Assembly: GCF_027213785.1 (NCBI RefSeq)
Contig: NZ_JAPWGO010000003.1
Coordinates: 62,001 to 126,000 of the forward strand
Length of the DNA: 64,000 nucleotides
Origin: Limimaricola sp. G21655-S1
Lineage (GTDB): Bacteria > Pseudomonadota > Alphaproteobacteria > Rhodobacterales > Rhodobacteraceae
Direction of reading: 5' to 3'
The notes beneath the pieces were generated by a model. That model was not told where the DNA came from, did not search any database, and saw only the letters and a program-made list of their open reading frames with translations. A program made the translations under genes and the position numbers. Positions 1 to 64,000 of this stretch are shown piece after piece. Each line of letters begins with the position of its first letter. Positions within the stretch are counted from its first letter, which is position 1.

Positions 1-2
1 GC

Positions 3-665
3 GCCACGGCGGGGGGAACCGGCCCGGACGACGCCTCCTTCGGCGCCTTCGAAGACGTCTCCGACATCTTCGCCGATCTGTTCGGTGGGCGGGTCACGCG
101 TGGCCGCCGTTCGGCGCCCTTCGGCGTACCGGGTGCGGATCTTCGCTACAACATAGAGGTCGATTTCCTCGATGCTGCCCGTGGTGCGACGCGAGACGTT
201 ACCATGCCGGACGGCCGCGCGATCGAACTGCGGATACCGGCCGGACTGCGCGACGGGCAGGTGCTCCGCTTGAAGGGGAAGGGCGCTCCCGGCCTGCATG
301 GTGGCCCCTCGGGCGATGCCTATGTGGAAGCGCGAATCCGCCCGCATCCGCTGTTTACCCGCAATGGCGACGACATCGAGATCGAACTGCCCATCAGCTT
401 CGACGAGGCGGTACTTGGGGACCGGGTCGAGGTGCCGACGATCTGGGGGCCGGTCTCGATGAAGCTGCCGGAAGGAGCCTCGTCGGGTCAGCGGGTCCGT
501 CTCAAGGGCAAGGGCATCCGCCGAGCGAAGCGGCCGGCAGGCGACCAGTATGTCCGGCTGTCGATCCGATTGCCGAAGCATGTGGATGCCGAGATGAAGG
601 CCCTGGCGAAACGGTGGAAAGAGCATGTCCGACACGCCCCGCGAGACGGGATGAAACAGCATTGA
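3..665 (+). CDS. DnaJ C-terminal-domain protein (CbpA-like co-chaperone), 5' truncated
   Basis: The reading frame is open from the window edge, so the J domain lies outside and only the substrate-binding C-terminal part (about 220 residues) is visible. It begins in a Gly/Phe-rich linker and continues into two beta-barrel subdomains, recognisable by DLRYNIEVDFLDAARG and, later, the repeated VRLKGKG/LRLKGKG segments and RIRPHPLFTRNGDDIEIELP. No CxxCxGxG zinc-finger repeats occur between linker and barrels, which fits CbpA/DnaJ class II rather than canonical DnaJ. Family role: cytoplasmic Hsp40 that hands substrates to DnaK. The C-terminus ends in a basic tail. The 193-bp gap downstream separates it from a convergent cytochrome operon. 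Confidence 0.85.
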   Translation, partial: ATAGGTGPDDASFGAFEDVSDIFADLFGGRVTRGRRSAPFGVPGADLRYNIEVDFLDAARGATRDVTMPDGRAIELRIPAGLRDGQVLRLKGKGAPGLHGGPSGDAYVEARIRPHPLFTRNGDDIEIELPISFDEAVLGDRVEVPTIWGPVSMKLPEGASSGQRVRLKGKGIRRAKRPAGDQYVRLSIRLPKHVDAEMKALAKRWKEHVRHAPRDGMKQH

Positions 666-858
666 CGGGTGGAGGTCCTGAAAGACTCAAATCGTCGACT
701 GTTCGCCGCCTGCACAGAGATGGCTGTTCGAGAACAGTCTGCGGTTCATTATCCTGTGCCTACGCTCGATCTTGCCTTGCTCTGAGGGTGCCGGGGAGCG
801 CCGCAGCCGCACTGGTCAACTGCGGAGCTCTTTCCACGCTCGGAAAGGCCTCATGCTG

Positions 859-1773
859 CTAGAGGCTTTTCAAATAAGTAGCGATGGCCTCGAGATCTTC
901 TCCCGTCAGATGACTTGTGCCATGCTCGATTACATCGATCATCTTGCCGCCGGATACGTCGCCATCCGGTGTCAGCCCGAGCTGGAGGTAGAACACCAGG
1001 TCGTTGAGGCTCCAATCGCGTATCGTGGATCGGCTGCCTGCAATGGGCGGGGCGCCAGATGAGAACGAGCTCTTGCCCGCGCCCTCTAGTGCATTGGCGC
1101 TAATCCCGCCGATGAGATTCCTTGCAGTATGGCACTCGCCGCAGTGGCCAGGGCCGTTCACGAGATATGCGCCACGGTTCCAGATTGCTGACTCCACTTC
1201 ATTGGAAACGAACGGTTCGGGAGTGTGATAAAGGCTTTTCCAGACCCCCACGAGTTGTCGGTTCGAGAAGGGCCAAATCAATTCGTGCGGCCGGTTCGGC
1301 CTGGCCACCGGCTCGACCGTATCCAGGTAGGCCTTGAGATCGACGATATCTTCGGTCTTGACGCGCCCGTAGCTGGTATAGGGGAAGCTGGGAAAATAAT
1401 GTTCGCCATCCGGAGTCACACCTGCGGTCATGGCAACGTAGAAATCCTCGAGCGACATCGCACCGATGCCGTGTTCCGTATCCGGTGTGATATTGGGGGC
1501 GTAGAATGTGCCGAACGGTGTTTCCAGCCCGGCACCGCCGGCCAGAAAAACACCACCGTTGTCGATATCGGTATGGCAGACGACGCAGCCACCCATTCGC
1601 AACACGTATTCCCCGCGCTCTGCATCGGCGGAGTAGGCGCCCAGATCAACGTTCTTCGCTGTTTGTCCCAAGCCCGGAAGAATGAAAGCGTAGCCGAATG
1701 CCGCGGCAGCAACGCTTATGCCGAATAGCCAGATAATAGGCTTGGTCATTTTTGACGTTCGGATAGCTAACAT
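859..1773 (-). CDS. Membrane-anchored dihaem cytochrome c
   Basis: A 304-residue protein with an N-terminal hydrophobic segment (about residues 12-33) followed by two class-I cytochrome c domains. Haem-binding CVVCH lies at about 63-67 and CGECH at 211-215; possible Met ligands lie in the GGKM and similar C-terminal segments. The layout resembles dihaem cytochrome subunits that take electrons from periplasmic dehydrogenases. It is the last gene of a three-gene minus-strand cytochrome operon. I start it at ATG 1773, which follows a GGCGAG stretch; ATG 1749 (MTKPIIWLFG) is an alternative. An upstream extension of the frame exists but runs into the preceding gene and is not used. The physiological donor and acceptor cannot be told from sequence. 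Confidence 0.85.
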   Translation of the reverse strand: MLAIRTSKMTKPIIWLFGISVAAAAFGYAFILPGLGQTAKNVDLGAYSADAERGEYVLRMGGCVVCHTDIDNGGVFLAGGAGLETPFGTFYAPNITPDTEHGIGAMSLEDFYVAMTAGVTPDGEHYFPSFPYTSYGRVKTEDIVDLKAYLDTVEPVARPNRPHELIWPFSNRQLVGVWKSLYHTPEPFVSNEVESAIWNRGAYLVNGPGHCGECHTARNLIGGISANALEGAGKSSFSSGAPPIAGSRSTIRDWSLNDLVFYLQLGLTPDGDVSGGKMIDVIEHGTSHLTGEDLEAIATYLKSL

Positions 1774-1786
1774 CAGACGGGCTCGC

Positions 1787-2260
1787 CTATCTTGGTTGCT
1801 TGTAGCTTTCTTCCTTTGGTTTGCGGAAGGGCTGGTGGCAGGATCCGCAGGATTTGCCGAGGCTTTGCATCGCCATCGCGATATCGCGCATGTCGCCCTC
1901 TTCGGCCGCTTTGGCAAGCGCCGCGCTGGCTTTGGACATCTCCGCATTCAATTCGACGAAATCGTCTATCCTGCTCCAGATCTCGGGCTGCGCGTCCGTC
2001 AATCCGTCGCTCACCTGTTCTTCGAATGCGGCGGGAACGAGTTCCGCCGCATTCTCGATGAGCTCCGCGTGTTCCGCTATGTGCTCGGTCAGCGGCAGAC
2101 GCCCCTTCACGATGGCCGCGACCGCAGCCATATGGCCGCCGATCGCCCGCATCAGGTGCTGACGATACTCGATGACGCTGTCGCTATTCGCACTGGCGTG
2201 GCTGCCTGGCATGGCGATCAATGCGCTTAGGGTCACCGCAGCAAGAAATCGACGCAGCAT
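1787..2260 (-). CDS. Cytochrome c-prime / c556 family protein
   Basis: A 157-residue secreted protein. Residues 1-24 form a signal peptide (MLRRFLAAVTLSALIAMPG...ASA). The rest is an alpha-helical stretch ending with a single haem site CGSCH at about 138-142, close to the C-terminus, which is diagnostic of the four-helix cytochrome c-prime/c556 family. These are periplasmic monohaem proteins implicated in electron transfer or NO binding. It starts 9 nt after the TGA at 2270-2272 that would end the full-length multihaem cytochrome frame, and ends 13 nt before the dihaem cytochrome start, so the three genes look co-transcribed. Confidence 0.87.
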   Translation of the reverse strand: MLRRFLAAVTLSALIAMPGSHASANSDSVIEYRQHLMRAIGGHMAAVAAIVKGRLPLTEHIAEHAELIENAAELVPAAFEEQVSDGLTDAQPEIWSRIDDFVELNAEMSKASAALAKAAEEGDMRDIAMAMQSLGKSCGSCHQPFRKPKEESYKQPR

Positions 2261-2269
2261 AAGGACATC

Positions 2270-2452
2270 TCACTTGTGCTGAATTTCGGAAACGTCGTGG
2301 CAGGTGCCGCAGGCCGAGGTGTAAGGGATCGGCATCGCGTTGCCCGGCAATTCGCCTTGAACGCCGACGGTCGTCGTGCGCGGGACGTCGAACACGTGGG
2401 AGTTGATATCCCCCTGCAGGTAGGCGTTTATCTCTTCGGTGAGTGCGTCGTA
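2270..2452 (-). pseudogene. Severed C-terminal tail of the multihaem cytochrome (eighth haem site)
   Basis: Directly after the TAA at 2453-2455, in the same frame, 60 sense codons read YDALTEEINAYLQG and onward to CGTCHDVSEIQHK, then TGA at 2270-2272. The CGTCH haem motif is encoded by 2311-2297. The tail starts with no good ribosome-binding site of its own, has the same composition as the upstream gene, and ends 9 nt before the cytochrome c-prime start. All this indicates that it was the native C-terminus of the upstream protein. What remains uncertain is whether the TAA is a genuine mutation, a sequencing error, or is read through. Confidence 0.75.
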
Positions 2453-4390
2453 TTAGGGTGGCGCGCTGACCATGCGTCCGAAGCGTCCCGAGTCGCCTCC
2501 ATGGATGGCCGTTCCGGGCATGTGGCAGTCGACGCAGCGCGTTCCTGCCGCGCCCTTCATCTCGCTGCCGAGCTGGTGCTGCATATGCGCGTTGATATCG
2601 ACGGCATGACAGTTCTGGCAGAGCGGCGACGACGCGTCGTCCGGATCGCCAACGAGTGAGCGCCGAAAGCCGGTGCCGCCATGCATGTCGTGACAGTCGC
2701 TGCATCCGACCATACGCCGGTCGTTCCTGTACATGCCCGATTTCATGTAATCCGCGTATTGCTGGTGCGGATTGCGGGAGTGGATGTCGTCGACCCAGAT
2801 GTGACGGCCGGGGATGGGGCCGCGCGTCACGCTGTACTCGGTGATCATGGTGTGGCGGCTCAGCCCCGGCGGCATCATCTCGCCGTCCTCGTTGATCGGC
2901 TGGGTATAGCCGAGGGTGGGGCCGCCCGGCCCCTGCCGGCGGTCGTGACAGCGGCCGCAGACCGCCGTTTCCCGTTCGACGGACAGGTAGGCGGGATTGA
3001 CCATGTGGGACGGGAAGTTTTCTCCTAGCCCGGCGAACGCCGCATGCTCGGAGCCGGGGCCATGGCAGGTCTCGCATCCGACATTGACCTCGTCCATCTC
3101 GGGATCATCGTCGATGTTGAACGCGCCGTTCGGATCGTTGACCCCGCGCACAAGCGCCTGTCCCGTCTCCTCGTCCATGTACCGTTCGTACCCAGTGACA
3201 TGGCAGGCGGCGCACATCGCTTGGATCGTGTTCTCGTTCACTGCGGGCGCCGTGATCCGGTCGTCGGGGGTCCCGTATTCGCCGTCCTCGCCCTTGCTCC
3301 ACCAATAGTTGAACTTGTAGTCTCGCCAGACGCGCCGATTATGGGTCAGCCGACGATCGTCTCCGTTCGGGTGGAACTGCAGCAGCGTATATATGCCCTG
3401 CCGATCCCCCAACGATTCCGGGACCGAGACCATGTATCTCTGACGCAGGACCGCGCCCCCATAGACCATCTCGATCTTCAGATGGGCCGGGCTGGCAGGA
3501 TCGGTTTCGTTCAGGCGGTTCTCGACCGAGATATAGTATTCGCCGTCCTGCGCGCTCTTCCAGAAATAGATGTCCGCGTAGATCTTCTCGATCTCCACCC
3601 TTTCATCATCGGCGAGGCGGATCTTGAACTTCACGTTGCCGCGGGCCTCCGGGTTGTAGTCGCCGATCTCGAGACGGGTGCCGCCCTCATACGATTCAGC
3701 CTCGATCCACGACTCGAGCGCCTCGAAGAAGTCCGGGAACTGCGAAAAATCCTGGTGAGGTCCCGGATTGCCGGGGCGGGACCATGCGAGCTTGTGTCCC
3801 GTCTGCTTCCAGGCCGCCTGCTCCTCGTGACATTCCAGGCATTGGGTGCTGCCGATGTACTCGGCATGGGGCGGCGGGCGGCTCGACAGCTGAATCCTCT
3901 TTTCATGCCCTCGAAGCTCCTGCGCATCATAGGAAGCACGGCTCTTGTCGCCGCCGGGCAGGTGCTCGACATCGCCGTCGGCGAGTGCGACATAGACGAA
4001 GAACCGGCCATCCGGGATGTCGAATATCCGGAAATGTCCCTGCTGATCTGTTTTCCCGCTAGGGAGCTGGTCGCGATGCCTCGCAATCGCATCTTCCAGG
4101 GGTTCGTCATACGCATCGGCCGCATATGGTTCATCGAACACCGCCGAGGCCGTTATCGGCGTCATGTCGATCATAGTGGTCGGCACGAGGTATACCGTAG
4201 CGGCCGCGACCGGGAGATCTCGGGAACTCACGACCCGTCCCAAAAGATCGTCCGCCGCTATAGGGTCAGTGAAACTCGGGAAAACCGGTTTGCCGTCCTG
4301 TGCAGTCGCAATTCCAGTGCTTGAGAGATATACGAGAACTGCGATCAGTAGATTGGAAACGCAAACCATTAGGCGAAAATTCAACCCCAT
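2453..4390 (-). CDS. Multihaem cytochrome c (seven haem motifs, interrupted by in-frame TAA)
   Basis: The translated part has 645 residues. It starts at ATG 4390 (MGLNFRLMVCVSNLL...), with GGAG 6 nt upstream; ATGs at 4426, 4405 and 4402 are in frame but less well placed. A signal peptide ends near residue 30. Residues 45-170 look like a carboxypeptidase-regulatory-type beta-sandwich (LLGRVVSSRDLPVAAATVYLV...GHFRIFDIPDG). Seven CxxCH sites follow: CLECH (184), CAACH (393), CETCH (439), CGRCH (478), CSDCH (563), CQNCH (591), CVDCH (619). The pattern resembles cytochrome c554-type multihaem proteins; exact substrate unknown. TAA at 2453-2455 stops translation, but the same frame continues for 60 codons and carries an eighth site, so this copy appears truncated by a nonsense change. 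Confidence 0.8.
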   Translation of the reverse strand: MGLNFRLMVCVSNLLIAVLVYLSSTGIATAQDGKPVFPSFTDPIAADDLLGRVVSSRDLPVAAATVYLVPTTMIDMTPITASAVFDEPYAADAYDEPLEDAIARHRDQLPSGKTDQQGHFRIFDIPDGRFFVYVALADGDVEHLPGGDKSRASYDAQELRGHEKRIQLSSRPPPHAEYIGSTQCLECHEEQAAWKQTGHKLAWSRPGNPGPHQDFSQFPDFFEALESWIEAESYEGGTRLEIGDYNPEARGNVKFKIRLADDERVEIEKIYADIYFWKSAQDGEYYISVENRLNETDPASPAHLKIEMVYGGAVLRQRYMVSVPESLGDRQGIYTLLQFHPNGDDRRLTHNRRVWRDYKFNYWWSKGEDGEYGTPDDRITAPAVNENTIQAMCAACHVTGYERYMDEETGQALVRGVNDPNGAFNIDDDPEMDEVNVGCETCHGPGSEHAAFAGLGENFPSHMVNPAYLSVERETAVCGRCHDRRQGPGGPTLGYTQPINEDGEMMPPGLSRHTMITEYSVTRGPIPGRHIWVDDIHSRNPHQQYADYMKSGMYRNDRRMVGCSDCHDMHGGTGFRRSLVGDPDDASSPLCQNCHAVDINAHMQHQLGSEMKGAAGTRCVDCHMPGTAIHGGDSGRFGRMVSAPP

Positions 4391-5258
4391 CCTTCGCTCC
4401 ATCATAGGTCGGGGTTCGGGCGGCATTGGCTATAAGCCGCCACAATATCATCATTGGATTCCCGACAATTAGTTTTATTAAAGGCAATGTGCGAGCGCTC
4501 GAGCGGCAAGGGGCCGATTTGCAGCGCTACCTACATCTAAAGTATCCTCCCATTTCTTTTCATCTATTTGTCTTCCGTAGTTTGACACACGGGGAGTGCC
4601 AGCGGCGAACCCCAATGTTGGTCGTGTATGAAATATGCCTGCAGTCAATGGCGGATGAACTATCGACAGATTGTCGTTGCGTGGCCCTTGCAGTTTAGTT
4701 TGCTGTATCAATGGATATTGGTGAAATACAGAGGGCCATACCTTCAGGATCGTGAATCAAGGTCAGAAGTCAACGATGCTGTCGATGCTCGATGGGTGAT
4801 ATGACCCAACATTCATGCAGGCTATTAGTAACCACCTTCGATTTTGTATTGGTTCGAGGGGTTTCCTCTTGGAATGCCGCCATTGAAATGCCCTAACTGT
4901 CGAGATGGATTATGCCGTCGTGGGACGGGTGAGGCGACGAGTGGAAAGCCCGAAAAGCACGAGGGAATGTTGCTGAAGCTGCGGCAGATCGAGGTGCTGC
5001 ATGAGTAAGGTATTAAGCTATTCCGTCTCTGGTGCTGAAAGCCATCCACAGCCACGAGCTCGCGCCGAGCCCGGCGGGGCTTCGTCTTCTCTAGGCGACC
5101 GAATGGTCGTCTCCGGCGGCAGAGGCGCGGACCTCTTGGCATGGTCGGCGCAGCCAGCAGTGCGAAAAGTCGTCAATCTATGCCGAGATTGGCCATCACC
5201 CTGCGACCTACCCGTCCCGGCAACTCAGGTGAATATCTATCGATATCAGGGGGGATAG
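4391..5258. other. Gene-poor region upstream of the cytochrome operon
   Basis: No reading frame here has convincing codon bias or a recognisable domain. The first 300 bases are AT-rich for this genome and presumably hold the promoter of the minus-strand cytochrome operon. On the plus strand, 4874-5008 encodes a short frame (MPPLKCPNCRDG...) whose end, KPEKHEGMLLKLRQIEVLHE, faintly resembles the N-terminus of IS3-type OrfA proteins (xxKLRQVEVL). It may be a decayed transposase scrap, but the match is too short to assert. The region ends at the left attachment repeat of the integrated element. Confidence 0.4.
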
Positions 5259-5278
5259 TGGCGGAGAGACAGGGATTC
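5259..5278. repeat. attL: duplicated tRNA-Ser 3' end
   Basis: The 20 bases are identical to 15357-15376, where they form the CCA end, acceptor strand and part of the T-arm of tRNA-Ser (minus strand). Identity stops abruptly on both sides (flanks AT here versus GA on the right), as expected for an attachment core. Confidence 0.92.
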
Positions 5279-5357
5279 ATCTGACACCCCCATGTGCGGA
5301 TAAAATCCCGTTTTATATGGGATATGGCGACATATCGATTGCCGGTCGGCATCGGTA

Positions 5358-5381
5358 TTGTGTAGCAAAATGTGTAGCGCG
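5358..5381 (+). repeat. Tandem 12-bp repeat, candidate integrase arm site (left end)
   Basis: TTGTGTAGCAAA is followed at once by ATGTGTAGCGCG, an imperfect tandem repeat 80 bp inside attL. It matches the perfect tandem ATGTGGAGCAAA pair near the other end of the element (15256-15279), in the same orientation. Position and duplication suggest recombinase arm-type binding sites; this is inference. Confidence 0.55.
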
Positions 5382-5439
5382 GCTTGATCGTCGGAGACGG
5401 CCTCGATACAGGTTGAACAAGGGCAAAGCGAACTGGCAG

Positions 5440-6762
5440 ATGGCAGGCATAACGAAGCGCAACGGGACCTGGCATCTGCGGATGCGTGTGCCCCGGAGGT
5501 ATGGTCGGGTATAGCCCCGAACCGAGATCCACCGCAGCCTACGCACCGACAGCGAGCGCGAGGCAAGGGCCCGTCTTCCGGCAGCCGAGGCGGCGGTTTT
5601 GGCCGAGCTCGACGCGCGCCTGACAATGGGCAAGTCTCAGCAGCCGGCTGACGTATTCTCGGCTGCGGTTGCCTTGGCAGCAACCCGCGGCATCACCTAC
5701 CGCCAAGCCGACGATCTCGCGAGCGGGCCGCTCGAAGAGATCCTCGCTCGTCTTGATACCCTGAAGCCGGCTGACACCCCTCAGATGGCGCGAGCGCTGC
5801 TCGGCGGGGTCGAGGCGCCAGAGCTGATGCTGTCGGAACTTGTCAAGGAAGTCGAACGGGTCTGTGCGCATGACAACCGCTACAAGAGCGACACGCAGAT
5901 GCGCTTGTGGCGCAACCCTCGGACGCGCGCGGTGAGGAACCTCATAGCCGCCCTGGGTGGCGACCGGCCTGTCCTGTCGCTGGAGGCTGTGGATGCCCGT
6001 AAGCACAAAGCATGGTGGCAGAAACGGATCGAAAGGGAGGGTCAGACAGCGGAGACGGCGAAGAAGGATTTCTCGAACATGTCCTCGATGCTGGCCCATT
6101 ACTATGACAGCCTCGACCTTGCGGAGCCACCACGCCCTTATCTCGGTGTGACGCTCCGGGATCGGCATGCGGTCAAGGGTCGCAAACCTGAGATACCTGT
6201 CGAGTGGATCGTGGAGAAATGGTTCGCGCCCGGCGCATTCGATGACCTTAATGACGAGGCCCGCGATATCCTACTGATCTCAATCGAAACCGGTTGCCGA
6301 CAAACAGAGATCCACGATCTCCCTTCGGACGCCATCGTGCTGGACGCGGTGATCCCGCATCTGCGGATCGCCTTCGAGGACGGCGACGAGAAGCGCGAGA
6401 TCAAGAACACATCCTCCGTGCGCCTTGTGCCACTTGTAGGTGTGGCACTGGCAGCAGCGCGGCGGCATCCGAATGGTTTCCCCCGCTACCGCTACAAGCG
6501 CAGCTATTCAGCGCTCATCAACGGATATCTTCGTGGCCACGACCTAATGCCGTCGCCGAGACACACCGCCGGCGGGACGCGGCATACTTGGGAAAGCCGA
6601 CTGAAGGCCGCCGAGATTGCATCGGATGACCGTGCAGAGATGATGGGGCATAGCGTAGCCTCGGCGCGAAATCGGGAGCTTTACGGTGACGAGATGCCTT
6701 TGGCACGCAAGCTAGAGCTGGCGCAAATGGTGGCGCTGGCAGTGCCTAAACACCTCGCCTAG
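5440..6762 (+). pseudogene. Phage-type tyrosine recombinase (integrase) with in-frame amber codon
   Basis: The intact frame would encode 440 residues from ATG 5440: MAGITKRNGTWHLRMRVPRRYGRV, then TAG at 5512-5514, then PRTEIHRSLRTDSEREARARLP and the rest in the same frame. The N-terminus is the DUF6538 type found in alphaproteobacterial integrases, where a Glu commonly occupies the TAG position (GAG to TAG would be a single change). Catalytic-domain landmarks follow: Arg in ETGCRQTE (about 287), RHTWESR (about 381), GH (about 404) and Tyr in ELYGDE (about 415). Without suppression, only reinitiation downstream (for example TTG 5599) could yield protein, lacking the N-terminal domain. Its position beside attL marks it as the element's integrase. 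Confidence 0.85.
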
Positions 6763-6935
6763 CTGAGTGCTGAAACGTCACTATCGCCGCCAGTAGCGCA
6801 CACGGTTGAGTGGGTGATCGTCTATGTAGCCACACTCTGGAACCTCGTCCGAGCCATCGTCAACTTGTGTTTCGGGTTCGTCCATGTTTACGCTCGCCTC
6901 AACCCATGCTTGTCGAAGCCTTCTAATCTAAGTGA

Positions 6936-8162
6936 ATGTATTCCGTGGATATAGACGTCTTTATTTCGTATGCATCAGAAGATCTGCACCTTGCGCAGGC
7001 CCTATATCGGCGCCTTCGAGAAACCGGTTTGAAGCCATGGATGGACAAGCCGCCGAAACCTTATAGTTTGGATGGATTGCGTCCAGGGGATTTGTGGGAA
7101 GACAGGCTAAGGGAAGCCATCTCAGCGGCGAAGTATTTTGTTCCACTGTTTTCTAGTAAATCTGTGACGAAGATTGGTTATGTTCAATCCGAGTTTCGGC
7201 AGGCTCTAAGTAGGCTTGCCTTGGTTCCTGCCGGTAGTGTCTATATTCTGCCGGTTCGTTTGGAAGATTGTGAGATACCGAGGGTTCGGATCGACGGTAT
7301 CTCATTTGCTCAATATCAATACATCGATTGCTTCCATGGAGATTTCTATACTCTGGTATCGTATATTGCAGAGCTTGAAGGTAACGCTGTAACGCCGTTA
7401 GATTTTACTGATACTACCGTCTCATCTGGCGATGAGTTCTTGGCAAACATTCGCTCGCACACGAGAATGGGTATTGATAAAAGTTTTTCTCTAAGCAATT
7501 TATCTATTCCCGATGTTCGTGAGGTTTCGGTGCAGGAGGTTTTCGATGGCGAGGAAATTATACTTCGAGATCTCGAGAACTTCACCTTGGTCGGACATGG
7601 GAGGGTCGAGCTGACCGTAGAGCCACGCTACGCTACGACCCTCACCTTCAAGAACTGCCCTTCGGTAAGGATTCGCGGCTTATCGCTTGGACACAGGCCC
7701 GACATGGGCTCTTGCATGGGAGCAGTTCTTAAGTTCGAAGACTGCGGAGTTGTAGTAATTGAGGACTGCAATCTTTTCGGATGCGGAACCTACGGTATAG
7801 AGGCGCATAGATGTGACTCTGTCACGTTAGTGGATTGCAATATTTTCGAATGTTCGCAGGGATTTGCTATTATAGATAGCGTCGGTCGCGCCAAGCTGGT
7901 CGGCTGTGAGTTATTTGATACTTGGTTCTATAGCGCGATCGAGGTTAGGTTTTCTGATTTAATAATGGAGAACTCTAGGGTCACAAATAGTGCCCCCCAT
8001 TCTATTTCGAGTAACGTTTTCTCCTCGTATCGTTCGGAGGTCAGCTTCAGTAACGTTTGTATCGAAATACCTACAGGTGTTGACCTTGGCTTGCCAGATA
8101 ATGCTCCCGGGCTGACCGTAAGCCGTCAGGCTGTTTCCCTTCCTCCGGCCGAACGGGGCTAA
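6936..8162 (+). CDS. TIR domain fused to right-handed beta-helix repeat domain
   Basis: 408 residues. Residues 1-145 form a TIR-type domain: VDIDVFISYASEDLHLAQAL (betaA-alphaA), a WMDKP box, LREAISAAKYFVPLFSSKSV, and a candidate NADase glutamate at E86 (GYVQSEFRQAL). After a linker, residues about 190-375 repeat short hydrophobic/Cys/Asn rungs of roughly 20-25 residues (TLTFKNCPSVRIRGLSLG, LKFEDCGVVVIEDCNLFGC, TLVDCNIFECSQG), the look of a parallel beta-helix. No signal peptide or membrane span, so cytoplasmic. Family knowledge: bacterial TIR domains often cleave NAD+ in antiphage defence, with the partner domain sensing the trigger. The gene stands alone with a clearly lower GC than its neighbours, suggesting separate acquisition. 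Start: ATG 6936 with weak upstream signal; GTG 6945 is possible. Confidence 0.8.
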   Translation: MYSVDIDVFISYASEDLHLAQALYRRLRETGLKPWMDKPPKPYSLDGLRPGDLWEDRLREAISAAKYFVPLFSSKSVTKIGYVQSEFRQALSRLALVPAGSVYILPVRLEDCEIPRVRIDGISFAQYQYIDCFHGDFYTLVSYIAELEGNAVTPLDFTDTTVSSGDEFLANIRSHTRMGIDKSFSLSNLSIPDVREVSVQEVFDGEEIILRDLENFTLVGHGRVELTVEPRYATTLTFKNCPSVRIRGLSLGHRPDMGSCMGAVLKFEDCGVVVIEDCNLFGCGTYGIEAHRCDSVTLVDCNIFECSQGFAIIDSVGRAKLVGCELFDTWFYSAIEVRFSDLIMENSRVTNSAPHSISSNVFSSYRSEVSFSNVCIEIPTGVDLGLPDNAPGLTVSRQAVSLPPAERG

Positions 8163-8357
8163 TTTGAGTAATTGTCGTTGCATTGAATCTTTTGGCAGTT
8201 AGTCGGGTGATCTTGCGGCCTCGTCGGGATGCACCTTATGCGGTATTTTTTGTTTCTTTCGACGGCCAGCAGATATTCAGGGGGGCATCATTTCGATGAA
8301 ATAAGGGCTTCCAGCTAAGCGTTAACTGTGGAAACGCTCTACGTTTCGTGCTCAACT
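8163..8357. other. Convergent intergenic spacer
   Basis: It lies between the plus-strand TIR gene and the minus-strand mobilisation genes. It contains a T-run (TATTTTTTGTTTC near 8250) that could serve termination, but no strong stem precedes it. No gene seen. Confidence 0.35.
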
Positions 8358-8636
8358 TCAAGCTGCATTTCGCACTGCTTCCTCAGCGATCTGTCGGGCG
8401 CGCTCAAGCACATTCGCTTGTGTTGTCAATTGTGCCAACTCGGCCTCGATCCTCGTGAAGAGGGGGAGCACCCACATCTCTCCGCTTGTCAGAATTGTCG
8501 CTAGCCTGTCACGGGCCTCGGTCAGGCGTACAATGTCCCCCAGATTTGCGTTTGACAACTCCGTAACCTGCCCACTCCAAGCGGGACCGGCTGAGCCGGT
8601 TCCTTGCAACGGAATGGTGGCGAGGGGGGCGTGCAT
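8358..8636 (-). CDS. Small hypothetical protein, third gene of the mob group
   Basis: 92 residues, not recognised. The middle and C-terminal parts are predicted helical and charged (LGDIVRLTEARDRLATIL, ELAQLTTQANVLERARQIAEEAV), compatible with a short coiled coil. No signal peptide, Cys pairs or nucleotide motif. It follows the 139-residue gene on the same strand after 81 nt and ends facing the TIR gene. Codon use resembles the mob genes rather than the AT-rich cargo, so it probably travels with the relaxase. Function unknown. Confidence 0.5.
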   Translation of the reverse strand: MHAPLATIPLQGTGSAGPAWSGQVTELSNANLGDIVRLTEARDRLATILTSGEMWVLPLFTRIEAELAQLTTQANVLERARQIAEEAVRNAA

Positions 8637-8717
8637 TGTATCGTCTCGATGAGGAGGTCGGGGGGCTATGGAGTTTGCCGCCCTCCGATGACGGAGGGCG
8701 CGAGGATCAAACGATGA

Positions 8718-9137
8718 TCAAGTAGGGGTCGTCGCGTCGTCAGCCATCCGGCGTTCACGCTCACGCTCCGCGGCTTCTTCGGCCTTGATGCGCTCGATCT
8801 CGGCAAGCCGCTTCTCGACAATGGCATCGACCTTCTCGGGGCGGAGCGGGTGCGACGCGATGCGCTTGCGGTTGGCTTTGGTGGCCACAACCTCGAGGCC
8901 TGCGAAGACCTCGACGATGAGGGACATGTCTGCGTCCTCGATCCACGCGGTAAAGTGCTCGCCAATGGCCTTGCGACGAGCGGCGTCAAGGCGCTCCTCT
9001 GCCTTGGCATCCTTGTCGATCGCCTTCTCGAGCGCGGCGATCGCCCGCTGTTTCGCGGTCAGCTTGGGGCGATCTCCGCCGCTCCCGCGGCCATCGGCGG
9101 GGGCATGGAAACGGGTGGTGTTCAGCAGGTTCTTCAT
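8718..9137 (-). CDS. Hypothetical helical protein downstream of relaxase
   Basis: 139 residues. An N-terminal Gly-rich tract (PADGRGSGGDRPKLTAKQRA) is followed by helices rich in Ala, Arg, Lys and Glu, and the C-terminal third (VEKRLAEIERIKAEEAAERERERRM) is a strong coiled-coil candidate. No catalytic motif seen. It lies 174 nt after the relaxase stop on the same strand, a position where mobilisation accessory proteins occur, but I do not recognise a named family. The AACCTAACC stretch just upstream offers no strong ribosome-binding site. Confidence 0.55.
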   Translation of the reverse strand: MKNLLNTTRFHAPADGRGSGGDRPKLTAKQRAIAALEKAIDKDAKAEERLDAARRKAIGEHFTAWIEDADMSLIVEVFAGLEVVATKANRKRIASHPLRPEKVDAIVEKRLAEIERIKAEEAAERERERRMADDATTPT

Positions 9138-9311
9138 GGTTAGGTTTTTCCTCGTAGGACTGTTTCAGGTCGTGTCCGCTGAGGCCTCTGCCGCCGCGGA
9201 CGGAAGAATATTCGGACCATCGCTTTTCAGGCAGCAGCGATTTTCCGAAATTTCTTCGTCAGCGAGGTCTAAGTCCCTGATGTTGCTGAAAACAAACTTT
9301 GCATTCTTCTG

Positions 9312-10670
9312 TTAAGACCGCTCGTCATCGCCGTCTTTCGAGCGACCTTCGTTGCCTTCACCGCGGCCGGTAAGTGCCATGATGCGCGCTGTAAGTGAGA
9401 TCCGGATCTTGCCGATGGCCCGACGGTCGGCCTCGGGAAGGCGAGACGCGATCTCGACGATCTTTTCGTCTGCGAACCGGATCTCGACCGTGTCGCGCGC
9501 GACAACTGCCTCAGCCTCATCGCGGGCCTGTTTGCGCAAGCGAGTAAAGGCCTTCGAGAACACATGAAGCGCACGAGCACGGCCTGCAGAAGACGGGGCC
9601 ATGCGCGCCCTCAACTTCGACAGAAGCCCAGGATTGGCCGTCGGCACCTCGACAAGCACCGGCGTTCGATCGCTGTCATCGATGTCGAAGGCTCCTGCTG
9701 CCAACCCTTGACCGATCGCTAGCACCGCCTCGGCCTCCTGCTCTTTCGTTTCCGCAGCCCGCTCCCTGTCCGTTGTGGCGCTTTCGCGTAGAACGACGGC
9801 GCTCTCCCGAGCGGTGATGGCGTCTTGCTTCTGCTCGAGGTCTGCTTCCTCGCCGGCCAAGGCCTCCGCGCGTTTGCCGAGTTCGGCGCGGGTTTCGACA
9901 ATCCTCGTATCCTCCGACTTGCGCCAGTCGGCCGTCCGCACATGCTGCCGGTAGGCTGGCGGCTCCTCACCGTTCTGCCGTGCCTGTCGCACTGCTTCCG
10001 CCCGCCGCTCACCACGCATGAGACCAAGCGTCGCGAAATGCTTGCCTACGCTGTCTTGGGCCGCCTCGTAGTCCTTGATCAGTTCGTGCTTGGAGGGTTG
10101 GAGCATCCAGCGCTTCGTGCCGTTCAGATCCACCTGGACCTTCGGCACGATGACAGCGTGGATGTGAAATGCCTGCTCGTCGAGGTCAGCCCGGGCATGC
10201 ACGACATCCTCGCCGAAGTTCTTCAGCAGCCAATCGCGGGCCACATCCTCGAATGCCTGCGCGCGGGCCTTGCGGGCAGCAGGGGTAGGGAGGGCGTCGA
10301 ACCAATCACGATTGGCCGTCAGGATGACCTCCCGCATAGGCCCGTGGCGAGTGGCCCGCCAAGGATCGCGCGGGCCTTCGGCCATCCGCTCCTTGAGCTG
10401 TTTCTTTCGGCGACGCCGCGTGAGCGTTTTGATCTCGTCGGCGAAGTTCTCGGCCTTCATATCTTCGATCATGGCGATCGTGCGCGCCGCCCAATCCGCT
10501 TCGCCGATCACGGGGCGGTTCAGGTGAGAGCGGGTGGGATCGACATGCCCGAGATCGCCACCGTTCCGGGTGCGATGCTTCTCATAGCCACCGATGTCAG
10601 CAGGGAACAATCCTTGGAAACGGCAGACAACGGCGAACTTGGGGCGGGGCGGTTGGAACACGGGGCACAT
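9312..10670 (-). CDS. mobV: MobV/Pre-family relaxase (plasmid mobilisation/recombination protein)
   Basis: 452 residues. The N-terminal relaxase region carries the family's first motif (YEKHRTRNGGDLGHVDPTRSHLNR, residues about 29-52) and the metal-binding motif HARADLDEQAFHIHAVIVPK (about 153-172; HxDE...HxH core). The C-terminal half is a long Glu/Ala/Arg-rich coiled coil (about 250-330) and a basic tail. Family role: nicks one strand at oriT and stays linked to it, allowing mobilisation by a helper conjugation system. The start may be ATG 10670 or GTG 10661, which is better spaced from GGAG. It leads a minus-strand group with two small genes. The DNA immediately upstream is packed with inverted repeats and is the likely oriT. 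Confidence 0.85.
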   Translation of the reverse strand: MCPVFQPPRPKFAVVCRFQGLFPADIGGYEKHRTRNGGDLGHVDPTRSHLNRPVIGEADWAARTIAMIEDMKAENFADEIKTLTRRRRKKQLKERMAEGPRDPWRATRHGPMREVILTANRDWFDALPTPAARKARAQAFEDVARDWLLKNFGEDVVHARADLDEQAFHIHAVIVPKVQVDLNGTKRWMLQPSKHELIKDYEAAQDSVGKHFATLGLMRGERRAEAVRQARQNGEEPPAYRQHVRTADWRKSEDTRIVETRAELGKRAEALAGEEADLEQKQDAITARESAVVLRESATTDRERAAETKEQEAEAVLAIGQGLAAGAFDIDDSDRTPVLVEVPTANPGLLSKLRARMAPSSAGRARALHVFSKAFTRLRKQARDEAEAVVARDTVEIRFADEKIVEIASRLPEADRRAIGKIRISLTARIMALTGRGEGNEGRSKDGDDERS

Positions 10671-11408
10671 CTCCGGAAGGACAGGAGACGGGAAAATGTT
10701 GTTGACCCAGGCGATCCGGAAATCGCGGTTCCTTCAACGGCGTGACGCTGGGTGTGCTTAGCACTTTACTCACTAATCAGCCTGCGCAGTCGTCGCGCTG
10801 CGCGCGCCTTTGTGCGCAGGCTGTCGTTCGCCAGGGGAGACCCCTGGACCCCAGCGCCGCTGCCGCGCCGCCAGGGAGACACACCGCTCTCCCTGACCCT
10901 CTCGGGGCCTTCAGCCGGAGCAAGGGTCATCGTTCCGCACTCCCCCTTGCATCCCCCTGCTCGCAGGGGCCCGTTCGCCGCGCCCCCTGCACCCCTTGGG
11001 CAGTGCCACCCACCAAACACAACACGGCCGCACACCCTCCAGGATGCACAGCGGCGTTGTGTTTGAGAATCTCACAATTCCGTACAATTGTTGCTGCGCT
11101 GCATTTTTGTCGTATTCGTTGCAGCCCAACCGACGCACCCGTCAAATTCAGCAGTCGGCGAGAGGCATGCCGTACAGGGCGGCCTATTCCGACTCCAACG
11201 ATTGTCAGACAGGAACTAAGGCCTCAAGGCACTGAGCCGCGAAGAACTATGTAGCAGACCTCCTTAGCCAGAACCGACTAAAGAACGGCGTCAAGCTGTA
11301 CCGGATCCTGCGAAAATCACGTCCTCCCCCTTGAACAGAGTGAGGCTCTATCGCAATCTTCCTTGGGTTGACGTCGATCAAAAAAAGAACACTAAGGGCT
11401 TAAGTTGC
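10671..11408. other. Non-coding region between mobV and the ATPase gene
   Basis: 738 bp holding divergent upstream regions. The mobV-proximal part (10780-11070) is GC-rich and full of stems, described separately. The remainder (11070-11408) becomes AT-richer towards the ATPase gene and presumably contains its promoter; no clear -35/-10 pair stands out. No supported gene. Confidence 0.5.
10779..11064. other. Inverted-repeat cluster upstream of mobV: candidate oriT
   Basis: Five inverted repeats occur in under 300 bp: AGCCTGCGCA/TGCGCAGGCT (10779-10788 and 10813-10822), CCAGGGG-AGA-CCCCTGG (10831-10847), CAGGGAGA/TCTCCCTG (10872-10879 and 10888-10895), CCCCTG-CTCG-CAGGGG (10954-10969), and AAACACAAC/GTTGTGTTT (11015-11023 and 11056-11064, the arms extending with a small bulge into GCCGC/GCGGC). 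The location directly 5' of a relaxase gene is where oriT normally sits. No coding frame here is convincing. The exact nic site cannot be read from sequence alone. Confidence 0.5.
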
Positions 11409-12515
11409 ATGCACATACAAACGATCTCAGTTGAAGGCCTATTTGGAAAATCTGACGTAGTGGAGTTGAACTTCAACAAAGATCTAAACATCGTGACAGG
11501 CCGAAATGGGTCGGGGAAAACAACCCTACTTAAGCTGGCGTGGTTCGTAATGAGCGGAAATATTCTTCACGCGCTCCGCGAAGTTGAGTTTAAGTCATTT
11601 CATATGGTCACGAGTGATTATTCCTGCCACGTTGTTCGCACTGGACCTCTTCACTGCCGAATTGAAATGGAGCACGATGGTCAAGTTCATTCATTTGAGG
11701 ACGATCAGGGTGATCCAGCCGAAGACCCATTCTTTGAGTCCGCTGAAGATAAGGCAAATCCAATACTGGCTTCCCTCGGCCGTACCGTATTCTTTCCTAC
11801 TTTCCGGCGGATCGAAGGCGGATTCTCGATGGACACTACCAGAAAGCCGCGCAGTAGAAATGCATTGAGGGCAGAATCAGAGATAGATGAGGCGCTATCA
11901 TCGCTCTCCAAAAGGCTTGGCAGTGAGGATCACGTTTTTGTCTCAGCCATATCCACTCAAGACATCGTTCAGCTACTATTACGGCGCTACGCCTCTTTTT
12001 CAGAGGAGATAAACGCATTCCAAGCGGATGTTTCGAGGTCGGTAATTGACAAGATTAAAAGATACGAAGAGATAGACAGCGACAGGAAGGATGCGAATTC
12101 GTTGCTGTCAGAAACGCGCACGGACATTGAGAGTATCGAAACATTTCGCCGGGAAACAATGAGGCCGCTCGATGCCGTCAGGGGGCTGGTTGAGCGTCTT
12201 TTCCAGCACTCTGGTATTTCGTTTGGAACCAGACTAAGTTTTGGAGATGCAGCGGCGGCAGTCAATAGTAACGCTCTGTCAGCCGGCGAAAAGCAGATGC
12301 TTAGCTTCATTTGCTATAACGCGTTTTACAAAAATGCAGTTATTTTCATAGATGAGCCAGAGCTAAGCTTGCACGTGGATTGGCAAAGGCAGTTATTCAG
12401 CATTCTCGAGGGCCAGAAGTCTGAAAATCAGTTCGTTTTCGCAACGCATTCTCCATTCATATATGCGAAATATCCGGACAAGGAAATCGCCGTTAACCTT
12501 GATCGCGGTGAGTGA
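11409..12515 (+). CDS. ABC-type/OLD-like AAA ATPase
   Basis: 368 residues from ATG 11409; an in-frame TTG at 11331 is less likely. Walker A GRNGSGKT lies at 31-38, near the N-terminus. A central charged helical part (IDKIKRYEEIDSDRKDANSLL...) follows, then an ABC signature LSAGEKQML at about 292, Walker B VIFIDEPELSLH at about 315 and an H-loop FATHSPF near 347. This is the AAA15/OLD/RecF-like class of SMC-type ATPases used in several bacterial defence systems. The gene overlaps the following DUF4435-like gene by a few bases, so the two are translationally coupled and their products probably act together. GC content is well below that of the chromosome, consistent with recent transfer. Confidence 0.82.
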   Translation: MHIQTISVEGLFGKSDVVELNFNKDLNIVTGRNGSGKTTLLKLAWFVMSGNILHALREVEFKSFHMVTSDYSCHVVRTGPLHCRIEMEHDGQVHSFEDDQGDPAEDPFFESAEDKANPILASLGRTVFFPTFRRIEGGFSMDTTRKPRSRNALRAESEIDEALSSLSKRLGSEDHVFVSAISTQDIVQLLLRRYASFSEEINAFQADVSRSVIDKIKRYEEIDSDRKDANSLLSETRTDIESIETFRRETMRPLDAVRGLVERLFQHSGISFGTRLSFGDAAAAVNSNALSAGEKQMLSFICYNAFYKNAVIFIDEPELSLHVDWQRQLFSILEGQKSENQFVFATHSPFIYAKYPDKEIAVNLDRGE

Positions 12516-13267
12516 TCTTTATGCCAGCCAACAGATCTCGCCCTACCGTTAATGAGACGTTTGAGCTAATCAAGAGGTCAAGTCTGCCTACCGTATTAGT
12601 TGAGGGAAATGATGATATTATTTTCTATAGGCGGGTTGAGGAGGAACTTTCCCACCTGCAGGTAGATATTCTCCCGGCAGGCAATAAGGATGCCGTTATT
12701 GAGCTTATGGAAAAATTGGATGAGCTAACCACAGCCCCGCCACTCGTTTATGTTGTTGATAAGGATTTATGGGTTCATGGCACGCCAGAATGGGTGGCAA
12801 GGTGGGATAGGCTCATTACTACTAATGGCTACTCAGTCGAGAATGATCTGTTTAGAGATGGGGACCTTGTAAGCCTACTAACAAAAGATGAGCTGGAAGC
12901 ATTTACTGCTGACGTAGAAATTTTTGTTAGGTGGTATGCGCTTGCTGTTCATAGGATTCTCTCAGGCAAAGTTTCTGCATTCCGGACCCACCCTGGGAAA
13001 GTTTTGGATAATAAAGACTTCTACGAGGAGGAGACCTCACTTAACGAAGGCGAGGAGTACCCTGAAGAGCTTAGAAAAGCTATTATGACAGAATACGATC
13101 TTTCACTTCGGGGCAAATCACTCCTCTCTCTGCTCCACCGACAGTTGAGCAAAGATGGCAGGCGAATAAAGTACAGTACTAAGCAATTGATTGAGTTTGG
13201 GGCATCAAGGAAGGGGAAGAAATTCGAGCGCTTAAGAGATTTGATTGAACTAAAGATTGGTACATAA
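12512..13267 (+). CDS. DUF4435-like (TOPRIM-like) partner protein
   Basis: 251 residues from GTG 12512 (248 from ATG 12521, also in frame). The N-terminal half contains VLVEGNDDIIFYRRV and, about 50 residues on, PLVYVVDKDLW. A Glu-x-x-Asp-Asp segment followed by a D-x-D-like strand is the acidic arrangement of TOPRIM nuclease domains and matches what I know of DUF4435. The rest is mixed helical with a basic C-terminus. Coupled by overlap to the upstream ATPase, it forms the two-gene equivalent of OLD or GajA proteins, in which ATPase and TOPRIM parts are fused. Nuclease activity and a defence role are inferences. Confidence 0.7.
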   Translation: MIFMPANRSRPTVNETFELIKRSSLPTVLVEGNDDIIFYRRVEEELSHLQVDILPAGNKDAVIELMEKLDELTTAPPLVYVVDKDLWVHGTPEWVARWDRLITTNGYSVENDLFRDGDLVSLLTKDELEAFTADVEIFVRWYALAVHRILSGKVSAFRTHPGKVLDNKDFYEEETSLNEGEEYPEELRKAIMTEYDLSLRGKSLLSLLHRQLSKDGRRIKYSTKQLIEFGASRKGKKFERLRDLIELKIGT

Positions 13268-13877
13268 CGAAGGTCAATGACCCTGAAGAGGGTCCTTGTA
13301 GCCATGCTTTGCCGTAGTTTTCTTCATTTACGCTTGTCATTATCAATCTGCTCAGGCATGCCCGGAGAATGAAGCTGGTGTCCAGCCTGTCATTCATGCC
13401 CTTATTTGGACTAACTTACATCGACCCTTTCGAGTCATTGTCCTCGGGTATAGCATTCGCCTGAATGCTATTCTCAGAAGCTTCGCCTAAGCTGAAGGTT
13501 GGTAAAAACTCTGGGACAGAAGGCAAGGTGAAATCTATATGAATGGCAATGAATCTTATGCGAAAAACCAGTTCGTATACCACCTTAATGATCGCAGCGG
13601 CATATACTATCTGTGCATTCAGGAGTTATTTGCGAAAGGGAAGGCATTTTCTTGAGCTCGCGGTGAAATGTCGCATTGCCATAGTATGGCTAATTGGATT
13701 GCGTTGCCGCCTTCTTGGCGCTCCATTTGCATTGCAAGGTAGAACTATCGATGAGAATGCAGGGCCAGCCCCTTTCCGCCGTGCGCGCGCCTTTTGACGC
13801 GCACGACGGAAGGGCCCGGCCGATAGGAAGGGAGAAGATCGGGCGCGTCGGACATCCACCATTCAAGGACACCGACA
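13268..13877. other. Spacer between ATPase pair and MazF-like cassette, with a long hairpin
   Basis: 610 bp without a supported gene; the frames present have poor composition. A long, nearly perfect inverted repeat lies at 13770-13787 and 13798-13814 (arms reading CCCTTTCCGCCGTGCGCG and CGCGCACGACGGAAGGG) about 65 bp before the MazF-like start. Upstream of it the DNA is AT-rich like the ATPase genes; downstream it is GC-rich, so the stem also marks a composition boundary. Confidence 0.5.
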
Positions 13878-14435
13878 ATGCTCGACAGCATTCAGACCAC
13901 CCTCGCGATGATGCCTGCTTGGCGGGATCTCGTCACCCCCGGCGACATCGTCTCGTTCCGCTTCCCGTTGGCCGAGGAGGGCCACACTGGGCGCCCCAAA
14001 TCGCGCCCCTGCCTCATCCTCGATCTCGAGGAGCGTGGCGGCAAGCGCTACGCGCTGCTCGCCTACGGCACCACCTCCCGTCGCCGGTCCAACACCGGCT
14101 ACGAGGTGCATGTCCGTCGCCGGGCGGACTATCTCTCGGCGGGGCTGAATGAGCCGACCCGCTTCGTCGGCGCGCGCAGGCTGCTCGTGCCGCTGAACCA
14201 CGGCGGCTTCTCCGTTTGCCAAGCCACCGGTTCGGCCGTGCTCGGGCGCCTCGACGGATCGGCCTTCGCGGCGATGAACGCCGTGCGCGGCCGCATCCAC
14301 GCGGAGCGCGACATCGCGGCCGACCGCCGGGCCGGGCGCCGGTCCCGGGCAGGCGTCGACCGAGGGCGCGGCTTCACGGTCGAGCGGCGCACGCGGCGGC
14401 GCCTGGCCGAGGCCGGGAAGGTGGTGCAGCAATGA
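13878..14435 (+). CDS. PemK/MazF-like protein
   Basis: 185 residues; ATG 13878 preceded by AAGGA at 9 nt. Residues 21-75 contain PGDIVSFRFPLAEEGHTGRPKSRPCLILDLE, the conserved opening of the PemK/MazF fold (PGDIV...G...RP.LIL), followed by a strand with YALLAYGTTS. The C-terminal 50 residues are strongly basic (RRAGRRSRAGVDRGRGFTVERRTRRRLAEAG), beyond the usual MazF length of about 110-120, perhaps a nucleic-acid-binding tail. Its stop overlaps the ATG of the next gene (ATGA). Family role: toxin ribonuclease; here activity is unproved, and the gene order (putative toxin first) is not the common one. Confidence 0.65.
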   Translation: MLDSIQTTLAMMPAWRDLVTPGDIVSFRFPLAEEGHTGRPKSRPCLILDLEERGGKRYALLAYGTTSRRRSNTGYEVHVRRRADYLSAGLNEPTRFVGARRLLVPLNHGGFSVCQATGSAVLGRLDGSAFAAMNAVRGRIHAERDIAADRRAGRRSRAGVDRGRGFTVERRTRRRLAEAGKVVQQ

Positions 14436-14881
14436 CCGCGCTTCCGCCGAAGACGCTGGTCGAGCAGCAGGTCGACCTCGTGCGCGTCGTTCTCGGGCTG
14501 CGGCGTGGGATGTCGCAACACCTGATCAACAATGTCATGCCGTATGTCGGTGACGACGCACGAGCAGCTGTCGAGGGGGCCATCGAGTTTCTCGACGAGG
14601 AGGCCGACATCGACGACAATCTCCCATATTTCCTCGACTCGGCAATCGGGGAGATCCGCACCGCGATCGCCGCCGGAACATCCGAGGAAAAGGTTGCCAT
14701 CCCGCGCGAGCGCCTGATCGGCTGCACCGAGGCCTTCGACCGGCATCGGCGGCTCTCGCCAGAGGCGGAGGCGCTTCAAGCGGCGCTGCCGCTGCTCGAG
14801 CAGCTGCACCAAGCCGCCCGTCGCGCGGTCGACTTCGCCGAGGCGATCAGGCTCAGTATCCGCATGATCGACGCGGAGTAA
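14432..14881 (+). CDS. Hypothetical partner of the MazF-like gene
   Basis: 149 residues beginning in the ATGA overlap with the upstream gene, so the two are co-translated. The sequence is acidic in the middle (VEGAIEFLDEEADIDDNLPYFLDSAIGEIRTAI) and largely helical, with a C-terminal helix-rich part (LPLLEQLHQAARRAVDFAEAIRLSIRMIDAE). No helix-turn-helix or AbrB-like N-terminus is obvious. Coupling suggests that it could be the cognate antitoxin or an unrelated island protein; I do not recognise the family. A perfect GC-rich hairpin follows its stop codon. Confidence 0.6.
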   Translation: MTALPPKTLVEQQVDLVRVVLGLRRGMSQHLINNVMPYVGDDARAAVEGAIEFLDEEADIDDNLPYFLDSAIGEIRTAIAAGTSEEKVAIPRERLIGCTEAFDRHRRLSPEAEALQAALPLLEQLHQAARRAVDFAEAIRLSIRMIDAE

Positions 14882-14883
14882 CC

Positions 14884-14909
14884 GGTCGGCGCCCGCTCGG
14901 GCGCCGACC
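14884..14909 (+). terminator. GC-rich hairpin after the MazF-like cassette
   Basis: GGTCGGCGCCC-GCTC-GGGCGCCGACC gives an 11-bp perfect stem with a 4-nt loop, 2 nt after the stop codon. There is no T-run, so termination may be Rho-assisted or the stem may protect the mRNA end. Confidence 0.5.
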
Positions 14910-14958
14910 CTAGAGGGGCCGCGAGGTCCCGGCGCCGGGACTGGATCCCCCGGCGTTC

Positions 14959-15012
14959 GGCGCGCCGGCGATGATCACCACTCCTTCGCTGCTACGAAGC
15001 AGCCGGCGCGCC
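14959..15012. repeat. Nested inverted repeat ahead of the membrane micro-ORF
   Basis: Outer arms GGCGCGCCGGC (14959-14969) and GCCGGCGCGCC (15002-15012) are perfectly complementary, and the loop contains a second stem CTTCG-CTGCTA-CGAAG. It sits 24 bp before a micro-ORF with a good ribosome-binding site. Possible regulatory leader; function unknown. Confidence 0.55.
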
Positions 15013-15036
15013 ACCCCATTAGATCAAGGAACGACG

Positions 15037-15153
15037 ATGAGACGGCTACTTCGCCGCCTGCGCCTATGCTCGCGCAGGCATCCCACCCTGTTCGCGCGTG
15101 CTGCGTTGATCGTGCTGCTGCTCGTTCATGGCGCGCTTCTGATCTGGCCATGA
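15037..15153 (+). CDS. Small single-span membrane peptide (putative)
   Basis: 38 residues: a very basic N-terminus (MRRLLRRLRLCSRRHPTL) followed by one hydrophobic segment (ALIVLLLVHGALLIWP) that would span a membrane with the N-terminus inside. AAGGA lies 8 nt before ATG 15037, the best initiation signal in the area. Such short cationic membrane peptides include type I toxins and regulators, but also chance frames. It lies between a nested hairpin and the right end of the element. Not recognised. Confidence 0.4.
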   Translation: MRRLLRRLRLCSRRHPTLFARAALIVLLLVHGALLIWP

Positions 15154-15255
15154 CTTCGAGGCATCATCAGCGAGGACGGGCTGGCGCTAAGCCCGAAGTT
15201 CAGAGCTCGGTTACCCTTGGGCGACATCAGCAGGGACGGCTAATAGACAGCAGAA

Positions 15256-15279
15256 ATGTGGAGCAAAATGTGGAGCAAA
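15256..15279 (+). repeat. Perfect tandem 12-bp repeat, candidate integrase arm site (right end)
   Basis: ATGTGGAGCAAA occurs twice in immediate succession, 78 bp inside the right attachment repeat. It resembles the imperfect pair at 5358-5381 near the left end. Confidence 0.6.
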
Positions 15280-15356
15280 TATTTCTGTATAGAGCGCTAT
15301 GACGCATCTATGTGCCTGTCTTCACTCGACAAGCGGCTTGCGCTCGGAGTGAGATT

Positions 15357-15376
15357 TGGCGGAGAGACAGGGATTC
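15357..15376. repeat. attR within the tRNA-Ser 3' end
   Basis: A perfect copy of the attL 20-mer. On the minus strand it reads from the T-arm through the acceptor strand, discriminator G and encoded CCA of tRNA-Ser, so integration left the tRNA intact on this side. Confidence 0.92.
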
Positions 15377-15446
15377 GAACCCTGGGAACCCGTGAAGGCT
15401 CAACGGTTTTCGAGACCGCCCCGTTCGACCACTCCGGCACCTCTCC
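15357..15446 (-). tRNA. tRNA-Ser(CGA)
   Basis: The minus strand reads GGAGAGGTGCCGGAGTGG at the 5' end and closes with TCTCTCCGCCA. Acceptor stem GGAGAG pairs with CTCTCC; the T-arm contains GGTTCGAATCC; a long variable arm (GAGCCTTCACGGGTTC) is typical of serine tRNAs. The anticodon loop CTCGAAA gives CGA, reading UCG. CCA is encoded. The 3' half is the integration target of the adjacent element. Confidence 0.93.
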
Positions 15447-15606
15447 GCGGTCTGAAGGGCGTTTAGCCAGCGGGGCGGGCGGGTGCAAGGCCCAATCGTC
15501 CAGAATGTCGCGAGAAACTGCCCGCCGTCGCGTCAGCGGCGCGGCGGCTGTTGGAATGGGGCGGCGGAGCGCATATCAACGGTGCATGCATCCGGGAGAG
15601 CCAGCC

Positions 15607-16446
15607 ATGCGGAACATCGCCCGCTCCATCGCCATCTTCACCCTTGGGGCATTGCCTGCCTTCGCGCCGCTGCCCGCGATGGCCGTGCCGGGCCAGGGGA
15701 TCGACCGGCTGGTCGATGCGCTTGCCCTCGACGAGATCGTCGCGGTGATGCGTGAGGAGGGGCTGACTTACGGCACCGAGCTCGGGCGCGAACTTTTCCC
15801 CGATGGTACCGGCGCCTGGGGCCGGGAGGTGGCACGCATCTACGATGCCGACACGATGCGCGATGCATTGGCGGAGGGGCTCGAAGCTGGGCTCGTCGGA
15901 GCGCAGCTGCCCCCCGTGCTCGAATTCTTCGAAACCGGGCCGGGCGCCCGTTTCGCCCGCCTCGAGGCCTCGGCGCGCCGTGCCATGCTGGCGCCCGATG
16001 TCGAGGCGGGGGCCGAGGAGGTTGCCGCCCTGGCGATGCGCGACGAAACCCCGCGCTTCGTCCTGGTCGATGCCTTCGTCGAGGCCAACGACCTGATCGA
16101 GGCCAACGTCGCCGGCGCGCTCAATGCCAATCTCGCGTTCTCCCGCGCTCTGCTCGACGGCGGCGCCTTTGGCGGTGCGGTGAGCGAGGCGGAAATTCTC
16201 GGCGATGTCTGGGCGCAGGAGCCCCAGATCCGGCAAGGCACTACCGAGTGGCTCTATGCCTTCCTCATGCTCGCCTACGCTCCCGCGACGGAGACGGAGA
16301 TGCAGGAATATGTCGCGTTCTCCAAAAGCCCCGCGGGGCGGGACCTGAACCGGGCGCTCTTCGCCGCCTATGACGAGATGCTCACCGAGATTTCGCGCGA
16401 TTTGGGCGCCAGCGCCGCCCGGCTGATGGCCGGGCGGGAGATCTGA
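15607..16446 (+). CDS. DUF2059-type secreted protein
   Basis: 279 residues. Residues 1-26 are a signal peptide (MRNIARSIAIFTLGALPAFAPLPAMA), so the protein is periplasmic. The mature part is an all-helical sequence resembling the DUF2059 family of Rhodobacteraceae: an N-terminal IDRLVDALALDEIVAVMREEGL and a C-terminal EYVAFSKSPAGRDLNRALFAAYDEM, where the FxxSPxG motif is characteristic. The start at ATG 15607 has GGGAGAG upstream; the frame extends further 5' but across the tRNA. First chromosomal gene to the right of the island. Function not established. Confidence 0.75.
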   Translation: MRNIARSIAIFTLGALPAFAPLPAMAVPGQGIDRLVDALALDEIVAVMREEGLTYGTELGRELFPDGTGAWGREVARIYDADTMRDALAEGLEAGLVGAQLPPVLEFFETGPGARFARLEASARRAMLAPDVEAGAEEVAALAMRDETPRFVLVDAFVEANDLIEANVAGALNANLAFSRALLDGGAFGGAVSEAEILGDVWAQEPQIRQGTTEWLYAFLMLAYAPATETEMQEYVAFSKSPAGRDLNRALFAAYDEMLTEISRDLGASAARLMAGREI

Positions 16447-16773
16447 TCAGCCGCCCCAGAGCAGCAGGGAGGTGACGAGCGCCCCGGGATTGCTCTCGTA
16501 AAGCGCAAGATCGCCCGACAGCTGGAGCCGCCGCGCCGGACGGTCGCCAAGGGGCACGCCTGCCGCATCGAAGGCGCGCTCGAGCGATGGGCCGCCTCCT
16601 GCCTCGATATCCGACAGCAGCGCCGGGAAATCGCCCTTTACCGCGATCTCCACCGCGCCACGCCGGGCGTTGTCCTGCGCCGAGACCGGCATGATCGTGG
16701 AGCGCAGGCCGGGCAGCGCGCCGGGTGCGCAGGCGGGCAGGGCGACGAGCATTATGAGAAAGAGCGGGCGCAT
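16447..16773 (-). CDS. Small putative lipoprotein
   Basis: 108 residues starting at ATG 16773, with AAGGA 5 nt upstream. The N-terminus MRPLFLIMLVALPACAPG has a lipobox (LPAC) at about residues 12-15, predicting a periplasm-facing lipoprotein. The mature part (GAVEIAVKGDFPALLSDIEAGGGPSLERAFDAAGVP...) is not recognised. It ends back-to-back with the convergent DUF2059-type gene with no spacer, so the two stops abut. Its promoter region is shared with rplU, which is divergently transcribed. Confidence 0.65.
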   Translation of the reverse strand: MRPLFLIMLVALPACAPGALPGLRSTIMPVSAQDNARRGAVEIAVKGDFPALLSDIEAGGGPSLERAFDAAGVPLGDRPARRLQLSGDLALYESNPGALVTSLLLWGG

Positions 16774-16792
16774 GGCGGTCCTTTCGCGGGGG

Positions 16793-16821
16793 TTGACTTG
16801 GGATACCGCCTCGCCGATAAG
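16793..16821 (+). promoter_or_regulatory. Sigma-70-type promoter for rplU-rpmA
   Basis: TTGACT (16793-16798), a 17-bp spacer and GATAAG (16816-16821) make a good housekeeping promoter on the plus strand. It would give a leader of about 165 nt before rplU that contains two copies of a 15-bp repeat. Confidence 0.55.
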
Positions 16822-16893
16822 CCCGCATCCCGGCAAGACCCCTTGTTGCGGGATGCGCGGTCATCCGCAAGGTGGACCGCGAATTTCAACGAT

Positions 16894-16958
16894 CGCCCCG
16901 CATGGGGGCGCGCTGTCCGACGGTGGGGCCATGAGCCCTTGAACGCCCCGCATGGGGG
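16894..16958 (+). repeat. Direct repeat CGCCCCGCATGGGGG in the rplU leader
   Basis: Two perfect 15-bp copies (16894-16908 and 16944-16958), start-to-start 50 bp. Each is itself a small CCCC-GCAT-GGGG stem. They lie between the predicted promoter and the L21 start, where an autoregulatory protein- or ribosome-binding leader could be expected. Confidence 0.6.
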
Positions 16959-16991
16959 ACCCAAGTGACGCGGGATATGAAGGAACGACAC

Positions 16992-17591
16992 ATGTTTGCG
17001 GTTCTCAAGACCGGCGGCAAGCAGTACAAAGTGGCCTCGGGCGATGTGCTCCGGGTCGAAAAGCTGGCCGCGGAGGCGGGTGACACCGTCCAGTTCAACG
17101 ACATTCTGATGATCGGCGACGCGATCGGCGCGCCCTTCGTCGCGGGTGCCGGCGTGCAGGCCGAGGTGATCGACCAGATCAAGGGCGAGAAGGTCATCCA
17201 CTTCGTGCGCCGTCGCCGGAAGCACTCCTCCAAGCGCACCAAGGGCCACCGTCAGCAGCTGACGCTGATCCGCGTCACCGACCTGCTGGCCGAAGGCGCC
17301 GACAAGTCGGGCGTCAAGGCCGCAATCGGCGCCGGTTCCGCGCCGCGTTCGGCCGAGGCCGCCCCTGCCGCGAAGGCCCCGAAGGCCGCCGCGTCGGGTG
17401 ACGACCTCAAGAAGCTGTCGGGTGTCGGCCCGGCGCTCGAGAAGAAGCTGAACGCAGCTGGCATCACCAGCTTCGCCCAGATCGCCGGCTGGTCGGACGC
17501 GGACATCGCCCGCTATGACGAAGAGCTCGGCCTCAAGGGCAAGATCGAGAAAGAGGGCTGGGTCGCCCAGTCCCAGGACCTCAAGGCCTAA
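16992..17591 (+). CDS. rplU: 50S ribosomal protein L21 with C-terminal helix-hairpin-helix extension
   Basis: 199 residues, about twice the usual L21 length. Residues 1-103 are a typical L21 ([20 protein letters not shown]..., with [11 protein letters not shown] near the end), which binds 23S rRNA. After an Ala/Pro-rich linker, residues 135-199 carry [30 protein letters not shown], a helix-hairpin-helix unit of the kind seen on L21 from Rhodobacteraceae. ATG 16992 follows AAGGA. rpmA starts 12 nt after the stop, and both are transcribed from one promoter. Confidence 0.95.
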
Positions 17592-17603
17592 GGAGAGAGA
17601 CAC

Positions 17604-17873
17604 ATGGCACATAAAAAAGCAGGCGGCTCCTCCCGCAACGGGCGCGACAGCGCCGGACGCCGCCTCGGCGTCAAGAAGTTCGGCGGCGAGACCGTGATCC
17701 CGGGCAACATCATCATGCGCCAGCGCGGCACGAAGATGTGGCCGGGCGCCGGTGTCGGCATGGGCCGCGACCACACCATCTTCGCGACCGAAGAGGGCCG
17801 CGTGACCTTCCACAAGGGTCTCAAGGGCCGCACCTTCATCTCGGTGCTCCCGGTTGCAGAGGCCGCGGAGTAA
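17604..17873 (+). CDS. rpmA: 50S ribosomal protein L27
   Basis: 89 residues of standard L27: [29 protein letters not shown]..., whose N-terminus reaches toward the peptidyl-transferase centre. AAGGAGAG precedes the start. It forms the usual rplU-rpmA operon, followed by a stable hairpin before the acetyltransferase genes. Confidence 0.97.
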
Positions 17874-17904
17874 CCGCCGGCCCTTCAGCTGAAGACCAAA
17901 GCGC

Positions 17905-17931
17905 GGGGGATCGGTGACAAGCCGATCCCCC
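17905..17931 (+). terminator. Hairpin after rpmA
   Basis: GGGGGATCGG-TGACAAG-CCGATCCCCC gives a 10-bp perfect stem 31 nt after the L27 stop. There is no strong T-run, so it may only partly separate rplU-rpmA from the GNAT genes. Confidence 0.6.
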
Positions 17932-18025
17932 GTTCGCATTGTGGACACAAGATTCGCCTATGAGGCGGAGAACGACCCGGCGCAGAACCGGGCGCAGAGC
18001 AGCAGGGAAGCGGAGGAGGCGACCC

Positions 18026-18574
18026 ATGAGAAGCAACGACATCAAGGTGAGCGACGGCCAGCCAGTGATCACGGCGGAGCGTTTCGTGCTGCGGCCGCTG
18101 CGTCGCTCCGACGAGGGCCTGATCGCGCATTACGCCGCCGATCCCCGTGTTGCGCGTGGTACCCGCCGGATACCGCACCCGTTGCCGCCGGGCACCGTGA
18201 CGCAGCTGATCGAACGCGCGCAGCGGCCTGACCGCACCGAGGATGTCTGGGTCATCGATGGCTCCGAGAACGCTCTGGCCGAGGTGCTGGGCCTCGTGAC
18301 GCTGACCCGCATGGATCGCGACCAGTCCGAGGTGCATTACTGGGTCGCGCCCGCTTTCTGGAACACCGGCTTCGCCTCCGAGGCGCTGCGCGCGCTGATC
18401 GCCGCCAACCCGCATGGCTCGGCGCAGATCTTCGCCGAGGTGTTTCAGGACAACGCCGTCTCGGCGCGGGTCCTGACCAATTGCGGCTTCGAATATCTGG
18501 GCGACGCGGAAGCCTATTCCGTGGCCCGCGGCGCAACCGCGCCGACCTGGACCTATGCATTGAAGATCGAGTGA
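18026..18574 (+). CDS. GNAT-family N-acetyltransferase
   Basis: 182 residues from ATG 18026, preceded by GGAGGA. RimJ/RimL-type GNAT fold: ERFVLRPLRRSDEGLIAHYAADP at the start, HYWVAPAFWNTGFASEALRALIA in the acetyl-CoA-binding part, and VFQDNAVSARVLTNCGFEYLG in the C-terminal part. Likely transfers an acetyl group to a protein N-terminus or small amine; substrate unknown. It is coupled by a TGATG overlap to a second GNAT gene and lies between rpmA and obg. Confidence 0.85.
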   Translation: MRSNDIKVSDGQPVITAERFVLRPLRRSDEGLIAHYAADPRVARGTRRIPHPLPPGTVTQLIERAQRPDRTEDVWVIDGSENALAEVLGLVTLTRMDRDQSEVHYWVAPAFWNTGFASEALRALIAANPHGSAQIFAEVFQDNAVSARVLTNCGFEYLGDAEAYSVARGATAPTWTYALKIE

Positions 18575-19104
18575 TGACCCAAGAAATGAAGACCGAACGC
18601 CTCCGGCTCCGGCCGGTGCGCATGGAAGACGTCGAGGCGATCCACACCACGCTGCAGGATATCGAGATCGCGCGCTGGCTCAGCCGCGTGCCCTATCCCT
18701 ATGGCCGTGCCGATGCCGAGTGGTTCGCGGGCGAGGTCGAGGCCGGTCGCATCCCGGCCTATGCCGTGATCGACGCCGAGGGCTTTGCCGGAGTGATCGC
18801 GATCGATCCGACGCTGGGCTATTGGTTCGCGCGCGATCGCTGGGGCCGGGGCTATGCGACCGAGGCCGGACGCGCGCTGCTGGCGATGCATTTCGCGACC
18901 ACCTCCGCCGAGGCGGTCGAGGCGGGCTATTACGACGACAATGCGGGGTCCGGCCGGGTGCTGGCCAAGCTGGGCTTCGAGCGGGTGGGCCCGCAGATGC
19001 TGCCCTCGATGGTGCTCGGCCACGACGTGCCGGGGCAGCGGACGCGGCTGACCCGTGCCCGCTGGGAGGAGCTGGTCGCGGCGGAGCGCCGCGCCGCGGC
19101 GTGA
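18574..19104 (+). CDS. Second GNAT-family N-acetyltransferase
   Basis: 176 residues, starting in the TGATG overlap with the previous gene. Same RimJ/RimL-like architecture: MTQEMKTERLRLRPVRMEDVEAIHTTL, then LGYWFARDRWGRGYATEAGRALL, then YYDDNAGSGRVLAKLGFERVGP. It is clearly related in layout to its neighbour, so the pair probably arose by duplication, but the two have diverged. Substrate unknown. A perfect hairpin follows the stop. Confidence 0.85.
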   Translation: MTQEMKTERLRLRPVRMEDVEAIHTTLQDIEIARWLSRVPYPYGRADAEWFAGEVEAGRIPAYAVIDAEGFAGVIAIDPTLGYWFARDRWGRGYATEAGRALLAMHFATTSAEAVEAGYYDDNAGSGRVLAKLGFERVGPQMLPSMVLGHDVPGQRTRLTRARWEELVAAERRAAA

Positions 19105-19106
19105 TA

Positions 19107-19142
19107 CGTACGGGCGGCCCCCGGATGGTGGCCGCCCGTACG
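19107..19142 (+). terminator. Hairpin between the GNAT pair and obg
   Basis: CGTACGGGCGGCC and GGCCGCCCGTACG form a 13-bp perfect stem with a 10-nt loop, 2 nt after the stop codon. Confidence 0.65.
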
Positions 19143-19151
19143 CGCCCTTGA

Positions 19152-21340
<2,189 letters not shown>

Positions 21341-21389
21341 GACCGTTCGCTTCGCCGAAACCGAAATCAGCTTCCGAAAGGAGCCCCGC

Positions 21390-22655
21390 ATGACCGATCA
21401 CACCGACATTCCCGCCCTGATGAAGGATATCGGCGAACGTGCCCGCGCTGCCGCCGCCGAACTGGCCTTCGCCAAGCCCGAGGCCAAGAAAGCCGCGCTC
21501 GAGGCCGCCGCCGAGGAAGTGCTGCGGCGCCGCGACGAGATCAAGGCCGCCAACGCCAAGGACCAGGACTTCGCGACGGAGAAGGGCATCAGCCCCGCGA
21601 TGATGGACCGCCTCAAGCTCGATGACGACCGGATCCAGTCGATCGTCGACGGGCTGCGCGCCATCGCCGCCCAGGACGATCCGGTGGGCGCGGTGCTGAC
21701 CGAGTGGGACATGCCGTCCGGCCTCAACATCCGCCGCGTGCGCACGCCGCTTGGCGTGGTCGGCGTGATCTATGAAAGCCGCCCCAACGTGACCGCCGAT
21801 GCCGGTGCGCTCTGCCTGAAATCCGGCAACGCGGTGATCCTGCGCGGTGGCTCTGAAGGGCTCAATTCCTCATCGATCCTGACCGAATGCCTGAAGACCG
21901 GTCTGGAAAAGGCCGGCCTGCCGACAGACGCGATCCAGCTGGTGCCGACGCGCGATCGCGCCGCCGTGTCGGAAATGCTCAAGGCCACGGATTACATCGA
22001 CGTCATCGTTCCGCGCGGTGGCAAGGGATTGGTCGGCCTCGTGCAGCGCGAGGCCCGCGTGCCTGTCTTCGCCCATCTCGAAGGCATCGTGCACATCTAT
22101 GTCGACAAGGCGGCCGACCCCAAGAAGGCGCTCGAGGTCGTGCTCAACGCCAAGACGCGCCGGACCGGCATTTGCGGTGCGGCCGAATGCCTGCTGGTGC
22201 ACGAGGACCTGAAGGACGGCCTCGGCCGCGAGATCGTCGCCGCGCTGGTCAAGGCGGGCGTCAACGTCCATGCCGCGCCGGAATTCCAATCGGTCGAAGG
22301 CACCACTCCCGCCACCGACGAAGATTGGGGGCGCGAGTATCTCGACATGGATATCGCCGCCAAGACGGTGCGCGATGTAGACGGGGCGATCGAGCACATC
22401 CGTGCCTACAGCTCGAACCACACCGACGGCATCCTGACCGAGGACAAGGCTGCGGCCGAGCGTTTCTTCGAGCGGGTCGACAGTGCGATCCTCGTGCATA
22501 ACGCTTCGACCCAATTCGCCGATGGGGGCGAGTTCGGCATGGGGGCCGAGATCGGTATCGCCACCGGCAAGATGCATGCGCGCGGTCCCGTCGGGGCCGA
22601 GCAGCTGACCAGCTTCAAATACCTCGTGGTCGGCGACGGCGCGGTCCGGAGCTGA
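21390..22655 (+). CDS. proA: Glutamate-5-semialdehyde dehydrogenase (gamma-glutamyl phosphate reductase)
   Basis: 421 residues of standard ProA length. It has the aldehyde-dehydrogenase-like NADPH domain ([35 protein letters not shown]) and the catalytic Cys in [12 protein letters not shown]. It reduces glutamyl phosphate to glutamate semialdehyde, which cyclises towards proline. AAAGGAG precedes the start. It is the last gene of the obg-proB-proA unit and converges with the ChpT-like gene with no spacer. Confidence 0.96.
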
Positions 22656-23249
22656 TCAGAGCCGGATCTCGATGCCGTGCTCGCCCGTCTCGATCGAGAC
22701 CGGGCGGGCGCGCTCGCGCAGTTCCGCTGCGGCGACGGCGAACTGCGCTTCGGCCGCACGGGCATCCGGGGCGATCATCCCGCGACGCAAACGGTCCCAG
22801 GCTTCGACGGCGATCTTTATGCGCGGGCCATGCCCCTGGAGGCGCAGCGCTTCCGGCTGCCCCGACACGGTGATCCGGCCGCCCTGCGGCAATGCCGTCT
22901 CGATGCAGGCCGTCAGCAGCAGGACCAGCTTCAACGTGGCGCGTGGCATGTCTTCGGCCACGTCCCAGTCATATCGCAGCCGACCACCGCGCGAAACCGC
23001 GTCGAGCATCGACAGGATCTCGGGCCGTCCCACGACATGGGTGGGAGAACTGGCACCGAAGGCGAGGCGGAAGAACCGGATTCGCGCCATCGCGTTCTCC
23101 ACGCTTTCCGATATCAGCGAAAGTTCCGGCCCGGGCGGCGCGGTCATCGCCAGCAGTTCGACCCCATTGCTGATCGCGCCCAGCGGGCTGATAAGGTCGT
23201 GGCAAATGCGCGAGGCGATCAGCGCGCCGAGATCCGGCTCGTCGGTCAT
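22656..23249 (-). CDS. chpT: Histidine phosphotransferase ChpT-like
   Basis: 197 residues from ATG 23249, with GGGAGA upstream. The N-terminal helix carries SRICHDLISPLGAISNGVELL, where the His is the expected phospho-acceptor. The rest is a degenerate HATPase-like fold (VLLLTACIETALPQGGRITVSG) without ATP-binding N and G boxes, as in ChpT. Family role: passes phosphate from CckA to CtrA in alphaproteobacteria, which in Rhodobacteraceae controls motility, gene transfer agents and related traits. It is divergent from the DUF3553 gene, the neighbour it usually has in this family. Confidence 0.8.
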   Translation of the reverse strand: MTDEPDLGALIASRICHDLISPLGAISNGVELLAMTAPPGPELSLISESVENAMARIRFFRLAFGASSPTHVVGRPEILSMLDAVSRGGRLRYDWDVAEDMPRATLKLVLLLTACIETALPQGGRITVSGQPEALRLQGHGPRIKIAVEAWDRLRRGMIAPDARAAEAQFAVAAAELRERARPVSIETGEHGIEIRL

Positions 23250-23279
23250 GACTTCTCCCCCAAGTAGCAGGAGGCTGCG

Positions 23280-23465
23280 ATGGCCGATCTGAACTCCATC
23301 ATCACGCCCGGCATGATCGTGCGCCATCCCAACCGCCCGGAATGGGGAGAGGGACAGGTGCAGTCGAACATCGGCGGGCGCATCACCGTGAATTTCCGAG
23401 AGGAGGGCAAGGTGGTGCTCGATGGGTCAAGGGTTGCCCTCATACTGGTATCGGCGAGCGACTGA
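23280..23465 (+). CDS. DUF3553 protein
   Basis: 61 residues: MADLNSIITPGMIVRHPNRPEWGEGQVQ... then GGRITVNFREEGKVVLDG. This is a compact beta-barrel resembling DUF3553 and the CarD/UvrD-C Tudor-like modules (VRHP.RPEWGxGxV...VNFEexGxK). Small cytoplasmic protein, perhaps binding nucleic acid or protein. It is separated by 30 bp from the divergent chpT-like gene, so the promoters must overlap. Confidence 0.85.
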   Translation: MADLNSIITPGMIVRHPNRPEWGEGQVQSNIGGRITVNFREEGKVVLDGSRVALILVSASD

Positions 23466-23621
23466 ATTCAACCTAGAGTAGATGATACTGTAAATTGGTC
23501 AACCTAGGTAGTCTTGGCGATCGTTTTGTTGCCAAGCTCTCTCGTCGCGCCTAGAACCCGCCTGCAACCCCCGTCCGGAGACCGACCGCATGGCGACCGA
23601 GCCGAGCCCGATCCGACGCCG

Positions 23622-24383
23622 ATGATCGCTTCCTCCCCTATTTTATCGGTCCGGCTCGCCCGCGATGCGGCCGAGCGTGCCGAAGCCGAGCGCCTTCGCT
23701 ACGAGGTGTTCGTGCGCGAGCTGGGCGGTGACGGTGACATGGTCGATCATGCCGCCGGTCGGGAACGCGACCGTTTCGACGCGGTGGCCGAGCAGCTCCT
23801 GCTGATCGACGAGGCCCGGCCCGAGGGCGCGCGTATCGTCGGCCTGTACCGGCTCCTCGACGATGCGGGGGCGGCTCGCATGGGGCAGTTCTACACCGAA
23901 GACGAGTTCGATCTCGATCCACTCAAGGCCTCGGGGCGACGGCTGCTGGAGCTGGGGCGCTCCTGCCTGCATCGCGATTATCGCGGTGGTACGGCGATGT
24001 TCCGGCTCTGGCAGGGGCTGGCGGCCCATATCGAGGCGCGCGGCATCGAGATTCTGTTCGGTACGGCCTCGTTTCGCGGCGCGGACCCCAAGATGCATGC
24101 CGGGCCCCTGTCGCTGCTTGGTTGCGATCATCTCGCGGCGCCGGAACTACGGGTCACTAGCCGTCAGCCGGAGCATGTGGAGATGCCCGCCCTGGCGGAG
24201 CTCGACCGGGCTGCCGCGATGCGGGCGATGCCGCCACTGATCAAGGCCTATCTCAGGCTGGGCGGCCGGGTCGGGCAGGGGGTCTATGCCGACCGGGCCT
24301 TCAACACCACGGATGTCTGCATGATTCTCGACATGGACACGGCGCATGCCGGTCAACGGGCGCGCTACGGGGTGCGCGGATGA
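23622..24383 (+). CDS. olsB: Ornithine-acyl-ACP N-acyltransferase OlsB-like
   Basis: 253 residues from ATG 23622. A GNAT-type hemolysin/OlsB fold: RLARDAAERAEAERLRYEVFVRELG, GLYRLL, YTEDEFDL, LELGRSCLHRDYRGGTAMFRLWQGLAAH, GTASFRGADP, and DRAFNTTDVCMILD near the end. It makes 3-hydroxyacyl-ornithine (lyso-ornithine lipid) in the cytoplasm. olsA overlaps its stop by ATGA, which strengthens the assignment. Ornithine lipids are phosphorus-free membrane lipids often induced by phosphate limitation; no clear PhoB box was seen in the 156-bp AT-rich upstream region. Confidence 0.9.
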   Translation: MIASSPILSVRLARDAAERAEAERLRYEVFVRELGGDGDMVDHAAGRERDRFDAVAEQLLLIDEARPEGARIVGLYRLLDDAGAARMGQFYTEDEFDLDPLKASGRRLLELGRSCLHRDYRGGTAMFRLWQGLAAHIEARGIEILFGTASFRGADPKMHAGPLSLLGCDHLAAPELRVTSRQPEHVEMPALAELDRAAAMRAMPPLIKAYLRLGGRVGQGVYADRAFNTTDVCMILDMDTAHAGQRARYGVRG

Positions 24384-25252
24384 ACGACACGCCCCAGCGC
24401 CTGACCTGGCACGGCGCCGATCCGACGCCATGGGACGGACCCGACCTGCGGGGTTGGTTTCGGGTAGCATGGCGCGGGCCATTGCTGGTCCTGACCATGC
24501 TCGGCGCGCTGATCATCCTGCTGGCCCTGCGCCCGTTCGAGCGGCGGATCTGGGGGCTGGAGCGCCCGCTCACCTCGCGCATCACCCGCGCCGCCTGCCG
24601 CGCGGGCCTTGCGATCCTTGGGCCGCGCCTGCGTGTCAGGGGCGAACCGATGGCCAGGCACGGCGCGATGGTCGCCAATCATTCCTCGTGGCTCGACATC
24701 TTCGCGCTCAACGCCCGGGCCTCGGTCTATTTCGTGTCCAAGGCCGAGGTCGCCGACTGGCCCGGTATCGGCTGGCTGGCGCGGGCGACGGGCACGGTGT
24801 TCATCCGTCGCGACCGGCGCGAGGCCACGGCGCAGGTGCGGCTGCTGCGCGAACGCCTGGCGCATGGCCATAGGCTGGTGTTCTTCCCGGAGGGCACCTC
24901 GACCGATGGGCGAAGGGTGCTGCCGTTCAAGCCGACGCTCTTCGCGGCCTTCCTGTCGCCGGACCAGCCGGATCTGGAGATCCAGCCGGTGAGCCTCGTC
25001 TACCGCGCGCCGGAGACGGCGGAATCGCGCTTCTACGGCTGGTGGGGCGACATGGATTTCGGGCCGCACATGCTGCGGATGCTGTCGACGCGGCGGCACG
25101 GGGTGATCGAGGTGGTCTACCACCCGGCGTTGCGCGTGGCCGATCACCCGGACCGCAAGGCGCTGGCGCGGACCTTGGAGGGGCAGGTGCGCGCCGGGCT
25201 CGATGCCGCCGGCGCGCTGAGCCGGTCTCAGCCGGCCATCGCCGAGGCGTAG
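24380..25252 (+). CDS. olsA: Lyso-ornithine lipid O-acyltransferase OlsA-like
   Basis: 290 residues. A hydrophobic N-terminal segment (about 33-52) anchors it to the membrane. The PlsC-type acyltransferase motifs are NHSSWLD (H101, D106) and FPEGTS (about 169-174), with FIRRDRR between them. It adds the second acyl chain to lyso-ornithine lipid. Coupled to olsB by an ATGA overlap. The last 25 nt overlap the end of the convergent thiE-like gene. Confidence 0.9.
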   Translation: MNDTPQRLTWHGADPTPWDGPDLRGWFRVAWRGPLLVLTMLGALIILLALRPFERRIWGLERPLTSRITRAACRAGLAILGPRLRVRGEPMARHGAMVANHSSWLDIFALNARASVYFVSKAEVADWPGIGWLARATGTVFIRRDRREATAQVRLLRERLAHGHRLVFFPEGTSTDGRRVLPFKPTLFAAFLSPDQPDLEIQPVSLVYRAPETAESRFYGWWGDMDFGPHMLRMLSTRRHGVIEVVYHPALRVADHPDRKALARTLEGQVRAGLDAAGALSRSQPAIAEA

Positions 25253-25854
25253 CGGCGCAGCGCTTCGGCTGCGTCCTCCTCGCGCCAGATCTCCTCGCCG
25301 ATGCCGAAGAAATCGGCATGCGGCGCGAGGCGGCGCACAAGTTCAGGGTCGAGCGCCCCTTCGGCCACCACCGGTACCTCGATCATCATCGACCACCATT
25401 CGAACAGCTCGGCCTCGGCCTGTGGCGTGGTACCGAGATCGGTCGCACCGGCCGGGCCGAACGAGATGTAGTCGGCGCCAAGCTCGCCCGCCGTCATCCC
25501 GTCATGGCGGGAATTGCCGCAAAAGGCGCCGACGATCGCGTCCTCGCCAAGCTCCTTGCGGGTGGCGCGTACCGAGCGGGCGCCATCGGTCAGGTGCACC
25601 CCGTCGAGCCCGAGCCGGGTCACGAGCCGGGCATGGCTGTCGATCACCAGGGCGACGTCGCGGGCGATTGTGACCTCGCGCAGCGCGTCGGCGGCGCGGG
25701 AGATCCGGTCCTCGTCGCGCGTCGCGAGCCCGAGCCGCACGCAGGCGACGGGCGTCGCGTCGAGGCAGGCGGCGAGCCGGTCGGGAAATTCCGACAGTTC
25801 GAATTCGGGCGGGGTGACGAGATAGATCTGCGGCGCGTCGTCTTGGTCGCTCAT
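25228..25854 (-). CDS. Thiamine phosphate synthase family protein
   Basis: 208 residues from ATG 25854 (GTG/ATG upstream in frame at 25869 possible). TIM-barrel ThiE/TenI type: QIYLVTPPEFELSEFPDRLAACLD, DGVHLTDGARSVRATRKELG, GAFCGNSRHDGMTAGELGADYISFGPAG, and VVAEGALDPELVRRLAPHADFFGIG. In ThiE this fold joins HMP-PP and HET-P. The usual lysine-rich diphosphate motif is not obvious, and TenI-like regulators share the fold, so the enzymatic role is likely but not certain. It converges with olsA, overlapping it by 25 nt. Confidence 0.75.
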   Translation of the reverse strand: MSDQDDAPQIYLVTPPEFELSEFPDRLAACLDATPVACVRLGLATRDEDRISRAADALREVTIARDVALVIDSHARLVTRLGLDGVHLTDGARSVRATRKELGEDAIVGAFCGNSRHDGMTAGELGADYISFGPAGATDLGTTPQAEAELFEWWSMMIEVPVVAEGALDPELVRRLAPHADFFGIGEEIWREEDAAEALRRYASAMAG

Positions 25855-25906
25855 GAGGGCCTCCTGCACTTCGAGGCCGCCCTATATCCGGCTTCGCGAC
25901 GCTTGG

Positions 25907-26236
25907 CTACTTCGCAGGCAGATCCTCGGCATGCGCCAGAGCCAGGGCCAGCAGCGTGCCGCGCGCCTCTTCGTCGGCCATGGCCTCGTCGCTGGCCGAA
26001 ACCATGCCGCCCATGGGTTTGCCGGTGAATTCCATCGGCCCGGTGCCGGGTATTTCCATGGCTTCGACCTGGCGGTCCTTGCCCACCCGGAACATGGCGC
26101 CCTGCGAGGTCACCCCGCACAGCATGTTGCCGAACAGCATGAAGGCCAGCCCGCCGAACATCTCCCGCTCCGATATGCCGGGCCGCCCGTCGAGGTCGTC
26201 GCGCAGCAGCGCCGCCAGTCCTTGGTCATACGCCAT
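25907..26236 (-). CDS. TfoX N-terminal-domain protein
   Basis: 109 residues, a single TfoX-N domain: MAYDQGLAALLRDDLDGRPGISEREMFGGLAFMLFGNMLCG with a C-terminal KPMGGMVSASDEAM. In Gammaproteobacteria the full TfoX regulates competence; these short alphaproteobacterial versions are of unknown function. Divergent from the trmJ-like gene, with about 70 bp between starts. Confidence 0.85.
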   Translation of the reverse strand: MAYDQGLAALLRDDLDGRPGISEREMFGGLAFMLFGNMLCGVTSQGAMFRVGKDRQVEAMEIPGTGPMEFTGKPMGGMVSASDEAMADEEARGTLLALALAHAEDLPAK

Positions 26237-26307
26237 GGGTCCACTCCTTGTCTCGGCCGTCCCCCGAGGCTACACCGCGCGGCATCCCTCGCACAGACCG
26301 GACCGCC

Positions 26308-27051
26308 ATGACCGAGCATTCGCCGCAACCCGCATTCGTCCTGATCCGCCCGCAGATGGGCGAGAATATCGGCGCGGCCGCCCGCGCGATGTGGAATTTC
26401 GGTCTCGACCGGATGCGCGTCGTGGCGCCGCGCGACGGCTGGCCTCAGGAGCGCGCGGTGGCGCTCGCTTCGGGCGCGGGCCGGCTGCTCGACGAGGCGA
26501 TGCTGGCGGGCGACACCGCCGAGGCGGTGTCCGACTGCACCTTCGTCTATGCCACCACGGCGCGGCCACGGGGCCTCACCAAGGAGGTGATGACGCCGGA
26601 GGCCGCGATGCGCGACGCCGCCGAACGGATCGCCCAGGGCCAGAAGGTCGCGGTGATGTTCGGGCCCGAGCGGGCGGGCATGGAGAACGACGACATCGCC
26701 CGCGCCAATGCCATCGTCTCGGTGCCGGTGAACCCCGAATTCGCTTCGCTCAACCTCGGGCAATGCGTGCTGCTGCTGGCCTATGAGTGGCGCCGCGCCA
26801 GCACAGAGACCGCCGATCGGCGGATCGAGATGGCGGGGGCCGAATGGGCGCAGGCGCACGAAGTCGAGAAGCTGGCCGAGCATTACGAAGAGCGGCTCGA
26901 CGAGGCCGGGTTCTTCTTTCCCGCGCACAAGGCCGCGCATATGAAGCAGACCATGCGCAACCTGTGGAGCCGGATGCCGCTGACCCGATCGGACGTGCAG
27001 ACGCTGCACGGGGTGATGCGACAGATGGTCCGCTGGAAGGAGCGTGGCTGA
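26308..27051 (+). CDS. trmJ: tRNA (cytidine/uridine-2'-O-)-methyltransferase TrmJ-like
   Basis: 247 residues from ATG 26308. SPOUT methyltransferase: PAFVLIRPQMGENIGAAARAMWNFGLDRMRVVAPRDGWP (motif 1), VMFGPERAGMENDDIARANAIVSVPVNPEFASLNLGQCVLLLAYEWRR (motifs 2 and 3, the knot). A C-terminal helical extension matches TrmJ rather than TrmL. It methylates the ribose at position 32 of tRNAs using S-adenosylmethionine. It is followed after 100 bp by the haem A synthase gene. Confidence 0.9.
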   Translation: MTEHSPQPAFVLIRPQMGENIGAAARAMWNFGLDRMRVVAPRDGWPQERAVALASGAGRLLDEAMLAGDTAEAVSDCTFVYATTARPRGLTKEVMTPEAAMRDAAERIAQGQKVAVMFGPERAGMENDDIARANAIVSVPVNPEFASLNLGQCVLLLAYEWRRASTETADRRIEMAGAEWAQAHEVEKLAEHYEERLDEAGFFFPAHKAAHMKQTMRNLWSRMPLTRSDVQTLHGVMRQMVRWKERG

Positions 27052-27151
27052 GGGCGTAGCCCTCCCGCGTTCCAAGCCGTTGACGGGGCGGGTGTTGCCG
27101 TCCGAAGGGCGCGCGCCTAGGCTGCGCGCCGATCAGACCGGAGGCATCCAC

Positions 27152-28309
27152 ATGGCGAAACAGGCGGACAAACGGCCCCGCTCCATCTTCGAGGAGGTCG
27201 GCACGACCCGCAAGTCGGTCGCCACCCCCGGCGGCATCGACCGGGGCCGCGCCGATGCGCGCCGCGGGCTGCGGATCTGGCTCGGCCTGCTGTTCGCGCT
27301 GGTCGTTTGCATCGTCTTCGTCGGCGGCATGACCCGGCTCACCGACAGCGGGCTGTCGATCACCGAATGGGCCCCGGTCTCCGGCGCGATCCCTCCGCTC
27401 TCGGCCGAGGATTGGGAGGTCGAGTTCGCCAATTACCAGGCCAGCCCGCAATACGAGTTGATGAACCAAGGCATGACGCTGGCCGAGTTCAAGCCGATCT
27501 TCTGGTGGGAATGGGGGCACAGGCAGCTCGGTCGGACCATCGGCCTCGTCTGGGGGCTGGGCTTCGCCGGCTTCCTGCTGGCGCGCCGGGTTCCGGCCGG
27601 CTGGTCCAGCCGCTTTCTCGGCCTTGGCGTGCTGATCGGCCTGCAGGGCGCGGTCGGCTGGTGGATGGTCCATAGCGGGCTGCAGGACGGCATGATCAGC
27701 GTCGCCTCGTACCGCCTCGCTGTTCATCTCGGCCTCGCCTTCGCGATCCTCGGGCTGATCACCTGGTACATGCTCAAGCTGGGGCGCCGTGAAGTCGACC
27801 TGCTGCAGGCGCGCCGCTCGGCCGAGCGCAAGCTCTGGGGCGGCATGACCGGGCTGATGCATCTGGGCTTCGTCCAGATCATCCTCGGCGCGCTGGTGGC
27901 CGGGATCGACGCCGGACGGGCCTTTCCCACATGGCCGCTGATGGGCGACAGCTTCTTTCCGCCCGATCCGTTCCAGCTCGAGCCGCTATGGCGCAACTTC
28001 TTCGAGGATGCGGGTCTGGTGCAGTTCATCCACCGCATGGCGGGCTACCTGCTGCTGGTCCTCGGGATCGTCGTGTGGTTCCGCGGCAGCCGCTCGCCGC
28101 ACCGCGCGACCCGCTTCGCGGTCAATGCGGTGCTGGCGATGCTGGTGGTGCAGATGGTGCTCGGAATCGTCACGGCGCTCTATGCCGCGCCGCTGCACGC
28201 CGCGATCACGCACCAGCTCGGCGCGGTGCTGCTGTGGGTGCTGATCCTGCGCGCCCGCTTCCTCGCCCGCTATCCTCATGTCCAGTCGCTCAGGAAGCTC
28301 CGCAAATGA
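27152..28309 (+). CDS. ctaA: Haem A synthase CtaA/Cox15
   Basis: 385 residues from ATG 27152, with a basic N-terminal tail then about eight membrane segments. Family signatures: MTRLTDSGLSITEWAPVSGAIPPL, WWEWGHRQLGR, RLAVHLGLAF, FIHRMAGYLLL and THQLGAVLLW; the His residues in these are the haem ligands. It converts haem O to haem A for aa3-type cytochrome oxidase. Coupled by an ATGA overlap to the carboxypeptidase gene, although the two functions are unrelated. Confidence 0.95.
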   Translation: MAKQADKRPRSIFEEVGTTRKSVATPGGIDRGRADARRGLRIWLGLLFALVVCIVFVGGMTRLTDSGLSITEWAPVSGAIPPLSAEDWEVEFANYQASPQYELMNQGMTLAEFKPIFWWEWGHRQLGRTIGLVWGLGFAGFLLARRVPAGWSSRFLGLGVLIGLQGAVGWWMVHSGLQDGMISVASYRLAVHLGLAFAILGLITWYMLKLGRREVDLLQARRSAERKLWGGMTGLMHLGFVQIILGALVAGIDAGRAFPTWPLMGDSFFPPDPFQLEPLWRNFFEDAGLVQFIHRMAGYLLLVLGIVVWFRGSRSPHRATRFAVNAVLAMLVVQMVLGIVTALYAAPLHAAITHQLGAVLLWVLILRARFLARYPHVQSLRKLRK

Positions 28310-29775
28310 CCGCTTACGATGAACTGATGGCGCATGCGCGCGAGACCGAGGCGCTGGCGCAGGTCGCGGGACGGCTCGGCTGGGACCAGGAGACGGTGAT
28401 GCCGCGCGGCGCCGCTGCCCAGCGCGGCGAGGAGAGCGCGGCGATGGAGGGCGTTCTGCACGCCCGCCGCACCGATCCGCGCATCGGGGACTGGCTCGCC
28501 GCCGCGCAGGCGACCGATGCGGTGGCCGAGGCCAATCTGCGCGAAGTCCGGCGGGCTTACGAGCGCGCGAACAAGGTGCCTGCCAAACTCGCCGCCGAGA
28601 TTGCCCGCGTCACCTCGGTGGCGCAGGGCGTCTGGGCCGAGGCGCGCGCCACCGAGGATGTCGCGGCCTTCCTGCCGACCCTGCGGCGCGTGGTGGCGCT
28701 CAGGCAGGAGGAGGGTCAGGCCCTGGCGCAGGGCGGCGACGTCTACGACGCGCTGCTCGACGACTACGAGCCGGGCGCGCGTGCCGCCGAACTCGACGAG
28801 ATGTTCGGCGCCCTGCGGCCGCGCCTCGTGGCGCTGCGTGGGGCGATACTGGACAAGCCGCAGCCCGCCGCGCTCTCGGGCCGCTTCGACGAGACGGCGC
28901 AGCTGGCGCTCACGCGCGAACTGGCGGAGCTGTTCGGCTATGACTTCGCGCGCGGGCGCATCGACAAGGCGGTGCATCCGTTCTGCTCGGGCTCTGGCAA
29001 CGACGTGCGCGTTACCACCCGCACCGATCCGGCCGATCCCTTCAATTGTCTCTACTCGACGATCCACGAGGTGGGTCACGCCAGCTACGAGCAGAATGTC
29101 GAGCCCGACTACCTGCTGACGCCGATCGGACGCGGCGTGTCGATGGGCGTGCATGAGAGCCAGAGCCGGATCTACGAGAACCAGCTTGCCCGTTCGCCGG
29201 CCTTCGCCGGCTGGCTGCTGGGACGCATGCGCGACAGCTTCGGCAATATCGGCATCGACGACCCGATGGAGTTCGCCCGCGCCCTCAACCGGGTCTCGAA
29301 CGGCTATATCCGCACCGAAGCGGACGAGGTGCAGTACAATCTGCATGTGCTGATGCGCTTCGATCTCGAGCGGGCGCTGATGTCCGGCGACCTGAACGTG
29401 GGCAATCTGGAGGCGGCTTGGAACGATCGCTTCGCTGCCGATTTCGGCTTTGCCGTCGACAAGCCCTCCAACGGGTGCCTGCAGGACGTGCATTGGTCGG
29501 TGGGGCTGATGGGGTACTTTCCAACCTACAGCCTTGGCAATGTATATGCGGGCTGCCTGCACGCCGCGCTGCGGGCCGACCGTCCTGAGCTCGAAGCGGA
29601 ACTGGCGCGCGGCGACCTGTCCGGTGCCACGACATGGCTGCGCGACAAGGTGCAGCGCCACGGGGCGCTGATGTCGCCACGCGAGACGATCCAGGCGGCC
29701 TGCGGTGCCGTGCCCTCCGAAGCGCCGCTGCTCGACTATCTCGAAACCAAGTTCGGCGCGCTCTACGATCTCTGA
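28306..29775 (+). CDS. Carboxypeptidase M32 (Taq type)
   Basis: 489 residues. ATG 28306 lies in the overlap with the ctaA stop. The zinc motif HEVGH is at about 254-258, with a second Glu in GVHESQSRIYENQL (about 285) and the M32-specific HPF at about 225 (KAVHPFCSG) and RVTTRTD. The C-terminal region contains LQDVHWSVGLMGYFPTYSLGN, also typical. A cytoplasmic metallocarboxypeptidase. Ends at an excellent bidirectional terminator. Confidence 0.95.
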   Translation: MTAYDELMAHARETEALAQVAGRLGWDQETVMPRGAAAQRGEESAAMEGVLHARRTDPRIGDWLAAAQATDAVAEANLREVRRAYERANKVPAKLAAEIARVTSVAQGVWAEARATEDVAAFLPTLRRVVALRQEEGQALAQGGDVYDALLDDYEPGARAAELDEMFGALRPRLVALRGAILDKPQPAALSGRFDETAQLALTRELAELFGYDFARGRIDKAVHPFCSGSGNDVRVTTRTDPADPFNCLYSTIHEVGHASYEQNVEPDYLLTPIGRGVSMGVHESQSRIYENQLARSPAFAGWLLGRMRDSFGNIGIDDPMEFARALNRVSNGYIRTEADEVQYNLHVLMRFDLERALMSGDLNVGNLEAAWNDRFAADFGFAVDKPSNGCLQDVHWSVGLMGYFPTYSLGNVYAGCLHAALRADRPELEAELARGDLSGATTWLRDKVQRHGALMSPRETIQAACGAVPSEAPLLDYLETKFGALYDL

Positions 29776-29792
29776 TCTGCCGGCGGCCAATG

Positions 29793-29829
29793 AAAAGCCC
29801 CCGCGAACGGATGGTCGCGGGGGCTTTTT
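29793..29829. terminator. Bidirectional intrinsic terminator
   Basis: AAAAGCCCCCGCGA and TCGCGGGGGCTTTT are perfectly complementary around an 8-nt loop, with T-run on the plus strand and its complement on the minus strand. It serves both the M32 carboxypeptidase and the convergent methyltransferase gene. Confidence 0.93.
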
Positions 29830-29839
29830 TCTCTTGGCC

Positions 29840-30853
29840 TCAGCTCCGGCGGCGGCCGCGCCGTGCCGCGCGTTCGGGGCCCGCGCCATCGGTGCCGTCA
29901 GAGGCCGAGGAGAAGCCGCCCAGCTTCTCGACGATGGTCTCGAGCGTCGGACGTTCGCCCACGGGCCGTGTCTCCAACGCCTCGCGCATGGCGCGGAGGT
30001 GATCCGGCATGGTGCCGCAGCAACCGCCGATGATCGTCGCGCCGGCGTCCCGGGCGAGGCAGGCGTAATCGGCCATCAGCTCTGGCGTGCCATCGTAGTG
30101 GATATGGCCGTCCTGATATTTGGGGATGCCCGCATTGCCCTTGGCGATGATCGGCTGCTCGGCCCCGGCGGCGGTAAAGCCCAGAACGGTCCGCATCAGG
30201 TCCGAGGCGCCGGTGCCGCAATTGGCGCCGAAGGCGACGGGGGTATTGGGGATCTTGCCGACCATCTTGACCATGTCGGCGCTGGTCAGCCCCATCATCG
30301 TGCGCCCCGCCGTGTCGAAGCTCATGGTGCCGCACCAGGGCATGTCGGCCTTGGCAAAGGCCTCGGCCGCGGCGCGGAATTCCTCGCCGGCCGAGATCGT
30401 CTCGACCCAGAGCACGTCGGCGCCACCGGCCTTGAGGCCCTCGGCCTGCTCATGGAACATCTCGACCGCGAGCTCATGGGTGAGGCTGCCCATCGGTGCC
30501 ATGATGTCCCCGGTCGGTCCGACCGATCCCGCGACGATCACCGGGCGGCCCGCCTTGTCGGCGACCTCGCGGCCCAGCTCGGCCGCGGCCTTGTTCAGCT
30601 CGAATACCCGGTCCTGAGCCTGGTGCAGCTTGAGCCGCGAGGCGTTGCCTCCGAAGCTGTTGGTGAGGAACAGGTCGGAGCCGGCCTCGACCGCCATGGA
30701 ATAGAGCTTGCGGATCTTCTCGGGCTGATCGGTGTTCCACAGCTCCGGCGCGTCGCCCGAGCTCAGCCCCATGTTGAACAGGTTGGTCCCGGTCGCCCCG
30801 TCGGCCAGCAGCCAGTCACGGGTTTCGAGAAGTCGTGTAAGCGCGTCGGTCAT
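29840..30853 (-). CDS. bmt: Betaine-homocysteine S-methyltransferase
   Basis: 337 residues from ATG 30853. Homocysteine S-methyltransferase barrel: LLADGATGTNLFNMGL at the start, and zinc ligands in GANCG and in GGCCG (VTII-like ATIIGGCCGTMPDHLRAM). It resembles the Rhodobacteraceae Bmt proteins, which use glycine betaine (or demethylate DMSP-type donors) to make methionine. A Gly/Arg-rich tail follows residue 310. The start lies inside the 3' end of the MprF-like gene (38-nt overlap), implying coupled translation. Confidence 0.88.
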   Translation of the reverse strand: MTDALTRLLETRDWLLADGATGTNLFNMGLSSGDAPELWNTDQPEKIRKLYSMAVEAGSDLFLTNSFGGNASRLKLHQAQDRVFELNKAAAELGREVADKAGRPVIVAGSVGPTGDIMAPMGSLTHELAVEMFHEQAEGLKAGGADVLWVETISAGEEFRAAAEAFAKADMPWCGTMSFDTAGRTMMGLTSADMVKMVGKIPNTPVAFGANCGTGASDLMRTVLGFTAAGAEQPIIAKGNAGIPKYQDGHIHYDGTPELMADYACLARDAGATIIGGCCGTMPDHLRAMREALETRPVGERPTLETIVEKLGGFSSASDGTDGAGPERAARRGRRRS

Positions 30854-32789
30854 GAACGGGGCCTGTCTGGTCAGTGAAGCGCGGCGCGGCGCCGCGAAGG
30901 ACCGGAAGCCGGATCGGCCGCCGGGCGGTGTCCGGGTCCTTCTGCACCGGACGGCCCCCGATTTCAATGTCGGCGATGGGCGGCTCGGCACCGAGCGGGG
31001 CGGGATCATGCACGGCACGGGCGATCTCGATCACCGCCCGCAAGAGCCCCGCGCGGTGCGGCGCGGCGATGTAGAGCGGGCGCCAGTCGGGGCCGAAGCC
31101 GCGCTTGAACTGCTCCAGGCCGGCGCAACCGGGCCGCGCCGCGATCCGGGCGCGGGCCCAGCCGGGAAGCCAGCCCGGCAACTCGGGCAGGGCGGCGAGC
31201 GAAACCCGCGCCATGCCGGCCGCGCGGGCGGCCTCGATCGCGGTCGAGATCGCCGCCATCATCGTGCCGTCCGGCGCCCCGGCCGATTGACGCATCAGGT
31301 CGAGCGTCCATTCCTCGCGGCCGCCATGAAAGCTCGCGAAGCCCAGCAGGTGTTCGCCCTGCCAGGCCAACACGACCATCTGCTGGCCCAGCAATTCCGG
31401 GCAGAACCGCCCCATCGAAAAGCCGCGCTCGCCGCCGCTGCGCAAGGTCCAGTCGCCATGCACGGCCTCCATGTCCGCGAGCGGCAGCGGCCCGGTGGCC
31501 AGTTCGGTTCGCACGCCGGCCTTCGCAGCCGACTTGAGCTTGCGACGCAGGTTGCGGCAGGCAGGCCGGTCCGGGCTCCAGCGAACGAGGTCGATCACCG
31601 CCTCGGTGGCGATGCGCTCCACCGCCCAGCCGGCGCGGCGGGCCTGCACGGCAAGCCGGGCGCCACCCTTGTACAGCGCGACGCCAAGCCCGGCGCGCTG
31701 CGCATGGGCGCGCAGTTCGGCCAGGCAGGGCCGGCCGAGCGGTTCGCCGATCGCGGTCAGGGTGCCGCCGGCCCGGCGTACCAGCCAGCCATGCTCGAGG
31801 CTGCGCGACAGCAGGATCGCCGCACCCTGATGCGCGAGGCCCCATTCCGCCTGCGGCGCGCGCGCCATGGCCTGATGCCGCGCCGCACCGGTTGCCAGCA
31901 GCAAGGCCGGACGATCGACCGGGGCCACCGGCCGCACCAGCAGCGCCAGCGCCACGATGGCCGGGATCGCGTGATAGATCAGCCGGTAGCCGAGCATCGC
32001 CGCGACGAGGTCCGTCTCGGCGATCTGCGGCAGCAGCGCCAGCAGGCACAGCTCGAAGGCCCCGACGCCGCCGGGGCTCTGGCTTGCGAGACCTGCGCCC
32101 AGCGCCGCCAGATAGGCGAAGACCACCGCCGAAACCGGCACGTCCACCCCTTGTGGCAGCAGCAGCCAGATCACCGCGCCGGCGGCACAGGTGTCGATCG
32201 CGGTCCAGCCGATCAGCCGGGGCAGGGTGCCCGCGCGCATCTGTGGCAGCCCGGGCAGCCGTGGCAGCCTCGGCGCCAGCACGATCACCGCAAGCGCCAG
32301 CACCGCTGCCAGCAGCACCCGCCCGTCGAGCAGCAGGAGCGACAGCCCGCCGAGCATCGCAAGCGCGCCCATGAAGGAGATCGAGACCCAGAGCGACAGG
32401 CGCGTGACCAGCCACAGGTCGCATTCCGGCAGGCTGCGCCAGCGTACCAATGCCCCCGTGAGGCTGCCGAAGCCGACAGTCTGCGCGATGGCCATCGCGC
32501 GGATGCCGGCGGCGCGGGCGCGGCGCGGCTCCACGCCGGTGCCCATGGCGCGATGCAAGACCACGTCGTATTGACCCAGCGCCCAGAGGCTCAGCCCGGT
32601 GCAGAGCAAGGCGCCGATCCATTGTGCCGGCGGCAAGGCTCCAAGCGCCGGTACGACCGCGCCCAGATCGACCGTCTCCAGTCGCCGGGCAAGCAGCAGT
32701 CCGCCCAACGCCAGGGCAGCGAGCGGCAGCAGCCGAAGCGCGAGGCGGCCAAGGCGGGAGGCAAGTTGCGGGCCGGGCGAGGCGGTCAT
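30816..32789 (-). CDS. MprF-like lysylphosphatidylglycerol synthase/flippase
   Basis: 657 residues; AGGAG precedes ATG 32789. Residues 1-290 hold about eight hydrophobic segments (for example LLPLAALALGGLLLARRL, LSLWVSISFMGALAMLGGLSLLLLDG), matching the flippase part. Residues about 300-620 form the cytosolic DUF2156 double-GNAT synthase domain (QAEWGLAHQGAAILLSRSLEHGWLVRRAGGTLTAIGEPLG; RRKLKSAAKAGVR; EEWTLDLMRQSAGAPDGTMMAAI). Family role: adds an amino acid from aminoacyl-tRNA to phosphatidylglycerol, reducing the charge of the membrane. The amino acid cannot be predicted. Shares an overlap with bmt downstream. Confidence 0.85.
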   Translation of the reverse strand: MTASPGPQLASRLGRLALRLLPLAALALGGLLLARRLETVDLGAVVPALGALPPAQWIGALLCTGLSLWALGQYDVVLHRAMGTGVEPRRARAAGIRAMAIAQTVGFGSLTGALVRWRSLPECDLWLVTRLSLWVSISFMGALAMLGGLSLLLLDGRVLLAAVLALAVIVLAPRLPRLPGLPQMRAGTLPRLIGWTAIDTCAAGAVIWLLLPQGVDVPVSAVVFAYLAALGAGLASQSPGGVGAFELCLLALLPQIAETDLVAAMLGYRLIYHAIPAIVALALLVRPVAPVDRPALLLATGAARHQAMARAPQAEWGLAHQGAAILLSRSLEHGWLVRRAGGTLTAIGEPLGRPCLAELRAHAQRAGLGVALYKGGARLAVQARRAGWAVERIATEAVIDLVRWSPDRPACRNLRRKLKSAAKAGVRTELATGPLPLADMEAVHGDWTLRSGGERGFSMGRFCPELLGQQMVVLAWQGEHLLGFASFHGGREEWTLDLMRQSAGAPDGTMMAAISTAIEAARAAGMARVSLAALPELPGWLPGWARARIAARPGCAGLEQFKRGFGPDWRPLYIAAPHRAGLLRAVIEIARAVHDPAPLGAEPPIADIEIGGRPVQKDPDTARRPIRLPVLRGAAPRFTDQTGPVHDRRAYTTSRNP

Positions 32790-32924
32790 GGCGTCTCCTG
32801 AGCAATGGCAGGCAGGGATACTGCCGCGGCGCTCCGCCGGACGGTATCGGTCAGGGGTGAAAGGGAATTTAAGCGCGCGCCATCAGGGCGCGCGGCGCCA
32901 CCAGCAGCGCTTGGTTAAGATGGT

Positions 32925-33239
32925 TTAATTTTCCTCGACGAGCTCGGCCTTCGCCTCCGCGTTGAAGGCTGCCATCTTCTCATGGATTTCGGCGTCGCTG
33001 AGCAGGTGTCCGATGTCGCGGCGGAGCTTGCGGAACACGTCGTCCTGCCCCGCCTCCTCGAATTCGGCCTTGATGACCTCGCGGGCATAGGCCGCGGCTT
33101 CGTCGCCCTCCTTGCCCAGTAGGCCGGCGGCCCAGAAACCGAGCTTGCGGTTGCGCCGCGCCTCGGCGCGGAACTTCATCTCGGCGTCATGGGCGAACTT
33201 CGCCTCGAAAGCGTGCTCGCGTTCATCGAAAAGTGTCAT
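32925..33239 (-). CDS. F1F0-ATPase inhibitor zeta subunit (DUF1476)
   Basis: 104 residues from ATG 33239: MTLFDEREHAFEAKFAHDAEMKFRAEARRNRKLGFWAAGLLG, then acidic helices ending VEEN. This is the DUF1476 family, identified in Paracoccus as the zeta subunit whose N-terminal helix inserts into F1 and blocks ATP hydrolysis; the EAKFAHDxEMxFKxxARRNxxLGxWAA core is fully present. The cytoplasmic side of the inner membrane is the site of action. Transcribed divergently from purC. Confidence 0.92.
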   Translation of the reverse strand: MTLFDEREHAFEAKFAHDAEMKFRAEARRNRKLGFWAAGLLGKEGDEAAAYAREVIKAEFEEAGQDDVFRKLRRDIGHLLSDAEIHEKMAAFNAEAKAELVEEN

Positions 33240-33295
33240 GTGACTTGCCTTTCCACGCTTCCGTCCTAGGCCACAAGGATACGTCCCGGGACACC

Positions 33296-33324
33296 TTGCC
33301 CGCAAGGGGGGCTTGCACTATGAG
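33296..33324 (+). promoter_or_regulatory. Possible promoter for purC
   Basis: TTGCCC (33296-33301), a 17-bp spacer and TATGAG (33319-33324) lie 96 bp before purC. A moderate match to the sigma-70 pattern. Confidence 0.35.
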
Positions 33325-33419
33325 GCGGCCAAGGCCGCGTCACGCAGCAATCCTGTCACGGAAACGTTGCGTCGCCCCGACATCCGGGGTTCTGGCGCGC
33401 GAAACCCCGTGGAGAGCGC

Positions 33420-34181
33420 ATGGCACGTCGCAAGAAGATTTACGAGGGCAAGGCGAAGATCCTCTACGAAGGCCCCGAGCCGGGAACGCTGGTCCAGTAT
33501 TTCAAGGATGACGCGACCGCCTTCAACGCCGAGAAGAAGGCAGTGATCGAGGGCAAGGGCGTGCTCAACAACCGCCTGTCCGAGTTCTTCATGACCGGTT
33601 TGCAGTCGATCGGCGTGCCGACGCACTTCATCAAGCGGCTGAACATGCGCGAGCAGTTGATTCGTCAGGTGGAAATTATTCCGCTCGAGGTCATCGTGCG
33701 CAACTTCGCCGCCGGCTCCATGGCCAAGCGGCTGGGTCTGGAGGAGGGCGCGCCGCTACCGCGTCCGATCATCGAGTTCTCCTACAAGGATGACAAGCTC
33801 GGCGATCCGCTGGTGCCCGAGGAGTACATCATCGCCTTCGGCTGGGCCTCCCAGCAGGATCTCGACGACATCGTGGCGCTGGCGCTGCGGGTCAACGACT
33901 TCATGTCGGGCGTCATGCACGGCGTCGGCATCAAGCTGGTGGATTTCAAGATCGAGATCGGCCGGATCTGGGACAACGACTTCCAGCGCCTCGTCGTGGC
34001 CGACGAGATCTCGCCCGACAGCTGCCGGCTGTGGGACATCGAGACCGGTCAGAAGCTCGACAAGGACGTGTTCCGCAAGGATCTCGGCAGCCTCACCGAC
34101 GCCTATACCGAGGTGGCGCGGCGGTTGGGCGTACTGCCCTCCAACGTGACCCATCGCCCCCGTCCGACGCTGATCAACTGA
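33420..34181 (+). CDS. purC: Phosphoribosylaminoimidazole-succinocarboxamide synthase
   Basis: 253 residues, full length: [37 protein letters not shown] at the N-terminus (ATP-grasp-like), [17 protein letters not shown], and [11 protein letters not shown] with [12 protein letters not shown]. It joins aspartate to CAIR in purine synthesis. First gene of a purC-purS-purQ cluster. Confidence 0.97.
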
Positions 34182-34235
34182 CGCCGCGGGCGAGACCAGA
34201 CCGACAAGCCAGATCGACAAGAAGGAGCGGCGCGC

Positions 34236-34475
34236 ATGAAGGCTCGCGTGCAGGTGATGCTGAAGACCGGAGTTCTCGACCCCCAGGGCGAGGCGATCCG
34301 CCACGCGCTGGGCGCGCTGGGCTTCGACGGCGTCGAGGGCGTCCGGCAGGGCAAGGTGATCGAGTTGGACCTCGCGGAGACCGACGCGGCGTCGGCCGAG
34401 GCCCAAGTGACCGAGATGTGCGAGAAACTTCTCGCCAACACGGTGATCGAGAGCTACAAGATCGACCTGAGCTGA
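34236..34475 (+). CDS. purS: FGAM synthase subunit PurS
   Basis: 79 residues: [40 protein letters not shown] and so on to [12 protein letters not shown]. The small bridging subunit of the three-part PurLQS formylglycinamidine ribonucleotide synthetase. GAAGGAG precedes the ATG. PurL is not in the window. Confidence 0.95.
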
Positions 34476-34484
34476 GGTCGCACG

Positions 34485-34510
34485 CCGCCTCTCGGGGCGG
34501 CGTTCGCGTC
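34485..34510 (+). terminator. Hairpin after purS
   Basis: ACGCCGCCTCTCGGGGCGGCGT forms a stem of about 8 bp just after purS, followed by GCGTCTTTGG. It may reduce read-through into the 200-bp spacer before purQ. Confidence 0.4.
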
Positions 34511-34702
34511 TTTGGACCAGGTTTCGCTTTCGGGCACCGCTCGGCTTCCTTTCTGGGGGGCCTGAGCACCGGGAGCGATGCGGCGGTGGTTGCAGGGGAG
34601 GGCGCCACCGCCGACCTGACTTCCCGAGCAGGGGCGTCGCCGCCCCTCGCCCCGATTTCCCTTTCGCGGCGCCGCCGCCCCAGATCCCGAAGGATGCCCG
34701 CC

Positions 34703-35371
34703 ATGAAGGCTGCCGTCATCGTATTCCCCGGCTCCAACTGCGACCGCGACATGGCCGTCGCCCTGCGCGCCGCTGGCGCCGATGTCGAGATGGTCTGGCA
34801 CAAGGATGACGGTCTGCCGCGCGGCATCGATCTGGTCGCCGTGCCGGGCGGCTTTTCCTTCGGCGACTACCTGCGGTGCGGCGCCATCGCCGCGCAGTCG
34901 CCGGTCTGCCGCGCCGTGATCGATCACGTCCACAAGGGGGGCTATGCGCTCGGCGTCTGCAACGGCTTTCAGGTGCTGACCGAGACCGGGCTGCTGCCGG
35001 GTGCGCTGATGCGCAATGCCGGCATTCGCTTCGTGTGCAAGACCGTGCCGCTCGAAGTGGCGACCACGGACAGCGACTTCACCCGTGGCTACGCCAAGGG
35101 CGCGTCGCTGCGGATCCCGGTCGCGCATCACGACGGCAACTACTTCGTCGACCAGCCGACGCTGGAGCGGTTGCGGGCCGAGGACCGGATCGCCTTCACC
35201 TATGGCGACAACCCCAACGGCTCGACCGGCGACATCGCCGGGGTCCTTTCCGAGAACCGCCGCGTGCTCGGCATGATGCCGCATCCCGAGCGGGCGGTCG
35301 ATGCCGGGCATGGCGGCACCGACGGGCGCGGCCTGTTCGACGGTCTCGTGGGCGCGCTGGTCTCGGCCTGA
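34703..35371 (+). CDS. purQ: FGAM synthase glutaminase subunit PurQ
   Basis: 222 residues from ATG 34703 (AAGGA 8 nt upstream; ATG 34694 also in frame). Class-I glutamine amidotransferase: nucleophile Cys86 in GVCNGFQ, His and Glu in MMPHPERA (about 192-194). It supplies ammonia to PurL. Unusually, a 227-bp spacer with a hairpin separates it from purS. Confidence 0.95.
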
Positions 35372-35455
35372 CCTCGATCCGCCTCACGCCCGCCCGCAGG
35401 CGGCGTGATCGGGCCCCGCTTGCCGCGAGGCGCGGGGCCGCGTAAACCCTTCGGC

Positions 35456-37204
35456 ATGTCGACCCAGATACCCAGACCGCCCAAGCCGAGGCGCAGCTGG
35501 GGCCCGCGCATCGCGCTGGCCCTGTTCTGCCTCGCCGCGATGGCGGTGATCTGGATCACCAACGTGCTGCTGACCGAGCGCTTCACCGAGGCCACGCGCA
35601 ATCGCGCCGAGGTCCGGCTCACCCTCTATGTCGGCAACCTGATTTCCGAGCTGCAGCGCAACTCCATCGTGCCGCAGCTGCTCGCGCGCGACCCCGAGTT
35701 GATCGGCGCGCTGTCCTCGTCGGATTTCTCGCGCTCGACCCAGAGGCTGCTCTCCTTCGTCGACGAGATCGGCGCGGCGAGCCTCGTGCTCTACGATCGC
35801 GACGGCCGCATCGTGGCGGCGACCGATCGCAACCGGCTTGGCGAGACGCATCGCGCGGCGCCCTATTTCGTCGATGCGATGCGCGCCAATTCCACGGTCT
35901 TCACCATCTTCCGGCGCGAAACCGGCGGCTATGCCTTCCTCTATTCGCGCAAGGTCGACAGCAACGGCGCGACGCTCGGCGTGATCTCGGTCGAGGTCGA
36001 CCTCGCCAAGCTCGAACGCAGCTGGGCCGGCACCTCGGACGCGGTTCTGGTCACCGACAGCTCGGGCGAGATCATCCTTTCGACCGAGCCGCGCTGGCGC
36101 GGCCTGCCCGAGAGCGAGGCGCTGGAGCGACAGAGCGCGCCCTCGGCGATCGAGCGCGCTTTCCTCGCCACCGACTGGACCGCCCTGCCGATCGACGCAT
36201 ATCTGCGCGGCGAGGCGGTGATGCGTCGCGAATTGCGGGTGCCGTTCCAGGGCTGGAAGATGGTCACCTTCACCGCCTATAGCAGCGTCCGCGAGAAGGT
36301 GAACGGCGTGCTGGCGCTCGAGATCATGGGCTTCGCGATGCTCCTGGCCTTCGCCTTCTGGCTCAGCTCGCGCAAATCGGCCTCGCGGCTCCTGCTGGTG
36401 CGCCGGGAAAGCGACCAGCTGCGGCGGCTCAACATGCGGCTGCAGCGCGAGATCGCGCAGCGCCAGCAGGTCGAGCGCAACCTCGAGAGCGCCGAGCAGA
36501 CCATCGCGCAATCCTCGAAGCTCGCGGTGCTGGGCGAGATGTCGGCCAGTGTGAGCCACGAGCTGAACCAGCCGCTGGCGGCGATGAAGACCTATCTCGC
36601 CGGGGCGCGGCTCTTGCTGCAGCGCCGCCGCCCGGAGGAGGCGCTGTCCTCGTTCCAGCGCATCGACGACCTGATCGACCGGATGGGCGCGATCACCCGC
36701 CAGCTCAAATCCTATGCCCGCAAGGGCAATCAGGCCTTCGAGCCGGTGGATGCCCGGGCCGCGCTATCCTCGGCGCTTGCCATGATGGAGCCGCAGCTCA
36801 AGACCCGGTCGGTCGCGATCAACCGCACGCTGCCCTCGGGGCCGGCGATGATCCTCGGGGATCGGCTGCGCTTCGAACAGGTGATCATCAACCTGCTTCG
36901 CAACGCGCTCGACGCGACCAAGGAGGTGCGCGACCCGCGCATCGACATCACGCTCACGGTCGAGGATGCCGTCGTTCTGACCGTGCATGACAACGGCCCG
37001 GGCATCGAGAATCTCGATGCGCTGTTCGAGCCGTTCTATACAACCAAGCAGCCCGGCGACGGTGTCGGTCTGGGGCTCGCGATCTCATCGGGGATCGTCA
37101 ACGATCTCGGTGGACGGCTGACCGCGCGGAACGCATCCGGCGGCGGGGCTGTTTTCGAAGTGCAACTGCCTATCTTGGAAGAAGGTATGGCTGCGGCGGA
37201 ATAG
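35456..37204 (+). CDS. dctB: DctB-like sensor histidine kinase
   Basis: 582 residues from ATG 35456. One membrane span at about 20-38, a periplasmic double-Cache-type sensor (about 40-285), a second span at about 288-306 (ALEIMGFAMLLAFAFWLSS), a short coiled coil, a HisKA domain with SHELNQPLAAMKTYL (His near 368), and an HATPase_c with INLLRNALDA (N box), DNGPGIE (G1) and GVGLGLAIS (G2). This is the layout of DctB kinases that sense C4-dicarboxylates. The partner regulator follows after 9 nt. The ligand is inferred only from family resemblance, since no dct transporter genes are next to it. Confidence 0.85.
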   Translation: MSTQIPRPPKPRRSWGPRIALALFCLAAMAVIWITNVLLTERFTEATRNRAEVRLTLYVGNLISELQRNSIVPQLLARDPELIGALSSSDFSRSTQRLLSFVDEIGAASLVLYDRDGRIVAATDRNRLGETHRAAPYFVDAMRANSTVFTIFRRETGGYAFLYSRKVDSNGATLGVISVEVDLAKLERSWAGTSDAVLVTDSSGEIILSTEPRWRGLPESEALERQSAPSAIERAFLATDWTALPIDAYLRGEAVMRRELRVPFQGWKMVTFTAYSSVREKVNGVLALEIMGFAMLLAFAFWLSSRKSASRLLLVRRESDQLRRLNMRLQREIAQRQQVERNLESAEQTIAQSSKLAVLGEMSASVSHELNQPLAAMKTYLAGARLLLQRRRPEEALSSFQRIDDLIDRMGAITRQLKSYARKGNQAFEPVDARAALSSALAMMEPQLKTRSVAINRTLPSGPAMILGDRLRFEQVIINLLRNALDATKEVRDPRIDITLTVEDAVVLTVHDNGPGIENLDALFEPFYTTKQPGDGVGLGLAISSGIVNDLGGRLTARNASGGGAVFEVQLPILEEGMAAAE

Positions 37205-37213
37205 GGGGCTCGA

Positions 37214-38548
<1,335 letters not shown>

Positions 38549-38573
38549 AATCCAACGGCATCTGTCACGGATC

Positions 38574-38598
38574 GGGCCGCCCTTCGGGGCGGTCTTTC
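38574..38598 (+). terminator. Terminator after the DctD-like gene
   Basis: GGCCGCCC-TTC-GGGGCGGTC then TTTC: a GC-rich stem with a short T stretch, 26 nt after the stop. Confidence 0.7.
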
Positions 38599-38608
38599 AC
38601 ATTCGTCA

Positions 38609-38638
38609 TTGTGTCATGTGGACAAGTGCCGCTATGAA
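38609..38638 (+). promoter_or_regulatory. Possible rne promoter
   Basis: TTGTGT (38609-38614), an 18-bp spacer and TATGAA (38633-38638). If used, it gives a leader of about 330 nt before RNase E. Confidence 0.35.
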
Positions 38639-38979
38639 GGTCGGAACGGGCGGGCGCTTGGCGCCCCGGCCCGGACGGATTTTCCGCCACCTTTGCGACG
38701 GGGTACCCCGGCACCGGCGGCGGACGAGACCGGCCCCGAGAGGGACCGCATACCTGACCCCGGTCGACCCGCCTCCGCGGAGGTGGCCGACGGGCATGAA
38801 CGGCCCCCGAGGGGGCGAGGAAGAACCGCGATGCAACGCGCGCAGCATGCAGGCGACCCGATGACGGCCCCGAGGGGCCGCGCGGAGGCCGATACGCGCT
38901 TGATCGCCACAATCGGACATGAACGCCCGACAGGCCTCCCCCCGGGGGCGCCGCCCGGTGCATCATGCGAATGGATAAC

Positions 38980-41748
38980 ATGGCAAAGAAAATGCTTATC
39001 GACGCCACGCACGCGGAGGAAACCCGCGTCGTGGTCTGTGACGGAAACAAGGTCGAGGAATTCGACTTCGAAAGCCAGAGCCGCCGTCAGCTCGCCGGAA
39101 ACATCTACCTCGCCAAGGTCACGCGCGTAGAGCCGTCGCTGCAGGCGGCCTTCGTCGATTACGGCGGCAACCGGCACGGATTTCTCGCATTCTCCGAGAT
39201 CCACCCCGACTATTACCAGATTCCCGTGGCCGACCGCGAAGCGCTGCTCGCGGAAGAGAAGGCCTATGCCGAGAGCCTGAAGGCCGAGGCCGAGGCCGCG
39301 TCTGCGCAGGCCGCGGAGGCTGAGGAGGACGAAAGCGAGACCGATGGCGAGGAGGGCGACCGCCCGCGCCGCCGCCGCTCGCGCTCGCGCCGCCGCGCAT
39401 CCGATGCCAACACCGACGCCGTGGCCAGCCAAGACAGCGACGCCGTCTCCGGCATGGAAACCATCGACCCCGAGGGCGACGACGAGGACGAGGCCGACGC
39501 CGCCACCAAGGACGAGGACATCGAAAGCGTCGCCGACGAGGATGACAGCGAGGATGTGCGCCCGGCGCGCAAGCCGCGTCCCAAGCGCTACAAGATCCAG
39601 GAAGTGATCAAGGTCCGGCAGATCATGCTGGTTCAGGTCGTCAAGGAGGAGCGCGGCAACAAGGGCGCGGCGCTGACCACCTACCTGTCTCTCGCGGGTC
39701 GCTACTGCGTGTTGATGCCCAATACCGCCCGTGGCGGCGGCATCTCTCGCAAGATCACCAATGCCGCCGATCGCAAGAAACTCAAGGAGATCGCGGCCGA
39801 AATGGATGTGCCGGAAGGCGCGGGGCTGATCATCCGTACCGCCGGGTCGCAGCGTACCAAGTCCGAGATCAAGCGTGACTACGAATACCTCCAGCGCCTG
39901 TGGGAGCAGATCCGCGAGCTGACGCTCAAGTCGATCGCGCCCGCCAAGATCTACGAGGAAGGCGACCTCATCAAGCGGTCGATCCGCGATCTCTACTCCA
40001 AGGATATCGACGAGGTGATCGTCGAGGGTGTCGAGGGCTTCCGGATCGCGCGCGACTTCATGAAAATGATCATGCCGTCGCATGCGAAAAACGTGAAACC
40101 CTATACCGATAGCCTGCCGCTCTTCGCGCGCTATCAGGTCGAGAGCTATCTCGCGGGCATGTTCAACCCGACCGTGCAACTTCCCTCCGGCGGCTACATC
40201 GTGATCGGCGTCACCGAGGCGCTGGTCGCCATCGACGTCAACTCGGGCCGCGCCACCAAGGAAGGCTCGATCGAGCAGACCGCGCTCAAGACCAACCTCG
40301 AAGCGGCGGACGAGGTGGCGCGCCAGCTGCGTCTGCGCGATCTCGCCGGTCTGATCGTGATCGACTTCATCGACATGGACGAGCGGCGCAACAACACCGC
40401 GGTCGAAAAACGCTTCAAGGACAAGCTGAAGACCGACCGCGCGCGGATCCAGGTCGGGCGCATCTCGGGTTTTGGCCTGCTGGAGATGAGCCGCCAGCGC
40501 CTGCGCCCCGGCATGCTCGAGGCCACCACCCAGCCTTGCCCGCATTGCCACGGCACCGGCCTGCTGCGCTCCGACGAGAACGTCGCCCTGGCGATCCTGC
40601 GCCAGCTTGAGGAAGAGGGCGTTCGGGGTCGTACCAAGGAGGTGCTGGTGCGCGTGCCCTACGCCATCATGAACTTCCTGATGAACCACAAGCGCGAGCA
40701 CGTGGCCGCCATCGAGCAGCGTTACGGCATGGCCGTGCGGGTCGAGGGGGATCCGACGCTGGTGTCGCCCGACTTCGTGGTCGAGAAGTTCAAGACCGCC
40801 ACCCGGACCGTGCCCGAAGCCGCACCCGTCGTCTCGACCGCCGCGCTGATGGAGGAACTCGACGCCGAGATCGACCTCGATATCGAGGAAGAGGACGAGG
40901 AAGACGAGGAGAGCACCGAGGCCGCGACCGAGAGCGCATCTCAGGACGAGCCGCGCGCGGCGACGGACGAGGACGACAAGCCGCGCAAGAAGCGTCGTCG
41001 TCGACGTCGTCGTCGCGGCGGCAACGGCGAAGGGGCCGAGACGCAGGGCGAGGAACAGTCCGAGGATCGGAACGTGACCGAGGCCGAAGCGGACGAGGCG
41101 CCCGCCGAAGCTCCCGAGGTGGTTGCCGAGCCGGCGGCCGCGCCGGTTGCCGAGGCCGAGGCCGAGGTCGAAGCGACAGTGGAGCCCGAGACCGCCGAAC
41201 CCGCGCCTGCGGCAGCGGCCGAAGCCGCACCCGAGCCGGAAGCCAAGCCGAAGCGGACCCGTACCCGGACCCGCAAGAAGGAAACGGCCGAGGACTCTAC
41301 GCCCGCCGCGCCTGCCGAGGCCGACGCGCCCGTTGCGGAAGAGGCACCGAAGCCCAAGCGCACGCGTCGCAAGAAGGCCGAGCCGACCGAGGCCGAGGCC
41401 GCGCCTGCCGGTGAGGCCGAGCCCGCGCCGAAGCCCAAGCGCACTCGCCGCAAGAAGGCCGAGCCGAAGCCCGAGGAGGTCGCCGAGACCGCGCCGGTTC
41501 CGGCCGAGGCCGAGCCGGCAGCTGCCGGGGCCGCTGAAGCCCAAGGCGGCGACAAGCCCGAGCAAGCCCCGGCTTCCAGCGCGCCCGAGGTGATGCCGGA
41601 AGTGGCCGAACAGGTGGCAGAGACGGTCGCCGAAACCCGCAAGGCGCCCGAGCCCGAGGTCGAGACCCCGCGCGAGACGGTGGATGCCGGGGCCGAGGAC
41701 GACGGCAAGAAGCCGCGTCGCCGTGGCTGGTGGTCGATCGGCCGCTGA
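38980..41748 (+). CDS. rne: Ribonuclease E/G family endoribonuclease
   Basis: 922 residues from ATG 38980 (in-frame ATG at 38965). MAKKMLIDATHAEETRVVVCDGNKVEEFDFES begins the RNase E fold; an S1 domain follows (GNIYLAKVTRVEPSLQAAFVDYGGNRHGFL), interrupted by a long acidic then Arg/Ser-rich insert (about 95-200) that is typical of alphaproteobacterial RNase E. Then come the 5' sensor and DNase-I-like domains (EALVAIDVNSGRATK, VIDFIDMDERRN) and the zinc link CPHCHGTG. The C-terminal 300 residues are low-complexity Ala/Glu/Pro/Lys repeats (KPKRTRRKKAEP recurring), the presumed degradosome scaffold. It cleaves mRNA and processes rRNA and tRNA at the inner membrane. Confidence 0.95.
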   Translation: MAKKMLIDATHAEETRVVVCDGNKVEEFDFESQSRRQLAGNIYLAKVTRVEPSLQAAFVDYGGNRHGFLAFSEIHPDYYQIPVADREALLAEEKAYAESLKAEAEAASAQAAEAEEDESETDGEEGDRPRRRRSRSRRRASDANTDAVASQDSDAVSGMETIDPEGDDEDEADAATKDEDIESVADEDDSEDVRPARKPRPKRYKIQEVIKVRQIMLVQVVKEERGNKGAALTTYLSLAGRYCVLMPNTARGGGISRKITNAADRKKLKEIAAEMDVPEGAGLIIRTAGSQRTKSEIKRDYEYLQRLWEQIRELTLKSIAPAKIYEEGDLIKRSIRDLYSKDIDEVIVEGVEGFRIARDFMKMIMPSHAKNVKPYTDSLPLFARYQVESYLAGMFNPTVQLPSGGYIVIGVTEALVAIDVNSGRATKEGSIEQTALKTNLEAADEVARQLRLRDLAGLIVIDFIDMDERRNNTAVEKRFKDKLKTDRARIQVGRISGFGLLEMSRQRLRPGMLEATTQPCPHCHGTGLLRSDENVALAILRQLEEEGVRGRTKEVLVRVPYAIMNFLMNHKREHVAAIEQRYGMAVRVEGDPTLVSPDFVVEKFKTATRTVPEAAPVVSTAALMEELDAEIDLDIEEEDEEDEESTEAATESASQDEPRAATDEDDKPRKKRRRRRRRRGGNGEGAETQGEEQSEDRNVTEAEADEAPAEAPEVVAEPAAAPVAEAEAEVEATVEPETAEPAPAAAAEAAPEPEAKPKRTRTRTRKKETAEDSTPAAPAEADAPVAEEAPKPKRTRRKKAEPTEAEAAPAGEAEPAPKPKRTRRKKAEPKPEEVAETAPVPAEAEPAAAGAAEAQGGDKPEQAPASSAPEVMPEVAEQVAETVAETRKAPEPEVETPRETVDAGAEDDGKKPRRRGWWSIGR

Positions 41749-41775
41749 GCCGGGCTGGCCGAGCAGAGACAAGAA

Positions 41776-41804
41776 GGCCGGGCAGGGAAACCTGCCCGGC
41801 CTTT
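41776..41804. terminator. Intrinsic terminator after rne
   Basis: GGCCGGGCAGG-GAAA-CCTGCCCGGCC followed by TTTCTC: an 11-bp perfect stem with GNRA-type loop and T-tail. It lies between convergent rne and the TusA-like gene. Confidence 0.92.
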
Positions 41805-41864
41805 CTCATTCGAGGCTACACTTGGGCTACCGCCGCAGCGGAACGAAACCGCCGCTTTCGTTCG

Positions 41865-42110
41865 CTAGCCGTGCCGGATGCGATGCCGCTGCGCGCCATC
41901 CTCCTCGACCAGCCCCAGATGCTCATGCCCCGCCTCGGCGCAGAAATGGGGCAGGTCGATCCGCGCCACGGGATCATCGCAGATGATCTCGAGGACTTCG
42001 CCTTGCGCCATCCCGGCGAGGATCTTGCGCGCCTTGAGCACTGGCAGCGGGCAGATGAGCCCGCGGGCATCGTAATGCCTTGGGCCGGGAGAAAGCGGTG
42101 TCACGGTCAA
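41865..42110 (-). CDS. TusA-family sulfur-carrier protein
   Basis: 81 residues from TTG 42110 (GAGG 8 nt upstream) or GTG 42104; no ATG fits. The TusA motif is clear: HYDARGLICPLPVLKARKILAGMAQGEVLEIICDDPVARIDLPHFCAEAGHE. The Cys in GLICPLPVLK is the persulfide-carrying residue. Family role: shuttles sulfur for tRNA thiolation or other sulfur transfer in the cytoplasm. Weak start codons may keep expression low. Divergent from the PRC-barrel gene, about 80 bp between starts. Confidence 0.85.
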   Translation of the reverse strand: MTVTPLSPGPRHYDARGLICPLPVLKARKILAGMAQGEVLEIICDDPVARIDLPHFCAEAGHEHLGLVEEDGAQRHRIRHG

Positions 42111-42191
42111 GGGATCGGCCTCGTCTTGGAACTGGTGGCGGCGGGCATCGTTGACCCGCCGAACGTGAAAACGCAAGAAGAAGGAAACGCC

Positions 42192-42671
42192 ATGACCCGC
42201 ATGATGAACACCACCGCTCTCGCTCTCGGCCTCACCTTGGCTGCCGGCGGCGCTCTTGCCGAAGCCCATACCGAGATGGGCATGGGCTCGGGTCGCCTGA
42301 CCGCCGACAACCTGTCGAACACGATCCGCGCCGAAAGCCTGATCGGCTCGAACATTTACACGCTCGAGGCGGAGTATGACGAGACCGTCTGGGTCGACAC
42401 GCCCTATTACGAGGAAGTCGATGCCGAATGGGAAGAGATCGGCGAGGTCGAGGACATCGTGATCTCCGCCGACGGCCAGATGATCGGCCTCGTGATCGAA
42501 ACCGGCGGTTGGCTGGACATCGGCGATGAGGAGGTCGTGCTCGACTTCAGCGAGGTGCGTCTGGCCGGGGACTATGTCGGCGGTGACTTCTCGCTGGTCA
42601 CGCGGATGAGCCAGGAGCAGCTCGAAGCGCTGCCGGAGGCCAATGAGGGCTACTACAACTGGTGGAACTGA
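42192..42671 (+). CDS. Secreted PRC-barrel domain protein
   Basis: 159 residues; AAGGA precedes ATG 42192. Signal peptide to about residue 24 (MTRMMNTTALALGLTLAAGGALA). Mature acidic protein with a PRC-barrel (RAESLIGSNIYTLE...EIGEVEDIVISADGQMIGLVIETGGWLDIGDEEVVLDFSEV), a fold used for protein-protein contacts. Periplasmic; partner unknown. A perfect palindromic terminator follows. Confidence 0.88.
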   Translation: MTRMMNTTALALGLTLAAGGALAEAHTEMGMGSGRLTADNLSNTIRAESLIGSNIYTLEAEYDETVWVDTPYYEEVDAEWEEIGEVEDIVISADGQMIGLVIETGGWLDIGDEEVVLDFSEVRLAGDYVGGDFSLVTRMSQEQLEALPEANEGYYNWWN

Positions 42672-42704
42672 TGCCACTCGGGGCCTGACCCCCCGGAGAC
42701 GAGC

Positions 42705-42735
42705 AAAGGGCCGCGGCATATGCCGCGGCCCTTTC
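42705..42735. terminator. Bidirectional terminator between PRC-barrel gene and eno
   Basis: AAAGGGCCGCGGCA-TA-TGCCGCGGCCCTTT is a near-perfect palindrome with T-rich ends on both strands, between convergent genes. Confidence 0.92.
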
Positions 42736-42755
42736 ATTCTTTACCGGTCGCGAAC

Positions 42756-44063
<1,308 letters not shown>

Positions 44064-44954
44064 CTATAACGCGGGCGTGACCCGGCGTGAAGCGCGCCTG
44101 AGCCGGGCCTCGCGAAGAAGCGTGTAGATCCCCGAGCCGACGATGATCGCGGCACCGAGATAGGTGAGCGCGTCGGGCCGTTCTCCGAAGACCGAGACGG
44201 CGATCACCAACGCGAAGATGAGGCGGGTATAGCGGTAGGGCGCGATCACCGAGACCTCGCCCATCCGCGTCGCGGCGGTCAGCATGTAATAGGCCGCCAC
44301 GCCGATCACCACGCCGCCCGCCAGCATCGCCAGTTGGGTCGGGTTTGGTTGGACCAGCCGCTCTCCGGCGACGAGAACCATCGCGTAGCCCACCGGCACG
44401 AGGATCAGGAAGGCATAGACCGACAGCTTGGTCGAGGAGATCGCGCGCGGCACCCGGCGCGAGGCGAGATCGCGGCCCGCCAGACCGATCGCGCCCAGGA
44501 GCGCGAAGAGCGACATCGGGGTGAAGCCGTCGGCGCCGGGGCGGATCACCAGCAGCACGCCGACAAGGCCCGCACAGATCGCGCTCCAGCGCCGCCAGCC
44601 GACCGGCTCCGCGAAGAACAGCGCCGCGCCCAGCGTCACGAGAAGCGGGATCGACTGCGCGATCGCGGTGGCCGTGGCGAGCGGCGAGAGCGCGACGGCG
44701 GTGATGAAGCTTCCCGTTCCGATCACCTCGCCGAGATTGCGCGCCATCACGGCAGGGTGCAGGAAATCGGGCGACCACAGCGCCTCGTCCCGCGCGCGGG
44801 CCATCAGCGCGAAGGCCAGCCCGCCGCCGAGGCCCAGCAGCATCAGGATCTGTCCCACCGGCAGCGCGCCGGCAAGGAGCTTGATGAACATGTCCTCGAG
44901 CGCGAAACCGAGCATCGCCGCAACCATGAGAAGACTGCCGCGCAGGTTCTCCAT
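44064..44954 (-). CDS. EamA/DMT-family transporter
   Basis: 296 residues with about ten membrane segments arranged as two EamA repeats of five (LLMVAAMLGFALEDMFIKLLAGALPVGQILMLLGLGGGLAFAL...; GVLLVIRPG at the end of repeat 1; LGAAIIVGSGIYTLLREARLRR at the C-terminus). A drug/metabolite exporter type; substrate unknown. It starts 1 nt after the fur-family stop, so the two are coupled. Confidence 0.88.
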   Translation of the reverse strand: MENLRGSLLMVAAMLGFALEDMFIKLLAGALPVGQILMLLGLGGGLAFALMARARDEALWSPDFLHPAVMARNLGEVIGTGSFITAVALSPLATATAIAQSIPLLVTLGAALFFAEPVGWRRWSAICAGLVGVLLVIRPGADGFTPMSLFALLGAIGLAGRDLASRRVPRAISSTKLSVYAFLILVPVGYAMVLVAGERLVQPNPTQLAMLAGGVVIGVAAYYMLTAATRMGEVSVIAPYRYTRLIFALVIAVSVFGERPDALTYLGAAIIVGSGIYTLLREARLRRASRRVTPAL

Positions 44955-44955
44955 C

Positions 44956-45372
44956 TCAGCTCTCTTTCTTGGCGGGTACGCCGTAGAGTTCGAGCCTGTG
45001 CCCGATCAGCTTGTAGCCGAGCCGCTCGGCGATGCGCTCCTGCAGCGCCTCGATCTCGTCATCGACGAACTCGATCACCTCGCCCGAATGCATGTCGATC
45101 AGGTGGTCGTGATGCTCGCGATCGGTGGTCTCGTAGCGGGCACGCCCGTCGCCGAACTCGTGCTTTTCGAGAATGCCCGCCTCCTCGAACAGCTTTACCG
45201 TGCGATAGACCGTGGCCAGCGAGATCCGTGCATCCTCGGCGGCGGCGCGGGCGTGCAGCTCCTCGACATCGGGGTGGTCGTCCGCCGCCTCGAGCACCTG
45301 CGCGATCACCCGGCGCTGTTCGGTCAGGCGCAGGCCGTTCTGCTCGCAGCGCTTCAGGATGGTCTTGGGCAT
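44956..45372 (-). CDS. Fur-family metalloregulator (Fur/Mur type)
   Basis: 138 residues from ATG 45372 (ATG 45390 also possible). N-terminal winged helix (NGLRLTEQRRVIAQVLEAADDHPDVEELHARA...ISLATVYRTVKLFEEAGILEKHEFGDG), then metal-site residues in REHHDHLIDMHSGEVIEF. No CxxC zinc pairs follow, so the structural zinc site of classical Fur is absent, a trait shared by alphaproteobacterial Mur/Fur proteins that respond to manganese or haem status. Heads a tight unit with an EamA transporter and probably eno. Confidence 0.87.
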   Translation of the reverse strand: MPKTILKRCEQNGLRLTEQRRVIAQVLEAADDHPDVEELHARAAAEDARISLATVYRTVKLFEEAGILEKHEFGDGRARYETTDREHHDHLIDMHSGEVIEFVDDEIEALQERIAERLGYKLIGHRLELYGVPAKKES

Positions 45373-45456
45373 GGGCGTGGTCCGTAGCATGTCTCGCGGT
45401 CCGTCTAGCCGGTTCGTCACGGCGGCGCCACCCTGACGGCACACGCCGACTCGCGC

Positions 45457-45488
45457 GCCGTCACCTTGCGGTGAGGCAGGGTGACGGC
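45457..45488. promoter_or_regulatory. Inverted repeat in the fur/DUF3179 divergent region
   Basis: GCCGTCACC (45457-45465) and GGTGACGGC (45480-45488) are perfectly complementary. A third related CCCTGACGGC lies at 45431-45440. Possible operator between divergent genes. Confidence 0.35.
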
Positions 45489-45531
45489 GGCGCCGGGCGT
45501 CGGGCAGGCTGGCCCCGGGGGAGGACGCGAC

Positions 45532-46494
45532 ATGCGCATCTGGACGATCATCGCCGCCATCGCTCTGGCCGGAGCGGCCAGCGCCGAGCCGGCACGCTGG
45601 CAAGGCCAATGGCCGAACACCGATTTCACTCAGGCAAGCATTTCCGACTGGTCCGAGATCGTGTCCGGCGGCCCACCCAAGGACGGCATTCCGGCGATCG
45701 ACGAGCCGAGGATGATCCCCGCGGCCTCCGAGACGCGGCTGGGGGCGACAGAGCCGGTCATGGTCTGGCCGGCCGCCGGCGGTCCGGCCCGGGCCTATCC
45801 GATCCGCTACCTGCTGTGGCACGAGATCGTCAACGACGCGGCCGGCGGGGTGCCGGTGGCCGTCACCTATTGCCCGCTATGCAATTCCGGCATGGTGTTC
45901 GACCGCCGGGTCGCGGGGCAGACGCTGTCCTTCGGGGTCTCGGGCATGCTGCGTGCCTCGGACATGGTGATGTATGACCGCCAGACCGAAAGCTGGTGGC
46001 AACAGGCCATCGGCACCGGCATCGTCGGCGAAATGACCGGGGCCGAACTGGAACTGCTGCCCGCCTGGATGGATAGCTGGGAGCGGTTCAGAACGGCCTA
46101 TCCGGACGGGCTGGTGATGGACGAGCCGGATTGGAGCCGGGCCTATGGGCGCAACCCCTATGTAAGCTATGACAGCGCCTCGCGACCATTCCTCTACGCG
46201 GGCGAGATGTCGCCGCATGGCATCGCGCCCCTGATGCGGGTGGTGCGAGTCGGGGGCCGCGCCTGGCCGTTCTCAAGGCTGCGGGAGGCGGGCACCGTTT
46301 CGGAGGCGGGCGTCACGATCACCTGGGAGGCCGGGCAGGCCAGTCCGCTCGATGCGGCGCAGGTCGCGCAGGGCCGCGACGTGGGCAATGTGCGGGTGCG
46401 CGACGCGCAGGGCCAGGACCTTCCCCACGACGTGCTCTTCGCCTTTGCCTTTCACGCCTTCTGGCCGGACGGGGAATGGATGCTCGGCGGTTAG
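45532..46494 (+). CDS. Secreted DUF3179 protein
   Basis: 320 residues; GGGGGAGGA precedes ATG 45532. Signal peptide MRIWTIIAAIALAGAASA. The DUF3179 hallmark VAVTYCPLCNSGMVFDRRVAGQTLSFGVSGMLRASDMVMYDRQTESWWQQ is complete, with paired Cys in TYCPLCNSG. Periplasmic protein of unknown activity found near metabolic genes. The last 4 nt overlap the convergent DUF998-like gene. Confidence 0.88.
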   Translation: MRIWTIIAAIALAGAASAEPARWQGQWPNTDFTQASISDWSEIVSGGPPKDGIPAIDEPRMIPAASETRLGATEPVMVWPAAGGPARAYPIRYLLWHEIVNDAAGGVPVAVTYCPLCNSGMVFDRRVAGQTLSFGVSGMLRASDMVMYDRQTESWWQQAIGTGIVGEMTGAELELLPAWMDSWERFRTAYPDGLVMDEPDWSRAYGRNPYVSYDSASRPFLYAGEMSPHGIAPLMRVVRVGGRAWPFSRLREAGTVSEAGVTITWEAGQASPLDAAQVAQGRDVGNVRVRDAQGQDLPHDVLFAFAFHAFWPDGEWMLGG

Positions 46495-47138
46495 TGCCGG
46501 CCTTCGCGGGCATCGAGCCCACGGCGCCAGAACACATAGGCCATCACCGCGAGGATGGCGCAGGCGATGAGGCCGAGGATCCGCTCCGCCAGACCGTCGA
46601 TCGTCGTGGGCGCCATCAGGAACAGCGGCGCGCCGACCGCCCATGCGATCGCGAGACCGATCAGGGCCAAGCGGGCCCATGGATGGTCGCGTCCGAACCC
46701 CGCCGCCATGCTGAGCGGCGTCGCGAGGAACAGCGCACCGAGCCCGTAGACGAGATAGATGTGGATGACGACGCCATCGCTATCGCCATCGCCGTATTCG
46801 TTGCGGGCGCCGACCACCACGACCAGCGCCGCGAGTATCGCGAGCGACACGACGCCCGCCGACCAGCCGATGCCGCCCAGATGCACATGCGACGCCGCCA
46901 GCGCCATGGCGAAGAGCCCCGCGGCAAAACCGTAGAGCGCGACATCCATGATGATCTCCCATTCGCCCGCGCCGAGATCGCTGATCGTGTCGGCGATCCA
47001 GTCATGCCCCGGCACGACGATCTGCGCGGCGATGGTGCCGCCGACGAGCGAGGCGCAGCCGAAAAAGCCGAGCCCGGCGAGCAGCAGCAGCAGGTAGGGC
47101 CGCTCTGCATCGATCGGTTGTCCGAGCGCATCCTTCAT
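46491..47138 (-). CDS. DUF998-like membrane protein
   Basis: 215 residues from ATG 47138, with AGGGAGAG upstream. Six to seven membrane segments; motifs ISDLGAGEW near residue 55 and repeated Gly/Ala-rich spans resemble DUF998. Inner-membrane protein without recognised function. Its 3' end overlaps the DUF3179 gene tail to tail. Confidence 0.7.
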   Translation of the reverse strand: MKDALGQPIDAERPYLLLLLAGLGFFGCASLVGGTIAAQIVVPGHDWIADTISDLGAGEWEIIMDVALYGFAAGLFAMALAASHVHLGGIGWSAGVVSLAILAALVVVVGARNEYGDGDSDGVVIHIYLVYGLGALFLATPLSMAAGFGRDHPWARLALIGLAIAWAVGAPLFLMAPTTIDGLAERILGLIACAILAVMAYVFWRRGLDAREGRH

Positions 47139-47264
47139 GAAAACTCTCCCTGATGGCAGGCCAACGGGAGGGGGATGGCATGGTTCCTTGCAGCGGAGCG
47201 GGTTGGTCCAAAAGGAAAGGGCGGCTTTCGCCGCCCTCGCCATCACCATGTTGGATCTGTCGTC

Positions 47265-48515
47265 TTAGCCCAGCCGCACCAGCGCGTGGCGCTTCTTGCC
47301 CGCCGAGAGCTTGATCGGCGCGGTCAGCGCCGCGCGGTCGATCATCAGACCTGCATCGGTCAGCGGCGCGTCGTCGAGCCTCGCCCCGTTGTCCGAGATC
47401 AGCCGCTTGGCTTCCTTGCCCGAGGCGGCGAGCCCGGCGCGCACGATCAGCTGCACCACCGAGATGCCCTCGGCCACCTCGGCTTCGGTCAAGGTGAGCG
47501 TCGGCAGGTCGTCACCTACACCGCCCTTCTCGAACACCTCGCGCGCCGTGGCCTTCGCGGTCTCGGCCGCGTCGCGGCCATGCAGCAGCGCCGTGACCTC
47601 GTCGGCCAGCACGATCTTGGCCTCGTTGATCTCGGAGCCCGACAATGCGCCGAGGCGCTCGCACTCCGCCACCGGCAGTTCGGTGTAGAGCTTGAGGAAG
47701 CGGCCGACATCGGCATCCGTGGTGTTGCGCCAGAACTGCCAGAACTCGTAGGGGCTCAGCATGTCCTCGTTCAGCCAAACCGCGCCACCGGCACTCTTGC
47801 CCATCTTGCGGCCGTCCGAGGTCGTCAGCAGCGGCGAGGTCAGACCGTAGATTTCGTGGTCGAGTACGCGACGGGTCAGGTCGATGCCGTTGACGATGTT
47901 GCCCCACTGGTCCGAGCCGCCCATCTGCAGCACGCAGCCATAGCGGCGGTTCAGCTCGAGGAAGTCGTAGGCCTGCAGGATCATGTAGTTAAATTCGAGG
48001 AAGGACAGCGACTGCTCGCGGTCGATCCTCGACTTCACGCTCTCGAAGCTCAGCATCCTGTTGACCGAGAAATGCCGCCCGATGTCGCGCAGGAACTCGA
48101 GGTAGTTGAGGTTGTCGAGCCACTCGGCGTTGTCGAGCATGAGCGCGTCGGTCGGGCCCTCGCCATAGGAGAGGTAGCGCGCGAAGACCTTCTGCATCCC
48201 GGCGATGTTCGAGGCGATCTGGTCCGGACCCAGCAGTGGCCGTTCGTCCGAGCGGAAGCTTGGATCGCCCACCTTCGTAGTACCGCCGCCCATCAGGGTG
48301 ATCGGCTTGTGCCCGGTCTTCTGCAGCCAGCGCAGCATCATCACGTTGAGCAGGTGGCCCACATGCAGCGACGCCGCGGTGGCGTCATAGCCGATATAGG
48401 CGGGCACGACCCCCCTCGACAGCGCCTCGTCCAGGCCCTGGTAATCGGTGCAGTCGGCCAGATAGCCGCGCTCGATCATCACGGACATGAAGTCGCTCTT
48501 GGGGTGGTAGGTCAT
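47265..48515 (-). CDS. tyrS: Tyrosyl-tRNA synthetase
   Basis: 416 residues. Class-I signature HVGH at 51-54 ([15 protein letters not shown]), a KMSKS equivalent KMGKSAGG near 232, and a C-terminal S4 RNA-binding domain ([34 protein letters not shown]). Charges tRNA-Tyr. Divergent from anmK, with 63 bp between the starts. Confidence 0.97.
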
Positions 48516-48578
48516 GTCTTGTGCCCCTCTCTTGGTCGCGCCACTCTATAGGCATCAAGCGGGGCGAGGGAAAGCGCG

Positions 48579-49703
48579 ATGCGGCGGATCGGGACGGGCG
48601 ACAGGATCAGGGCCTTGGGCGCGATGTCGGGCACCTCACTCGACGGGGTCGACGCCGCCATCATCGAAACCGATGGCGAAACCGTCTTCGGCTTCGGCGA
48701 AAGCGCCTACCGGCCCTATTCGGAGGCCGAGCGCGAGGTGCTGCGCGCCGCTCTGGGCCTGTGGGAAGGCGAGGCGGTCGAGGCGGCGGCGGAGGTGGTC
48801 GAGACCGCCCATGCCGAGATCCTGTCCGGCTTCGATGGGGTCGATCTGATCGGCTTTCATGGCCAGACGCTGGCGCATGATCCCAAGGGACGCGGCACGC
48901 ATCAGGCCGGTTCGGGCGCGATCCTCGCCGAGGCGCTGGGCGTGCCCGTGGTCTGGGATTTCCGCAGCTCGGATGTGCGCTTCGGCGGCGAGGGCGCGCC
49001 GCTGGCGCCGTTCTATCACTTCGCGCTGGCGAAATTCGTGGGGGCCGAGGCGCCGCTGGCATTTCTCAATCTCGGCGGTGTCGGCAACCTGACCTTTGCC
49101 GATCCGGGCTTCGCCCGCCCCGACGCCGAGGGCGCGCTGCTGGCCTTCGACACCGGCCCGGCAAACGCGCCGATCAACGATCTCGTGCGATCGCGGCTGG
49201 GCTGGGCCTTGGACGAGAGCGGGGCGCTGGCCGCCAAGGGCGAGGTGAAGGACGCCATCGTGGAGCGTTTCCTGCAGCACCCGCATTTCTTCCGCATGGC
49301 CCCGAAATCGCTCGACCGCGATGCCTTCGCCGGGTTGTCGCGCGAGGTGACCAACCTGTCGGATGCGGATGCGGCGGCCACGCTGACCGCCTGCGTCGCC
49401 GCCGGCGTGATGCGCGGCATGGAACTGTGCCCGGCACCGGTCGAACGGCTGCTGGCGACGGGCGGCGGGCGCCATAACCCGGTGATGATGGAGATGATCG
49501 CGGCAGGCTGCGACTGCCCGGTCGCACCGGTTGAGGCGGTGGGTTTCGACGGCGACATGCTGGAGGCGCAGGCCTTCGCCTATCTCGCCGTGCGCGTGGC
49601 GCGCGGGTTGCCGACCTCGGCTCCGGGCACCACCGGCGTGCGCGCGGCGGTGGGCGGCGGCACGCTGAGCCGTCCCGGCGAACTCGCGGTGGCGCTGGGC
49701 TGA
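48579..49703 (+). CDS. anmK: Anhydro-N-acetylmuramic acid kinase
   Basis: 374 residues: [23 protein letters not shown] (ATP-binding start), [48 protein letters not shown] and [11 protein letters not shown]. It phosphorylates anhydro-MurNAc released from cell wall, recycling it to MurNAc-6-phosphate. Next to tyrS, the usual neighbour in this family. Confidence 0.96.
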
Positions 49704-49709
49704 AACGAA

Positions 49710-49732
49710 AGACACCGCCCCGAAGGGGCGGC
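49710..49732 (-). terminator. Terminator after ssb
   Basis: On the minus strand CCGCCCC-TTC-GGGGCGG is followed by TGTCTTTCGTTT, a stem-loop with a T-rich tail. It lies between anmK and ssb, which converge. Confidence 0.7.
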
Positions 49733-49757
49733 GCCTGATCGTCGCTAGGGGAAGATA

Positions 49758-50264
49758 TCAGAACGGGATCTCGTCGTCGATGTCGCGGCTGCCACCGCCG
49801 CTGCCGCCCTGGTTGCTGTCGCCATAGCCACCGCGGTCGTCATAGCCGCCCGAGCCGCCGCCATAGCCGCCCCGGTCATCGCCGCCATATCCGCCGCCCG
49901 AACCGCCATCGCCGCGGCCGCCGAGCAGGGTCAGGTTGCCGGTGAAGGGCCGCAGCACCACTTCGGTGGAATAGCGGTCGTTGCCCTGCTGGTCCTGCCA
50001 CTTGCGGGTTTCCAGCTGGCCCTCGAGATAGACGGTCGAGCCCTTGCGCAGATACTGCTCGGCGATCCGGCCCAGCGGCTCGTTGAAGATCGCCACCGAA
50101 TGCCACTCGGTGCGCTCGCGACGCTCGCCGGTGTTGCGGTCCTTCCAGGTCTCGGAGGTGGCGACACGCAGGTTCACCACCTTGCCGCCATTCTGGAAGG
50201 TCCGCACCTCCGGGTCGCGGCCCAGATTGCCGATGAGGATCACCTTGTTCACGGAACCGGCCAT
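49758..50264 (-). CDS. ssb: Single-stranded DNA-binding protein
   Basis: 168 residues; GGAGG precedes ATG 50264. OB-fold residues 1-112 ([38 protein letters not shown]..., [26 protein letters not shown]), a Gly/Asp/Tyr-rich linker and the conserved acidic tip DIDDEIPF that recruits repair and replication partners. The frame extends 5' but without homology. Confidence 0.97.
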
Positions 50265-50437
50265 AACGCCTCCTGCCTTGTCGAATCTCGTATTTCGTTG
50301 TGCCGACAATATGCGTCGTGCGCATCGGATGACAGGGGAAACGCCGGTTCCCGCTTCCCTTTCCGCCACGATCCCGGCTAGCGTGAGCACAGCGAACGCA
50401 CCAGCGCCGGAACCAGCCGGTGGAACGGAGGGACGCG

Positions 50438-51037
50438 ATGTACCATTACCTGACGGGCGCCGCGCTGGCGGCGCTGGGCCTTTTTTGCGCAACACCGGCC
50501 TTGGCCGACCGGGTCTCGACCAGCTCGGCCCCGGGCCTCTTCGCCTCGCAACTCAACGTGCTCGACGGCCGGGCCGCTTCGCAATATGCGAGCTCGTCGC
50601 GGCTGCAGCCGCCCCGTGCCGAGATACCGCAGGAGTTGCAGGTCGCGGCGGCTCCGGCCTTTACCGGCCGCTATGCCGGGCCTTATCTCACGCTGGCCCG
50701 CGATGCGGCCCGCAAGCATCGCATCCCCGAGGATCTGTTCCTGCGCCTCGTGCAGCAGGAAAGCGGCTGGAACGCCGGTGCGGTAAGCCGGGTGGGCGCG
50801 CTGGGCCTCGCGCAACTGATGCCCGACACGGCGCGGCTTTTGCGCGTCGATCCGATGGATCCACGCCAGAATCTCGAAGGCGGCGCGCGCTATCTCAGGA
50901 TGCAGCACGACGCCTTCGGCGATTGGCGCCTCGCGCTCGCGGCCTATAACGCCGGGCCCGGCGCCGTGCAGAAATATGGCGGCGTCCCGCCCTATGCCGA
51001 GACGCAGCATTATGTGAAGGCGATTCTGGGCCGTTAG
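50438..51037 (+). CDS. Lytic transglycosylase (SLT domain)
   Basis: 199 residues from ATG 50438 (GGAGGGA upstream). Signal peptide [23 protein letters not shown]. Residues about 95-195 are a Slt domain: [31 protein letters not shown] with catalytic Glu in QQESGW, then [29 protein letters not shown]. It cleaves peptidoglycan glycan strands in the periplasm. Divergent from ssb; overlaps the stop of the DUF1206 gene by 4 nt. Confidence 0.92.
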
Positions 51038-51867
51038 GAGGCGAGACGGCGCGCCAGCGTCTCCATGTCGTCGGTCTTCAGCTTCGGCACGATCCGGTAG
51101 GCGGCGTTGACGAAGCAGAACAGCGAGAAGCCCAGAAGACCCACCCCGAGAGCGGTCACGAGCACCGTTCCGTAAGGCTTCTCGCGCAGCCAGTCGAAGG
51201 CCTCGGCCAAACCGCCGGCCTCGCTGGGGTTCAGGGTCCATGCCGCATAGGCCAGCAGGAAGCCGACGATGGCGATCACCGCGCCATTGGCGACAAGACC
51301 GGTGGTCAGCGCCGGTTGCAGCTTCAGCGTCATCGGCTTGGCGCGCAGGTTCTCCATGTATTTGTGCGAGACGCCCTTCCAGATGTAATAGATGCCCGCG
51401 CCGAGGCCGATCAGCCCGGCGATGCCGACGATCCACTGGCCGAAGGGCATCTGCATGATCTTGGCGGTCCACTTGTCGAGGCTGGAGCCGCCGTTCGAGC
51501 CGGAGGAGGACGGCATCAGGATCGCTGCCGCCGTGAAGGCGAGGCCGAGATGGATCAAGCCGGTCACCACCTGGCCGATCCGAGCGATGATCCCCTTGGC
51601 CTCGCTGCCATGCGCCTCGAGATCCCAGAAGGCGGCGACGAGGCGCCAGATACCGTAGGCCGCCAGACCGATGGCGATCAGTGCCAGCAGCGCGATGCCC
51701 CACCAGGCCCGCTCCAGCGACGCCATAGCCTCGCCGGTGCCCCCCGGCGTCGATCCGCGCCAGATCGCCAGAAGCGAGAGCACCGCCACGACGAGGTAAA
51801 TGAGACCGCGACCGGCATAGCCGGCGCGCATGACGGGCACTGCCCATTGGAGATTCTGCTGTGTCAT
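51034..51867 (-). CDS. DUF1206 membrane protein
   Basis: 277 residues from ATG 51867; ATG 51903 (MEQAGPAP...), preceded by AGGTGG, is an alternative start. Six membrane segments in three repeats, each opening with a Gly-rich RxGYxGRGxIYLVVG-like stretch ([62 protein letters not shown]), which is the DUF1206 pattern. Inner-membrane protein of unknown function. Follows the ABC ATPase gene on the same strand across a small hairpin. Confidence 0.85.
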
Positions 51868-51870
51868 GCC

Positions 51871-51900
51871 CGGACAAGCGGGTGCAGGGCCCGCTTGTTC
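51871..51900 (-). terminator. Hairpin between the ABC transporter ATPase gene and the DUF1206 gene
   Basis: On the minus strand ACAAGCGGG-CCCTGCA-CCCGCTTGT makes a 9-bp perfect stem 13 nt past the ABC ATPase stop. No T-run; it would lie inside the DUF1206 coding sequence if that gene starts at 51903. Confidence 0.4.
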
Positions 51901-51912
51901 CATTGGCGCCAC

Positions 51913-54018
51913 CTAGTTTTCGGCGAGCGTGATCACCGGCTCCATCGAGGCGAATTCCTCTTGGCTCAGGTGGCACTTCACCTTGTGACCCGGCGCGAAC
52001 TCGACCATCGGCGGCACTTCGCGTTCGCACAGGTCGCCCGGCACCCGAGACTTCCAGCGGCAACGCGTCTGGAACGGGCAGCCCGAAGGTGGATTCATCG
52101 CCGAGGGCACGTCGCCCTCCAGCACGATGTGCTTCTTCTCGACATGGGTGTCTGCGATCGGAACCGCCGAGAGCAGCGCCTCGGTATAGGGGTGGTAGGG
52201 CGGCGAGAAGACCTCGCGCGCCGTGCCGATCTCGACCACGTGGCCGAGATACATCACCATCACCCGGTCGGCGAGGTAGCGCACGATCGACAGGTCGTGG
52301 CTGATGAACAACAGCGTCGTCTTCTGCTCGCGCTGGATCTCCATCAACAGGTCGGTGACGGCGGCCTGTACCGAAACGTCGAGCGCCGAGACCGGCTCGT
52401 CGGCCACGACGATCCGGGCGCCGCCTGCAAAGGCGCGGGCGATGCCGACGCGCTGCTTCTGCCCGCCAGAGAGCTGGCGCGGCATCCGGGTCGCGAATTC
52501 GCGTGGCAGCTTCACGAGATCGAGAAGCTCCAGCATCCGTCGCTTGCGGTCGCGCGGGCTGTCGCCCACGCCGAAGATCTCCAGCGCACGGATGATCTGC
52601 CGCCCCACCGTCATCGACGGGTTCAGGGTGTCGAACGGGTTCTGGAACACCATCTGCACATCGGCAACGGTGCGCGTGTCGCGCTTTTCGATCGGCACGT
52701 CGCCCACGGCGCGGCCATCAAGTTCGACGCCGCCCGCCGTTGCCGTCTCCAGCCCCATCAGCACCTTGGCCAAGGTGGACTTGCCGCAGCCGGATTCGCC
52801 GACGATGGCCAGCGTTTCGCTTTCATGCGCCTCGAAGCTCAGCGTCTCGTTGGCCTTGACCACCTGTGCCTCGCCGCCACCCAGAAGACCGGGGCGCGAC
52901 ACCTGGTAATATTTCTGCAGCCCATCGACCTTGAGGACCACCTCGCCGATCTCCGTGCTCTCGCGGTGATCTGAAACCTCCGGCGGCGCATCCCAGTCGA
53001 TCTCCTCGGTGCGGATGCAGCGGGCTTCGTGACCGTCGCCGGGCACCTCGACCATCGGGATCGGCTGCGCGTCGCAGCGGCCCTCTTGGAAATAGTCGCA
53101 GCGCGGGCCGAAATTGCAGCCCGGCGGGCGCTCGTCGGGCAGGGGGAAGTTGCCGGGAATGGCGATCAGCGGCCGCGTCGCCTTGTCGGCGCCGGGCAGG
53201 GGGATCGCCCGGAACAGCGCCTGAGTATAGGGGTGGCGCATCTCGTCGAAGACCTCGCCGATACGGCCGCGCTCGACCGCCTCGCCCGAATACATCACGC
53301 AGATCCGGTCGCAGGTCTCCAGCACCAGCCCGAGATTGTGGCTGATGAACAGCATCGAGGTGCCGTATTTCTCGCCCAACTCGCGCACCAGATCGATCAC
53401 CGCCGCCTCGACGGTGACGTCGAGCGCGGTGGTCGGCTCGTCGAGGATCAGCAGCGCGGGCTTGGACATCAGCGCCATGGCGATGACGATGCGCTGCTGC
53501 TGGCCGCCCGAGAGCTGGTGCGGGTAGCTGTCGAGGATGCGCTCGGGGTCGGGCAGGCGCACGTCGCGCACCACCTCGAGCGCGCGGGCGCGCGCCTCCT
53601 CGGCCGAGATCCCCTCGTGGATCATCGGCACCTCCATGAGCTGCCGGTCGATCTTGAGCGCCGGGTTCAGCGAGGCCATCGGTTCCTGGTAGATCATCGC
53701 GATGTCGCGGCCCCGGATCTCGCGTAGCCGCGCGGGCGACATCGTGGTCAGTTCCTCGCCGCGAAACTTGATCGAGCCGCCGGTGATCCGGCCGTTGACG
53801 CCGAGATCCTGCATCACGCCCAATGCCACGGTGGATTTGCCGCAGCCGGATTCCCCGACGAGGCCCAGCGCCTCTCCGGCACGGACGGTGGCGGAGAAGT
53901 CCATCACCGCCGGAATCTCGCGCGTGCGGGTGAAGAAGGAAATGGACAGGTTGCGGATCTCGAGGATCGGCTCGCCGGGAGCGACCTCGAGGGCTGGATC
54001 TGTCACGGTATCGGTCAT
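51913..54018 (-). CDS. Fused dual-ATPase subunit of dipeptide/oligopeptide ABC transporter
   Basis: 701 residues from ATG 54018 (AGGAG upstream). Two complete DppD/DppF-type ATPases in one chain: first half Walker A GESGCGKST (55-63), LSGGQQQR and LILDEPTTALD; second half a second GESGCGKST (about 430-440), LSGGQKQR and VVADEPVSALD. Each half ends with the oligopeptide-transporter C-terminal Cys-containing domain (PPGCNFGPRCDYFQEGRCD; PPSGCPFQTRCRWKSRVPGDLCE). The fused form powers import together with the two permeases upstream. Transcribed after the permeases in the same operon. Confidence 0.95.
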   Translation of the reverse strand: MTDTVTDPALEVAPGEPILEIRNLSISFFTRTREIPAVMDFSATVRAGEALGLVGESGCGKSTVALGVMQDLGVNGRITGGSIKFRGEELTTMSPARLREIRGRDIAMIYQEPMASLNPALKIDRQLMEVPMIHEGISAEEARARALEVVRDVRLPDPERILDSYPHQLSGGQQQRIVIAMALMSKPALLILDEPTTALDVTVEAAVIDLVRELGEKYGTSMLFISHNLGLVLETCDRICVMYSGEAVERGRIGEVFDEMRHPYTQALFRAIPLPGADKATRPLIAIPGNFPLPDERPPGCNFGPRCDYFQEGRCDAQPIPMVEVPGDGHEARCIRTEEIDWDAPPEVSDHRESTEIGEVVLKVDGLQKYYQVSRPGLLGGGEAQVVKANETLSFEAHESETLAIVGESGCGKSTLAKVLMGLETATAGGVELDGRAVGDVPIEKRDTRTVADVQMVFQNPFDTLNPSMTVGRQIIRALEIFGVGDSPRDRKRRMLELLDLVKLPREFATRMPRQLSGGQKQRVGIARAFAGGARIVVADEPVSALDVSVQAAVTDLLMEIQREQKTTLLFISHDLSIVRYLADRVMVMYLGHVVEIGTAREVFSPPYHPYTEALLSAVPIADTHVEKKHIVLEGDVPSAMNPPSGCPFQTRCRWKSRVPGDLCEREVPPMVEFAPGHKVKCHLSQEEFASMEPVITLAEN

Positions 54019-54114
54019 CTTGCACTCCTGATCCGGCGCGCGGGCGGAAACTGCGGGACCGGGGGTGTCACACCCCCGGACCCCCGTGGCGTATTTCGGG
54101 AACAAAGTCGGCCA

Positions 54115-55566
54115 TCAGTCCTTCAGGCTCTCCTCGCGCAGACCGTCCGCCAGAAGGTTCAGGCCAAGGACGAGGCTCAAGAGCGCCAGCGCCGGCACCA
54201 TCGCGGCATGCGGGTAGATCGACAGCAGCCGGCGACCGAGATTGATGGTCGAGCCCCAGTCGGGGCTGTCCGGCGGCAGGCCGAGACCGAAGAAGCCGAG
54301 CGTGCCCAGAAGGATCGTCGTGTAGCCGATGCGCAGGCAGAAATCGACGATCAGCGGACCCCGCGCATTGGGCAGGATCTCCCACAGCATGATGTACCAG
54401 GGGCTCTCGCCGCGGGTCTGGGCCGCGGCGACGTAGTCGCGGGTCTTGATGTCCATGGTCAGGCCGCGGACGATGCGGAACACCGTGGGCGCGTTGACGA
54501 AGACGACGCTGACGAAGACCACGAGAATGCCGCCGGGCACGTCGAACAGGTCCAGCGCGTCAGGCCAGAAATCGACCGGCGTGCCGTCCTGGCTCACCAT
54601 CGAGAGGTAGAGCCAGCCGCCGAACAGCAGCAGCATGGCCAGCACGACGAGGCGCAGCATCGGGCGCGGCGCGAGCCGCGCGTTCAGCAGTACCCCGAAG
54701 AAGGCGATCGGAAACAGGAACAGCACCATCGCCATGTAGGCCGGCACGCCGGTCTGCACCATTTCGGGCGTGACCAGCAGGTAGAACAGCAAGATCACCG
54801 GGAAGGCGAGGATCAGGTTGGCGAGGAACGACAGTACCGTGTCGAGGCGGCCCGCGTAGAAGCCTGCCGGAAGACCGAGCGTGATGCCGACGAGAAAGGC
54901 GAAGATCGTCGCCAGCGGCGCGATCTGCACCACGATCCACGAGCCATGAACCATGCGCGAGAACACGTCGCGCGCGAGGTTGTCGCCGCCCAGAAGATAA
55001 TGCGGGTAGACGCCGTCGCCCGCCATCGCCAGCGGCGTGCCGGGAACCTTGTTCTTCATGCCCGACAGCGCGGTCAGCGGGTCGTGCGTGGCGATCAGGT
55101 CGAACAGCCCCGCGAAGAGCGCGATGAAGACCCAGAACATCACCAATGCGAATCCTGCCATGCCGATCGTGCTGTCGAACAGCTTGCCATAAAGACCGAG
55201 GCGCCGTTTGAAAGCGATCGACAGGCCGAAGGTCAGGCCTAGCGCGATCCAGACCGGCAGGAAGCGCTGCGACATCTCGCCGAGAATGCCCAGGGCGCCA
55301 TAGGGCAGAAGCAGCGGCAACAGCAGGTAGAGCGCCAGCACCAGCGCGGTGAGCCACAAGAAGGCGCGGCCGGCGAGATCGGCCAATCCGTGCAGGCCGG
55401 CGCGCGCTGCGAGCGTGCCATCGGGCAGGCTCTGGCGCCGCACCGGCGCGCTGACCAGCGACAGCACGAGCGCCAGGAGCGATGCGGCCACGAGCCCCGC
55501 GACCGACAGTCCCAGCAGCGGATTCAACCAGGCGCCCCAAGGGCCGGTCCAGCTCAGCGGTTCCAT
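54115..55566 (-). CDS. ABC transporter permease (DppC type), with N-terminal extension
   Basis: 483 residues, much longer than the usual 290-300 of DppC. Extra membrane segments occupy about 1-150 (LLGLSVAGLVAASLLALVLSLV, LVLALYLLLPLLLPYGALGIL, FLPVWIALGLTFGLSIAF). The core permease follows, with the OppC-type YLLGGDNLARDVFSRMVHGSW and the coupling EAA loop (YVAAAQTRGESPWYIMLWEILPNARGPLIVDFCLRIG). Forms the channel with the DppB-type partner, 12 nt upstream. Confidence 0.92.
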   Translation of the reverse strand: MEPLSWTGPWGAWLNPLLGLSVAGLVAASLLALVLSLVSAPVRRQSLPDGTLAARAGLHGLADLAGRAFLWLTALVLALYLLLPLLLPYGALGILGEMSQRFLPVWIALGLTFGLSIAFKRRLGLYGKLFDSTIGMAGFALVMFWVFIALFAGLFDLIATHDPLTALSGMKNKVPGTPLAMAGDGVYPHYLLGGDNLARDVFSRMVHGSWIVVQIAPLATIFAFLVGITLGLPAGFYAGRLDTVLSFLANLILAFPVILLFYLLVTPEMVQTGVPAYMAMVLFLFPIAFFGVLLNARLAPRPMLRLVVLAMLLLFGGWLYLSMVSQDGTPVDFWPDALDLFDVPGGILVVFVSVVFVNAPTVFRIVRGLTMDIKTRDYVAAAQTRGESPWYIMLWEILPNARGPLIVDFCLRIGYTTILLGTLGFFGLGLPPDSPDWGSTINLGRRLLSIYPHAAMVPALALLSLVLGLNLLADGLREESLKD

Positions 55567-55578
55567 GGGCCGACCTCC

Positions 55579-56622
55579 TTACGAGACGCGGATGCGCGGG
55601 TTGAGATAGACATAGCCGATGTCGGAGATGAGCTGCGTCAGAAGCACCACCACCACCGAGACGACCGAGACGCCGAGCAGCAGCTCGATGTCGTTGTTGC
55701 CGGCCGCCTGCACCAGCGTCCAGCCGAAGCCCTTGTAGTTGAACAGGGTCTCGACGATCACCACGCCGTTCAGCAGCCACGGGAACTGCAGCATGATCAC
55801 CGTGAAGGGCGCGATCAGCGCGTTCCTGAGCGCGTGGCGCAGCACGATCTTGGGGAACGAGACGCCCTTGAGCCGGGCGGTGCGAATGTACTGCGCGGTC
55901 ATCACCTCGGTCATCGAGGCCCGCGTCATACGGGCGATGTAGCCCATGCCATAAAGCGCGATGGTCAGCACCGGCAGGGTGAAGTTCTCGAAGGTGGCGT
56001 CCTCCATCGCGGAGGTGGCCGAGCCGTTGAACCATCGCAGGCCAACCGCCGTGGAGGCGAAGACGGCGATGAACACCACGCCCGAGACGTATTCCGGCGT
56101 CGCGGTGGTCAGGATCGACACGGTCGAAAGCGAGCGGTCGAGCTTCGAGCCCTCGCGCATCCCCGCCAGCACGCCGAGGATCAGCGCGCCGGGGACCATC
56201 ACCATCATCACCCAGAACATCAGCTTGCCGGTCAGCGCGAGGCTGCGGCCGATGATCTCGGCAACGTCGCGGCGAAACACGGTTGACCAGCCCCAATCGC
56301 CCTGCAGGATGCCGCAGAAAGCGCTGGTCTCGACCGTGCCGCCCGGCAACTCGCAGCGCCCGGCCACCACCTCGCCATCGACCGTATGGGTCCAGCCCGG
56401 CACCACGCCGAGCCATTCGCCATAGCGTACCAGCATCGGCTCGCCGTAACCGTTGCGGTCCAGCCAGCTCTCGACCTCCGCATCGGAGACGCGGGTCCCG
56501 ATTTCGGATTTCGCGATCTTCTCGAGGCTGGGCTCCAGATTGGTCAGGAAGAAGACGATGAAGGTCAGGGCAAACGCCGTGACCAGCAACGTCAGAAGAC
56601 GCGACAGGAGAAATCGGATCAT
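55579..56622 (-). CDS. ABC transporter permease (DppB type)
   Basis: 347 residues from ATG 56622. Begins MIRFLLSRLLTLLVTAFALTFIVFFLTNLEPS, the typical first span of DppB permeases; a periplasmic loop contains two Cys (CELPGGTVETSAFCG). The C-terminal coupling loop is YIRTARLKGVSFPKIVLRHALRNALIAPFTVIMLQFPWLLNGVVIVE. Pairs with the DppC-type permease. The preceding binding-protein gene is separated by a stable hairpin. Confidence 0.93.
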   Translation of the reverse strand: MIRFLLSRLLTLLVTAFALTFIVFFLTNLEPSLEKIAKSEIGTRVSDAEVESWLDRNGYGEPMLVRYGEWLGVVPGWTHTVDGEVVAGRCELPGGTVETSAFCGILQGDWGWSTVFRRDVAEIIGRSLALTGKLMFWVMMVMVPGALILGVLAGMREGSKLDRSLSTVSILTTATPEYVSGVVFIAVFASTAVGLRWFNGSATSAMEDATFENFTLPVLTIALYGMGYIARMTRASMTEVMTAQYIRTARLKGVSFPKIVLRHALRNALIAPFTVIMLQFPWLLNGVVIVETLFNYKGFGWTLVQAAGNNDIELLLGVSVVSVVVVLLTQLISDIGYVYLNPRIRVS

Positions 56623-56665
56623 TCGGGCATGGGTCCGGTACGCATGAGGTGGAATGTCGGGAGGC

Positions 56666-56688
56666 CGCCCCGGCCCAATGCCGGGGCG
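56666..56688 (-). terminator. Hairpin between binding-protein gene and permease genes
   Basis: CGCCCCGGC-CCAAT-GCCGGGGCG, a 9-bp perfect stem just after the binding-protein stop. Such stems commonly stabilise the binding-protein part of the transcript or reduce read-through, giving excess binding protein over membrane subunits. Confidence 0.6.
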
Positions 56689-56701
56689 CACCTGTATCGG
56701 G

Positions 56702-58354
56702 TCACGAAGCGATCGCCCACTTGTAGTGGTGATGCTCGAAGGTCGGATGCATCTCGGCGCCCTGCACCTTGTCGGTGTAATGGCGATAGAGCGAACGCCA
56801 GTAGGGCTGGATCAGCACGCCGTCATCCTGCAGAAGCTTCTCCATCTTGGCCATGACCTCGCGCCGCGCCTCGACATCGGCGAGCGACATCGCCTCGGCC
56901 AAGAGCGTGTCGAACTCCTCGCTGGAATAGGCGGTCTCGTTCCACGGGACGCCGGACTTGTAGGCGAGCCCGAGGATCTGCACGCCGAGCGGACGCATGT
57001 TCCACTCGGTGGCCGAGAAGGGGTATTCGAGCCAGTCGTTCCAGAAAGTCGAGCCGGGCAGCACCTGCCGCTCGACCTGGATGCCCGCGTCGCGTAGCTG
57101 CGCCGCGACCGCGTCGCAGCTCGCGGCCTGCCAGGCGTCGTCGATCGAGATCAACTGGAAGGTCTCGTTGCCGAAGCCGGCCTCGTCGAGCAGCGCCTTC
57201 GCGGCGGCAGGATCATGCACGGGCGGATCGATCTGCGCGTATTCGGGGTGGATCGGGCAGACATGGTGGTTCTCGGCCACCGTGCCGCGCCCGTTATAGC
57301 CAAGCTCCAGCACGATCGCGTTGTCGACCGCCATCTGCAGCGCGTTGCGCACGTCCTTGTTGTCGTAGGGCGCGCTGTCCTGGTTGAACCGCACCGCCAG
57401 CGTCGCCGCAGTCACCACCTCGGACTTCTGCCAGCCGATCGCGTCGAAGATGTCGATGAAATCGCCGGTGGTCTGGTAGGTGATGTCGATCTCGCCCGAT
57501 TCCGCCGCCGCCAGCTTGGCCGCGGGGTCGGTGCCGTAATCGATGTATTCGATCCGATCGAGATAGGGCCCGCCGAACACCTCGGTACCCCACCACTGGT
57601 GATCCGGGTTGCGCACCAGAACCTGGCGCACGCCGACCTCGTTGACCTCGGGCAGGTAGGGGCCGGTGCCGATCGGGTTCTCGGACGGGTCGCCGCTCTC
57701 GTAGCTCGAATGCACGATGGCGGCCGGGTAATCGGCCATCGACACGATCACCGTGATGTCCGGGGCCGCGAGGTTGAGCCGCACGGTCATCTCGTCGAGT
57801 TCTTCGACGGCACCCTCGCGCGCCATGTTGGTCTCGGCATCGACCAGCTGGCTCATCCGCCCGGCCATGGAGTTGCCCTCGACCGTGCCGTCGCACCAGC
57901 GGGTGATGTTGCGCACCACGTCGGCCGCGGTGAAGGGATCGCCGTTGTTCCACGTCACGCCCTGGCGCACCTTGAGCGTGAACTGCGTGGCGTCCTCGTT
58001 GGCTTCCCAGCTTTCGAGCAGCATCGGTGTGATCGAGCCATCGGCCTCGTACTGCACGAGATAATCGAGCCAGCCGCGGTAGAAGTTGGCGATCTGGCTC
58101 CAATCCGCGAGGCGCGGGTCCTTGAGCGCCTTGGTCTCCATCTCCATGCGCAGCGTGCCGCCCATCGGCATGTGGTTTTCGGCGCGGGCGGGGGCGGGCA
58201 GGCCGATCAGGCCGAAGGCGGCGGAGGAGCCGACGCCCAGCGCGGTGGCGCGGGTCAGGAACTCGCGGCGCGACAACCGGCCGGCGCGGTGCTCGGCGGC
58301 ATACATCTCCGCGGCGGGGTGGAGTCCGGCCCGGCGGGGGTCGTGGATCGTCAT
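56702..58354 (-). CDS. Tat-exported extracellular solute-binding protein (family 5), copy 1
   Basis: 550 residues from ATG 58354 (AGGGAG 6 nt upstream). Twin-arginine signal: LSRREFLTRATALGVGSSAAFGLIGLPAPARA (about 27-58). Mature part is the DppA/OppA family-5 fold (GGTLRMEMETKALKDPRLADWSQIANFYRGWLDYL, SWEANEDATQFTLKVRQGVTWNNGDPFTAADVVRN). Delivers a peptide-like or other polar ligand to the permeases encoded just downstream. A near-copy lies immediately upstream (58695-60347), so the locus has two binding proteins for one permease set. The ligand is unknown. Confidence 0.93.
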   Translation of the reverse strand: MTIHDPRRAGLHPAAEMYAAEHRAGRLSRREFLTRATALGVGSSAAFGLIGLPAPARAENHMPMGGTLRMEMETKALKDPRLADWSQIANFYRGWLDYLVQYEADGSITPMLLESWEANEDATQFTLKVRQGVTWNNGDPFTAADVVRNITRWCDGTVEGNSMAGRMSQLVDAETNMAREGAVEELDEMTVRLNLAAPDITVIVSMADYPAAIVHSSYESGDPSENPIGTGPYLPEVNEVGVRQVLVRNPDHQWWGTEVFGGPYLDRIEYIDYGTDPAAKLAAAESGEIDITYQTTGDFIDIFDAIGWQKSEVVTAATLAVRFNQDSAPYDNKDVRNALQMAVDNAIVLELGYNGRGTVAENHHVCPIHPEYAQIDPPVHDPAAAKALLDEAGFGNETFQLISIDDAWQAASCDAVAAQLRDAGIQVERQVLPGSTFWNDWLEYPFSATEWNMRPLGVQILGLAYKSGVPWNETAYSSEEFDTLLAEAMSLADVEARREVMAKMEKLLQDDGVLIQPYWRSLYRHYTDKVQGAEMHPTFEHHHYKWAIAS

Positions 58355-58694
58355 GGTCATCTCCCTGTTGGACGGCGCGTCATGGCCGCCTTCACGGGCC
58401 TCTTGCGGGCCCGGCCTCGTCATCTGCGCAACGGTACTCGCATGAGCATCTGTGCGGCGAGGTCGCGGCGTCAACGCGACAATTGCGCAAAACCGCTGTT
58501 CGGAGGCCTGAATGCGACATTAGGTGTCGCAAAGGGGTGGTGGTGTCAACGCGAGGATTCGAAACGGGGATTCACCGTTGCGTCACATCCGCCGGCCAGA
58601 GGACGTTCCCGGTCAGCCGCCATGGCAGGACCAAGACCGTTCGGAGGGTCGTGAGCCGAGGCGGCGTCGTGCCGCCCCGGCCCGAAGGTCGGGA
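58355..58694. other. Spacer between the two binding-protein genes
   Basis: 340 bp without a gene. It contains a conserved promoter-like block (58446-58493) also found ahead of the second binding-protein gene, and a small inverted repeat GCGACA-TTAGG-TGTCGC (58514-58530). The end nearest copy 2 holds GC-rich stems (around 58660-58690) that may end its transcript. Confidence 0.5.
58446..58493 (-). promoter_or_regulatory. Shared upstream block, copy-1 binding-protein gene
   Basis: On the minus strand TTTTGCGCAATTGTCGCG is followed by TTGACG (58474-58469), a 17-bp spacer and AGATGC (58451-58446). The same arrangement and much of the sequence recur before the other copy (60443-60490), suggesting a common promoter plus an upstream binding site. 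Confidence 0.5.
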
Positions 58695-60347
58695 TCAGGC
58701 CTTGATCCACCATCTGTAATGGTGGTGCTCGAAGGACGGGTGCATTTCGGCGCCCTGCACCTTGTCCGTGTAATGGCGGAAGATCGAACGCCAGTAGGGC
58801 TGGATCACCACGCCGTCCTCCTGCAGCAGGGTCTCGATCCTGGCCATGACCTCGCGCCGCGCCTCGACATCGGCGAGCGACATCGCCTCGGCCAAGAGCG
58901 CGTCGAACTCCTCGCTGGAATAGGCGGTCTCGTTCCACGGCACGCCGGACTTGTAGGCCAGCGCCAGCACCTGCACGCCCAGCGGTCGCATCGCCCAGTC
59001 GGTCGCCGAAAAGGGATATTCCAGCCAGCCATTCCAGAAGGTCGAGCCGGGCATCACCCGGCGCTGCACGTCGATGCCGGCATCGCGCAGCTGCGCCGCC
59101 ACCGCGTCGCAGGTCGATGCCTGCCAGGCATCGTCGAGCGAGATCAGCTCGAAGGTCTCGTCGCCGAAGCCGGCCTCGTCCAGCATCGCCTTGGCGGCCG
59201 CAGGGTCGTATGCCGGTCCGTCGACCTGCGCGTATTCGGGGTGGATCGGGCAGACATGGTGGTTCTCGGCCACCTCGCCGCGCCCGCTATAGCCAAGTTC
59301 CAGCACGATCTCGTTGTCGACCGCCATCTGCAAGGCGCGGCGCACGTCGCGATTGTCGAAGGGCGGGCTGTCCTGGTTGAAGCGCACCACGATCGTCGAG
59401 GCCGTCACCACCTCGGATTTCTGCCAGCCGATCGCGTCGAAGATGTCGATGAAATCGCCCGTCGTCTCGTAGGTGATGTCGATCTCGCCCGATTCAGCCG
59501 CCGCGACCTTGGCCGCGGGGTCGGTGCCGTAGTCGATGTATTCGATCCGGTCGAGATAGGGGCCACCGAACACCTCGGTGCCCCACCACGTATGGTCGGG
59601 GTTGCGCTCCAGTACCTGCCGCACCCCGACCTCGTTGACCACGGGCAGGTAGGGGCCGGTGCCGATCGGGTTCTCCGACGGGTCGCCGCCGTCGAAGCTC
59701 GAATGCACGATGGCTGCCGGGTAATCGGCCATCGAGACGATCACGGTGATGTCGGGCGCCGCGAGGTTGAGCCGGACCGTGAGGTCGTCGATCACCTCGA
59801 TCGCGCCTTCGCGAGCCATGTTGGTCTCGGGGTCGACCAGCTGGATCATGCGGCTGGCCATGGAGTTGCCCTCGACCGTACCGTCGCACCACAAGGCGAT
59901 GTTACGGGCCACGTCCTCGGCGGTGAACGGATCGCCGTTGTTCCAGGTCACACCGGACCGGACCTTGAGCGTGAACTGCGTGGCGTCGTCATTCGCCTCC
60001 CAGCTTTCGAGCAGCATCGGCGTGATCGAGCCATCGGCCTCGTATTGAGCGAGATAGTCGAGCCAGCCGCGGTAGAAATTGTGGATTTCGCCCCAATCCG
60101 CGAGGCGCGGATCCTTCATCGCCTTGGTTTCCATCTCCATGCGTAGCGTGCCGCCCATCTGGGCGTGGCTTTCGGCGCGGACGGGAACTGGCAGGCCGAT
60201 CAGGCCGAAGGCGGCGGAGGAGCTGAGGCCCAGCGCGGTGGCGCGGGTCATGAATTCGCGGCGCGACAGCTGCCCCGCCTCGTGCTCGGCGGCGTACATC
60301 TTGGCGGCGGGATGCACCGTGCCCCGCGGGTTGTGGTGGATCGTCAT
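58695..60347 (-). CDS. Tat-exported extracellular solute-binding protein (family 5), copy 2
   Basis: 550 residues; GAGGGAG precedes ATG 60347. Twin-arginine signal LSRREFMTRATALGLSSSAAFG...PVRA. Nearly identical in length and in long stretches to copy 1 (for example VAARCDG-like regions, YIDYGTDPAAK, ITYETTGDFIDIFDAIGWQKSEVVTA, AENHHVCPIHPEYAQ), with scattered substitutions such as ITPD-type loops and KVAAAESGE versus KLAAAESGE. A recent tandem duplication is the simplest explanation. No permease gene accompanies it, so it presumably shares the downstream transporter. Substitutions could have changed ligand preference. Confidence 0.93.
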   Translation of the reverse strand: MTIHHNPRGTVHPAAKMYAAEHEAGQLSRREFMTRATALGLSSSAAFGLIGLPVPVRAESHAQMGGTLRMEMETKAMKDPRLADWGEIHNFYRGWLDYLAQYEADGSITPMLLESWEANDDATQFTLKVRSGVTWNNGDPFTAEDVARNIALWCDGTVEGNSMASRMIQLVDPETNMAREGAIEVIDDLTVRLNLAAPDITVIVSMADYPAAIVHSSFDGGDPSENPIGTGPYLPVVNEVGVRQVLERNPDHTWWGTEVFGGPYLDRIEYIDYGTDPAAKVAAAESGEIDITYETTGDFIDIFDAIGWQKSEVVTASTIVVRFNQDSPPFDNRDVRRALQMAVDNEIVLELGYSGRGEVAENHHVCPIHPEYAQVDGPAYDPAAAKAMLDEAGFGDETFELISLDDAWQASTCDAVAAQLRDAGIDVQRRVMPGSTFWNGWLEYPFSATDWAMRPLGVQVLALAYKSGVPWNETAYSSEEFDALLAEAMSLADVEARREVMARIETLLQEDGVVIQPYWRSIFRHYTDKVQGAEMHPSFEHHHYRWWIKA

Positions 60348-60442
60348 CTGCGTCTCCCTCTTGAGCGGCGCGTCGACGGCCGCAGTCGCGGGTCCCTTCC
60401 GGACCCGGCTTTCGCGTCGCTCGGGCGACGAGACATGCAGAT

Positions 60443-60490
60443 GGATCTGGGTGGCCGGGTTGAAGCGTCAATGCGACCTTCGCGTAAATC
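60443..60490 (-). promoter_or_regulatory. Shared upstream block, copy-2 binding-protein gene
   Basis: On the minus strand GATTTACGCGAAGGTCGCA precedes TTGACG (60471-60466), a 17-bp spacer and AGATCC (60448-60443). It matches the block before copy 1 at most positions. Confidence 0.5.
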
Positions 60491-60573
60491 ACGGCTCCAT
60501 GAGCCGGAACGGGGGATCGGGTATGGCGCTGATGGCTTCGTCGCAGGAATGGGCGCAGCGGGTGGCGGCGGCG

Positions 60574-61458
60574 TCACCCGGTCGGTGCCACGGGATCGAT
60601 CTCGCGCCACTCCCGCATGCGGTTGCGAAACCAGCTGCGCTGCCGCTTCGCGTATTGCCGCGACGCGATGATGGCGGCCTCCCGCGCGGTGGCAAGGTCG
60701 GTCTCTCCGCGCAGATGCGCGATCAGCTCCGGCGCGCCGATGGCCCGCGCCCAAGGCGCCTCCGGGGTCCAATGGGGTAGCGCCGCCCGCGCTTCGTCGA
60801 GCGCGCCCGCCTCGAGCATCGCGTCGAAGCGCCGCGCGATACGGGCATTCAGCCATGCCGGCTCGGGACGCAGCACCAGCGGCTGGGCCTGATCGAGCGG
60901 GAGCAAGGGTGCCGGCGTGTCGGCCTGCCACTCGGCGATGCCGCGCCCAGTGGCGCGCAGCACCTCCCATGCGCGCTGAACCCGGGCACGGTTCAGAAGG
61001 TCGATCCGCGCGGCGCTGGCCGCATCGAGCCCGGCCACGAGGTCGGGCAGGGGGATGGCGTTCGCCTCGGTCCGGATGTCGGCAGGCGTCGCGGGGATCT
61101 CGGCCAGCCCCTCGGTCAGCGCCGAGAAGTAGAGCCCGGTGCCGCCGGTGATGATCGGCCGCGCACCGCCCAGCATCGGCGCCACGTCGCGCAGCCAGTG
61201 CCCGACCGAATAGGTCTGGTCGCGCTCGACATGGCCGTAGAGTGCATGAGGGGCGCGGGCCTCCTCATCCGGCGAGGGGCGCGCCGTGAGCACGCGCCAA
61301 TCGGCATAGACCTGCAGCGCGTCGGCATTGACGACGACGCCGCCCCCCGTCTCCGCCACCGCAAGCGCCAGAGCCGACTTGCCGGAGGCGGTGGGACCGG
61401 CGATCAGCACCGGGCGCGCGGGATCGAGGCCGCGCGCGATCTCGTGCCAGTCGCTCAC
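60574..61458 (-). CDS. miaA: tRNA dimethylallyltransferase
   Basis: 294 residues from GTG 61458 ([16 protein letters not shown]...), giving the usual MiaA length; no ATG fits between the homologous start and upstream non-homologous frame. P-loop GPTASGKS (21-28), [21 protein letters not shown], the [13 protein letters not shown] motif, and [14 protein letters not shown] near the C-terminus. Adds dimethylallyl to A37 of tRNAs reading U-starting codons. Divergent from pyrH. Confidence 0.93.
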
Positions 61459-61565
61459 CCCCGGCTGCCGGTCGCCGAAGCCGCCCGCATGGCATTGAAC
61501 ATGGACCTGCTTTCGTCCATCTTGCGCCGCGACCCGATTTCCCCCGAAACACGCACGGAGCCCCC

Positions 61566-62291
61566 ATGACCGATACCCAAAAGCCTGCCTTCCGCAGGGT
61601 GATGCTGAAGATCTCGGGGGAGGCACTGATGGGGAACACGGCGTTCGGTCTGCATCCGCCGACCGTCGAACGCATCGCGCGCGAGGTCAAGTCGGTGCAT
61701 GATCTCGGCGTCGAGATCTGCATGGTGATCGGCGGCGGCAACATCTTTCGCGGGCTGTCCGGCTCGGCGCAGGGGATGGAGCGGACCACCGCCGACTACA
61801 TGGGCATGCTCGCCACGGTGATGAACGCGCTGGCGATGCAGTCGGCGCTCGAGGAGCTGGGCGTGTTCACCCGGGTGATCTCGGCGATCCCGATGGACCA
61901 GGTCTGCGAACCCTATATCCGGCGCCGCGCCGTGCGGCACCTCGAGAAGAAGCGCGTCTGCATCTTTGCCGCCGGCACCGGCAACCCCTATTTCACCACC
62001 GATACCGCGGCGACGCTGCGGGCCAACGAGATGAGCTGCGAGGCCATCTTCAAGGGCACCAAGGTGGACGGCGTCTATGACAAGGACCCCAAGAAATTCG
62101 ACGATGCCAAGCGCTACGAGACCATCACCTATGACGAGGTGCTGCAAAAGCATCTGGGGGTGATGGATGCGAGCGCCATCGCGCTGGCGCGCGACAACAG
62201 CCTGCCGATCATCGTCTTTTCGCTCGATGAGCCCGGCGGCTTCCGTGGCATTCTCGCGGGCGAGGGGACCTCGACCCGGGTGCATGGCTGA
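61566..62291 (+). CDS. pyrH: Uridylate kinase
   Basis: 241 residues: [13 protein letters not shown] (phosphate loop), [35 protein letters not shown] and [13 protein letters not shown] hexameric amino-acid-kinase-fold enzyme that makes UDP from UMP. First gene of the pyrH-frr-uppS-cdsA run. Confidence 0.97.
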
Positions 62292-62426
62292 GCGAAACTC
62301 TCCCCGGTTCCGCCCCGTGACTGACACGGGACGCGGCTAGCACCGGGCAAAGTGTTCTGGAATGCGCAGGCTGTTGACGCTATCACCGGCGCCAACAGCT
62401 CGCCCTCAAAAGACAAGAAGAGACCG

Positions 62427-62990
62427 ATGGCAGACGATTTCGAACTCGATACCGACGACCTCCAGCGCCGCATGGACGGCGCGATCGCCTCGCTGCGCAC
62501 CGAATTCGCCTCGCTCAGGACGGGCCGTGCCTCGGCCTCGATGCTCGAGCCGGTGATGGTCGATGCCTATGGCAGCATGACCCCGATCAACCAGGTCGGC
62601 ACCGTCAACGTGCCCGAGCCGCGGATGGTGACGATCAACGTCTGGGACAAGGCGCTCGTGGGCAAGGTCGAAAAGGCGATCCGCGAAAGCGGGCTCGGCA
62701 TCAACCCGCAGCTCAACGGCACCATCATCATGCTGCCGATCCCCGAGCTGAACGAGGAGCGCCGGACCCAGCTGACCAAGGTGGCCGGCCAGTATGCCGA
62801 GCATGCCCGCGTCGCGATCCGCAACCTGCGCCGCGACGGCATGGACCAGATCAAGAAGGCCAAGAATGACGGCCTCTCCGAGGATGACCAGAAGTTCTGG
62901 GAGCAGGAGGTCCAGGAACTGACCGATCGCTACATCAAGCTGGTCGACCAGCAGCTCGAGACCAAGCAGGCCGAGATCATGCAGGTCTGA
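62427..62990 (+). CDS. frr: Ribosome recycling factor
   Basis: 187 residues from ATG 62427. [47 protein letters not shown] and [14 protein letters not shown]...[22 protein letters not shown] identify RRF, which with EF-G splits post-termination ribosomes. 135 bp after pyrH. Confidence 0.97.
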
Positions 62991-63023
62991 GGCTCGCGCC
63001 TCACCAGTTGCAGGGAGGCCGTC

Positions 63024-63758
63024 ATGGCTGCCGACGCGCAAGACAAGACACCGAAGGGCGGCCCCGAGCATGTCGCGATCATCATGGACGGCAATGGGCG
63101 CTGGGCCCAGAGCCGTGGCCGACCGCGGCTGTTCGGCCATCAGGCCGGGGCACGCCGGGTCCGCGACATCGTCGAGGCCTGCCCCGATCTCGGGGTCAAG
63201 TATCTGACGATCTTCGCCTTCTCGACCGAGAACTGGAAGCGCACCCAGACCGAGGTCTCGGGGCTGATGGCACTGTTCCGGCGTTACATCGTGCGCGAGG
63301 CGCGGGCGCTTCTGAGCCAGGGCGTGAGGGTGCGCTTCATCGGTGACCGGATCCGTCTCGACGAAAAGCTTGTCGCGATGATGGACGAGCTGGAGCTGAT
63401 CACCAGCCACAACGACCTCGTGCATCTCACAGTGGCGCTGAACTATGGCGGCCGCGACGAGGTGACCCGCGCCGCCAAGCGGCTCGCCTACGAGATCGAA
63501 CAGGGGCGGCTCACTCACAAGGATGTCGACGCCGAGACGCTGTCGCGCTTTCTCGACACCCATGTGCTGCCCGACCCCGATCTCGTGATCCGTACCTCCG
63601 GCGAGGCCCGGATATCGAACTTCCTGCTGTGGCAGTCGGCATATGCGGAATACGAGTTCGTCGACACGCTCTGGCCCGATTTCACGCCTGAGGAGTTCGC
63701 GCGGGTCTGCGCGAGCTACGCCCATCGCGACCGCCGCTTCGGCGCCGTCAAGGCCTGA
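63024..63758 (+). CDS. uppS: Undecaprenyl diphosphate synthase (cis-prenyltransferase)
   Basis: 244 residues: HVAIIMDGNGRWAQSRGRPRLFGHQAGARRVRDIVEAC (catalytic Asp22), TIFAFSTENWKRTQTEVSGLM, and DLVIRTSGEARISNFLLWQSAYAEYEFVDTLWPDF. Makes C55 lipid carrier for cell-wall synthesis at the inner membrane. The cdsA start follows the stop by 1 nt. Confidence 0.96.
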   Translation: MAADAQDKTPKGGPEHVAIIMDGNGRWAQSRGRPRLFGHQAGARRVRDIVEACPDLGVKYLTIFAFSTENWKRTQTEVSGLMALFRRYIVREARALLSQGVRVRFIGDRIRLDEKLVAMMDELELITSHNDLVHLTVALNYGGRDEVTRAAKRLAYEIEQGRLTHKDVDAETLSRFLDTHVLPDPDLVIRTSGEARISNFLLWQSAYAEYEFVDTLWPDFTPEEFARVCASYAHRDRRFGAVKA

Positions 63759-63759
63759 C

Positions 63760-64000
63760 ATGGCCGAGGGGGGAGACAAGGAGGGCGTCGCGGTGACGGC
63801 GGCGCTGGCCGATCCGGGCCGCTGGAGCGATCTGGGCGTGCGGATGGCCTCCGGCGCCGGCATGGCGGTGCTGGGCGCGCTCGCGGTGATGATGGGCGGC
63901 GTCTGGTTCCAGATGCTGACCGTCTTCGTCACGGCGGTGATGGTCTGGGAACTCTGGATGATGATCGAGCCGGGCAAGCCGACGCCCGGCATGCTGCTCG
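63760..64000 (+). CDS. cdsA: Phosphatidate cytidylyltransferase, 3' truncated by window end
   Basis: 80 residues are visible: MAEGGDKEGVAVTAALADP, then RWSDLGVRMASGAGMAVLGALAVMMGGVWFQMLTVFVTAVMVWELWMM, two close membrane spans as at the N-terminus of CdsA. The diagnostic C-terminal motif is beyond the window. The assignment rests on this N-terminus and on the pyrH-frr-uppS order. It would make CDP-diacylglycerol. Confidence 0.85.
   Translation, partial: MAEGGDKEGVAVTAALADPGRWSDLGVRMASGAGMAVLGALAVMMGGVWFQMLTVFVTAVMVWELWMMIEPGKPTPGMLL

Follow-up and report, generated by a model that had tools for sequence, protein, structure and literature searches.

What does a gene that joins a TIR domain to a parallel beta-helix do on a mobile element, and could it be an antiphage system complete in itself? 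The gene lies in a 64,000-nt window, the whole stretch of DNA that was analysed, from Limimaricola sp. G21655-S1 (GCF_027213785.1, contig NZ_JAPWGO010000003.1, positions 62,001 to 126,000, forward strand). Both the architecture of the encoded protein and its genomic setting are real, and the features that define them are collected in Table 1.

Table 1. Features of the fusion gene and of the element that carries it (positions in the window).
Feature	Positions	Strand	Evidence and remarks
TIR and beta-helix fusion gene	6936..8162	+	ATG start, 408 aa; Pfam TIR_2 and Beta_helix; full-length relative L001
TIR domain, about residues 5-150	6948..7385	+	Pfam TIR_2, PDB profile matches, Foldseek rows of TIR NADases
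E86 codon, candidate catalytic Glu	7191..7193	+	conserved in TIR alignments; aligns with Glu of Cat1 and AbTIR
Right-handed parallel beta-helix, about residues 158-402	7407..8141	+	Pfam Beta_helix, models, VIA-align; part up to about residue 230 low-confidence
Left attachment repeat, 20 bp, equal to 3' end of tRNA-Ser	5259..5278	.	
Right attachment repeat, equal to 3' end of tRNA-Ser	15357..15376	.	
tRNA-Ser (cga), integration site	15357..15446	-	ARAGORN
Integrase	5599..6762	+	PHROG phrog_1 integrase 4.8e-17; without Pfam match
MobV-like relaxase	9312..10670	-	Pfam Mob_Pre 6.6e-7, above cut-off; NCBIfam MobV 3e-17, 63.4 bits, under cut-off of 100
AriA-like ATPase	11331..12515	+	PADLOC AriA 1.1e-28, then PtuA and other ATPase models; Pfam AAA_21
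AriB-like DUF4435 protein	12512..13267	+	PADLOC AriB 3.3e-11; Pfam DUF4435 1.6e-10

Each half of the fusion protein is recognised on its own. Pfam TIR_2 matches residues 8-135 (E 1.8e-20, 74.1 bits against a curated cut-off of 28), and Pfam Beta_helix matches residues 264-374 (E 2e-8, 34.5 bits against a curated cut-off of 25.9). The reading frame is not a chance product, since a full-length relative that is 50% identical exists. The joining of the two domains in one ORF, as the initial annotation had it, is confirmed. The description of the helix as rich in Cys and Asn survives in part: over residues 215-398 the Cys content is 5.4%, which makes the first half of the statement fair, but Asn at 4.9% leaves the second unsupported. 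No secretion signal is evident from the domain position (the TIR domain begins within the first eight residues), and the protein is presumably cytosolic.

We modelled the protein with AlphaFold2. With 2 sequences (first model), the helix is fairly good, with ten-residue pLDDT means of 51-92 over residues 231-400, and the TIR domain is poor. With 9 sequences (second model), both domains are present at a mean pLDDT of 70.5 (TIR blocks 57-85, helix blocks 49-93 over residues 231-400), and residues 151-230 reach just 34-63. About six clear three-strand turns span residues 233-379 of the second model and are preceded by about two weaker ones, in agreement with the roughly eight rungs counted from the sequence at the outset. 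In both models residues ~156-402 align with polysaccharide lyases, epimerases and phage tailspikes. Among the matches listed, VIA-align Z scores are 16.2-19.1 for the first model and 14.5-17.2 for the second; these are re-alignments of Foldseek's own candidates, and neither model had a Foldseek match that reached E 0.001. Structure prediction thus yields the right-handed solenoid that had been suggested for residues ~160-400, with Beta_helix above its cut-off and Z of 14.5-19.1 among the matches listed.

The TIR domain is related to known NADases. Glutamate occupies the E86 position in all 30 aligned TIR_2 proteins of the class, the window's included, and in all nine TIRs of alignment A3. The nine-TIR profile matches the PDB chains of Cat1, AbTIR, SARM1 and TIR-APAZ, and it places E86 in line with a glutamate of Cat1 and AbTIR that we take to be catalytic. 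This invariance and the alignment with solved TIR NADases favour E86 as the candidate catalytic residue, as first proposed, and by sequence the TIR domain probably cleaves NAD+. Four residues before E86, at position 82, the protein has Tyr where AbTIR has Trp; across the 30 class TIR_2 proteins this column holds W in 14, F in 5, Y in 4, G in 4 and other residues in 3. Both fusion proteins carry seven extra residues after a W-M-D motif relative to the other seven TIRs of A3. By its position we take this site to be the BB loop, so the insertion would touch TIR self-association. For the second model, TIR proteins (AbTIR, SARM1, SPARTA, SpbK) make up most of the top Foldseek rows, at probability 0.99-1.00 and E of 1e-2 and worse, interspersed with flavodoxin-like and beta-helix chains. 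PADLOC matches of the fusion proteins are confined to the TIR part.

The fusion gene is carried by a 10.1-kb element that lies between perfect 20-bp repeats in a tRNA-Ser gene. By chance, 500 sequences drawn from a first-order Markov model of positions 4300-9000 gave no exact tRNA match longer than 13. The AriA gene of the element is followed by the AriB gene, adjacent and overlapping, which is the arrangement that identifies PARIS; we call the pair PARIS-like because the AriA-like protein is matched by further ATPase models, PtuA among them. GC content is 47.8% in the fusion gene and 47.3% and 44.6% in the AriA/AriB-like pair, against 61.6% in the integrase, 63.6% in the relaxase and 67.4% in the right flank, so that the fusion gene and the pair look like cargo of other origin. 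With the element as a whole at 56.7%, the fusion gene is AT-rich as annotated. Its placement as a solitary gene in a mobile island with a second defence-type pair is likewise accurate: the single-gene layout, the island and the AriA/AriB-like pair are all real. No partner gene adjoins the fusion gene, either in the window or in Cohaesibacter marisflavi, the source of its relative.

We compared the tRNA-Ser regions of six relatives, taken from the 60 of 61 family genomes in which the tRNA-Ser stretch has some match; two of these regions are short (4.7 and 6.5 kb). The first gene to the right of tRNA-Ser is kept in all six and rplU also in five. At 1e-5, the fusion gene, the relaxase and AriA/B are absent from all six regions. 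One relative (L060) has another integrase beside its tRNA-Ser, 34% identical. The window's left-flank genes lie beside tRNA-Ser in none of the six, hence a clean empty site was not found. Near the right end of the element, two overlapping GC-rich genes (13878-14881) have no Pfam match above cut-off. Directly to the left of the element are cytochrome c genes (859-4426), one of them encoding a protein of 657 aa that has several matches to multihaem cytochromes; none of the stretches from the six relatives has these genes next to tRNA-Ser.

A scan of genome contigs with the whole protein (19 pattern matches) found one full-length relative, in Cohaesibacter marisflavi (L001), which is 50% identical end to end and brings the known members of the fusion to two. 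The relative is encoded in a prophage that is also an IMG/VR record (L017), where its gene sits in the interval bounded by the gene of a large tail protein (phrog_4271) and a tail-fibre-like gene and is read in the opposite direction to them. Small proteins and one with a Transgly domain are further cargo at this locus. The Transgly protein (L001:6357-7052, 231 aa; PF00912, 1.3e-31) adjoins the fusion gene on the same strand. A HEPN match of L001:9276-9749 was set aside (15.2 against a cut-off of 24.4), and a conserved operon was rejected, as no L001 neighbour recurs beside the window gene.

A related endolysin is found in seven viral contigs, of which L048 is the L001 prophage itself and L051-L054 are more distant and were left out of the comparison. 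Sister prophage L049 keeps both bounding genes, between which lie a NUDIX protein and a protein of 452 aa that matches no family, while L050 keeps both and has 431-aa and 167-aa proteins between them on the tail strand. The content between the same genes differs, so on these two comparisons the interval holds variable cargo. In this it resembles the prophage hotspots described in excerpts of PMC9122126. The 452-aa protein of L049, which has no Pfam, PADLOC or PHROG match, and the convergent NUDIX protein beside it (L049:5851-7830) are themselves candidate phage-related cargo. The same fusion had been expected in defence islands; the relative is indeed also mobile-element cargo, in a prophage, but the association rests on two loci.

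Whole-genome searches with the protein gave matches in 13 of 385 genomes of the class, 4 of 292 of the order and 10 of 249 of the order of the Cohaesibacter genome (own or Cohaesibacter genome counted in each), and in these sets no match spanned both domains beyond the own and Cohaesibacter genomes. Two of the ten matches in the order of Cohaesibacter are to the helix only (L027, L033). The helix profile has a match in one of 398 genomes, which is its own. Viral contigs searched with the protein, A1 and the helix profile A2 gave nothing besides the Cohaesibacter prophage. A tblastn search of phages and plasmids with the helix half gave no matches, and the whole protein matches five plasmid records, all by the TIR part alone. 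These genome sets overlap and were sampled or pattern-seeded, so the rarity is a floor and not a census.

The TIR_2 family itself is present in 44 of 240 genomes of the class. In a comparison set of 30 loci (the window and 29 others), Pfam Beta_helix at 1e-3 matches none of the 29 other class TIR_2 proteins, because just seven families match two or more of the 30 and Beta_helix is not among them; six of the 29 frames are incomplete (L076, L081, L082, L083, L084, L097), and in these a domain farther on could be missed. No TIR and beta-helix defence protein was found in PADLOC, in NCBIfam or among the papers listed by a targeted literature search. The build was initially called undescribed, and this holds in that no described system was found, but the coverage lacks one main survey of TIR defence proteins, that of Wang et al. 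2024 (12 E. coli TIR systems), which might contain such a build. Excerpts of the TIR survey PMC7075850 make no mention of a beta-helix, and in excerpts of other papers from that search beta-helix terms refer to a cupin fold, a reference title and the HET-s amyloid.

Two other kinds of TIR protein were met. Three genomes encode TIR_2 proteins with a C-terminal DUF3298 (L018:1465-2637, L020:721-1881, L026:694-1872). Two of the three also have a weaker PdaC match, under the cut-off, and the C-terminal part of the L020 protein has weak matches (2e-5 to 6e-4) to PDB chains of the DUF3298 type. We take DUF3298/PdaC to be the lysozyme-binding part of RsiV; these proteins could be TIR sensors of phage endolysin. 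On viral contigs, four proteins of about 500 aa (L065, L067, L068, L069) have a C-terminal TIR domain after what appears by eye to be a reverse transcriptase, and are presumably of the retron-TIR type.

The conserved E86, the mobile and AriA/AriB-linked setting, the prophage cargo interval and the faster divergence of the helix (described below) lead us to a reading that we favour slightly over even odds. The fusion protein would be a single-gene abortive-infection TIR NADase, SpbK-like in its working and carried as mobile-element cargo, with the helix as its sensor or clustering platform. The role given to the helix follows from the way TIR NADases act, once another domain gathers them, as described in excerpts of PMC12847820. 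We infer from the evidence above both phage defence and a sensing role for the helix. In the cytosol, the C-terminal beta-helix would bind a product of phage infection. The likeliest candidate is a structural protein of the phage that is repetitive or oligomeric. PMC12847820 reports that portals, capsids and tail proteins of phages set off other TIR systems. Binding would cluster several copies of the protein, and the N-terminal TIR domains would then self-associate and form E86-dependent active sites. Cleavage of NAD+ would halt the infected cell before phage release.

The same sensing could have a different output, in which the TIR domain, like those of Thoeris, produces a messenger such as a cADPR isomer or a similar molecule that acts on an effector from another locus, in place of arrest by NAD+ loss. 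Bacterial TIRs can do either, according to excerpts of PMC12847820, and Pfam ThsB_TIR matches 10 of the 30 class TIR_2 proteins at 1e-3, the window protein not among them. We consider a signal-making role unlikely, given that no Thoeris-type effector occurs among the nine element proteins scanned and that the gene stands alone at both loci.

The two halves of the protein have diverged at different rates. Between the window protein and its relative, 103 of 146 residues are identical in the TIR domain (residues 5-150, 71%) and 96 of 241 in the helix (residues 158-398, 40%), a difference with Fisher p of 6e-9. By structure, identity in the helix is 37/103 in strands and 34/81 in loops, with no pattern marking a binding face. 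A recognition module under change would explain why the helix diverges faster, but so would a loosely constrained solenoid, and the strand and loop counts do not decide between them. Beta-helices are often structural, and the weak constraint on the helix sequence would suit an oligomerisation or scaffold part that recognises nothing of the phage, the trigger being sensed by the TIR domain or by another protein. This too seems improbable to us: the ~240-residue helix is intact and in frame in both relatives, and it occupies the place of the sensors in other TIR defence proteins.

How the helix might sense a phage can be pictured more closely. The two-row helix profile matches a K1 capsule depolymerase at 1.5e-6 (0.0085 with the window sequence alone), and a tail-spike PHROG is matched by the relative at 2e-5 and by the window protein at just 0.025. 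These matches permit, without proving, a docking of the helix on phage tail or tailspike trimers. The helix would then be a tailspike solenoid, captured or imitated, that attaches to newly made tail or tailspike trimers in the cell, the trimer arranging at least three TIR domains into an active assembly; this picture fits the prophage locus, which keeps the gene between tail genes, and we regard it as doubtful. It would make the protein a decoy-type receptor, the fold of a phage attack part turned into a phage alarm, a notion to which we give the same small weight. Least likely of all is a mobile-element TIR with no part in phage defence (element competition, copy control or an effector on other cells), for although TIR proteins also have roles outside defence, as excerpts of PMC7075850 relate, both members are isolated cargo of different kinds of mobile element, one of them beside the AriA/AriB-like pair, and no secretion signal is evident ahead of a TIR domain that lies within the first eight residues.

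Should the protein be the single-gene TIR NADase that we favour, a single gene of 408 aa would make up the entire system. TIR defence proteins differ chiefly in their phage-sensing part, and a beta-helix would add a sensor class with a tailspike fold. One of its settings is a mobilisable tRNA-Ser element that also holds a PARIS-like pair, the other a cargo interval of a prophage; together they exemplify the movement of defence-type genes from one kind of mobile element to another.

Among known systems, the closest in working is SpbK. Excerpts of PMC12847820 describe SpbK of ICEBs1 in Bacillus subtilis as a TIR NADase encoded by a single gene on an integrative element and activated by clustering on the phage portal; the clustering proposed above for the fusion protein is modelled on it. 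The fusion protein is likewise a single-gene TIR with an integrative carrier, and the SpbK filament chain 9phb stands at Foldseek rank 12 (probability 1.00, E 2.7e-2). The sensing part of SpbK is N-terminal and docks on the clip domain of the portal (excerpts of PMC12847820), whereas that proposed for the fusion protein is a C-terminal beta-helix; the start of the TIR domain within the first eight residues means that there is no SpbK-type N-terminal domain. Membership of SpbK is rejected, and the claim is one of similar working.

Other TIR systems are more distant. AbTIR, Cat1 and SARM1 share the profile matches and the conserved Glu with the fusion TIR, but their partner domains are other or none. 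The likeness to SPARTA TIR-APAZ lies in the TIR part alone (profile and Foldseek matches), as does that to the retron TIR (RT-TIR), where NCBIfam Retron_TIR_antiphage matches residues 5-107 at 6e-7 (28.6 bits, under its cut-off of 600). A scan of nine proteins of the element gave no match to a reverse transcriptase, to APAZ or Argonaute, or to a ThsA-type protein, and the retron TIR, SPARTA and Thoeris are rejected on these respective counts. CBASS TIR-SAVED is rejected as well: PADLOC SAVED_TIR covers the TIR part alone (residues 6-78, 7.6e-7), and there is no cyclase among the nine proteins. Phage tailspikes and polysaccharide lyases have their fold in common with the helix, which is shorter, TIR-fused and apparently cytosolic; a secreted polysaccharide enzyme is rejected by the TIR domain at the extreme N-terminus. 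In the type of cargo, the nearest parallels are PARIS and the TIR-STAND/TPR protein of the P4 hotspot, which are likewise cargo of phage or satellite hotspots, the TIR defence again being single-gene (excerpts of PMC9122126). The P4-hotspot protein joins its TIR domain to a STAND NTPase and TPRs, according to the same excerpts (PMC9122126), whereas the fusion protein has a beta-helix and is carried by a tRNA-Ser element that encodes a relaxase. What is new here is a TIR effector with a beta-helix in place of the sensor of other TIR defence proteins.
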